A stretch of DNA of 34,189 nt from Dehalococcoidia bacterium. Its GTDB lineage: Bacteria > Chloroflexota > Dehalococcoidia > Lucifugimonadales > UBA3495. Of the stretch, positions 1-34,189 are shown piece by piece. A program made the position numbers and the translations under genes. The stretch spans positions 94,700-128,888 of the forward strand of contig JAGWBI010000018.1 in assembly GCA_021295965.1 (NCBI GenBank), in the 5' to 3' direction. Numbering within the stretch: the first letter of the stretch is position 1; every line of letters begins with the position of its first letter. The notes below the pieces were generated by a model. The model saw only the letters and a program-made list of their open reading frames with translations, made no database searches and was not told where the DNA came from.

Positions 1-1284
1 GAGCTGGCCTTCGAGGCCGGCGCCTACCCCGGCTCCCCTGTGATGCAGGGTGCGACCTGCGCCTTCGCCTGCTACGAGCTGGAAAACGGGACCGTTGAAG
101 GCTACGACGTGGTGGTGAACAAGCCCAAGACCGCCGCCTACCGCGCTCCCGGCTCTCCCCAGGCGGCTTTTGGCGTGGAGCAGGTGGTGGATGAGCTCTG
201 CCAGAAGCTGGGAGTGGACCCGGTTGAGTTTCGCCTGAACAACGCCGTGACGGAAGGCTCCCGCAAGGTGGAAGGCCCGGTGTTCCAGAAGATCGGCCTG
301 GTGGAATGCCTGGAGGCCGCCCGCAACCACGACCACTACCGCACTCCGCTACAAGGGCCCAACCGGGGCCGTGGCATCGCCGCCGGCTTCTGGATGAACC
401 GCGGTTTCCATTCCAGCGTCAACATGACCGTCAACCCCGACGGCACGGTGAACCTGATCGAAGGTTCGGTGGACATCGGCGGCTCCCGCGCCTCCATCGC
501 GCAGCAGGCTGCCGAGACCCTGGGCATCGCCTACGAGGAAATCAAGCCCCAGGTGGTGGACACCGACTCCATCGGCTACACCATGGTCACCGGCGGCAGC
601 CGCACCACTTTTGCCACCGGCTGGGCTGCCATCCTCGCCGCCGAGGACGTGAAAACGCAGATGGTGGAACGGGCCGCGTCCATCTGGGACGTGCCCGTCG
701 AAGAGGTGGAATACGACGGCGGCGTCATCAGCCACCGGTCGGAAGAGCTCAGTTTCACCTTCAAGGAACTGGCCCGCCAGCTTTACACCACCGGCGGCGG
801 CATCACCGGCACCGCCAGCCTGGACCCCACCGGCGAGGGCAACTCCTTCGGCGTACACCTGGTGGACGTAGAGGTTGACCCGGATACCGGCAAGACCGAG
901 ATCCTGCGCTACACCGCCATCCAGGACGCCGGCAAGGCCGTGCACCCCAGCTACGTGGAGGGGCAGATCCAGGGCGGCGCAGTGCAGGGCATCGGCTGGG
1001 CGTTGAACGAGGAATACTACTTCAGCGACAACGGCCAGATGATGAACTCCAGCTTCCTGGACTACCGGATGCCCACCTCTCTCGACCTGCCCATGATCGA
1101 CACGGTCATCGTGGAAGTGGCCAACCCCGGCCATCCCTACGGCGTGCGCGGCGTTGGCGAGGTTCCCATCGTGCCCCCGCTGGCCGCCATCGCCAACGCG
1201 GTGGGCGCGGCCACTGACCAGCGTCTCACCAGCCTGCCCATCACGCCGGGCAGCGTGCTGGAAGCAGAGTGGAACGGAGGCTAA
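1..1284 (+). CDS. Xanthine dehydrogenase/aldehyde oxidase family molybdopterin-binding large subunit, 3' part
   Basis: The reading frame is open from base 1, so the gene starts upstream of the window; 427 residues of the C-terminal part remain. These enzymes hydroxylate aldehydes or N-heterocycles using a molybdopterin cofactor, with separate FAD and 2Fe-2S subunits. Visible landmarks are the block AYRAPGSPQAAF, the glycine-rich GGSRTTFATG stretch and, near the end, VRGVGEVP, whose Glu (codon 1159-1161) aligns with the catalytic Glu of the family (GVGE). The AYRCSFR loop of true aerobic CO dehydrogenase CoxL is absent, so a CO-oxidising role is unlikely. The substrate cannot be named. The other subunits are not in the window; they may lie upstream. 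A terminator-like hairpin follows at 1317. Confidence 0.93.
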   Translation, partial: ELAFEAGAYPGSPVMQGATCAFACYELENGTVEGYDVVVNKPKTAAYRAPGSPQAAFGVEQVVDELCQKLGVDPVEFRLNNAVTEGSRKVEGPVFQKIGLVECLEAARNHDHYRTPLQGPNRGRGIAAGFWMNRGFHSSVNMTVNPDGTVNLIEGSVDIGGSRASIAQQAAETLGIAYEEIKPQVVDTDSIGYTMVTGGSRTTFATGWAAILAAEDVKTQMVERAASIWDVPVEEVEYDGGVISHRSEELSFTFKELARQLYTTGGGITGTASLDPTGEGNSFGVHLVDVEVDPDTGKTEILRYTAIQDAGKAVHPSYVEGQIQGGAVQGIGWALNEEYYFSDNGQMMNSSFLDYRMPTSLDLPMIDTVIVEVANPGHPYGVRGVGEVPIVPPLAAIANAVGAATDQRLTSLPITPGSVLEAEWNGG

Positions 1285-1316
1285 TCCCCGTTCGATCCGT
1301 GATCACGTGGAAACTC

Positions 1317-1346
1317 AAAGGGGGATGCGCCGCCGCGTCCCCCTTT
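1317..1346 (+). terminator. Rho-independent-like terminator after the molybdenum hydroxylase gene
   Basis: A 9-bp perfect stem (AAAGGGGGA at 1317-1325 and TCCCCCTTT at 1338-1346) closes a 12-base loop, 32 bases after the stop codon. The downstream tract is TATAATAG rather than a pure T-run. The same bases give a perfect -10 hexamer, TATAAT at 1346-1351, 27 bases before the start of the next gene, so the site may both end one transcript and start the next. No good -35 is seen. Confidence 0.55.
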
Positions 1347-1378
1347 ATAATAGAAATACCTCCAATGGAGTATCGGCA

Positions 1379-1894
1379 ATGAGGATCGACTTCGGCGAAT
1401 GGCAGCTGCGCAGTTTCCGTCCCGACGACGCGCCAGCGTTGGCGAAGCACGGCAACAACCGGGCGGTGTGGCGCAACATATGGGATCGCCACCCTAATCC
1501 CTTCAGCATTGCCGATGCGGAAGAATGGATTCAATTTGCTATGCAGCAGGAGCCAACGACGATATTCGCAATCGCATCCGAAGACGAGGCCATCGGGTGC
1601 ATCGGCATATTGCCACAGGAAGACGTCGCGCGGTTATCTGCCGAAGTCGGCTACTGGCTGGGGGAGCGCTATTGGGGCCGGGGCATAACCACCCAAGCAC
1701 TGGTCACGTTGACCGAATACGCCTTCTCGGAGTTTGATCTGGTTCGGCTGTTCGCCACAGTAATGGAATGGAACCCTGCCTCTGCCCGGGTGCTGGAAAA
1801 GGCTGGCTACCAATACGAAGGGCGTTTGCGCAAGAGCGCGTTCAAAGACGGACAGATCATCGACCAGTTTCTCTATGCCAGAGTACGAGAATAG
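1379..1894 (+). CDS. GNAT family N-acetyltransferase (RimJ/RimL type), tandem copy 1
   Basis: A 171-residue GNAT enzyme that would transfer an acetyl group from acetyl-CoA to an amine; the acceptor is unknown. The acetyl-CoA-binding motif A is visible as EVGYWLGERYWGRGITTQAL, with the R/Q-x-x-G-x-G/A pattern in YWGRGI. WNPASARVLEKAGYQYEGRLR is the usual C-terminal RimJ/RimL block. The ATG at 1379 is chosen because all three copies begin MRID(F/I)GEW and have identical length; a longer in-frame reading from 1154 overlaps the upstream gene and is not credible. It is the first of three close paralogs (also 1952 and 3446). The three sequences are clearly related but diverged, so the duplication is not recent. 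Confidence 0.93.
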   Translation: MRIDFGEWQLRSFRPDDAPALAKHGNNRAVWRNIWDRHPNPFSIADAEEWIQFAMQQEPTTIFAIASEDEAIGCIGILPQEDVARLSAEVGYWLGERYWGRGITTQALVTLTEYAFSEFDLVRLFATVMEWNPASARVLEKAGYQYEGRLRKSAFKDGQIIDQFLYARVRE

Positions 1895-1951
1895 CCCGTC
1901 CGACCCATCGGCCGGCAGCGCCCCAATTTGAAACTCAACCGGAGCATTGGC

Positions 1952-2467
1952 ATGCGGATCGACATCGGCGAATGGCGCCTGCGCAGTCTCCGTCCCGACG
2001 ACGCGCCAGCGTTGGCGAAGTATGCCAACAACCGCAACGTGTCTCGTAACCTGCGCGACCGATTTCCCTATCCCTACCGCATCGAGGATGCCGAGGCCTT
2101 CATCCGGTATGCCAGAGAGCAGGAACCCGAGACCATCTTCGCCATCGCGTCCGACACGGAGGCCATCGGTGGGATAGGGTTGGAATTGTACGATGACGTC
2201 CACCGCCGCTCGGCCCAGGTGGGATACTGGTTGGGCGAACCATATTGGGGGAAAGGTATAGCCACCTTGGCTCTACGGGCAGTCACCGACTACGCTTTCA
2301 CCCAATTTGACCTGGCGCGCCTGTATGCCTATGTGTACGAATGGAACCCAGCCTCGGCCCGTGTGTTGGAAAAGGCCGGTTACGAATACGAGGGCCGTTT
2401 GAGAAAAAGCATCACCAAAGACGGACAAACCATAGACCAGTGGATGTACGCGATGGTGCGGGAATGA
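1952..2467 (+). CDS. GNAT family N-acetyltransferase (RimJ/RimL type), tandem copy 2
   Basis: Second 171-residue paralog, 57 bases after copy 1 and on the same strand. The acetyl-CoA loop reads YWLGEPYWGKGIATLAL, followed by the conserved EWNPASARVLEKAGYEYEGR block. An in-frame ATG at 1928 would add eight residues, but the ATG at 1952 has GGAG at 1941-1944 with 7-base spacing and gives the same N-terminus (MRIDIGEW) and length as the other copies. N-terminal acetylation of a protein or modification of a small amine are both possible. Copies 1 and 2 may be co-transcribed. The array is interrupted after this gene by an unrelated two-gene module. Confidence 0.93.
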   Translation: MRIDIGEWRLRSLRPDDAPALAKYANNRNVSRNLRDRFPYPYRIEDAEAFIRYAREQEPETIFAIASDTEAIGGIGLELYDDVHRRSAQVGYWLGEPYWGKGIATLALRAVTDYAFTQFDLARLYAYVYEWNPASARVLEKAGYEYEGRLRKSITKDGQTIDQWMYAMVRE

Positions 2468-2560
2468 ATCCTGCCTCGCCGTTCTAAACTGGCCGGTGCG
2501 TCAGCGCGGCTGATGAATGCGCGGTTGCTTGCATTGGCACAACGCCGACGGTCATGTTAG

Positions 2561-2590
2561 GCTGAAATATGCCAACTGCGGCATTTCAGC
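2561..2590. repeat. Inverted repeat upstream of the HEPN-like module
   Basis: The arms GCTGAAAT-at-GCC (2561-2573) and GGC-ATTTCAGC (2580-2590) pair around a short loop, 31 bases before the module's first start codon. This could be an operator for autoregulation or an RNA hairpin. There is no T-run, so it is not a classical terminator. The function is inferred only from position. Confidence 0.4.
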
Positions 2591-2621
2591 GTGGCGTTCG
2601 CCAGAGTGGAGTGGAAGCAAA

Positions 2622-2954
2622 ATGACCATCGGCGCCATCGACAAATCCCTCGAGCTCCAAATCTCGGACATCGTGCAGCGCACGCTGGACGACCATTATC
2701 AGGGCGAACTGACATTCGGTCCCATCAGGGTCCAGGAAGAGGACCGTTACAACGGAAAGCGGCGCCTGAATATCTACATCGTTGTCGATGGGGATTACGA
2801 CCTGCTGTACCCACGGTGGGATTCAGGGGCCTTGCTTCCCGAGCATATCTTGCCGGACCTTTCGCCGTTTGGCATTACGCAGGACACTGTCCATTCGTTC
2901 ATTCCAAAAAGCGATTGGTCGTGGTTCCATAAGGTTGCCGGCCTTGATTTCTAA
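2622..2954 (+). CDS. Conserved-looking hypothetical protein, partner of the HEPN-like gene
   Basis: A 110-residue soluble protein without a signal peptide or membrane segment. I do not recognise a named family. The middle part alternates charged and hydrophobic residues (LNIYIVVDGDYDLL), suggesting a small alpha/beta fold, and the C-terminal part carries the pattern HSFIPKSDW. The ATG at 2622 follows a purine-rich GTGGAGTGGAAG stretch; an upstream in-frame start at 2517 lacks such support. Its stop codon (2952-2954) lies inside the start of the HEPN-like gene, which implies coupled translation. Gene order and overlap resemble two-component toxin-antitoxin or MNT-HEPN modules, but no nucleotidyltransferase GSx10DxD motif is visible, so that role is only inference. 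Confidence 0.75.
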   Translation: MTIGAIDKSLELQISDIVQRTLDDHYQGELTFGPIRVQEEDRYNGKRRLNIYIVVDGDYDLLYPRWDSGALLPEHILPDLSPFGITQDTVHSFIPKSDWSWFHKVAGLDF

Positions 2955-3408
2955 CGACCTGCTGGACATCGCCCGTCGGCTGGCGGAGGGTAATACAACC
3001 CAGACCGACCTGCGCCGCGCCGTCAGCAGCGTCTATTACGCGCTGTTCCACGCCATTTGCCAGAGCAACGCCGATACTCTGGTCGGCGATGACTCAATCC
3101 CTCACGACCAACTGGCGTGGCGTCAGACCTACCGCGCCTTGGAACACGGCTACGCCAGGCAGCGTTGTTTCATGGCCCGGCACAACCCCCGGTTCACCCA
3201 GCCGATTCAAACTCTGGCCGACTATTTCACCACTGTGCAAGGTTACCGTCACCAAGCGGACTATGACCCTGATACCAATTTTGACCTACAGGAAGTTCTG
3301 GTCACCATTGCCCAAATCGACGAAATAATCGCAGACTTCCGCGCCGCCCCGACCCCAGAGCGTCGCGCCTTTGCCGTGTATGTCCTGATGCGGGAGCGCC
3401 AGGACTGA
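2944..3408 (+). CDS. HEPN-like helical domain protein
   Basis: A 154-residue, mostly helical protein. The segment RRAVSSVYYALFH (about residues 24-36) is the typical helix of HEPN-domain proteins, and GYRHQADYDP (about 100-109) matches a conserved C-terminal block of the same group. Many HEPN proteins are RNases with an R-x4-6-H motif; R74-x5-H80 fits the spacing here, but whether it is the catalytic pair cannot be told from one sequence. The proposed start is TTG 2944, with AAGG at 2931-2934, overlapping the upstream gene by 11 bases; no ATG occurs near the domain start. The pair sits between two GNAT paralogs as if inserted. It may be a toxin-antitoxin or defence module, or a housekeeping HEPN pair. 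Confidence 0.75.
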   Translation: MISNDLLDIARRLAEGNTTQTDLRRAVSSVYYALFHAICQSNADTLVGDDSIPHDQLAWRQTYRALEHGYARQRCFMARHNPRFTQPIQTLADYFTTVQGYRHQADYDPDTNFDLQEVLVTIAQIDEIIADFRAAPTPERRAFAVYVLMRERQD

Positions 3409-3445
3409 TCTGCCAACCGAACCGTAGGCTTATCGGAGGCGTCCA

Positions 3446-3961
3446 ATGCGCATCGACATCGGCGAATGGCAGGTCCGCAGCTTCTACCTCGAGGATGCCG
3501 AGGCGCTGGCGAAGTACGCTAACAACCGCAACGTATGGCTCAACCTGCGCGACGCCCACCCCCTCCCCTACCGGCTGGAACATGCCGTCTCCTGGTTGCG
3601 CATGGCCACCCGGCAGTGGCCGGAAGTCCATTTCGCCATCGCCTCTGCCGACGAGGCCATCGGTTACATCGGCCTGGGTTTGCAAAGCGACGTCTTCTAC
3701 CGCTCGGCGGAGATAGGATACTGGCTGGGCGAGCCGTTCTGGGGCCGGGGCATCGCCACCGCCGCATTGCAGGCCCTCACCGAGTACGCTTTCTTCCAGT
3801 TCAACCTGATACGCCTGTATGCCTACGTCAACGTAACCAACCCCGCTTCCGTCCGCGTCCTTGAAAAGGCCGGCTATGAGCGCGAAGGACGTTTGCGAAA
3901 GAACGTCATCAAAGACGGCCAGGTAGTTGATCAGTTTCTCTACGCCATGGTGAAGGACTAG
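3446..3961 (+). CDS. GNAT family N-acetyltransferase (RimJ/RimL type), tandem copy 3
   Basis: Third 171-residue paralog. The start at ATG 3446 is supported by an upstream CGGAGG and by the shared N-terminus MRIDIGEW. Motif A reads YWLGEPFWGRGIATAAL. The C-terminal block NPASVRVLEKAGYEREGRLR is conserved, although the preceding residues VNVTNP replace the EWNP of copies 1 and 2. The region around residues 10-20 (FYLEDAEALAKYANN) has drifted from the RPDDAPALAKYANN of copy 2. It is separated from copy 2 by the two-gene HEPN-like module and followed after only four bases by a cytochrome c gene, with which it may be co-transcribed. The substrate is unknown. Confidence 0.93.
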   Translation: MRIDIGEWQVRSFYLEDAEALAKYANNRNVWLNLRDAHPLPYRLEHAVSWLRMATRQWPEVHFAIASADEAIGYIGLGLQSDVFYRSAEIGYWLGEPFWGRGIATAALQALTEYAFFQFNLIRLYAYVNVTNPASVRVLEKAGYEREGRLRKNVIKDGQVVDQFLYAMVKD

Positions 3962-3965
3962 CAAT

Positions 3966-4427
3966 ATGTTGTCGCCGTTCCCATACCGCTGGGCGCTGTT
4001 CGTCATCGCCGTGCTGCCTGCTGCGCTGCTGGCTGGCTGTTCCGGCGCAGTGGCTCCGGAGTACGAGACCGGCTCCGGCGCCACCGACGTCCAACCCGCC
4101 ATCGTCGTACCCGCCCTGTCGGAGCAGGCGGTGGCCGGCCAGCAGGTGTTCAACACCACCTGCGTCCTGTGCCACGGCGTGAACGCCGCCGGCACCAACC
4201 AAGGGCCGCCGCTGGTACATAAAATCTACGAACCCGGACATCATGCCGATTTCTCCTTCCGCAACGCAGTTGGCCAGGGGGTGCCGGCCCACCATTGGAA
4301 TTTTGGCAATATGCCCCCGGTTCCCGGCATGTCAGAGGAGTCGGTGGAGGACATCATCTGCTATGTAAGGGAACTACAGCGTGCCAATGGAATATTTGCC
4401 GGCGATGCGGTGCCGACGGTATGCTGA
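3966..4427 (+). CDS. Membrane-anchored (lipoprotein) c-type cytochrome
   Basis: A 153-residue protein with a lipoprotein signal peptide: a hydrophobic stretch at about residues 10-23 ends in the lipobox LAGC, with lipidated Cys25. A single haem-attachment site CVLCH spans residues 66-70, and M116 in HWNFGNMPPVPG is the likely distal haem ligand, so it is a mono-haem class I cytochrome c. It should act outside the cytoplasmic membrane as a small electron carrier or as a subunit of an oxidoreductase. No oxidase or dehydrogenase partner lies directly beside it. The start is four bases after the third GNAT gene, so the two may share a transcript even though their functions look unrelated. Confidence 0.9.
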   Translation: MLSPFPYRWALFVIAVLPAALLAGCSGAVAPEYETGSGATDVQPAIVVPALSEQAVAGQQVFNTTCVLCHGVNAAGTNQGPPLVHKIYEPGHHADFSFRNAVGQGVPAHHWNFGNMPPVPGMSEESVEDIICYVRELQRANGIFAGDAVPTVC

Positions 4428-4487
4428 CGCTAACAGGGTTTCCTGCTCTATCATGGAACCACAGTCCTGCGAAAGGCGGTGAAGGAT

Positions 4488-4754
4488 ATGGTGAGAGTAT
4501 TCGTGCCGACGATGCTGCAAGCCAGCACCGGTGGGGTCAAGGAAGTGGAGGTAACGGCGCGCAACGTGCGACAGGTCATTGAGCAGCTCGACGAACGGTT
4601 TCCCGGCATCGCCGACCGGTTGACGGAGGACGGGGACATCCGCTCCAACCTGGCTGTGGCCATCGACGGTGAGGTGGCCCGCATGGGCCTGATGGAGCGA
4701 GTAGGCGAGAACGCGGAAATCCACTTCGTGCCGGCCATCGGTGGCGGCGCTTAG
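4488..4754 (+). CDS. MoaD/ThiS-family ubiquitin-like sulfur carrier protein
   Basis: An 88-residue beta-grasp protein. VRVFVPTMLQ at the start, RQVIEQLDERFPGI in the middle and the C-terminal VAIDGE...NAEIHFVPAIGGGA are typical of MoaD/ThiS-like sulfur carriers, which are adenylated and thiocarboxylated on a C-terminal Gly-Gly. Here the last residues are GGGA rather than GG, so either a protease trims the terminal Ala or the protein is not a normal carrier. The start could also be GTG 4479; ATG 4488 is preferred because it places the first beta strand as in homologs. No moaE, moeB or thiF lies near. The molybdenum hydroxylase at the window start is a possible but distant functional link. Confidence 0.85.
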   Translation: MVRVFVPTMLQASTGGVKEVEVTARNVRQVIEQLDERFPGIADRLTEDGDIRSNLAVAIDGEVARMGLMERVGENAEIHFVPAIGGGA

Positions 4755-4801
4755 CAGCCGCCCACGCCTGGACCGTCCGACCGTTTTATGGAGTCTCGCC
4801 G

Positions 4802-5602
4802 ATGGTTACCACCCGAAAACCCCTGGCGCCGGTTCGTCATCCCGACGACGACCTGACCATTTTCTATCCGGAAACGGACGGCATGCCATTGCCTGACGGA
4901 TATTATCAAGATCCGCTGTATCGCACGATAGTCTCCACTGTGGAGGCTTACCTTACTCAGCTCCATACCAACGTTGCGGTGAGCGGTAACACCTTCATTT
5001 ACTACGAGATGAACAACCCGCGTCGCTCCGTGTCCCCAGACTGCTACGTGAGTTTCGGCGTGGACGTCGATGCCATCATAGAACAGAATTCCTACCTGGT
5101 CTGGCGGGTGGGCAAGCCGCCGGATTTCGTGCTGGATATCGCGTCGCAGAGCACCGCGCGCTACGACGAAGCCGGCAAGCGGGACCTGTACGCCCGGATT
5201 GGCATGGGCGAGTACTGGCGCTACGACCAAACCGGCGGACAGTTCTATAGCCGGCCCCTGGTGGGTGAGCGCCTGGTAAACGGAGAGTACCGGGAGCTGC
5301 CGCTGCATCAGGAGCCCGATGGCATGATTTGGGGCCATAGCCCGGCGTTGGGACTGGATCTGTGCTGGGATGATGGGCGGCTGCGCTTTTACGACCCGAA
5401 CGCCGGTGTGTGGTTGCGGGACTTCGGAGAGGAACGCGAGCGGGCGGACACCGCCGTAGCCCAGGTCGAAGAGGAGCGGAATCGGGCGGACACCGCTGTA
5501 GCCCAGGTCGAAGAGGAGCGGAACCGGGCAGACGCTGCCGAGGACCGCATCAGGCAATTGGAGGGGCGTCTCCGGCAGGCCGGCATCGATCCCTCCGTTT
5601 GA
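4802..5602 (+). CDS. Uma2 family (DUF820) putative PD-(D/E)XK endonuclease with coiled-coil tail
   Basis: A 266-residue protein of the Uma2/DUF820 group, which has a restriction-endonuclease-like fold but no established cellular role. Motifs in order are SPDCYVSFGVD (first acidic residue), PDFVLDIASQST (the usual Glu of the core is Asp here) and KRDLYARIGMGEYWRYD with the basic residue. After about residue 205 comes a charged coiled-coil tail built from two 14-residue repeats (residues 214-227 and 228-241) plus a partial third unit, then IRQLEGRLRQAG. The second Uma2 gene at 11995 has a related core and its own helical tail. The stop codon overlaps a promoter for the next operon. Confidence 0.88.
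   Translation: MVTTRKPLAPVRHPDDDLTIFYPETDGMPLPDGYYQDPLYRTIVSTVEAYLTQLHTNVAVSGNTFIYYEMNNPRRSVSPDCYVSFGVDVDAIIEQNSYLVWRVGKPPDFVLDIASQSTARYDEAGKRDLYARIGMGEYWRYDQTGGQFYSRPLVGERLVNGEYRELPLHQEPDGMIWGHSPALGLDLCWDDGRLRFYDPNAGVWLRDFGEERERADTAVAQVEEERNRADTAVAQVEEERNRADAAEDRIRQLEGRLRQAGIDPSV
5441..5524 (+). repeat. Tandem 42-bp direct repeat inside the Uma2 gene
   Basis: Two nearly identical 42-bp units (5441-5482 and 5483-5524), followed by a partial third starting at 5525, encode the peptide RADTAVAQVEEERN twice. The unit length is a multiple of three, so copy-number change keeps the frame and lengthens the coiled coil. The units differ at only a couple of positions, which suggests a recent slippage duplication. 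Confidence 0.88.
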
Positions 5603-5627
5603 CCCGTCCCGGCCCGACGGCTACAAT
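5599..5627 (+). promoter_or_regulatory. Sigma70-type promoter for the Nudix-GNAT pair
   Basis: TTGACC (5599-5604) and TACAAT (5622-5627) are separated by 17 bases, each matching five of six consensus positions. Transcription would begin near 5634, about 26 bases before the Nudix start codon. The -35 box overlaps the Uma2 stop codon. Confidence 0.6.
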
Positions 5628-5659
5628 GGCCGGTGTAATCCCCGACCGTTGCCGCTCTG

Positions 5660-6247
5660 ATGACTAACTACACGCTCCTGCCAGAAGATGAATCGGATTC
5701 TGCCGACGGCGGCATGACCTTTGGCCTCACTGCCGGTGCGGCCAGGGCGTCATCCAATTCCTGCTCATCTGAACCTCACTCCAACGTCAAGGTGGCGTCG
5801 GCCGGCGGGTTGGTGTTCCGCCAATCCGGCGATCTGATCGAAACGTTGCTGTGCGCCCGGGCGCGGCCCGGCTACCAGGGCGAGGATGCCCCGCTCACCT
5901 GGCGTTTGCCCAAGGGAACGCCCGAACACGGTGAAACGGTCGAGGAAACCGCGCAGAGGGAAGTCCAGGAAGAGACCGGAGTGCGCGTCAACGTATTGGC
6001 CCCGATCACCAGTATCCGATACTTCTTCGTCGGCCACGACGATGGCATCCGCTACGATAAAACCGTTTATTTCTACCTGATGGAGCCGTTGGGCGGCAGC
6101 ACGTCCGACCACGACGCCGAGTTTGACGTGGTGGAGTGGTGCAGCTACGAGGAGGCGTTGGAACTTCTCGAATACGACAATGAACGCAGCGTTCTGGAAA
6201 CGGCAAGGTCCTTGATCGAAACCTATCGGGAGGGCGGGGGGCTATGA
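5660..6247 (+). CDS. Nudix hydrolase
   Basis: A 195-residue protein with a complete Nudix box: G86-x5-E92-x7-R100-E101-V102-Q103-E104-E105-x-G107-V108. The glutamates bind the metal that drives cleavage of a nucleoside diphosphate linked to another group. The preceding strand ASAGGLVFR and the WRLPKG lead-in are typical of diadenosine-polyphosphate or (d)NTP-type Nudix enzymes, but the substrate cannot be assigned. The first 45 residues are low-complexity and Ser/Ala-rich; an alternative start is ATG 5714. The stop overlaps the start of the following GNAT gene in an ATGA, so translation is coupled and the two proteins are probably made together. A sigma70-like promoter lies just upstream. Confidence 0.92.
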   Translation: MTNYTLLPEDESDSADGGMTFGLTAGAARASSNSCSSEPHSNVKVASAGGLVFRQSGDLIETLLCARARPGYQGEDAPLTWRLPKGTPEHGETVEETAQREVQEETGVRVNVLAPITSIRYFFVGHDDGIRYDKTVYFYLMEPLGGSTSDHDAEFDVVEWCSYEEALELLEYDNERSVLETARSLIETYREGGGL

Positions 6248-6894
6248 GTACTGCTAACTCCAACGAGGCCAAGAGAAAGGACCTGGTGCTGAGGGGAGTA
6301 CGGGTGCTCCTGCGCGGCAAGCGCATGGAAGACGCCGAAAAAGACTACATCTGGCGCAGCGATCCCGAAATCGCCCGGTTGGACGCAGCTTATCCGCTGA
6401 CGATGAAATACGAGCGATACTTGAAGCTGTTCCAGGACCAGATCCGTTGGCCTACCCCGGGTTCCCATCATTTCGCCATCGAAGTTGCGGGCGGGAAGTT
6501 CGTCGGCAATTGCATGTACTACGATCTGGACAGCCTTTCTAAAGAGGCCGAATTGGGCATCGTCATCGGAGACCGCGATTATTGGAGTGGCGGGTATGGC
6601 TACGATGCGGTGGTGACGCTGCTGCACCATATGTTCGACGATCTTGGGCTTCGACGTGTCTATCTGCATACGCTGGAATGGAACCACCGGGCCCAGAAAT
6701 GCTTCGAGCGTTCCGGCTTCAACCCGGTGCGCCACGTGCGGCGGATGTCCCACGACTTCATCCTGATGGAAGTCCACCAAAACGATTGGGAGGCAACGTC
6801 CGACGAGCGCCTGGCCCTTCGCCAGCGTTATCTGGAAAACCGGGGCGGATTAGCAGTCAATGACGAGGACGCCAAAGCCGCGGCGGTTCTGTGA
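6244..6894 (+). CDS. GNAT family N-acetyltransferase, translationally coupled to the Nudix gene
   Basis: A 216-residue RimJ/RimL-like GNAT, different from the three 171-residue copies. It begins with the usual LRGVRVLLRGKRMEDAE strand and helix. Acetyl-CoA binding is suggested by LGIVIGDRDYWSGGYGYDAV (the loop is WSGGYG), and EWNHRAQKCFERSGF is the C-terminal block. The extra 35 or so residues at the end are charged and likely helical. The ATG at 6244 overlaps the Nudix TGA by one base plus frame (ATGA), a strong sign of coupling. The acceptor is unknown; amines or nucleotide-sugar metabolites are possible given the Nudix partner, but this is inference. A terminator follows at 6919. Confidence 0.92.
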   Translation: MSTANSNEAKRKDLVLRGVRVLLRGKRMEDAEKDYIWRSDPEIARLDAAYPLTMKYERYLKLFQDQIRWPTPGSHHFAIEVAGGKFVGNCMYYDLDSLSKEAELGIVIGDRDYWSGGYGYDAVVTLLHHMFDDLGLRRVYLHTLEWNHRAQKCFERSGFNPVRHVRRMSHDFILMEVHQNDWEATSDERLALRQRYLENRGGLAVNDEDAKAAAVL

Positions 6895-6918
6895 TCCAGG
6901 ACCTCGTCGCAGTTTGGA

Positions 6919-6948
6919 GGGCGGGCTTGAAACCCGCCTTTATATTTT
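6919..6948 (+). terminator. Rho-independent terminator for the Nudix-GNAT operon
   Basis: The stem GGCGGG (6920-6925) / CCCGCC (6933-6938) has a short A/T-rich loop and is followed by TTTATATTTT. It starts about 25 bases after the GNAT stop codon. The convergent hisA stop codon lies within the T-rich tail, so the site also shields the oppositely transcribed operon. Confidence 0.75.
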
Positions 6949-7659
6949 GGCTGCCGCCAGCGCCTCCGCCACGGTGATGTCTCCCGTGTACAGAGCGCGC
7001 CCGATGACTGCGGCTTCGGCGCCGGTTGGGACCAACTTCTCCACGTGGGCGCCCGCACCCACCCCACCGGCGGATAGCACATGGAGCCCACTATCCCGAA
7101 CCAATTGAGCGGTCGCCTCATAGTTTGGCTCTTCCAGTGTGCCGTCGCGGGAAATGTCGGTGTAAAGCAACCGTACTACCCCCAAATCGCCCATGCGTTG
7201 GGCCAACTCCGTGGCAGTGATTTCCGAGGTTTCCGTCCACCCCCGGATTGCTACCAGGCCGTCGCGGGCGTCCAACGCCACGATGACGCGCTCGCTGCCG
7301 AACCGGCGGCACAGTTCTTCCACCAGGTCCGGGTTGGCGACGGCGGCGGTGCCGACCACAATGCGGGCAGCGCCGGCGTCGAACAGGCCGGCCGCCGTTT
7401 CCACGCTGCGGATGCCGCCGCCCACCTGCACCGGTATGTCCAGCCTCTGCGTGATGGCGGTGATAGCAGCCAGGTTGGCCGGGTTTCCCGAGTGAGCGCC
7501 GTCCAGGTCAACGATGTGGAGACGTTGCCCGCCCTCTGCCCGCCAGCGTTCGGCCACAGCCAAAGGGTTGTCGGAAAAGACCGTTTCCTGCTCGTAGTCG
7601 CCCTGGTAAAGCCGGACGCAGTTGCCGCCGCGCAGGTCGATTGCCGGGATAATTTCCAT
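6940..7659 (-). CDS. hisA: Phosphoribosylformimino-5-aminoimidazole carboxamide ribotide isomerase
   Basis: A 239-residue (beta/alpha)8 barrel catalysing the Amadori rearrangement of ProFAR to PRFAR, the fourth step of histidine synthesis. It has the catalytic Asp8 in IIPAIDLRGG and the second catalytic Asp130 in VIVALDARDG. The half-barrel phosphate sites are VQVGGGIRS and VLSAGGVGA, and YTDISRDGT is the usual HisA block. Its length is normal for the family. A PriA-type dual function (with TrpF) cannot be excluded from sequence alone. It is the last gene of the minus-strand group hatching from 9604 down to 6940 and starts five bases after the protease stop codon, so it is likely co-transcribed with hisH upstream. 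Confidence 0.96.
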   Translation of the reverse strand: MEIIPAIDLRGGNCVRLYQGDYEQETVFSDNPLAVAERWRAEGGQRLHIVDLDGAHSGNPANLAAITAITQRLDIPVQVGGGIRSVETAAGLFDAGAARIVVGTAAVANPDLVEELCRRFGSERVIVALDARDGLVAIRGWTETSEITATELAQRMGDLGVVRLLYTDISRDGTLEEPNYEATAQLVRDSGLHVLSAGGVGAGAHVEKLVPTGAEAAVIGRALYTGDITVAEALAAAKI

Positions 7660-7663
7660 AGTT

Positions 7664-8050
7664 CTAACCGCTGATCTCCGCCGGCAGTGGGCTGATGGTC
7701 ACTGCCCCGTTGTCGGTTATTTCGGCGGTGAGCAGGCTGCCCCACAACAGTCCGATGCCGATTAGTGGATCGCCTTCCGCTTCTATGATCCGAATCGGCC
7801 GTCTGTCGCCACGCCAGATCGCGATTCCCTCATAGGCGGTAACGTTGAAAATCCTACCGGTTGCAACTACCATCTCACTAGGCTCAGAGTAAGGCATCCT
7901 CAGCGGTGCAACAAGATTGCTTGGCAGCGACAGATCTCCATCAAACCCGGTGTCTATCACGGCTTCAAATCGATGAACGTATCCGTTGGAGTCCAGCACC
8001 CGTATGGGCGCTATCAACTCTCCGTCCTGGTTGATTCTTCCGGCAATCAT
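7664..8050 (-). CDS. Retropepsin-like (clan AA) aspartic protease
   Basis: A 128-residue single-domain aspartic protease that should work as a dimer. The catalytic motif is AVIDTGFDGDLSLP, with the DTG triad, and the second flap-like half contains EGDPLIGIGLLWG, where the LIG(I/M) pattern is typical of AF_0612-like clan AA proteases. No signal peptide or membrane helix is visible, so it is probably cytoplasmic. The start ATG at 8050 overlaps the TGA of the upstream small gene (ATGA) and has GGAAGG immediately before it; a TTG at 8065 would add five residues. It is nested between hisH and hisA together with its upstream partner. The physiological substrate is unknown. Confidence 0.85.
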   Translation of the reverse strand: MIAGRINQDGELIAPIRVLDSNGYVHRFEAVIDTGFDGDLSLPSNLVAPLRMPYSEPSEMVVATGRIFNVTAYEGIAIWRGDRRPIRIIEAEGDPLIGIGLLWGSLLTAEITDNGAVTISPLPAEISG

Positions 8051-8325
8051 CCTTCCGGGTTCCAAATTATTTTGCGCGGGCTGCGGAGGCGAAACACTGC
8101 CTTATGCCCAACCCGAATTGTGTGGGTCACTGCATTCGGTCGCCGATTACGCAACTCTTGCGTCGTGTAACCGAGATCGCTTCCGATGGCATAATCCTCG
8201 GTCGTGACGTCAATCACCACAAACTTGCCCTTTCCCTGAGGCTCAACCAGATGCTTGATTTTGGTCTCGTAAATCTTTTTGCCCAGCGCTTTGCGCTCCT
8301 CGTAATCATTGACCGGAGTAGTCAT
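8047..8325 (-). CDS. Small hypothetical protein coupled to the aspartic protease
   Basis: A 92-residue protein beginning MTTPVNDYEERKALGKKIYE and containing KGKFVVIDVTTEDYAIGSD followed by NAVTHTIRVGHKAVFRL. I do not recognise a named domain. The sequence gives an N-terminal helix and a small beta-rich core. I have the impression that similar small proteins often precede clan AA proteases, but this needs a search. The ATG at 8325 is chosen for its GGGAGAG ribosome site (8334-8340) with about 8-base spacing; an upstream start at 8352 is less well supported. The TGA overlaps the protease ATG, so the pair looks like a functional unit, possibly substrate or regulator with its protease. Confidence 0.8.
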   Translation of the reverse strand: MTTPVNDYEERKALGKKIYETKIKHLVEPQGKGKFVVIDVTTEDYAIGSDLGYTTQELRNRRPNAVTHTIRVGHKAVFRLRSPRKIIWNPEG

Positions 8326-8367
8326 AGTAGGATCTCTCCCTAGCCCCAGCAAGTTGCCGCTGCCCGG

Positions 8368-9006
8368 CTAGCCGGGGTTGGCCACCTGCCGGATGAAATT
8401 GGCGTAAATCCGCAACCCGTTTTCGCCGCTTTTTTCCGGATGGAACTGGGTCGCCACCACGTTGTCGTGGGCGTAGATGCTGCAGAAGGGGACACCGTAT
8501 TCGGTGAGGCCGGCCACGTTCTCTCTCGCGACCGGGTCAGCGTAGTAGCTGTGGACGAAGTAGAAATGGCTGTCCTGGGGGATGCCCTCCCACAGAGGAT
8601 GTTGCCTCTGGAACCGCACGGTGTTCCACCCCATGTGGGGCACCTTCAGGCCGTCCGGCAACCGCCGCACTCGTCCCGGCACCAAGCCCAGGCAGTCGGC
8701 GTCCCCCTCGTCGGTGGCGTCCAGAAGCAGTTGCAGCCCCAGGCAAACCCCGAGGAAAGGCCGCCCGCTGGCTATGTAGTCGAGCAGGGGCCGCACCAGA
8801 TCGCGGGTTTGCAGCGCATCCATCGCGGCCGGCCCCGATCCTACCCCGGGCAATATCACTCCGTCTGCGGTTTCCAACGCGGCGGCATTGGAGGTTACGG
8901 TTGGCGTGACGCCGGCCTTCTCCACGGCGCGGGCCACGCTGCGCAGGTTGCCCGATTCGTAGTCGATGATGACGACGCGCGGCGCGTCGAGTGCGGCGCC
9001 AGCCAT
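8368..9006 (-). CDS. hisH: Imidazole glycerol phosphate synthase, glutaminase subunit
   Basis: A 212-residue class I glutamine amidotransferase that supplies ammonia to HisF for making IGP and AICAR. The nucleophile is Cys88 in FLGVCLGLQLL, and the other triad members are His189 and Glu191 in ATQFHPEKSG. VILPGVGSGP is the usual oxyanion-strand block, and PHMGWN is the HisH signature. The first eight residues (MAGAALDA) extend slightly beyond typical starts. No hisF is visible in the window. It is separated from hisA by two non-histidine genes and sits seven bases downstream of the cobalamin adenosyltransferase gene, all in one direction, so the group may be a single transcript. Confidence 0.96.
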   Translation of the reverse strand: MAGAALDAPRVVIIDYESGNLRSVARAVEKAGVTPTVTSNAAALETADGVILPGVGSGPAAMDALQTRDLVRPLLDYIASGRPFLGVCLGLQLLLDATDEGDADCLGLVPGRVRRLPDGLKVPHMGWNTVRFQRQHPLWEGIPQDSHFYFVHSYYADPVARENVAGLTEYGVPFCSIYAHDNVVATQFHPEKSGENGLRIYANFIRQVANPG

Positions 9007-9013
9007 CGCGGTA

Positions 9014-9604
9014 TCAGACGCGATCGCCGGTGGCCCGTTCGATGGGAATGTCTCGGTCGTGGTAACGGGCCAGCACGAAAAGCAGGTCGCCCAGGCGATT
9101 CAGGTAGGCAAGTATCAGGGGATTGGTCAAGCCGCCGACTTCGGACAGCGCAACCACCCGTCGCTCCGCCGTGCGGATAACCGTCCGAGCCGAGTCCATC
9201 GCCGACGAGGACGGTGTGCCGCCCGGCAGGATGAATACTTGGGGCATCTGGAAGTGGGTTTCCAGCTCGTCGATGGTTTCTTCCAGGTTATCCACCATCC
9301 CCTCGGTAACGGGAGTAAAGTGCTGGTGGAACAGGTCGTATTTTTCGGGGTCCGTCGCCAGCTCGGCGGCAACGGTGAAGAGTTCGCGTTGCAGGTCGCG
9401 GAGGATATTCTTCACCTTTTCGTCATCGGTGAGCGCGCGCGCCAGGCCCATCAGGCTGACGGCTTCATCGGTGATGCCGTAGGCTTCGGTGTGCGGGTTG
9501 GCCTTGGAAACCCGCCCGCCGTAGAGCAGGCTGGTTTCGCCCTGGTCGCCGTACTTAGTATAGACCCGCTTGCGACGCTGCGATGACGATGATGACGTGC
9601 TCAT
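9014..9604 (-). CDS. PduO-type ATP:cob(I)alamin adenosyltransferase
   Basis: A 196-residue all-helical enzyme that transfers the adenosyl group from ATP to cob(I)alamin to form adenosylcobalamin. The N-terminal ATP-binding block is YTKYGDQGETSLLYGGRVSK (residues 15-34), close to the family pattern T(R/K)xGDxGxTxL. The C-terminal block is VFILPGGTPSSSAMDSA, followed by ARTVIRTAERRVVAL with the conserved R-x-x-E-R. The start ATG at 9604 has GGAG about nine bases upstream. It is the first gene of the minus-strand group leading into hisH and hisA. Adenosylcobalamin-dependent enzymes are not in the window, so its client is unknown. Confidence 0.92.
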   Translation of the reverse strand: MSTSSSSSQRRKRVYTKYGDQGETSLLYGGRVSKANPHTEAYGITDEAVSLMGLARALTDDEKVKNILRDLQRELFTVAAELATDPEKYDLFHQHFTPVTEGMVDNLEETIDELETHFQMPQVFILPGGTPSSSAMDSARTVIRTAERRVVALSEVGGLTNPLILAYLNRLGDLLFVLARYHDRDIPIERATGDRV

Positions 9605-9696
9605 AATGACTTGCTCCAGGGCGTGTTGGGACGATAGACCATTCTAGCATCCCGCCGCCGCCGTCATAACCCCCGCACCGTGATAGAATCCGCCCC

Positions 9697-9970
9697 ATGA
9701 CCACCCCCAACTTCGCCGACCGCACCATCTGGACGGGCGACAACCTCGAAATTCTGCGCGGCCTCAACTCCGCGTCCGTTGACCTCATCTACCTGGACCC
9801 GCCCTTCAACTCCAACCGCAACTACGCCGCCCCGGATCCCGCGCTCCGGGGGCGGCACTGACCACCTGGAGAATCTGCAACTGCTCTGCGCCCACTGCAA
9901 CCGGGTCAAGGGGGATAGGCCGCAGGAATAACTGGTTGCGCGGCTCCGGGAGATGGGGATGGTGGCGTAG
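9697..9970 (+). pseudogene. Collapsed DNA methyltransferase-HNH fusion gene (remnant)
   Basis: From ATG 9697 the frame encodes an intact methyltransferase N-terminus: TIWTGDNLEILRGL, then the catalytic motif IV block LIYLDPPFNSNRNY, and it stops at TGA 9858-9860. In another frame from 9848 the sequence reads GGTDHLENLQLLCAHCNRVKG, the end of an HNH nuclease domain with C..C spacing, then a stop TAA (9929-9931) and a last in-frame tail ending at TAG 9968-9970. In complete proteins of this kind, as I recall them, these two parts are the N- and C-termini of one long polypeptide, so most of the gene has been deleted and the ends joined out of frame. The junction lies in a GC-rich hairpin (9826-9856). 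Confidence 0.82.
9826..9856. repeat. GC-rich inverted repeat at the deletion junction
   Basis: GCCGCCCCGGA (9826-9836) and TCCGGGGGCGGC (9845-9856) are inverted copies, apart from one extra base, and flank an 8-base loop. It coincides with the point where the methyltransferase N-terminus meets the HNH C-terminus, so it may have promoted the deletion. Confidence 0.75.
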
Positions 9971-9982
9971 GGAGAATGCTCC

Positions 9983-10330
9983 ATGGCTGACGACATCAAA
10001 GAGTCCAAAATCCTAGAAAAAGCAATGCTTGCTCTACTCGACGATACGGCGCACGTAGAAAGCCGGATCCATCATGGCCCCAAAAAATTTGATGCATATC
10101 CCAGCCAAGTTCAGCTCGCTGCGCTGAGGATGGTTCGATCTGCCGGTTTCAAAGAGCAGAATGGCACCATTACGTGGGAAGGTTGGAAATATCGCTATTC
10201 CAAACACCACCCTGTAAGAAGTTGGCTGGAAGCCAATTGGTTCCCTGCGACAGTCGCCACTGCAACAATTTTGACCGGTATTGCTGTTGTCGTGACATCG
10301 GCACTGGCGCTTGTCCTATCGTCGAGTTGA
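9983..10330 (+). CDS. Small protein with C-terminal membrane anchor, unknown function
   Basis: A 115-residue protein. Residues 1-80 are soluble and charged, with helices around KILEKAMLALLDDTAHVESRI and a basic stretch WKYRYSKHHPVRSW. Residues about 88-112 (VATATILTGIAVVVTSALAL) form one transmembrane helix, so the protein is probably tail-anchored with its body in the cytoplasm. There is no signal peptide. The ATG at 9983 has GGGAGAA about 7 bases upstream. It begins 12 bases after the methyltransferase pseudogene and may once have belonged to the same accessory unit. I do not recognise the family and assign no function. Confidence 0.75.
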   Translation: MADDIKESKILEKAMLALLDDTAHVESRIHHGPKKFDAYPSQVQLAALRMVRSAGFKEQNGTITWEGWKYRYSKHHPVRSWLEANWFPATVATATILTGIAVVVTSALALVLSSS

Positions 10331-10349
10331 CGGGAAAAGCATCGTTAGA

Positions 10350-10586
10350 TTGGAGTTCACCGAATACTTCCAGACGGTTCGTCATCGTCCAGATCGCTCG
10401 TTCATCGCGCTCGAATGGATCCGACGAGTGATTGACCATCCAGTCCGGGAAGCGGTACAAGTCGACGGACGCATCAGGCGTTGGGCGCCCATTGCGGAGA
10501 TGGACGGAAGGTATTTGAGGGTGGTTCTGCTGCCCGACGGTATCACCGTTCACAATGCCTTCTTTGACCGGAGGTTCAGGCCATGA
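10350..10586 (+). CDS. DUF4258-like small protein, possible toxin half of a DUF2283 pair
   Basis: About 78 residues from TTG 10350 (LEFTEYFQTVRHRPDR...). The pattern EWIRRVIDHP, then VDGRIRRWAPI and YLRVVLLPDGITVHNAFFDRRF resembles DUF4258/BrnT-like small proteins, some of which are RelE-fold mRNA interferases. The exact start is unclear: no ATG lies in frame near the fold start, an upstream TTG at 10311 is also open, and no good ribosome site is visible. The stop overlaps the next gene's ATG (ATGA), a typical toxin-antitoxin arrangement. The pairing with DUF2283 is seen directly; the toxin role is inference. Confidence 0.7.
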   Translation: MEFTEYFQTVRHRPDRSFIALEWIRRVIDHPVREAVQVDGRIRRWAPIAEMDGRYLRVVLLPDGITVHNAFFDRRFRP

Positions 10587-10795
10587 ACATCAAATACTTT
10601 TCGGATACCGACACCCTGTACATTGAACTTTATCCAGCTGAGGTTGACGAAACCCGCGACTTGGACGAGGACACACTGTTGGAGCTGGACGCAGCCGGCC
10701 ACCTCTGCGCCCTGACCATCGAACATGCTAGCGCTCGCATGGACATTCCAGCGTTTTCTTACGAGCATATCCCGAGTCTGGCCAGCGGCTCCTGA
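10583..10795 (+). CDS. DUF2283 family small protein, possible antitoxin
   Basis: A 70-residue protein of the DUF2283 type: YFSDTDTLYIEL at the start, then the acidic VDETRDLDEDTLLELDAAGHLCALTIEHAS, matching the family pattern in which an acidic loop is followed by G-x-hydrophobic-IEI-xxAS. It is acidic, as expected for a neutraliser of the basic protein encoded just upstream. The ATG sits inside the upstream stop codon. DUF2283 genes are often found beside DUF4258-type genes, and a toxin-antitoxin role has been suggested for such pairs, but function is not shown by this sequence. Confidence 0.85.
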   Translation: MNIKYFSDTDTLYIELYPAEVDETRDLDEDTLLELDAAGHLCALTIEHASARMDIPAFSYEHIPSLASGS

Positions 10796-10915
10796 GTGTC
10801 GTCCTGGCCTAAGTCCTGTCCATCTCGCCAATCCCGAAAATCCTGCTTCTGACCATTACGCCTCCCGTCGCCGGCGCGACAGCAAGCACAGGAACACGCC
10901 GACGGAGAACGCCAG

Positions 10916-11116
10916 ATGAAAACCGTAGCCGAAATTCAGCAGACCATTTTGGAACTTTCCAAATCGGACCGCGATCAATTGAGCCGCTGGTTTCACGAAC
11001 TGGATTGGGAACGCTGGGACGCGGAAATCGAGCAAGATTCCCACGATGGCAAGCTGGACTTCCTGCTTGCACAGGCCGTCCAAGCGAAAGCAGATGGCAA
11101 GTTGCAAGAACTCTGA
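10916..11116 (+). CDS. Orphan antitoxin-like small protein
   Basis: A 66-residue acidic protein: an N-terminal helix TVAEIQQTILELSKSDRDQLSRWF, then WDAEIEQDSHDGKLDFLLAQAV. The second part resembles the C-terminal tail of RelB-like or addiction-module antitoxins, in which W-D-x-x-I-x-x-D-x-x-x-G-K-L-D is common. In such modules a RelE-type toxin gene normally follows directly; here the next 119 bases contain no toxin-like frame before cofE, so it appears to be an orphan. The start ATG at 10916 has GGAG a few bases upstream. It may still protect against a toxin encoded elsewhere. Confidence 0.72.
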   Translation: MKTVAEIQQTILELSKSDRDQLSRWFHELDWERWDAEIEQDSHDGKLDFLLAQAVQAKADGKLQEL

Positions 11117-11235
11117 CGTGCCCGGCAACGCCGGAACTTGGGCAACAGCCGTCGGACCAGGTGATAAACTGGTGTCAGTAGGTTGTCGTACAGACGGCCC
11201 GAATCCTGCCGATAGCCATTCTGGAGAGGTGCGCC

Positions 11236-11994
11236 ATGCCGCCGGAAATTCGCGCCGTAGGAATTGAGGGACTGCCCGAGGTGCGGGCCGGAGACGACCT
11301 GGCCGCGCAGATTATGGACGCCGCCGCCGCCCAAGGGACTGCCATCGACGATGGCGACGTGCTGGTGGTGACGCAGAAGATTGTCAGCAAGGCCGAGGGG
11401 CGGGTGATGACCATTGACGAAGTGGAAGCCTCGCCACTGGCGGTTGCGATCACCGAGGGGCACCGCCGGGACCCGCGCCACACCGAGATGATCCTGCGGG
11501 AAAGTCGCCGCGTGGTGCGCATGGACCGGGGGGTCATCATCAGCGAGACCTACCACGGCTACATCTGCGCCAACGCCGGCATTGATGCCTCCAACATTCC
11601 CGGCGTCGATGCCATCTGCCTGCTGCCCGTGGACCCGGACGCATCGGCCCGGCGTATCCGCGACAGCGTCCGGCAGCGGCTGGGCGTGGATGTCGCGGTG
11701 TTGGTGTCGGACACCTTCGGACGGCCCTGGCGCAACGGGGCGGTCAACGTCTCAATCGGCGTGGCCGGGTTCAACCCCGTTATCAGCTACGTCGGCGAGT
11801 TCGATCCCCACGGAAACGAACTGCACACCACGACAATCGCGGTGGCCGACGAACTGGCGGCGACGGCGGAACTGGTTACGGGCAAGCTGCTGGGTGTGCC
11901 CGTGGCCCTCATCAAGGGCTACCCCTACGAGCGCATGGACGACGCCGACAGCCGGGCCATCGTGCGCGATCCCGACAAGGATTTATTCCGGTAA
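11236..11994 (+). CDS. cofE: Coenzyme F420-0:L-glutamate ligase
   Basis: A 252-residue CofE-type enzyme that uses GTP to add L-glutamate residues to F420-0, the last step in making the redox cofactor F420. Signature blocks are GDVLVVTQKIVSKAEGR (about residues 40-56), then VLVSDTFGRPWRNGAVNVSIG (about 156-176) with acidic and basic residues that bind metal and nucleotide, and KLLGVPVALIKGYPY near the end. The length fits single-domain CofE; the fused C-terminal flavin reductase part of mycobacterial FbiB is absent. The other F420 genes (cofC, cofD, cofG/H) are not in the window. The stop codon abuts the stop of the convergent Uma2 gene with no base between. Confidence 0.95.
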   Translation: MPPEIRAVGIEGLPEVRAGDDLAAQIMDAAAAQGTAIDDGDVLVVTQKIVSKAEGRVMTIDEVEASPLAVAITEGHRRDPRHTEMILRESRRVVRMDRGVIISETYHGYICANAGIDASNIPGVDAICLLPVDPDASARRIRDSVRQRLGVDVAVLVSDTFGRPWRNGAVNVSIGVAGFNPVISYVGEFDPHGNELHTTTIAVADELAATAELVTGKLLGVPVALIKGYPYERMDDADSRAIVRDPDKDLFR

Positions 11995-12705
11995 TCAGCC
12001 CTCGCCCCGCAGCCGGCGGACTTCCGCCTGTAGGCGGGCGATTTCCACCTGTTGGCGAGCGTTTTGTCCCCGTGGATGCTCGTACTCCCCTCCGGTCAGG
12101 GGATTGTGGATACGGAACTGTTCCTCTCTCCACCGGAAGTTCAGGTTCAGGATCAGGCTGGTGGCGCCCACGCTCTCGTCATCGTACTGGTTCAGCGGAA
12201 ACTGACGGTATTGTCCGTTGACCAGTTCCTCGCCGAGGATAGGCTGGCCGTAAAAGTCGCCGCCCGATGGGTCGAAGCGCCAGTATTCCGGCACCCCAAT
12301 CTGCCGGTAAATCTCCCGTTTGCGCACGTTGTCGCTCCGGTAGGTGGAGTGCGACCCGACTTCGATGACAACATCCGGCGGCTTGCTGTTCTGTATAGGG
12401 TCGTAGCCCACGCGGTCCCAGATGGCAGCAGTGTCCACGTCCAATGCTATCAGGCAGTCAGGAATCACGTGCGGGGGCGGGCCGCCGGCGGGACCGGGCG
12501 AGCCATAATAGATCGGGATTTGTTCACCGATGAGGATGGTCGGATGATAGGGGAAGTCGTATCCTGGAGTGAGGATGCTTTGCAGCGTTTCCCGCAGGTA
12601 ACCGTTAGATGGCGTTTCCTGCATATCTCTGGGCTCCGGCGGCAGTTCGGGGTACGGCTCCCATACGGCAGAAGCCCGGTGAGGTTGAGGTTTCGCAGCA
12701 GTCAT
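11995..12705 (-). CDS. Uma2 family (DUF820) putative endonuclease
   Basis: A 236-residue Uma2 protein, paralogous to the gene at 4802. Core motifs are HVIPDCLIALDVD, PPDVVIEVGSHST with the canonical Glu, and KREIYRQIGVPEYWRFDPSGG. The following block GQPILGEELVNGQYRQFPL is closely similar to the other copy's SRPLVGERLVNGEYRELPL. The C-terminus forms a helical tail (ARQQVEIARLQAEVRRLRGEG), shorter than the repeat-built tail of the paralog. The first 40 residues are proline-rich. The start ATG at 12705 is the first in frame. Uma2 families have expanded in cyanobacteria and Chloroflexota, sometimes close to transposons; what they do is unknown. Convergent with cofE, with touching stop codons. 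Confidence 0.9.
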   Translation of the reverse strand: MTAAKPQPHRASAVWEPYPELPPEPRDMQETPSNGYLRETLQSILTPGYDFPYHPTILIGEQIPIYYGSPGPAGGPPPHVIPDCLIALDVDTAAIWDRVGYDPIQNSKPPDVVIEVGSHSTYRSDNVRKREIYRQIGVPEYWRFDPSGGDFYGQPILGEELVNGQYRQFPLNQYDDESVGATSLILNLNFRWREEQFRIHNPLTGGEYEHPRGQNARQQVEIARLQAEVRRLRGEG

Positions 12706-12775
12706 GGTAGTTCCCCCGAATCGTCGGCAATGTCATAGGACCCAACGGATTGTATTGTAAGGAAGTGTGCCGCCG

Positions 12776-13870
12776 CTACAAGTTCAACCGACGCTGTTCG
12801 ACGGCAGGGGTTGGCGGGGTTTCGTCATCGCCCTCGGCGGTGAAACCGGAGACACCCACGCCCAGCAATCGAAAAGCTCTTCCCGGCTCCAATTCCCGTT
12901 CCAACAATGTCCACGCGGTAGCAATGATGGCGTCGGTATCGTTGGTGGGGTGGCCCAGCGTAGTCTGTCGGGTAAAGGTGGTGAAGTCGGACAGGCGCAT
13001 CTTTGTCGTCACCGTGCGGCCGGACAGTCCCTTGCGGGCCAGCGAGCCGGCGACGCTGCCCGACAATCTTTCCACCACGGCCCGCAGTTCCGACGGGTCG
13101 GCCAGATCATCGGGGAAAGTGGTTTCGCTGCTGATTGATTTGGCCTCCCGTGTCGTCTGGACCGGGTCATGGTCGATCCCCCGGGCGTGGTCGCTGATGC
13201 TGGCGCCGCGCTTGCCAAACTGCCGGGAGAACCAGGCGTCGGGCATTTCAGCCAGCTGGCCGATGGTATGCACGCCGTCGGCGTTGAGGCGGGCCACGGA
13301 CTTGGGGCCGACACCCACCAGCTTGCTCACCGCCAGCGGCGCCAGGAACTCGGCTTCCTGTCCCACCGGAACCACCACCAATCCGTCGGGTTTCTGCAAG
13401 TCGGAGGCGATCTTGGCGACGCACTTGCCCGTGCCCAGTCCGACGGATATGGTCAGGCCGACCTCGGCGGCAATGCGCTCTTTTATGTCGATAGCGATGG
13501 CGATGGGGGAACGGTCCTCCGACGCCGCGGTGACGTCCAGATAGGCCTCGTCCAGTGATACCGGCTGGATGACGTCAGTAACATCGCGGAATATGTGCAT
13601 CACCTGGGCGGACACTTCGCGATAACGGTCGAACCGTGGGCGAATGATGATCCCATCGGGACATTGGCGTACCGCCGTGGCCATGGGCATGGCGGAGTGA
13701 ACGCCGAACTTGCGGGCTTCGTAGGATGCCGTGGCGACGACCCCGCGTCCCTCGGGTCGTCCACCCACCAGCACCGGAAGGCCCCGCAGTTCAGGGTTAT
13801 CCAACGCCTCCACGGCGGCGTAGAAGGCGTCCAGATCGGCGTGGATGATATGACGAATCTGCGGCGTCAT
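12776..13870 (-). CDS. dinB: DNA polymerase IV (Y-family translesion polymerase)
   Basis: A 364-residue Y-family polymerase for translesion DNA synthesis. Catalytic acidic residues are Asp12 in HADLDAFYAAVE and the pair Asp107-Glu108 in VSLDEAYLDVT; Phe16 is at the steric-gate position that excludes ribonucleotides. The palm/thumb block SVGLGTGKCVAKIASDLQKPDG and the helix-hairpin-helix VGVGPKSVARL follow, then the little-finger domain. The C-terminus ends QRRLNL, a weak form of the beta-clamp-binding motif QL(S/D)LF. The longer frame to 13954 adds 28 residues without family similarity; ATG 13870 gives the normal start MTPQIRHIIHADLDAF. No LexA box is recognised upstream. Confidence 0.95.
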   Translation of the reverse strand: MTPQIRHIIHADLDAFYAAVEALDNPELRGLPVLVGGRPEGRGVVATASYEARKFGVHSAMPMATAVRQCPDGIIIRPRFDRYREVSAQVMHIFRDVTDVIQPVSLDEAYLDVTAASEDRSPIAIAIDIKERIAAEVGLTISVGLGTGKCVAKIASDLQKPDGLVVVPVGQEAEFLAPLAVSKLVGVGPKSVARLNADGVHTIGQLAEMPDAWFSRQFGKRGASISDHARGIDHDPVQTTREAKSISSETTFPDDLADPSELRAVVERLSGSVAGSLARKGLSGRTVTTKMRLSDFTTFTRQTTLGHPTNDTDAIIATAWTLLERELEPGRAFRLLGVGVSGFTAEGDDETPPTPAVEQRRLNL

Positions 13871-14484
13871 GGCTGGTGAACTTACGAAAGACTGCCTGGT
13901 TACAAATATTTTACTCCCGGATTGCGTGCGTACGCATCCGGCAAACGTCATCACGCGGGTCTTTTCCCGAATCCACCGAAGGGATGCGGTGGGGCCGGTC
14001 AGACGAGGTGTGATCGGGTCGGTGTTTTGTTTCAGAAACCTTTATCCCCGAAAGCCGGGATCCCTTTCTCATCCCCTGATCACCCATCCACACCCATCCC
14101 TGCGGCGGAACGGAGCGCCATCACTTCACATAAACTGCGAACATTTAAGGGCTGGCTGCCAGCGTTCCATATCAGGTGGTTTGGTGGATCAGGCCGCGAT
14201 GTTGGAGGAGCGCCAAAAGGTTGTGCGGCGGCCATACTGCGCCCATCCTTTCCCGGCGTCGGCGCTCCCGATTCTGACGTTCCAGCCGCAGGGTGGTCTT
14301 GAACTTGCCTGCCCCGTCTCCAAATGTTGCAGTCCCGCTCCAGGGCTTTCCGACACCATTAGGTGGCACCGCCTCCGGTCGACGCCACTATCCTCGTCCC
14401 ATGGCGTTGCGCCTCCGCAACCTCATAGGGCTATGCTACATCTAAACCACCTGAACCGGAACGCCTTCCACTCGAAAGTACAAG
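13871..14484. other. Intergenic region without a supported gene
   Basis: About 700 bases separate the dinB start from the selenium-binding protein. An open frame covers much of it on the plus strand (13869-14510), but its peptide is low-complexity, rich in Pro, Arg, Ser and His and has no recognisable domain. A short inverted motif, ATCCCCG-aaagc-CGGGAT, lies near 14044-14062 and resembles parts of common dispersed palindromic repeats. No tRNA or other RNA gene was recognised. Confidence 0.6.
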
Positions 14485-14513
14485 TTGCCGCACTGCCGCG
14501 TGGCAGTTAGAAT
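14485..14513 (+). promoter_or_regulatory. Possible promoter of the selenium-binding protein gene
   Basis: TTGCCG (14485-14490) and TAGAAT (14508-14513) have the standard 17-base spacing and match four and five consensus positions. The predicted transcript would start near 14520, leaving a leader of about 64 bases before ATG 14584. Confidence 0.45.
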
Positions 14514-14583
14514 GACCGAGAACTGTTAGACAGTCACGATGCACCCTTGGTCAACCACTAAAAGAATTGGGAGATCAGTAGAA

Positions 14584-15966
14584 ATGGCACTCTGGCGACC
14601 CGACCCTACCTTTTACCCCTCGGCTCGACTGGCCATGGAGGCTCCGCAAGAGCGGTTGGCCTATGTTGCCGTGCTCAACCCTGATTCGGGTGAGCCGGAT
14701 GCCATGACCGTGGTGGACTGCGACCCCAACTCGGCGTCGTACTCGCAGGTGGTCCACTCGGTGCCCATGCCCTACCTGGACGACGAGCTGCATCACTTCA
14801 ACTGGAACGCTTGCAGCGCGGCGTTGTGTCCTTCATCGGCACACCCGCACCTGGAGCGCCGGTATCTGGTGGTGCCATCGCTGGCTAACAGCCGCATCTA
14901 TATCCTGGACACGCAGCCCGACCCGGCGCGCCCCCGTATCGTCAAGACCATCGAGGCGGAGGAAGTGCAGCGGGCCGGCTATTCCCGTCCCCACACCGTC
15001 CACTGTGGCCCCGATGCCATCTACGTCAGCGCATTGGGTTCCGCCGAGGGCGACCGGCCCGGCGGCATCATGCTCCTGGACCACTACACCTTTGAACCCA
15101 TCGGCCCGTGGGAGCTGGACCGGGGTCCCCAGGAACTGGCCTACGATTTCTGGTGGCACATCGGCCTGGACACCATGATGACCAGCGAATGGGGCACTCC
15201 CGAGATGTTTGAGCACGGCGTCCGGCTTGAGGACGTGGTCGGGCAGAAGTTTGGCCATATGCTGCATTTCTGGGACATGCGCCGGCGCTCTCACCGCCAG
15301 GCTGTTGACCTGGGCGCCCAGCACCAGATGGCGTTGGAGCTGCGGCCGGCCCACAACCCCACCCGGCACTATGGCTTCTGCGGCGTGGTGGTGAGCACCG
15401 AGGACCTGTCCGGCTCCATTTTCCTGTGGTATCGCGACGGCGAGGAATGGGCGGCCCGCAAGATCATCTCCATCCCCGCCGAGCCGGCCGACGCCTCGGT
15501 GTTGCCGCCGGCCCTGCAGCCCCTGGGCGCCGTGCCGCCGCTGGTCACCGACATCGACCTCTCCGTGGACGACAAGTTCCTCTACATTTCCTGCTGGGGA
15601 ACCGGCAAGTTGCTCCAGTACGACGTATCCGACCCGTTCAACCCGGTGCAGACCGGCGAGCTGGAGATCGGCGGCGTGGTTCGCAAGGCGGGCCATCCCA
15701 ACGGCGCAACCCTCACCGGCGGCCCGCAAATGGTGGAAATCAGCCGCGACGGACGCCGCGTGTACCTGACCAACTCCCTGTACTCGTCCTGGGACGACCA
15801 GTTCTATCCCGACGGCCTGAACGGATGGCTCTGCCGCATCGACGCCGAACCCACCGGTGGCATGTCGGTCAACTCCGACTTCTTCGTCGATTACGGGAAG
15901 ACACGCAGCCACCAGGTCAGGCTCCAGGGCGGCGACGCCTCCTCAGACACCTTCTGCTTCCCGTAA
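14584..15966 (+). CDS. Selenium-binding protein SBP56 family (methanethiol oxidase-like)
   Basis: A 460-residue seven-bladed beta-propeller of the SBP56/SELENBP1 family. Characterised members oxidise methanethiol to formaldehyde, hydrogen sulfide and hydrogen peroxide, using copper in the bacterial enzyme. Family blocks are DELHHFNWNACSAALC (human counterpart HHSGWNTCSSC, with the selenium-binding Cys), YSRPHTVHCGP with candidate metal-binding His residues, MMTSEWGTP, and HPNGATLTGGPQMVEIS near the end. The start at 14584 (MALWRPDPTFYPS) has GGGAG at 14569-14573; an upstream ATG at 14539 would add 15 residues unlike the family. No signal peptide is seen, so unlike some bacterial MtoX it may be cytoplasmic. 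The SCO and MauG partners of mtoX operons are absent. Confidence 0.93.
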   Translation: MALWRPDPTFYPSARLAMEAPQERLAYVAVLNPDSGEPDAMTVVDCDPNSASYSQVVHSVPMPYLDDELHHFNWNACSAALCPSSAHPHLERRYLVVPSLANSRIYILDTQPDPARPRIVKTIEAEEVQRAGYSRPHTVHCGPDAIYVSALGSAEGDRPGGIMLLDHYTFEPIGPWELDRGPQELAYDFWWHIGLDTMMTSEWGTPEMFEHGVRLEDVVGQKFGHMLHFWDMRRRSHRQAVDLGAQHQMALELRPAHNPTRHYGFCGVVVSTEDLSGSIFLWYRDGEEWAARKIISIPAEPADASVLPPALQPLGAVPPLVTDIDLSVDDKFLYISCWGTGKLLQYDVSDPFNPVQTGELEIGGVVRKAGHPNGATLTGGPQMVEISRDGRRVYLTNSLYSSWDDQFYPDGLNGWLCRIDAEPTGGMSVNSDFFVDYGKTRSHQVRLQGGDASSDTFCFP

Positions 15967-15993
15967 AAGCCATATCAGTGGCGTGACTGCAAG

Positions 15994-16021
15994 GTAGGGG
16001 CGACGCATGCGTCGCCCCTAC
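15994..16021. repeat. 28-bp perfect palindrome, copy 1
   Basis: Each half reads GTAGGGGCGACGCA and its complement, with no loop. An identical 28-bp palindrome occurs at 16833-16860, on the other side of the membrane protein gene. It starts 27 bases after the SBP56 stop and could also act as a transcript hairpin. Confidence 0.95.
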
Positions 16022-16046
16022 GACTACGAACTAACGCCCGGCCTCC

Positions 16047-16071
16047 GTAGGGGCGAATAATCATTCGCCCC
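16047..16071. repeat. 25-bp palindromic repeat of a second subtype, copy 1
   Basis: GGGGCGAAT and ATTCGCCCC pair around AATC, preceded by GTA. A second copy with the same sequence lies at 26540-26564. It shares the GTAGGGGCGA start with the 28-bp palindrome 25 bases upstream. It is followed by GTTTTG, so it may serve as a terminator for the SBP56 gene. Confidence 0.93.
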
Positions 16072-16100
16072 GTTTTGTCGTCGGCCGGGCTGGCGTATCC

Positions 16101-16820
16101 GTGACACAGATAATATTACTGCACGCCTTGATCCCTGACCCGGCGGCCCTTACGTCACTTGGGCCGTGGTTGGGACTGGCCGCCCTGGGGGTGTTTCATG
16201 GGCTGAACCCGGCCATGGGCTGGCTGTTCGCGGTAGCGCTGGCCTTGCAGCGGCAACGCCCGGTGCAACTGTACACTGCGACGGGATACATCGCCCTCGG
16301 CCACCTGATCTCGGTGGCCCTGATCATGGTCGCGCTGGTGCTCGCGGGGGCGTTCCTCCCCCTCCGCTGGGTGCGCATCGCGGCCGGCGCGATACTGCTG
16401 GGTTTCGGCCTGTTCCGGTTGGCGCTGTACTATCGTCATCCCCGCTGGGTGGGCATGAACGTGGGCGGCCGGGATCTGATTGCCTGGTCATTCCTCATGG
16501 CGACGGCCCACGGAGCCGGGCTGATGCTGGCCCCGGTAGCCCTTGCCCTGACCGGCCCGACCGCTGCCACGGGCATCGCCGGCGACTTGGGCGAACACGG
16601 CGGTTTCCTGTCCCTCACCGACGCCCCGATCTGGTGGCTGGTGGGCCTGGTGATGCACACTGCGGTGATGCTGACCGCCATGCTTATCGCGGCGGTGGTG
16701 GTCTATTACCGCGTCGGCCTGGCCTTCCTGCGCCGGGGCTGGATCAACCTGGACTTGCTGTGGGCCGGTTCGCTGGTCATAGCCGGCGCGGCAATGCTGG
16801 TCTGGGCGGTGGTGGGGTAG
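16101..16820 (+). CDS. Polytopic membrane protein with HGLNPAMGW motif
   Basis: A 239-residue very hydrophobic protein with about six predicted transmembrane helices. Conserved-looking polar motifs lie in membrane context: GVFHGLNPAMGWLFAVALAL (about residues 30-49), IALGHLISVAL and SFLMATAHGAGLMLAPVAL. His residues followed by Gly/Leu in helices recall NicO/RcnA or NiCoT-type metal transporters, but I cannot assign it to them. The start is GTG 16101 without a clear ribosome site; no better start exists upstream. It lies 134 bases after the SBP56 gene on the same strand and is bracketed by two identical 28-bp palindromes. A role linked to SBP56 (metal or sulfur compound transport) is only a guess. 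Confidence 0.82.
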   Translation: MTQIILLHALIPDPAALTSLGPWLGLAALGVFHGLNPAMGWLFAVALALQRQRPVQLYTATGYIALGHLISVALIMVALVLAGAFLPLRWVRIAAGAILLGFGLFRLALYYRHPRWVGMNVGGRDLIAWSFLMATAHGAGLMLAPVALALTGPTAATGIAGDLGEHGGFLSLTDAPIWWLVGLVMHTAVMLTAMLIAAVVVYYRVGLAFLRRGWINLDLLWAGSLVIAGAAMLVWAVVG

Positions 16821-16832
16821 ATGGGTAACGGT

Positions 16833-16860
16833 GTAGGGGCGACGCATGCGTCGCCCCTAC
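16833..16860. repeat. 28-bp perfect palindrome, copy 2
   Basis: Identical to the palindrome at 15994-16021 (half-site GTAGGGGCGACGCA). It starts 12 bases after the stop codon of the membrane protein gene, so the two copies bracket that gene at a distance of about 0.8 kb. Confidence 0.95.
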
Positions 16861-16886
16861 GGGTGTTTCGCCTACGGAGCGGGCTT

Positions 16887-16940
16887 CTACCGCGTCCGCC
16901 GCAGCCTCGGATCCAGTGTATCCTGCAGCTAGTCACCAAA
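16887..16940 (-). pseudogene. Relic of a peptide ABC transporter permease (DppC-like) C-terminus
   Basis: Read on the minus strand, 18 codons give FGD*LQDTLDPRLRRTR and a stop. DppC/OppC permeases usually end in FLGDWLRDxLDPRLR, so this is their last few residues, with the Trp codon TGG changed to TAG. No upstream part of the gene is present; the transposase relic begins 17 bases away. The match is short and the call rests on the very characteristic ending. Confidence 0.55.
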
Positions 16941-16957
16941 GCTGGACTTTGCGTAAT

Positions 16958-17654
16958 TCAAGCGGCATAGGCGAGGGAATCCACCATTCGGTGGTACAGG
17001 ATGGCCGGGAGTTCCGGCATATCAGTGCTGACTGAGGACAGTGAAAAACCCTCTGACGCCAGACACAGGTGGCGGCGTCCCTGTTGCTGGTGGTAGCGCG
17101 ACGATGGCGCCAGCACCGTGAGCACCGGCAACGCCCAATGACGTCCCGCCCACGGGATGTAGCCCTGCCACATCAGGGAGATCCAGCGTCCGCCACTGGC
17201 GGACTGGCCTTGACCAACTGGTGGCGACTGGACCGCACCGCGTCCCGGTATATGCCTCGGGCCCTCATCCTGGAATCCCGACGCCGTTCCAGGGTTTCCC
17301 GATTGGTAAATGATCGCACGCCGAAGACCAACGGGCCGTCGCCGCGACCCAGGTACTGGATCAGCAGCAAGATCAGGATGCGGGCCGCCTCACTGGACGA
17401 CCACACCCCCCATTGAGCACCTCGTGGTAGCGGGCGTAGTCGCGCTGGTCGCTGCGGCCCATGACGCGCAAGGCCGCGACCACGGTGCGCTGGCCCGTGG
17501 TCAGGATCGCGCCGACCAGCAGGAGTTGAGCCATCTGCCAGGTTGGGTTGGTGAACAGCGTTGCGAAGAGGGCGAGTATGGGTACAATAGCATCAGGCGG
17601 GGTGAGCAGGCTGGGCCTTTCTCGGAAAGTGGGGTTAGGCCGGCTTACCCAATC
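16958..17654 (-). pseudogene. Decayed DDE transposase of an insertion sequence (IS701-like)
   Basis: Three minus-strand frame segments join into a transposase N-half: FATLFTNPTWQMAQLLLVGA, ILTTGQRTVVAALRVMGRS, then after a frameshift at the C-run 17406-17411 WSSSEAARILILLLIQYLG and ETLERRRDSRMRARGIYRD, AVRSSRHQLVKAS, then after a second shift at 17188-17204 ISLMWQGYIPWAGRHWALPV. These blocks match the N-terminal DDE_5-type domain of IS701-like transposases. The last frame ends in MVDSLAYAA, the usual C-terminal ending of such proteins, so the middle of the gene, with most of the catalytic core, has been deleted. Upstream coding similarity extends to about 17654. No intact terminal inverted repeats were found. 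Confidence 0.8.
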
Positions 17655-17839
17655 CTTATACTTTTTCTAAATTTTGCGTAAAGGTTAGCCAAGGCTTTAG
17701 CAAGGCCCTCGGCACTGGCGAGCCCGTGTTTCCTGACAACATTGGCTGAGGTTCTTGTTTTGACTTTCGTGCGCACAATTTCCTGCTTGCGGTACCCTCT
17801 GTGCTGTCGGCAGCAGCGCAATGCGGGCTGAGAGGCGGC

Positions 17840-19090
17840 ATGATGGGAAACAGCATCAAGTTCCTATTTCGTCGTTTCATTGTAGCTATTGTTCTAACCC
17901 TTGCCGGGTCGGCCCTGGGGGTCTCGTGCTTGACCACGCAAGATGTTGCTCCGTCCGCGGTCGAAGAAGCCGAAACCACTGCGGCCACCGGGGTTAATCC
18001 CGGCGTGTACGATGAACGCGTCGTGTTCGGACAGTCGGCGGTTTTCAGCGGGCCGGCGCGGCAATTGGGCGAGGAGATGCGTCGAGGCATTCTTTCAGCA
18101 TTCCACGAGGCCAACCGGGAGGGAGGGGTGCACGGGCGTCGGCTGGAGCTGGAGTCCCTGGACGACGGTTACGAGTCCGACGCCGCCCTGGCCAACACGG
18201 GGAAACTCATCTACGAGCGCAAGGTGTTCGCCCTGATCGGGGCGGTGGGAACTCCGACGTCCCGGCCGGCATTCCTGTCGGCGCAGTTCGCCGGTGTACC
18301 CTTCCTGGCGCCGTTCACCGGCGCGGAGTTTCTGCGTGACCCGGAGCTGGACAACGTCCTCAACCTACGCGCATCCTATTACCAGGAAACGGAGGAGATG
18401 GTTGCCCGTCTGACCGGTGACCTGGGGATCACGCGGGTGGCAGTTTTTTATCAGAACGATTCCTACGGGCAGGCCGGGTTTGAAGGGACGCGCCTGGCGC
18501 TGGAACGCCGCGGGCTTGAACCGGTGGCGTCTGGGCATTACGAGCGCAATACCTCCGCCGTGCAAAGCGCCGTTTTTCACATCGTAGCGGGCAACCCCGA
18601 GGCGGTCATCATGATTGGGGCTTACGCCCCGGTGGCAAAGACAGTCGTCGAGGTGCGTAGGGAAATAGACCCCGTTTTCATGGCTATCTCTTTCGTGGGC
18701 GGCACGGCCCTGGCAAGGGAACTTGGCCCTGATGGGAACGGCGTTTACGTTACCCAGGTGGTGCCGTTCCCTGAGGATACCGACCTCCCGGCGGCTGCCG
18801 CGTACCGGGCCGCGCTGGCAGAGTATGACGCCACGGCGGTTCCGGGATTCGTCTCGCTGGAAGGTTACCTGGCGGGACGGTTGGCAATTGCCGGACTGGA
18901 GCTCTGCGGTGCTGGCATCAGCCGGGAGTGCTTCCTCGGCGCACTCCGCGACGCGGGCACAATTGACATTGACGGAGTTGCGCTCCAGTACGGTCCGGAA
19001 GACAACCAGGGATCCGACGCGGTGTTTGTGACCATCATCGGCGCGGACGGCCGGTATCAGCGGGTCGATACACTTGGCGCCCCGCGCTGA
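17840..19090 (+). CDS. Periplasmic-binding-protein-like ABC substrate-binding protein (LivJ/Peripla_BP_6 type)
   Basis: A 416-residue exported protein. The signal peptide has a basic start (FLFRRF), a hydrophobic core at about residues 13-27, and a Cys at position 30 in LGVSC, a degenerate lipobox, so it may be a lipoprotein. The mature part has the type I periplasmic-binding fold: VVFGQSAVFSGPARQLGEEM, then GRRLELESLDDGYESDAALAN and FALIGAVGTPTSRPA, with a second lobe ITRVAVFYQNDSYGQAGFEG. This matches branched-chain amino-acid or amide-binding components of ABC importers. No permease or ATPase gene is adjacent, so it may serve a distant transporter or a receptor. ATG 17840 and 17843 are both possible starts; GAGAGG lies just upstream. 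Confidence 0.9.
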   Translation: MMGNSIKFLFRRFIVAIVLTLAGSALGVSCLTTQDVAPSAVEEAETTAATGVNPGVYDERVVFGQSAVFSGPARQLGEEMRRGILSAFHEANREGGVHGRRLELESLDDGYESDAALANTGKLIYERKVFALIGAVGTPTSRPAFLSAQFAGVPFLAPFTGAEFLRDPELDNVLNLRASYYQETEEMVARLTGDLGITRVAVFYQNDSYGQAGFEGTRLALERRGLEPVASGHYERNTSAVQSAVFHIVAGNPEAVIMIGAYAPVAKTVVEVRREIDPVFMAISFVGGTALARELGPDGNGVYVTQVVPFPEDTDLPAAAAYRAALAEYDATAVPGFVSLEGYLAGRLAIAGLELCGAGISRECFLGALRDAGTIDIDGVALQYGPEDNQGSDAVFVTIIGADGRYQRVDTLGAPR

Positions 19091-19728
19091 TTGGTCGGTT
19101 TCGTTCTCACTCGGTTCACCAATCACTGATCCGACCTCGTTCGGTGGGGTTTTCCGGTCCCGGCCAGACCGGTCGTCCCTGCCCCAAACCCGGCCGGTCG
19201 TTCACGACATGGGTTAATCACGGTGCTGCCAGCTATCGGTCCTCGTTAAGGCTCGTGCTGAGCGCTGGCGCTTTTCCAGGACCTATCTTCCATGTACCAT
19301 GCTCCGCCGATAGCCCATATCCGTCATATGAAGGCTTGTCTCAGAAACCACCAGCCGGCGAAGTAGTGCAAAAATCTGCACCCGTAATACTTGATGGATC
19401 TTCATTAATATCAGTATTGCTCCGATGTTAAGTTGGAAGCGTAAGAACACCTCTGTCGTGTCAAAGAATTTGAGAGCAAGCCACATTTTCAGGCAGTTCG
19501 GCGGGATGTCCTGGGAAAAACACCAGCGAAACTGCGGTGCGGGCTTGGGTTCCCTGCGAATGTCACGGCCTATTATGTCCCAAAGTGGCAGACTTTCAGT
19601 AATTGTTCAGACTTGATGGGATCCACAGCGATTTTTGCCTGTTCCGTGAGGTCACTCCGGCACGAAATGTCCTTCGCGGACCGCCTGCGGCTCCTCAAAC
19701 GTGAACAGTTACGACTTTGAACTCAAGT
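19091..19728. other. Intergenic region, no confident gene
   Basis: About 0.7 kb between the binding-protein gene and formate-tetrahydrofolate ligase. Base composition is more A/T-rich than the surroundings around 19370-19460. An unassigned plus-strand frame is open at 19445-19720 (91 codons, including FPANVTAYYVPKWQTF), but it has no good start and no recognised domain. The inverted motif GATTGGT...ACCAATC (19089-19124) just after the upstream stop has a long loop and no T-run. It may be decayed coding sequence or a regulatory region. Confidence 0.5.
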
Positions 19729-19757
19729 CTGCCAAATCCGCCCCGGTGCGCTATGAT
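19729..19757 (+). promoter_or_regulatory. Possible promoter of formate-tetrahydrofolate ligase
   Basis: CTGCCA (19729-19734) and TATGAT (19752-19757) are 17 bases apart and match four and five consensus positions. Transcription would start near 19764, after the in-frame ATG at 19760, which supports ATG 19790 as the real start. Confidence 0.4.
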
Positions 19758-19789
19758 TAATGCCACCAAACAGAATCATTGGGGGCAGC

Positions 19790-21427
19790 ATGGACCCAAT
19801 CAACCTCGTAGCAGACCGCCTTGGCCTGGACCAAAAGCACCTCATACCTTTTGGACACCACAAGGCTAAAATCAGCCTCGACGCCATCAAGAACAACGGA
19901 CCGCAGGGCAAGCTGGTCGTCGTCACGGGCATCACGCCGACCCCCGCCGGCGAGGGCAAGACCACCACGTCCATCGGCCTGACCGACGGCCTGGGCCGGC
20001 TGGGCCACCGCCCGGTGGTGAACCTGCGGGAGCCGGCCCTGGGGCCTATTTTCGGCATCAAGGGCGGCGGAACCGGCGGCGGCAAGGCCCGCATCGTCCC
20101 TGAGGATGAAATCAACATCCACTTCACCGGCGACGCCCACGCCGTGGGGTCCACCCACAACCTGCTGGCGGCCCTGGTGGAGAACGCCGTCTATCGCAAC
20201 AACGCCTGCGACATGGCCCCCGAGGGTGTTACCTGGTCCCGCGTCACTGACGCCTCCGACCGCGCCCTGCGCCAGATAACCACCGGGTTGGGCGGCAATG
20301 CCAACAGCCCCCTGCGCGAAACCCGTTTCGACTTCATCACCGCCTCGGAGATTATGGCCATCCTCGCGCTGGCCGCCGACCCGGAAGACCTGAAGGCCCG
20401 GCTGTCCCGGATGGTGGTCGGAACCAACCGCAGCGGCGCCCCCGTCTCGGTGGACGACCTGGGCCTGGCCGGCCCGCTGATGGCCGTGATGCGCCATACC
20501 GTGATGCCCAACCTGGTGCAGACCGTGGAGGGCCAGCCGGCCATCGTCCACGCCGGCCCCTTTGGCAACATCGCCCACGGTTGCAGTTCCATCATCGCCG
20601 ACCGGCTGGCCCTGGGCTATGCCGACTACATCATCACCGAGGCCGGCTTCGCTTCCGACCTGGGCTTCGAGAAGTTCATGCACATCAAAACCCGGCAGAG
20701 CGGACTGGCCGTCAGCGCGGCGGTGCTGGTGGCGTCGGTGCGGGCCATGCGCTGGCACGGCGGGGCGCTGCGCCGCGAGTTGGCCCAGCCTAACCTGGCG
20801 GCCATGGAGTCCGGCGCGGCCAACATGGTCCACCACATCAACATCGTGCGCAGCTTCGGCCTGCCCGTCGTCGTCGCCCTCAACCGCTTCGATGGCGACA
20901 GCGTCGAGGAATTGCAGGCGGCGGCGCGCATCGCCAGGGACGCCGGCGCCTACGCCACCGCCGAGTACTCCGGTTTCACCGACGGCGGAGAGGGCGGCGT
21001 CGCCCTGGCCGAGGCCCTGGTGCGGGCAACCAACGATGCCTCCGTCGCGCCCCAGCAGATCGACTACGCCTACGACCTCGACGCAACCATCGAGGAGAAG
21101 GTATTGGGCCTCGCCCGGCGCGTGTACGGCGCGGAATCAGTAAGCTGGTCGGCGGAAGCCCGCCGCCGCGCCCGCTTTTTCACTCAGCAGGGCTGGGGCA
21201 ACCTGCCCATCTGCATGGCCAAGACCCACCTGTCAATTTCCCACGACCCGACGCTGAAGGGCAGCCCGTCCGGATACGCCTTCCCCGTCTCCGACATTCG
21301 CGCCTCGGTGGGCGCCGGGTTCCTCTACGCCCTGGCCGGCCGCATCGAAACCCTGCCCGGCCTGCCCAGCCAACCCCGGGCCATGGCAATGGACGTGTCA
21401 GCAGAGGGCGAGATCATCAACCTGTGA
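19790..21427 (+). CDS. fhs: Formate--tetrahydrofolate ligase
   Basis: A 545-residue enzyme that makes 10-formyl-tetrahydrofolate from formate, ATP and tetrahydrofolate, feeding purine, fMet and serine metabolism or the methyl branch of the Wood-Ljungdahl pathway. The N-terminal nucleotide-binding loop is TPTPAGEGKTTTSIGLTDGL (residues 49-68), followed by REPALGPIFGIKGGGTGGG and INIHFTGDAHAV, all diagnostic. FVIVVALNRF-like text appears as LPVVVALNRF, and the end has IRASVGAGFLYALAG. Its length is normal for the family. ATG 19790 has GGGGGC a few bases upstream and gives the usual N-terminus; ATG 19760 would add ten residues. No other C1 genes are adjacent, so its anabolic or catabolic direction cannot be read from context. 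Confidence 0.97.
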   Translation: MDPINLVADRLGLDQKHLIPFGHHKAKISLDAIKNNGPQGKLVVVTGITPTPAGEGKTTTSIGLTDGLGRLGHRPVVNLREPALGPIFGIKGGGTGGGKARIVPEDEINIHFTGDAHAVGSTHNLLAALVENAVYRNNACDMAPEGVTWSRVTDASDRALRQITTGLGGNANSPLRETRFDFITASEIMAILALAADPEDLKARLSRMVVGTNRSGAPVSVDDLGLAGPLMAVMRHTVMPNLVQTVEGQPAIVHAGPFGNIAHGCSSIIADRLALGYADYIITEAGFASDLGFEKFMHIKTRQSGLAVSAAVLVASVRAMRWHGGALRRELAQPNLAAMESGAANMVHHINIVRSFGLPVVVALNRFDGDSVEELQAAARIARDAGAYATAEYSGFTDGGEGGVALAEALVRATNDASVAPQQIDYAYDLDATIEEKVLGLARRVYGAESVSWSAEARRRARFFTQQGWGNLPICMAKTHLSISHDPTLKGSPSGYAFPVSDIRASVGAGFLYALAGRIETLPGLPSQPRAMAMDVSAEGEIINL

Positions 21428-21441
21428 TGCCTCGTGCTCGC

Positions 21442-21471
21442 TTTACACCCCCGGCAGCGTCGGCATATAAT
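21442..21471 (+). promoter_or_regulatory. Sigma70-type promoter for the def-cca-secDF group
   Basis: TTTACA (21442-21447, five of six) and a perfect TATAAT (21466-21471) are separated by 18 bases. The predicted start is near 21478, giving a leader of about 58 bases before the GTG of def. This is the best promoter match in the window. Confidence 0.65.
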
Positions 21472-21535
21472 TCGGTCAACCAATTACGAATTTCGCAACG
21501 ATAACTGAAATTTTCCATCGTTGAGGAGTGTCATC

Positions 21536-22171
21536 GTGGCCGTGCTGCAAATGCGCGTTTTTCCCGATCCCATTCTGCGCCGGCGGGCGCGGAAGGTCAC
21601 GCAGTTTGACGCCAAATTGGCCCGGTTGGCTGCCGACATGGCGGAAACCATGACGGCCCATCGGGGCGTCGGGCTGGCCGCCAACCAGGTGGGCGTGCTG
21701 CAACGCATGTGCCTGGTCCGCATGGAGGACTGGGAAGAGGCGCTGGTGCTGGTCAACCCCGAGGTCATCCGTCGGGAGGGATTGCGCGAGGTTGAGGAAG
21801 GCTGTCTCAGCCTGCCCGGATACCGGGGCATGGTCAACCGGGCGGAGCGTATCCGGGTGCGCTACCAGGACTTGCAAGGCAAGCAGCAGCGTCTCAAGGC
21901 CGACTGTATGTTGGCCCAGGCCATCGAACACGAGACTGACCACCTCAACGGCATTCTGTACCTTGACCACCTCATTGCCCACGACCAGTTGTTCCGGATC
22001 CATGTTAACGAGGACGGAGAGGTGGAGTACATCCCCACCGGCGAACCCGACGCGGCGGAACTGGAAGCCGCCGCCCGGCGCATGAACAACCCACCCCAGG
22101 TGCCGCAGTTCGACCCCAGCCACGGCCGGCCGGCGACGCCGGCCGCTGACGACGCCACCGCCGCCGACTGA
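21536..22171 (+). CDS. def: Peptide deformylase
   Basis: A 211-residue metalloenzyme that removes the formyl group from the N-terminal Met of new proteins. All three family motifs are present: GVGLAANQVG (residues 44-53), EGCLSLPG with metal-binding Cys90, and HETDHLNG with His132, Glu133 and His136. The start is GTG 21536, with GAGGAG (21523-21528) seven bases upstream; a TTG at 21521 would place the ribosome site inside the gene. Beyond the core, about 45 extra residues rich in Ala, Pro, Glu and Asp form a probably disordered tail. It is followed after one base by the tRNA nucleotidyltransferase gene and preceded by a strong promoter. Confidence 0.96.
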   Translation: MAVLQMRVFPDPILRRRARKVTQFDAKLARLAADMAETMTAHRGVGLAANQVGVLQRMCLVRMEDWEEALVLVNPEVIRREGLREVEEGCLSLPGYRGMVNRAERIRVRYQDLQGKQQRLKADCMLAQAIEHETDHLNGILYLDHLIAHDQLFRIHVNEDGEVEYIPTGEPDAAELEAAARRMNNPPQVPQFDPSHGRPATPAADDATAAD

Positions 22172-22172
22172 C

Positions 22173-23639
22173 ATGGACGCCCCCGGCCTGCTCACCCGGC
22201 TGGCCGGGTTTTTTGCTGACCGCCCCGCCGGCGATGCATGGCTGGTGGGTGGCGCCGTCCGCGACGCCTTGCTGGGGCGCGAAATCCACGATATTGACCT
22301 TGCCATCTCCGGCGAAGCGAGTCGGATCGGGCCGGCGGTGGCCAATCACCTGGGCGGTACCGCGGTTCCCGTGGCCGCCTGGAACGTCGTTCGAGTGGCC
22401 CTGCCCCCGGAGGACGAGAGCGGTCGCCCTTTCCTCATCGACATTTCCGGCTATCACGGCCCTTTCGAGGATGATCTGCGCTCCCGCGACTTCACCGTGG
22501 ACGCCATGGCGCTGCCCCTGGAATGCTGGGACTCCGACGACCGGTTCGACACCATCGTTGACCCGACGGGCGGCCAGGCCGACCTCGTCCGTCGCATTCT
22601 GCGCGCCACGGGCGACGACGTGTTCAGCGCCGACCCGGGCCGGATGCTGCGCAGCGTTCGCCTGGCCAACCAGCTTGGATTTCGCATGGATCCGGACACC
22701 ACCCGCGCCATCCGTCGGGATGCTCCGCTACTGAGCCAGGTGTCCGCCGAGCGGGTGCGCGACGAGTTTCTTTCCATCCTGGCTGCCGACGGCGCCCGGG
22801 TCCAGCTGGAGATACTGGACCGCCTGGACCTGCTCTGCCGCGTCATTCCCGAGCTGGAAGCCGCCCGCAACTGCGACCAGCCGCGCGCCCATCACTATTG
22901 GGACGTGTGGGGGCATCTGCTCCACTGCGTCGAGTACGCCGAGGCGGTGACCGCCGGACACCGCAACAATGCCATCTACACCATGGCTCCCTGGACCGCC
23001 GTGGAAGACTCCTATTTCAGCGAAACCGTCGGTGACGGCCATAGCCGGCGCACCGTACTCAAGCTGGCCGCCCTGCTCCACGACATCGCCAAACCGCAAA
23101 CCAAGGCCCCTGATGCCAAGGGGCGCATCCGCTTCCTGGGACACAGTGAGCAGGGCGCGGAAATCGTGGAGCAGCGCCTGTCCGGTTTGCGGCTGTCCAA
23201 CCGCGTCATTTCCCTGGTGTCCGCCATGGTCCTGCACCACCTGCGGCCCAGCCAACTGCGGCAGGGCTGGGAGATGCCCTCCCGCCGGGCCATCTATCGC
23301 TACTACCGCGATCTGGGAGATGCCGCCGTGGACACTCTGTACCTGGCAATGGCAGACTTTTTGGCGGCGCGGGGTCCCGAACTATCCCCGGAACGCTGGG
23401 GTAACTATGCTAGAATGATTGCCACTGTTCTCGAAACGGGAGCCGAACCCCCGTATAAGGAGGTTCACGCTCGCGGCCTGGTCGATGGCCATGATCTGAT
23501 CGATGCTCTGAACATTCCCCAGGGACCCCTCATCGGAACGCTGCTCGAAAGATTGCGTGAAGCTGAGGCAGTCGGCGAAGTCTCCACTCGCGAGGACGCC
23601 CTGAACCTGGCGGCATGTTTGCTGGCCGAACGAGGCTGA
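22173..23639 (+). CDS. CCA tRNA nucleotidyltransferase/poly(A) polymerase family with HD domain
   Basis: A 488-residue class II nucleotidyltransferase. The head domain has WLVGGAVRDALLGREIHDID, containing the GG...R-D and catalytic D-x-D residues, then RSRDFTVDAMALPL and the neck block DPGRMLRSVRLANQLGF. A C-terminal HD domain is marked by LAALLHDIAKP followed by FLGHSEQGAEI. The enzyme adds CCA or A residues to tRNA 3' ends; poly(A) polymerase and split A-adding or CC-adding enzymes share this architecture, so the exact specificity is open. The start codon lies one base after the def stop. An insertion with Trp/Tyr-rich sequence (HHYWDVWGHLLHCVEYAE) sits before the HD motif, as in several Chloroflexota and cyanobacterial homologs. 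Confidence 0.93.
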   Translation: MDAPGLLTRLAGFFADRPAGDAWLVGGAVRDALLGREIHDIDLAISGEASRIGPAVANHLGGTAVPVAAWNVVRVALPPEDESGRPFLIDISGYHGPFEDDLRSRDFTVDAMALPLECWDSDDRFDTIVDPTGGQADLVRRILRATGDDVFSADPGRMLRSVRLANQLGFRMDPDTTRAIRRDAPLLSQVSAERVRDEFLSILAADGARVQLEILDRLDLLCRVIPELEAARNCDQPRAHHYWDVWGHLLHCVEYAEAVTAGHRNNAIYTMAPWTAVEDSYFSETVGDGHSRRTVLKLAALLHDIAKPQTKAPDAKGRIRFLGHSEQGAEIVEQRLSGLRLSNRVISLVSAMVLHHLRPSQLRQGWEMPSRRAIYRYYRDLGDAAVDTLYLAMADFLAARGPELSPERWGNYARMIATVLETGAEPPYKEVHARGLVDGHDLIDALNIPQGPLIGTLLERLREAEAVGEVSTREDALNLAACLLAERG

Positions 23640-23686
23640 TTCCACGATTTCACTGGCGATAACGTCTGAGGAATTGACTACATACC

Positions 23687-25534
23687 ATGCGAAGACGCAC
23701 CGTTTTCCTGACAACTTTCATACTGGTGGTGTTGGCTATCTCTGTCGTCGCCCTGGCGTTGCCGGAAATCCATATCGGAATTCCCGGTTTCCCGCGTATT
23801 GACCGTGCTGAGCCAGGCCCGCTGGGTCTCAAGCTGGGATTGGACTTGCAGGGCGGCGCGCACCTGGTGTACCAGGCTGACACCGGCACCGAGCTCAGCG
23901 TCCAGTTCCCGGAAGACTCCGAAGCAACTGTCGAGTTGATTGGAGAAGCCCTGGACGACGCGGGCTACGATGCTACCGTAGCGGACGCCGAGGACGGTTC
24001 GTCCTTCACTCTCACCGGCGCATACCTCGATCCGGAACGGCGGGAAGAGGTACGCCTGGCGCTCACCGAAGCCATCGCGGAACCTGTCTCTTTTGTGAAT
24101 GCCGACATCCCTCCGCCCACTGATGAACAGATGGAAGGCGTCCTCAGCATCATCAGCCGCCGGGTCAACCTCTACGGCACCGAGGAGCCCATCGTCCAGC
24201 GTTTCGGCGACGACCGCATCATCGTCCAATTGCCCGGCGCCAGCGGCTCGGTCATCACCGTCCGGTTCGCTGGTGATGCCGACACCCCCAAATTGGGCAG
24301 CGTCGTTGAGGGTCGAGGCTACGAGAACGTCGATGTGGAGAGCCGAGGCGGAAACGAGTTCCGCATTACCACGAGCACCACCTTGGGGGTGGACGAGCGG
24401 CAGGCGTTGCGATCTCTGCTGGAAGCGGAAGTCGGAACGGTGGAAGAACCCTTCCTGGTCACGAGCACCATCGAGGACGCCAAGATCCTGATCGGCGCGA
24501 CCGCCCAGCTGGAGTTCCTGCGCCGCCAGTGCGCCGGGCCATTGATCCAGGGCGAATTTCAGGTCGGGTGCCTGCCCCCTTACGCCGACAGCAGCATCGG
24601 ACTGACCGGCAACGACCTGGTGGATGCCTACGCGGGCAATGACCCTACCACCGGCGCATGGGCGGTCAACATCCAGTTCGACGACCGGGGCGCCGATATT
24701 TTCGGCCAGATGACCGGGGACATCAACGTGCGGACCAATCGCCAGTCCGACGAGGTAATTGCGGTATTCCTCGACGAAGAGGAACTGATCGCGCCGGTTG
24801 CCCAGGCCCATATCCGCGATGGGCGCAGCCAGATCACCGGCGGATTCAACCGGGAGGAAGCGCGCACCCTGGCGATCCAGCTGAAATCCGGTAGTCTTCC
24901 GGTGCCGCTGACCCTGATCCAGGAAGAATCGGTGGACTCGATACTGGGCGAGGAATCGCTCCAGCGCAGCATGATGGCCGGCCTGGTCGGTCTGGGACTG
25001 GTGCTCATTTTCGTAATCGCCTACTACCGGGCGGCCGGGGTAGTTGCCGCCGTTGCCCTGATTTACTATGCCGCCGTCACGCTGGCCATCTTCAAGTTGG
25101 TGCCCATTACCCTGACGCTGCCCCACATCGGCGGTTTCATCCTGTCCATCGGTTTGGCGGTGGACGCCAACATACTGATTTTCGAGCGCATCAAGGAGGA
25201 AATTCGCCTGGGCCGCAGCCTGGCATCCGCGATGGAGGTGGGTTTCAACCGGGCTTGGCCGGCCATCCGGGACGGCAACGTGAGCACGCTGATCACCTGC
25301 GTGGTGTTGCTGTGGTTCGGCAACCGCCTGGGCGGCGGGTTGATCAACGGCTTCGCTCTGACTCTGATGGTTGGTGTGCTGGTCAGCATGTTCACCGCGG
25401 TGCTGGTGAGCCGCAATCTGTTGCAGGCGCTGCAGGCCATGGGCTTGGGGCGGGCCGCCAATCTGTTCACGCCGGAAAAGATACAACCACGGGCCACCGG
25501 ACAGCGACCTCAGTCGGCTCAGGGAGGCCGCTAG
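23687..25534 (+). CDS. secD: Protein translocase subunit SecD, with apparent extra periplasmic domains
   Basis: A 615-residue membrane protein that, with SecF, uses the proton gradient to help SecYEG export proteins. It has a first transmembrane helix (about residues 6-25), the signature GLKLGLDLQGGAHLVY (47-62), ISRRVNLYGTEEPIVQ, RIIVQLPG, LIGATAQLEF, a second large loop and a C-terminal five-helix bundle with SIGLAVDANILIFERIKEEI. Compared with the usual SecD, two stretches look inserted: about residues 66-141 and 187-262. Both resemble the SecF N-terminal periplasmic domain encoded next door (for example SGSVITVRF against SGSVLTVAF). The total is still below E. coli SecD length in other parts. 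SecF follows after three bases. Confidence 0.96.
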   Translation: MRRRTVFLTTFILVVLAISVVALALPEIHIGIPGFPRIDRAEPGPLGLKLGLDLQGGAHLVYQADTGTELSVQFPEDSEATVELIGEALDDAGYDATVADAEDGSSFTLTGAYLDPERREEVRLALTEAIAEPVSFVNADIPPPTDEQMEGVLSIISRRVNLYGTEEPIVQRFGDDRIIVQLPGASGSVITVRFAGDADTPKLGSVVEGRGYENVDVESRGGNEFRITTSTTLGVDERQALRSLLEAEVGTVEEPFLVTSTIEDAKILIGATAQLEFLRRQCAGPLIQGEFQVGCLPPYADSSIGLTGNDLVDAYAGNDPTTGAWAVNIQFDDRGADIFGQMTGDINVRTNRQSDEVIAVFLDEEELIAPVAQAHIRDGRSQITGGFNREEARTLAIQLKSGSLPVPLTLIQEESVDSILGEESLQRSMMAGLVGLGLVLIFVIAYYRAAGVVAAVALIYYAAVTLAIFKLVPITLTLPHIGGFILSIGLAVDANILIFERIKEEIRLGRSLASAMEVGFNRAWPAIRDGNVSTLITCVVLLWFGNRLGGGLINGFALTLMVGVLVSMFTAVLVSRNLLQALQAMGLGRAANLFTPEKIQPRATGQRPQSAQGGR

Positions 25535-25537
25535 ATA

Positions 25538-26497
25538 ATGTTTGACATCGTCGGTAAAAGGGGCTGGTACTTCATCTTCTCAGCCATCATCATCATACCG
25601 GGACTGCTCTCCATGATCGCCCCGCCCGGCTGGGCCAGCGGCGGTTCCGGCCTGAAGCCCGGCATCGACTTCACCAGTGGCTCAGTCCTGACCGTCGCCT
25701 TTGAGGAACCGGCGCAATCCGAACCGGTGCGGGCGGTGCTTGCGGATCTGGGACATCCTGAAGCTCGCGTGCAGGCCGTGGGCGACCGCTCCGTGCTGAT
25801 CCGAACCAGCGTGCTGCAGGAAGCGTCGGGCAACCAGATTTCGGAACAGCAGCGCATCGTGGATGCCCTGGACGAGCAGATCGGCCCCATCGACGCGTCG
25901 GGCGTGGACACCGTATCGCCCATAATCGCCCAGGAAACCGTGCGCAATACCTTCCTGGCCCTCCTGGTGGCCTCGGTATTCATCCTCATCTACATCTGGT
26001 ACGCCTTCCGACGGGTGCCCCGGGCCTATCGCTACGGTGTGGCGGCGGTGGTCACCCTGGCCCACGACACGGTTATCGTGCTGGGAGTCTTCTCCATCCT
26101 GGGCCGCGTCATCGGCATGGAAGTCAACTCCATGTTCATCGTTGGCATCCTGACGGTGGCCGGATACTCCGTTAACGACACCATCGTGGTGTTTGACCGC
26201 ATCCGGGAGAACACCATCCGGGTGCCCGATCGCCGGCTGGAAGACACCGTGAACCTCAGCATCATCGAGAGCGTGGGCCGCTCCATCAACACCAGCTTCA
26301 CCACCCTGATGGTCCTGCTGGCCATGCTGCTGATCGGCGGAGAAGCCATCCGTGAGCTGCTGCTGGTGGTTGCCATCGGCGTGGTGGTGGGAACCTACAG
26401 TTCCATCTTCATCGCCGCGCAGTTCCTGGTCATTTGGGAACGGCGGGAATTTGGGCGCGTCTTCTCCCTGGGCCGGCGGGAAGCCACGGCGTCGTAA
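25538..26497 (+). CDS. secF: Protein translocase subunit SecF
   Basis: A 319-residue partner of SecD. It has one N-terminal transmembrane helix (about residues 10-27), the P1-type signature GIDFTSGSVLTVAF, and a C-terminal helix bundle carrying AGYSVNDTIVVFDRIRENTI, the SecF hallmark. The GG of the usual GIDFxGG is SG here, a variant. The start ATG 25538 has GGGAGG about 10 bases upstream and is separated by three bases from the secD stop, so the two are co-transcribed. Last gene of the def-cca-secD-secF group; a palindromic repeat follows at 26540. Confidence 0.97.
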   Translation: MFDIVGKRGWYFIFSAIIIIPGLLSMIAPPGWASGGSGLKPGIDFTSGSVLTVAFEEPAQSEPVRAVLADLGHPEARVQAVGDRSVLIRTSVLQEASGNQISEQQRIVDALDEQIGPIDASGVDTVSPIIAQETVRNTFLALLVASVFILIYIWYAFRRVPRAYRYGVAAVVTLAHDTVIVLGVFSILGRVIGMEVNSMFIVGILTVAGYSVNDTIVVFDRIRENTIRVPDRRLEDTVNLSIIESVGRSINTSFTTLMVLLAMLLIGGEAIRELLLVVAIGVVVGTYSSIFIAAQFLVIWERREFGRVFSLGRREATAS

Positions 26498-26539
26498 CCT
26501 TGCTCTCGCTCCCGTCGGGGACTGTCCGAAGCAATATCC

Positions 26540-26564
26540 GTAGGGGCGAATAATCATTCGCCCC
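26540..26564. repeat. 25-bp palindromic repeat of the second subtype, copy 2
   Basis: Same 25 bases as 16047-16071 (arms GGGGCGAAT and ATTCGCCCC, loop AATC, preceded by GTA). It lies 43 bases after the secF stop and may end that transcript. Confidence 0.93.
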
Positions 26565-26710
26565 CACGTCTTCCGCCGTCGGAGCGCGCTCCGTTCTCCC
26601 TTGACCACGGGCTGGCCTGCTATACTGTCGCCACCACGGTTTCGTGTTGAATAACAACGACAGTCTCGTCGCGACGGCCCCATTACGTCCGACGGGCCCC
26701 AGGGGGACGC

Positions 26711-27763
26711 ATGGATTTCGGCATCAACGCAAATTTCAACATCGGCAGCCAGCCCACCCACGCCGACGCATTCGCGGAAGCTTTTGAGGAGATCGATCTG
26801 GCCGAAGAGCTGGGTCTGGACACCGTCTGGCTGGGCGAGATGCACTTCAACCCCAACCGATCCGTGCTGTCCGCCCCGATCATCGTCGCCACGGCCATCG
26901 CCTCGCGCACCAAGCATCTGCGCACGGGCATGGCGGTCCAGGTGCTGCCGCTGATCCACCCCCTGCGCATCGCCGAGGAAACGGCCACCGTGGACCAGAT
27001 CAGCGAAGGGCGCTTCGAGTTGGGCGTGGGCCGCAGCGGCAACGTCCGCGCCTACGACATCATGGGTATCGACTATGGTGAGAGCAAGGATAGGTTCCAG
27101 GAAGCCTTGGACATCATCCTGCAGGCGTGGTCCGGCGAGACCTTCTCCTACGAAGGCAAGTACAACACCATCACCAACGCCACCCTGTCGCCGGTGCCCT
27201 ACCAGAAGCCCCATCCCAAGGTCCGCATCGCCGCCAGCAGCGAGGACAGTTTCGGGCGCATCGGCCGGCTGGGCCAGCCCATCTTCCTGGGCTTGCGCAC
27301 CATGGACGTTGAGGAACTGAAGACCAACCTGCAGGAGTACAAGGACGAGTGGAAAGCCGCCGGCCACCCCGGCGACGGCGGCGACATCAACGTCCGCGTC
27401 CCCGTGTACCTCGCCCCCAACGAAGCCGAGGCCATCGAGGAACCCCGGGACAGCATCGAAGCCTTCTTCAGCCGCCAGCGCGAACTCTTCGAATACTCCC
27501 TGGGACGGGCCGGCGTGGAAGCCTCGGAGAAAAGGCAGCGCCGCTACGACAAACTCGCCAACTCCACCTACGAAGACCTCCTGGAAACCCGCGTCGTCTT
27601 CGGCACCCCCGAGCAGGTGGTGGACCGGCTCCACGAGTTTGAGGAGATGCTGGGCATCACCGGCATCACCGCCGAGCTTAACCCCGGCGGGTTCCTCCCC
27701 AAGGAGGCCGTCCACCGCAGCCTGAGCTTGCTGACCCAGGAAGTGATGCCAGAATTCAAGTAA
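26711..27763 (+). CDS. LLM-class (luciferase-like) flavin- or F420-dependent oxidoreductase
   Basis: A 350-residue bacterial-luciferase-like TIM barrel. Family blocks are LAEELGLDTVWLGEMHF (about residues 31-47), ATAIASRTKHLRTGMAVQVL, HPLRIAEETATVDQISEGRF, ELGVGRSG and, near the end, VVFGTPEQVVDRL. Such enzymes use FMN or coenzyme F420; a cofE gene in the same window makes F420 plausible, but the cofactor cannot be decided here. Substrates could be alkanes, sulfonates, aromatics or cyclic ketones. GGGGG precedes the ATG at 26711 with normal spacing. The neighbours HpaB-type monooxygenase and VOC-fold protein suggest a catabolic group, although each gene is separated from the next by a palindromic repeat. 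Confidence 0.93.
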   Translation: MDFGINANFNIGSQPTHADAFAEAFEEIDLAEELGLDTVWLGEMHFNPNRSVLSAPIIVATAIASRTKHLRTGMAVQVLPLIHPLRIAEETATVDQISEGRFELGVGRSGNVRAYDIMGIDYGESKDRFQEALDIILQAWSGETFSYEGKYNTITNATLSPVPYQKPHPKVRIAASSEDSFGRIGRLGQPIFLGLRTMDVEELKTNLQEYKDEWKAAGHPGDGGDINVRVPVYLAPNEAEAIEEPRDSIEAFFSRQRELFEYSLGRAGVEASEKRQRRYDKLANSTYEDLLETRVVFGTPEQVVDRLHEFEEMLGITGITAELNPGGFLPKEAVHRSLSLLTQEVMPEFK

Positions 27764-27799
27764 CTTGCCACTCTGTCACCGCGAGGCTTATTCCCAACT

Positions 27800-27885
27800 G
27801 TCATCGCGAGGAGCGACGCGGCAATCTCGCAACCGAAGCAGCGGCCCTTGTCCCCGCGAGATCGCCACGCTGCGCTCGCAATGAC
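27800..27885. repeat. Palindromic MITE-like repeat, copy A
   Basis: The left arm starts GTCATCGCGAGGAGCGACG and the right arm ends GCTGCGCTCGCAATGAC, its inverted counterpart. Together with the inner GCAATCTCGC / GCGAGATCGC pair it forms a long hairpin. A shorter degenerate fragment (GTCACCGCGAGG) lies just upstream near 27776. Related copies occur at 29419, 31114, 32096 and 34103. Confidence 0.88.
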
Positions 27886-27937
27886 ACCGTCGTATGAAAC
27901 TTCGTCGCCCAGGTTTTTGACAAGGAGGTGAAACCTC

Positions 27938-29392
27938 ATGCCAGCGCGCACCGGACAGGAATACATCGACGAACTCAAAAACCGCCCCCGCGAGGTATGG
28001 ATCCGGGGCGAACGGGTTGATGACGTGACCACGCACCCCGGCCTGAAGAACGGGGTCAAGGCGGTGGCCGCCCTCTACGATATGCAGCATGACCCAACTC
28101 TGCGGGAGGAAATGACCTTCGCCTCGCCCTCCACCGGCGACCCCGTTGGTCTATCCTTCCAGATTCCCCGCACCGCGGATGACCTGATGCGCAAGCGGGA
28201 GATGATGTCCCGCTGGGCCTGGGCCAGTTGCGGCATGATGGGCCGCTCGCCGGACTTCATGAACTCCATCTTCACCGCCTGGGCTGGTTCCGCTGACTAC
28301 TTCGCGCAGGACCGCCCCGAGTTCAAGAAGAACGTCCTCAACTACCACGAGTTCCTGCGGGAAAACGACGTCACCCTCACCCACGCCCTGGTCAATCTCC
28401 AGCGCAGCCGCACTCCGGCCTCCGCCGATAACCTCACCGAAGAAGTGGCCCTCACCGCCGTCAAGCAGACCGACGCCGGCCTCGTCGTCCGGGGCAGCCG
28501 CGTCCTGGCGACCCTTGGCCCCATATCCGACGAAATCGCCATCTATCCCGTTGCCAGCCACCGCCTGGCCGACGACGACTGGAAGCACTCCTTCTCCTTC
28601 TCCATCCCCTGTGACACCCCCGGCGTCAAGTTCCTCTGCCGCGAGAGCCTTGACCAGGGCCGTTCTCACTTCGACCACCCCCTTGGCTCCCGCTTTGAGG
28701 AGATGGACACCGTCGTGTTCTTCGACAACGTCCTGGTGCCGTGGGAGCGCGTCTTCCTCCTGGGCAACGTGGAGCTGTGCAACAACTACGGCACGGGGAC
28801 CATGTCCAACTCCCATACCGGCTACCAGGTGTTGAACCGCTGCCTCGTGAAAACCGAGTTCATGCTGGGCCTGGCTGACCTGATCGTGGAGACGCTGGGC
28901 TCCGGCTCGATACCCCACATCCAGGAGCAGGTGGCGGAGCTGATCACCTACCGGGATATGATGCGGGCCTGCCTGCGCGCCGCCGAAGCCGACGCCAGAC
29001 CCAACCAGTACGGAATGTTGTGTCCGGCCATGGGCCCCATACAGGCGGGCCGCACCCTGTTCGGCAGGACGCTGTATCCCCGCATGATCGAGATTATCCA
29101 GCTCCTCGGGACCAGCAGCCTCATGGCCCTGCCCGCCGAGGCCGACTTCGAGTCGGGTATCGCACCTGAGGTGAACCACTACCTGGCTACCGACAGCACC
29201 GACGCCTGGGAACGCTCCAAGCTGTTCCACCTGGCCTGGGACGCCTCCTGCAGCTCCTTCAGCGGACGCCAGGTGCTGTATGAGCGCATGTTCGGGGGCA
29301 ACCCCGTCCGCAACGCCATGATGCTCTTCAGCAACTACGACAAGGAACCCTTCCGTCAGCAGGTCCGCGCCTTCCTGAACGCCGACGACTAA
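27938..29392 (+). CDS. 4-hydroxyphenylacetate 3-hydroxylase (HpaB) family flavin monooxygenase
   Basis: A 484-residue two-component monooxygenase oxygenase subunit that uses reduced flavin made by a separate reductase to hydroxylate a phenolic ring. Family signatures are YIDELKNRPREVWIRGERV at the start, HPLGSRFEEMDTVVFFDNVLVPWERVF in the middle (a flavin-binding-region block), and SSFSGRQVLYERMFGGNP near the end. Other group members include hydroxylases of chlorophenols and the dehydratase 4-hydroxybutyryl-CoA dehydratase, but the Fe-S cysteines of the latter are not evident, so a monooxygenase is more likely. A near-perfect ribosome site AAGGAGGTG (27922-27930) precedes the ATG by seven bases. 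No HpaC reductase is seen. Confidence 0.9.
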   Translation: MPARTGQEYIDELKNRPREVWIRGERVDDVTTHPGLKNGVKAVAALYDMQHDPTLREEMTFASPSTGDPVGLSFQIPRTADDLMRKREMMSRWAWASCGMMGRSPDFMNSIFTAWAGSADYFAQDRPEFKKNVLNYHEFLRENDVTLTHALVNLQRSRTPASADNLTEEVALTAVKQTDAGLVVRGSRVLATLGPISDEIAIYPVASHRLADDDWKHSFSFSIPCDTPGVKFLCRESLDQGRSHFDHPLGSRFEEMDTVVFFDNVLVPWERVFLLGNVELCNNYGTGTMSNSHTGYQVLNRCLVKTEFMLGLADLIVETLGSGSIPHIQEQVAELITYRDMMRACLRAAEADARPNQYGMLCPAMGPIQAGRTLFGRTLYPRMIEIIQLLGTSSLMALPAEADFESGIAPEVNHYLATDSTDAWERSKLFHLAWDASCSSFSGRQVLYERMFGGNPVRNAMMLFSNYDKEPFRQQVRAFLNADD

Positions 29393-29418
29393 CACCATTC
29401 ACCGACCGACGCCCAAGT

Positions 29419-29531
29419 GTCATTGCGAGCGAAGCGCGGCAATCCCGTCGCCGCAGCAACGGCTCTCAGGCACAGTTGGTCAGCGTCGGAACGAGATTGC
29501 CACGAATGCCGGGCGGCATTCTCGCAATGAC
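29419..29531. repeat. Palindromic MITE-like repeat, copy B
   Basis: The left end reads GTCATTGCGAGCGAAGCGCG and the right end GGCATTCTCGCAATGAC, inverted relative to each other, with inner GGCAATC...GATTGCC. It fills the gap between the HpaB-family and VOC genes. The centre is longer and more diverged than in copy A. Confidence 0.88.
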
Positions 29532-29557
29532 AAATCATCAACAAGGAGGAACCAAAA

Positions 29558-30037
29558 ATGTCGTACACCCCGAAACACCTGGGCCACCTCGTTATGCGCG
29601 TCCGCGACATGGACCGCTCCCTGGACTTCTACACCCGCGTCATGGGCCTGACCATCATGGAACGCTCCCCCAGCGGCACCGTCTTCATGTCGGCCAACAC
29701 CGAGAAGTCCCACGAACTCGCCATCCGCGCCATCGGCATGGACGCCGCCGGCCCTGACCACTCCATCGTCGGACAGGCCCACATGGCCTGGCAGATGGAA
29801 ACCTTCGAGGACCTCCAGGAACTCTACAACCGCCTCCTCGAGAACAACGTGCGCATCAACCGCGTCAGCGACCACGGCGTCTCTCTGGGCGTCTATCTTC
29901 TCGACCCCGACGACAACGAGATCGAGGTCTATTACGAGATGCCCGCCTCCCAGTGGGAGCGCCACCCTGAGCGCGGCCTCTTCGGCGGCACCTTCCCCCG
30001 GCGGCTGGAAGAACCGGCCGGCGTCGCCGACGACTAA
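29558..30037 (+). CDS. VOC-fold protein, possible extradiol ring-cleavage dioxygenase
   Basis: A 159-residue vicinal-oxygen-chelate protein with two beta-alpha-beta-beta-beta modules. The metal ligands expected for type I extradiol dioxygenases are present: His10 in LGHLVMRVRD, His75 in GQAHMAWQM, and Glu123 in DPDDNEIEVYYE. The block DMDRSLDFYTRVMGL is typical of catechol 2,3-dioxygenase and glyoxalase-like proteins. At 159 residues it is a single-unit form, shorter than two-domain extradiol enzymes. Placed directly after an HpaB-type hydroxylase, a role in cleaving the catechol it makes is plausible but not proven; a glyoxalase or resistance role is possible. A strong ribosome site AAGGAGGA (29543-29550) precedes the ATG. 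Confidence 0.9.
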   Translation: MSYTPKHLGHLVMRVRDMDRSLDFYTRVMGLTIMERSPSGTVFMSANTEKSHELAIRAIGMDAAGPDHSIVGQAHMAWQMETFEDLQELYNRLLENNVRINRVSDHGVSLGVYLLDPDDNEIEVYYEMPASQWERHPERGLFGGTFPRRLEEPAGVADD

Positions 30038-30049
30038 ACCGCATCACCT

Positions 30050-30076
30050 GTAGGGGGGGCGCAAGCGGCGCCCCAC
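30050..30076. repeat. Palindromic repeat, variant of the GTAGGGG family
   Basis: GGGGCGC and GCGCCCC pair around AAGCG, preceded by GTAGGG. It has the same GTAGGGGCG start as the copies at 15994, 16047, 16833 and 26540 but a different centre. It lies 12 bases after the VOC stop. Confidence 0.8.
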
Positions 30077-30133
30077 CGCAACCGAGTCGGCCGGATTTTG
30101 GTTAAATTGCCGCTCCCGACCTGCGAGGTGATT

Positions 30134-31099
30134 ATGAAAGCCATCAGAATACACTTCACCGATACCGGCGATGAGTTGCGCATGGACGAGGTAGAACAGC
30201 CGGCCCCCCAATCCAATGAGGTGCTGATCAGGACACAGGCCATCGGCGTGAACCGCGCCGACACGTACCGGGCGCGAAACGCGCCGTCGGGCCAACCCGA
30301 ACCGCCGCGCATCCCCGGCCTAGACGTAGCCGGCGTGGTGGAATCAGTCGGCCCTGGCGTCGCCGGCTGGCAGCCCGGCGACCCGGTGATGGCGCTCGTT
30401 CGGGGCGCCTACGCCGAATATTGCACCGCCCAATCGGTGCTGGCCTTCCACGCGCCCGAGGGAATGTCCACCACCGACGCGGCGTCGTTGCCCTGCGTGT
30501 TCTTCACCGCCTGGTACGCCTTCGAGATGGCCGGATTGCAGGCCGGCGAAACCGCCTTGGTCCACTCGGCCGGCAGCGGCGTGGGCATGGCCGGCATCCA
30601 GATCGCCAATAATCTGGGCGCCCGCGTCCTCACCAGCGCCGGCTCCGACGAACGCGTCGAGCGTGGCCGCGAATTGGGCGCGGAGGCCGGCGTGAATTAC
30701 TCCAATCAGGACGTAACCGCAGAACTGCTGCGACTCACCGACGGTCGCGGCGTGGATATGGTTCTGGACACGGTGGGCGGCGCAATCTTCGACGCTACAT
30801 TGCGAGCGTTGGCTCCGGGCGGTCGGGTCGTGACCGTCGGCGGACACAGCGGCCAGCGATCCGAGTTAGACGAGCAGCGGCTTGCCGACCAGGGCCAATG
30901 GGTGCGCCGCGCCGGAGTGTTCGACGAGGCGGCGCGAGACGTGGAACAGCGCGGTTGGGCCACGATGAAACCGTGGTTCGAAAACAGCCAGATGCACACC
31001 GTCGTGCAGGAAGTCTTCCCCTGGACCGAGGCCACCCGGGTTCAGGAACTCCTCACCAACCGTGGCGTGTTCGGCAAGGTCGTCATGGAGGTCAACTAA
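30134..31099 (+). CDS. Zinc-less quinone oxidoreductase/medium-chain dehydrogenase family protein
   Basis: A 321-residue MDR-superfamily enzyme of the NADPH:quinone reductase branch. The N-terminal GroES-like domain has GVNRADTYRARN and PRIPGLDVAGVVESVG. The Rossmann part has VHSAGSGVGMAGIQIAN with AGSGVG (residues 146-151) for NAD(P)H. The catalytic-zinc Cys and His of alcohol dehydrogenases are missing, so it should reduce quinones or activated alkenes. GAGGTG sits five bases before the ATG at 30134. A longer frame from TTG 30098 has no support. It may use the reducing chemistry of the neighbouring aromatic genes, but this is inference. Confidence 0.93.
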   Translation: MKAIRIHFTDTGDELRMDEVEQPAPQSNEVLIRTQAIGVNRADTYRARNAPSGQPEPPRIPGLDVAGVVESVGPGVAGWQPGDPVMALVRGAYAEYCTAQSVLAFHAPEGMSTTDAASLPCVFFTAWYAFEMAGLQAGETALVHSAGSGVGMAGIQIANNLGARVLTSAGSDERVERGRELGAEAGVNYSNQDVTAELLRLTDGRGVDMVLDTVGGAIFDATLRALAPGGRVVTVGGHSGQRSELDEQRLADQGQWVRRAGVFDEAARDVEQRGWATMKPWFENSQMHTVVQEVFPWTEATRVQELLTNRGVFGKVVMEVN

Positions 31100-31113
31100 C
31101 CTGCGCCACTAAA

Positions 31114-31229
31114 GCGTACCCACTCGTCATGGCGAGGAGCAAAGCCCGATCTTTGACAAATACGGCAATCTCGCAGACTGAGCGATGGCTCCTGCGGCTG
31201 CGAGATTGCCACGCTGCGGTCGCAATGAA
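31114..31229. repeat. Palindromic MITE-like repeat, copy C
   Basis: An outer arm GCGTACCCACTC is followed by CGTCATGGCGAGGAGC and, at the right, GAGATTGCCACGCTGCGGTCGCAATGA is only broken by divergence. The centre carries about 20 extra bases (near 31140-31162) not seen in the other copies. It occupies the gap between the quinone reductase and the HAD gene. Confidence 0.85.
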
Positions 31230-31330
31230 AGGAGTCGGCAATACTGCTGACTGAACTCCCGTTCCTCCGCAATGATTTCGCCGCGCTTCGCTGGTGGTGA
31301 CGGTCCGGACGAAAATTGGCTGGCGTGAGT

Positions 31331-31996
31331 CTAGGCTGGCCCCGGCGCCAGCAGGTCGTAGTCGAAAGATTCCAGGTTTTCGATGATGACATCCGCCACC
31401 GACAGATCCAGGTGGCGGGTGGAATCGGTCAGAGTGCAAACGGTGTACGCGCCGGATGCGCTGGCGGCGGCCAACCCGATTGGCGAATCTTCGATGGCGA
31501 CACACTGGGGAGCCTCCAGGCCGATGAGCCGCGCCGCCTTCATGTAAATGTCCGGTTCCGGCTTGCCGCGCACCACATCGTCGCCGCCCAGGGCCACGGG
31601 AAAAGCGTCGGTCAACCCGATTACCGACAGCTTGAGGTCCACCCACTCGCGCAGGGACGACGAAGCCACCGCGATGGGCAGGCCCCGTCGCTGGGCCTCC
31701 GCGATCAGCGCCCGAACGCCGGGGCGAGCCGTCAGGTCCGAGCGCAGGACTTCTTTCACTACCACGTTGTATATGGCAAGTAGTTCCTCCGGGGTCTGGC
31801 GAATTTCGCGCAGTTCCCTCACGCGCACCCAGGTCTCTTCCACCGTGGTGCCGAGCAGGTAGCGATTGTTTTCCTCTTCGGTTATCACCGGCGCGCCGCA
31901 GCGTTCGACCACGACGTTGACGGCTTTGTGAAACAACGGCTCGCTGTCCACCAGAACGCCGTCCATATCGAACAAAATCCCTCTGTACCCTGCCAT
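31331..31996 (-). CDS. HAD superfamily (subfamily IA) phosphatase/phosphoglucomutase-like
   Basis: A 221-residue HAD hydrolase. Motif I is ILFDMDGVLVDSEP, with nucleophile Asp10 and acid/base Asp12; motif II is AVASSSLREW (Ser112-114); motif III Lys145 is in RGKPEPDIY; motif IV is AIEDSPIGLAAA (Glu169-Asp170). The cap domain between residues 15 and 90 is the helical C1 type. This fits beta-phosphoglucomutase-like and sugar-phosphate phosphatases. AGGAGG lies 5 bases before a TTG at 32002 and 11 before ATG 31996, so either start could be used. It is oriented against its neighbours. Confidence 0.92.
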   Translation of the reverse strand: MAGYRGILFDMDGVLVDSEPLFHKAVNVVVERCGAPVITEEENNRYLLGTTVEETWVRVRELREIRQTPEELLAIYNVVVKEVLRSDLTARPGVRALIAEAQRRGLPIAVASSSLREWVDLKLSVIGLTDAFPVALGGDDVVRGKPEPDIYMKAARLIGLEAPQCVAIEDSPIGLAAASASGAYTVCTLTDSTRHLDLSVADVIIENLESFDYDLLAPGPA

Positions 31997-32095
31997 TCCC
32001 AAAAAGGCCTCCTGCCCTACTGTTGATCACGACAATTATATCCCAACCTCAAATCTAACGTTCCTTGCCGTTCCGCAGAAAGGCGTGACAATCCC

Positions 32096-32229
32096 TCACG
32101 CGTACCCAGTTTCTGCCAGGCCGTCATTGCAAGCGTAGCGTGGCAATCTCGTCGGGACATCGGTGCTATTGCGGCAACGAGATCGCCACATCGCTGCGCC
32201 CGTCGCTATGACAAACTGGGTACGCGTGA
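32096..32229. repeat. Palindromic MITE-like repeat, copy D (complete, 134 bp)
   Basis: The outermost 17 bases TCACGCGTACCCAGTTT (32096-32112) and their exact inverse (32213-32229) bracket the unit. Inside are GTCATTGCAAGCGTAGCG on the left and GTCGCTATGAC on the right, with GGCAATCTCGT / ACGAGATCGCC in the centre. It is the best-preserved copy and defines the likely ends of the element. It lies between the HAD and FRG genes. Confidence 0.92.
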
Positions 32230-32307
32230 GGACAATGTGCCATTGTGCTCGAATATGGAGTCTGGTATGGGTACGGTGGCGACAATAAGAATTCAGGAAG
32301 TTTCGAC

Positions 32308-33687
32308 ATGGCAGACGCACAGCACGTTGAGTGGTTGCTCCAAGGTGCAGACGCATGGAACCGACGACGGGAGTCCACTCCGTTCAAGCCTTTCCTGATG
32401 AACGCCGATATCTACGGCGAGTTCAACAAACGCGGGTTGCTTCACCAAAACGGACGCGTGCGGCTCAACAGGTTCAACTTGAGCGACGCAAACCTGATAG
32501 GAGCTATCCTCCGAAACACCGACTTCTACCAAGCTGACTTGCGTAGGGCCAAACTGACCGCCAACTTGGATACAGTCGATTTTGGCCAAGCCGATCTTAC
32601 CGACGCCGAGATCATGCTCGCGTACGTGGAAAACGCCAGTTTCGGGTCCGCTACCCTCCACAATGCCAATCTTATACAGACTAACTTGGCCGGCGCCGAA
32701 CTCGCGTGGTCACAGATCTGGACTGCTCGAATATTTGAGCCTGGTGGTTCAACCCCTCAGTCAGATCCTGAAATATGTCCAGGGCATCCAATAGCCGACG
32801 TGTCGGAATTCATCGACCGGTTTAGGAACATCGAGTGCCGGCACGCTAAAGACTTGACGTACTATTTTCGCGGGGAAAGTTGTACCGATTGGGAGTTGAG
32901 ACCGTCGGTGATGCGATACGTCAAAACGGCTCGGAGTTTCGCATGGAGGTCAAAGGAGAGTGGCATGCTGACCGAACTGATGTCGCGCCACCCTGAGGAA
33001 TTTACAAATGCCCACTCGGCGCTTTCCCAGTGGGTTATCGCCCAACACCATCGCCTCAAAACCCGCTTCTTGGATATCACTGCAGACCCGTTGGTGGCGT
33101 TATTCAATGCCTCCACTGACGAAACCAACCGCCACGTTACCGGGGTAGTTCATATCTTTGCGGTCCCCCATTGGTTGGTAAAACCGTACGACGACACGGC
33201 GGTCAGCGTTATAGCAAATTTCGCCAAGCTGGATCGTACAGACCAGAATACCCTATTAACCAAAACGGGCACACAAATGCAGGAACAAGACCCTGATGTT
33301 CAGATCGGATATTTGTACAGACAGGCAATCGCCCGACTCTGCCGGCTTATCCGAGAAGAAAAGCCGTGGTTCGAAGAAGACATGGTGGATGTACGAGATT
33401 TCTTCCGAGTGTTTGCGGTCCAGCCGCAGCAATCCATCGAGCGTATCCGCGCCCAATCTGGTGCTTTCCTCGTTTCGGCCTTTCATGAACGGTTTGAGCG
33501 CGACGAAGTTTTAAAGTGGAACAGCGATACTCCGATCTATGCCCACTACACGATCACCATTCCACCGAACAGAAAGGACCGGGTCGCAGCCGATTTGCAC
33601 TTACTACGCGTCACCCGGGAGCGACTCTTCCCCGGCTTAGATTCGTCTGCTGACGCGATCACAGGGCTACATGCGAGAGGTGTTTAG
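32308..33687 (+). CDS. Pentapeptide-repeat and FRG-domain fusion protein
   Basis: A 459-residue cytoplasmic protein with two recognisable parts. Residues 1-30 (EHV-like QHVEWLLQGADAWNRRR) form a lead-in helix; residues 57-137 contain pentapeptide repeats of the A(D/N)LxX type (for example LSDANLIGAIL, QADLTDAEI, HNANLIQTNLAGAEL), forming a right-handed beta helix. Residues about 185-270 carry the FRG domain: YYFRGESCTDWELRPSVMR and QHHRLKTRFLDITADPLVALF, matching the family pattern F-R-G then Q-H-x-G-L-x-T-R-L-L-D. FRG domains have no established biochemical activity. ATG 32308 has AGGAAG at 32295-32300 and is preferred to GTG 32245. It sits between two repeats and beside a broken protease, an accessory setting. 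Confidence 0.88.
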   Translation: MADAQHVEWLLQGADAWNRRRESTPFKPFLMNADIYGEFNKRGLLHQNGRVRLNRFNLSDANLIGAILRNTDFYQADLRRAKLTANLDTVDFGQADLTDAEIMLAYVENASFGSATLHNANLIQTNLAGAELAWSQIWTARIFEPGGSTPQSDPEICPGHPIADVSEFIDRFRNIECRHAKDLTYYFRGESCTDWELRPSVMRYVKTARSFAWRSKESGMLTELMSRHPEEFTNAHSALSQWVIAQHHRLKTRFLDITADPLVALFNASTDETNRHVTGVVHIFAVPHWLVKPYDDTAVSVIANFAKLDRTDQNTLLTKTGTQMQEQDPDVQIGYLYRQAIARLCRLIREEKPWFEEDMVDVRDFFRVFAVQPQQSIERIRAQSGAFLVSAFHERFERDEVLKWNSDTPIYAHYTITIPPNRKDRVAADLHLLRVTRERLFPGLDSSADAITGLHARGV

Positions 33688-33716
33688 CACGACTCTCGCC
33701 AGCCGATGAGTCTTTA

Positions 33717-34092
33717 TCACGGCCGGTCAGGGCCACCCCAACCCAGCGACAACCATTCCGCCGGCGCGAGCCGCTCTCCCACCGGGTCCACCACGAGGTT
33801 GAACGCTTCCAGCATAGACGCGCCTGCAGATAGTTCCCATCCGGCCCGAATATAAACGGGCAGGGGCGTTCGTCACCGTCAATGCTGAACCGGGCAAATC
33901 CATACCTGTATCGCACCCGGCTGCCGTCGGCCAGGATGAAACCCAGTTGCTGGTGCGGCTCGATGCGCAGTTCGGTCATCAGCGACTCCGGCAGCATCGA
34001 GAGCGCCGCTCCGGTGTCTACCACCGGCTGCACCGGCGCCAAGTCGCCGCGTCCAGATTGCCGACTCCCACATCAACCTTGAACATCGACAT
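33717..34092 (-). pseudogene. Broken retropepsin-like aspartic protease
   Basis: On the minus strand, ATG 34092 (after GAGAGAACGTAG) begins MSMFKVDVGVGNLDAATW, then the frame breaks; a second frame gives PVQPVVDTGAALSMLPESL (catalytic DTG) and the flap region DGSRVRYRYGFARFSIDGDE; a third frame gives AGASMLEAFNLVVDPVGERL and ends near 33717. The three pieces add up to a normal clan AA protease of about 125 residues with two frameshifts, so it is either decayed or affected by sequencing indels. It is related to the intact protease at 7664 only at the family level. Confidence 0.82.
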
Positions 34093-34102
34093 CTACGTTC
34101 TC

Positions 34103-34189
34103 TCATGCGTACCCAGTTCGTCATCGCGAGGAGCGCAGCGACGTGGCGATCTCGTTGCTGAAAGAGACCCCCTTGCCATCACGAGATTG
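34103..34189. repeat. Palindromic MITE-like repeat, copy E, cut by the window end
   Basis: The left arm TCATGCGTACCCAGTTCG matches the outer arm of copy D, followed by TCATCGCGAGGAGCGCAGCG and GGCGATCTCGTTGC. The right half reaches ATCACGAGATTG at the end of the window and is incomplete. Confidence 0.85.

Follow-up and report, generated by a model that had tools for sequence, protein, structure and literature searches.

Organization of the secD locus

The window, by which we mean the whole 34,189-nucleotide stretch of DNA analysed here, carries a run of four genes on its forward strand: def (21521-22171, +), a CCA-adding/poly(A) polymerase gene (22173-23639, +), secD (23687-25534, +; 615 aa) and the adjoining secF (25538-26497, +; 319 aa), which, judging from their spacing, likely constitute an operon. 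A promoter-like site precedes def (21442-21471, +; a single site, with 0.8 to be expected from chance alone). Both export genes were assigned with curated models: the SecF protein scores 274.7 bits against TIGR00966 (cut-off 160), while SecD passes the cut-off of the NCBIfam equivalog TIGR01129 (338 bits, cut-off 244.4), matches the Pfam families SecDF_P1_head, SecD_SecF_C, SecD_1st and Sec_GG, and is thus a bona fide SecD.

Most bacteria possess SecDF, whose domain plan, lineage-specific additions aside, is commonly regarded as invariant. In the window protein, an uninterrupted P1 base (from the GG strand to LEF) is absent, the base being broken twice. Its first strand with the GG motif (residues 47-65; 23825-23881, +; Sec_GG at residues 47-66 and the strand itself at residues 58-64, i.e., model residues 16-22) is followed by a first inserted domain at site 1, D1 (residues 66-141; 23882-24109, +), by a helix and two strands of the base (residues 142-183; 24110-24235, +), by a second inserted domain at site 2, D2 (residues 184-263; 24236-24475, +), and by the last helix and strand of the base (residues 264-283; 24476-24535, +; model residues 219-240), which align with canonical SecDs. 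Downstream lie the P1 head (residues 303-406; 24593-24904, +; PF22599, E 9e-24) and the C-terminal membrane domain (residues 410-583; 24914-25435, +; PF02355). The SecD_1st match covers only residues 149-185, corresponding to profile positions 1-37 of 60, and its end at position 37 indicates that the start of D2 interrupts the base. Because the protein nonetheless passes the curated SecD model, we class it as a variant SecD despite its split base.

The boundaries of the inserts were read from an alignment with 25 other SecDs, chosen from 74 that were read out of 80 loci of named genomes. Site 1 lies after the GG-motif strand, between HLVYQAD and PTDEQMEG, and site 2 lies after IVQLPG, between that motif and IEDAKILIG. 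Both run straight through in 23 of the 25 sequences; L166 (from the MAG Chloroflexi SP188, 52% identity in the best segment) has both inserts, which match the SecF profile described below weakly (5.1 and 1.7 bits), and L167 has the site-1 insert alone. The original prediction, made from this stretch alone, had placed two additional SecF-like segments at SecD residues 66-141 and 187-262, the whole span of residues 66-262 corresponding exactly to 23882-24472, and had described extra residues between IVQLPG and the SIEDA-type block, which the alignment displays; far from being ordinary parts of homologous proteins, the segments are missing from SecDs read from other orders. An ordinary SecD P1 is ruled out by the same alignment, and an assembly artefact by 14 sampled genomes of the genus (G000-G013, three of them single-contig), all of which match at least residues 1-611.

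Relationship of D1 and D2 to the first periplasmic domain of SecF

The segments had been proposed to resemble the first periplasmic domain of the SecF next door (SecF P1, equivalent to P4 in SecDF; 25661-25936, +; Sec_GG at SecF residues 33-59). At the level of single sequences, D2 aligned with the window SecF P1 with a score of 68, against 27.7 ± 5.0 for shuffled sequences (0 of 2000 shuffles reach it), and D1 aligned with D2 with a score of 55 (reached by 1 of 2000); the score of 40 between D1 and SecF P1 was reached by 58 of 2000 shuffles and is not significant alone. An HMM built from SecF only likewise found D2 in the window SecD with an E-value of 7e-6 and D1 with only 0.077. Family profiles compared with hhalign matched D1 to F1, a profile of SecF P1 segments, at 98.6% (E 5e-16, 71 columns), D2 to F1 at 98.7% (E 2e-16, 68 of 92 columns) and D1 to D2 at 99.0% (E 2e-18). 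These E-values refer to a single pair and are uncalibrated, and column-shuffled F1 profiles (n = 50) served as the control, giving best values of 1.3e-3 for D1 and 1.9e-3 for D2. F1 consists of 64 distinct segments, all from SecF and none from SecD, taken from 80 SecFs beside 151 SecD loci after removal of duplicates, of segments of greater length and of one containing X; the D1 and D2 profiles comprise, respectively, 22 (single-copy site 1 only) and 24 (the pattern missed L015 and L017) of the 26 readable SecDs of the window's family, f1.

Judged by these alignments, the kinship of D1 to SecF appears only with a family profile, but in the profile comparison both domains match SecF P1 nearly end to end, as had been anticipated, and the predicted common order of secondary structure elements is borne out by a joint alignment (A4), in which strand (TGS/T-x-L-x-V-x-F), helix, strand, strand, helix and strand recur in D1, D2 and SecF. 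D1 and D2 are almost certainly SecF-P1-type domains inserted in SecD. The second half of the GG motif of SecF (SGSV) is kept in D2, and D1 has TGT; since neither has the complete GIDF-GG motif that in SecF comes out of TM1, and neither follows a TM helix, we call them SecF-P1-type rather than SecF domains in place. Pfam recognizes no family in D1 and D2 alone, and SecF P1 itself reaches only Sec_GG above the cut-off.

The SecD base is itself distantly related to SecF P1 (hhalign 94.3%, E 1e-7), and both are described as ferredoxin-like (PMC5141469), a relationship that would favor reading the inserts as duplicates of SecD's own P1 base instead of SecF P1. However, D1 and D2 align with the base profile over just 13-15 columns (E 0.32 and 0.24, respectively), against 71 and 68 columns with SecF P1, which makes such an origin very improbable. 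Searched with hhalign against the SecD base and head profiles, the D1 and D2 profiles gave no match (E 0.09-0.32), and duplication of either the base or the head was rejected on these grounds.

Predicted fold of the interrupted base

The P1 region was modelled with AlphaFold2 from SecD residues 43-412 together with 25 SecD relatives, no SecF sequences being included. In the resulting model (mean pLDDT 84.5, pTM 0.62), D1 (residues 68-140) and D2 (residues 188-260) each adopt a beta-alpha-beta-beta-alpha-beta, ferredoxin-like arrangement, in agreement with the original prediction, and the split base follows the same order of elements with pieces at residues 58-64, 146-182 and 261-282. Two ferredoxin-like domains are thus predicted to be nested in a third, with D1 separating the first strand of the base from its first helix and D2 separating the third strand from the second helix, although the pTM of 0.62 leaves the placement of the two modules uncertain. 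A separate prediction for D2 by itself, run with five further SecD inserts, gave the same topology (pLDDT 88.8).

In a Foldseek search with the P1 model, eleven SecDF chains rank first (best 3aqo, E 1e-11, query TM 0.30), the query TM of merely 0.2-0.3 being due to the inserts. D2 alone retrieved generic ferredoxin-like proteins from the PDB (best E 4e-3) and no SecDF chain among the 50 matches listed. The fold therefore agrees with that of SecF P1 yet is unspecific, and the kinship with SecF rests on the profiles.

Comparison with known SecDs

Canonical SecD and SecDF proteins (solved structures 3aqp, 3aqo, 5xam, 5xan) share the GG motif, the P1 base, the P1 head and the RND-like membrane domain with the window SecD, but lack the two complete extra domains nested in its base, which 23 of the 25 aligned SecDs do not have. 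SecF P1, in turn, has in common with D1 and D2 a profile over nearly the whole domain and the predicted fold; it is, however, flanked by membrane helices, whereas D1 and D2 sit in SecD, flanked by base strands. Cyanobacterial SecD also bears lineage-specific additions in its periplasmic part, but those described in PMC13174344 are helix-loop insertions, not SecF-type domains. A survey of the literature by title and the start of the abstract, with subscription journals and bioRxiv mostly outside its scope, found neither SecF-type inserts in SecD nor a tandem SecF P1.

The closest parallel in position comes from Proteobacteria. The P1 of E. coli SecD is reported to be larger than that of Thermus (PMC5141469), and at site 1 the E. 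coli protein is longer by about 80 residues, roughly the size of D1, to which Pfam assigns no family; it also has a PF13721 domain before the GG motif and no site-2 insert. The PF13721 domain (one sequence) did not match the D1 and D2 profiles. By eye, the site-1 segment is present in eight of nine SecDs from E. coli and plasmid-borne records (L161 from E. coli, L246, L248-L252 and L254; not Tistrella), and an insert at this site is consequently not new in itself. A profile of five of these segments could be aligned with F1 in a different register over 45 columns (E 2.3e-5, prob 76, against 0.012 for the best of 100 shuffles), which is suggestive, but not proof, of a remote sequence kinship with SecF P1. 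If the site-1 domain were this proteobacterial segment, D1 would be old and only D2 and the multiplication of the domains would be new. The shared position, the eight carriers and the partial alignment speak for this; the short match in a different register, the still weaker match to D1 (prob 38) and the merely 25-30 residues found at site 1 in SecDs of the class outside the order, where scorable, make it improbable.

Distribution and copy number in the order, class and phylum

SecD was matched in all 40 genomes of the sample that includes the window's own genome and genus, and in 112 of 118 order genomes, 143 of 148 class genomes and 193 of 201 phylum genomes. The order was sampled with 138 genomes (G000-G137), 105 of them with a family label, yielding 99 readable SecDs from 39 families (labelled but unreadable: G016, G032, G050, G060, G115 and G119). 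Sites were located by regular expressions, and copy numbers were derived from length and from a profile, U, at E<0.1; G045 is unscored at site 1. At site 2, 15 of the 99 are unscored; inspection by eye shows an insert in G020 and G042 and none in the rest.

Site 1 is long in 46 of the 98 scorable SecDs, site 2 in 41 of the 99 (39 found by the script, plus G020 and G042) and both in 33, with zero to four copies at site 1 and zero to two at site 2. The distances fall into discrete classes: from GG to RRVN, 31-45 without an insert and otherwise 104-123, 179-225, 243 or 327-333; from LPG to LEF, 27 without an insert and otherwise 99-112, 174-193 or 213-238. With the U profile, site 1 contains one or more recognizable domains in 11 families and site 2 in five; f1 matches by construction because U contains its D1 and D2. 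Both inserts occur in all 26 readable SecDs of f1 (27 sampled; in G016, also of f1, the SecD match comes in two pieces, residues 1-183 and 206-613). The largest expansion is that of family f15 (six genomes, 887-913 residues read), with four copies at site 1 and two at site 2. Searched with the F1 HMM among 121 distinct SecDs, the best f15 protein (L053) reached a full-length E-value of 4e-32, compared with a best E of 0.32 for 121 shuffled periplasmic parts; among the matches listed, one lies on its base and six on inserts, of which four have E<1e-4 and two are weak. The inserts of f4, f12, f29 and f33 match the SecF profile weakly. At the other extreme, 14 of the 99 SecDs, from eight families, have no insert and canonical length; the six best F1 matches to these proteins (E 0.00095 to 0.017) fall on their own base, and three reach E<0.01. 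D1 and D2 very probably belong to a wider, recurrent modular expansion of one module in Dehalococcoidia.

Other kinds of insert were also noted. The site-1 insert of L129 (family f14, G072) is unrecognized by the SecF-type profile, and L158 (G156, f60) carries at site 1 some 50 residues of another kind, LysM-like on visual inspection, in which Pfam calls no LysM. A third insert type lies between the LEF of the base and the head in 17 families, with f23 unscored (e.g., L104, L118, L124 and L126); it measures about 130-270 residues by tail length, and some examples carry long PT/E-rich repeats. Similarity to part of the head is seen in its middle (E 3e-4, against 0.035 for the best of 60 shuffles), and similarity to the final stretch of the base at its end (E 1e-4). 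Compared with the SecF profile it is not SecF-like (E 0.07), and F1 run on the 29 SecDs with this insert gave a best E of 0.03.

History and origin of the inserts

A quick tree of the SecD core was built from 60 of the 99 SecDs of the order and four outgroups; 25 of its 61 inner branches have less than 80% support. Families f1, f4, f10 and f15 group together (SH-aLRT 97), as do f13, f26, f30, f33, f36 and f39 (SH-aLRT 99), which have inserts at site 1 only; f20 and f29 have them at site 2 only. On this tree, insert presence changes at least three times at site 1 (one of them being f14, whose insert is not SecF-like) and at least four times at site 2, and copy number changes at least eight and at least six times, respectively.

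An insert rarely has the SecF of its own genome as its nearest SecF. Among 70 SecFs, the window's own ranks 26th for D1 and 22nd for D2, which indicates that the transfer was old or indirect; exceptions are G103, whose own SecF is the top match to its site-2 insert, and G017, whose own SecF is the second-best match to its site-1 insert. This rank is lacking for 29 of the 99 genomes, f13 among them, in which the pattern found no SecF. The strongest insert-SecF pair joins the f13 insert with the SecF of G027 (f5; E 1e-16). The inserts thus show no sign of recent copying from the neighboring secF, the window's own SecF being the best match for neither D1 nor D2.

Repetition of the same module in SecF

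When A4 was used as the query, it matched 134 of 148 genomes of the class and 129 of 201 of the phylum. Compared by eye, the matched rows lay in SecF or in fused SecDF, several genomes having more than one match. None was noticed in SecD outside the order, again by eye and with the rows uncounted; since A4 missed the weak f29 and f33 inserts inside the order, absence elsewhere is to be read as not detected.

The multiple matches proved to be arrays within single SecF proteins. G166, G223 and G193 show eight, nine and nine matches (E no higher than 0.25 and in most cases far below it) in reading frames of 993, 900 and 915 codons from stop to stop, which TIGR00966 confirms as SecF (238.5, 258.1 and 239.5 bits, respectively; cut-off 160). 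A SecF with five P1-type domains, one of them weak, is found in G165, and SecFs with two in G148, G146, G027 and G056. The SecDs of G166, G223, G193 and G165 are of canonical length (436-469). The domain is stacked in SecF in one lineage and planted in SecD in another. The SecFs with eight to nine matches (L262, L263 and L265) belong to family f70 of the class and adjoin a SecD of ordinary length, and L264 (a 676-codon SecF), L266 and L267 have five (one weak) or two P1-type domains.

Sequence constraint and putative role

Measured across nine genomes of the genus, dN/dS averages 0.31 in D1 and 0.22 in D2, compared with 0.06-0.16 in the remaining parts of SecD, ratios that are rough because dS is near 1; dN itself is 2-6 times that of the other parts, and amino-acid identity is 57% and 63%, against 81-92% elsewhere in the protein. 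D1 and D2 are therefore kept under constraint and are at the same time the most variable parts of SecD. The raised dN is as compatible with a loosely constrained surface as with a binding role; altered substrate binding, suggested in the original prediction, is a conjecture.

How such domains might act can be considered against the known motor, whose head is described as binding the exported chain and moving with proton flow (PMC6028853, PMC7793623), and whose SecD base and SecF P4 are reported to pair through a weak interface into an almost continuous sheet (PMC5141469). The core of the window protein (GG motif, base, head and membrane part) would putatively work as in ordinary SecDF. The extra SecF-type modules may use the same edge as the base-P4 sheet, and could enlarge the outer platform of the motor and guide the chain. 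Taken as a whole, the explanation we favor, nested SecF-P1-type modules that form part of a wider expansion and may widen the motor's outer platform, has a probability of roughly 55%. The collar or chain-handling role by itself is a tentative candidate that we consider less likely than not, and the weak base-P4 interface reported in PMC5141469 counts against it.

Neutral growth and docking are serious rivals to a chain-guiding role. In the former, an insertion-tolerant fold would gather copies by recombination among secD, secF and earlier copies, in a neutral or ratchet-like manner and with little functional effect beyond structural compatibility. The repeated changes in copy number on the quick tree, the rapid evolution of D1 and D2 and the insert-free SecDs of the order are what such growth would produce; but both inserts are kept throughout the readable f1 SecDs, dN/dS stays well below 1, and SecF arrays of eight to nine copies would look costly for a neutral trait, so that on balance we regard this explanation as rather doubtful. 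Docking would have D1 and D2 recruit an extracellular or surface factor, such as a foldase or an S-layer or cell-wall enzyme, to the translocon without touching the substrate. Fast-evolving, lineage-variable modules would suit a partner interface, and a study of VemP reports that PpiD crosslinks to the SecD P1 head (PMC7793623); we nevertheless think it unlikely, a shade more so than neutral growth.

In Dehalococcoidia, SecF P1 might be a portable, stackable block that lineages add in two fixed SecD loops or in tandem in SecF, giving the Sec motor outer arms of variable length, with arm length tuning the putative grip, guidance and hand-over of exported chains by the motor, a proposal that we put forward as speculative. 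In any case, the outer face of a very common export motor is built here from a portable, repeatable module, in sequence that belongs to no Pfam family, and two loops of the SecD base are shown to accept whole domains. The natural series of SecDs with zero to six extra SecF-type domains and SecFs with one to about nine offers a ready-made experiment on the role of the outer motor and on the part that base and head play in turning proton flow into chain movement.

Other features of the window

Two long antisense ORFs, one of 602 aa over secD (23678-25486, -) and one of 677 aa over secF and the next gene (25682-27715, -), are probably by-products of base composition. Downstream of secF, a luciferase-like monooxygenase, a homologue of HpaB-type 4-hydroxyphenylacetate 3-hydroxylase, a glyoxalase-family protein and a zinc alcohol dehydrogenase are encoded in a row (26711-31099, +) and perhaps form a catabolic cluster. 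The window also encodes an F420 ligase (11236-11994) and a protein with pentapeptide repeats and an FRG domain (32245-33687, +).
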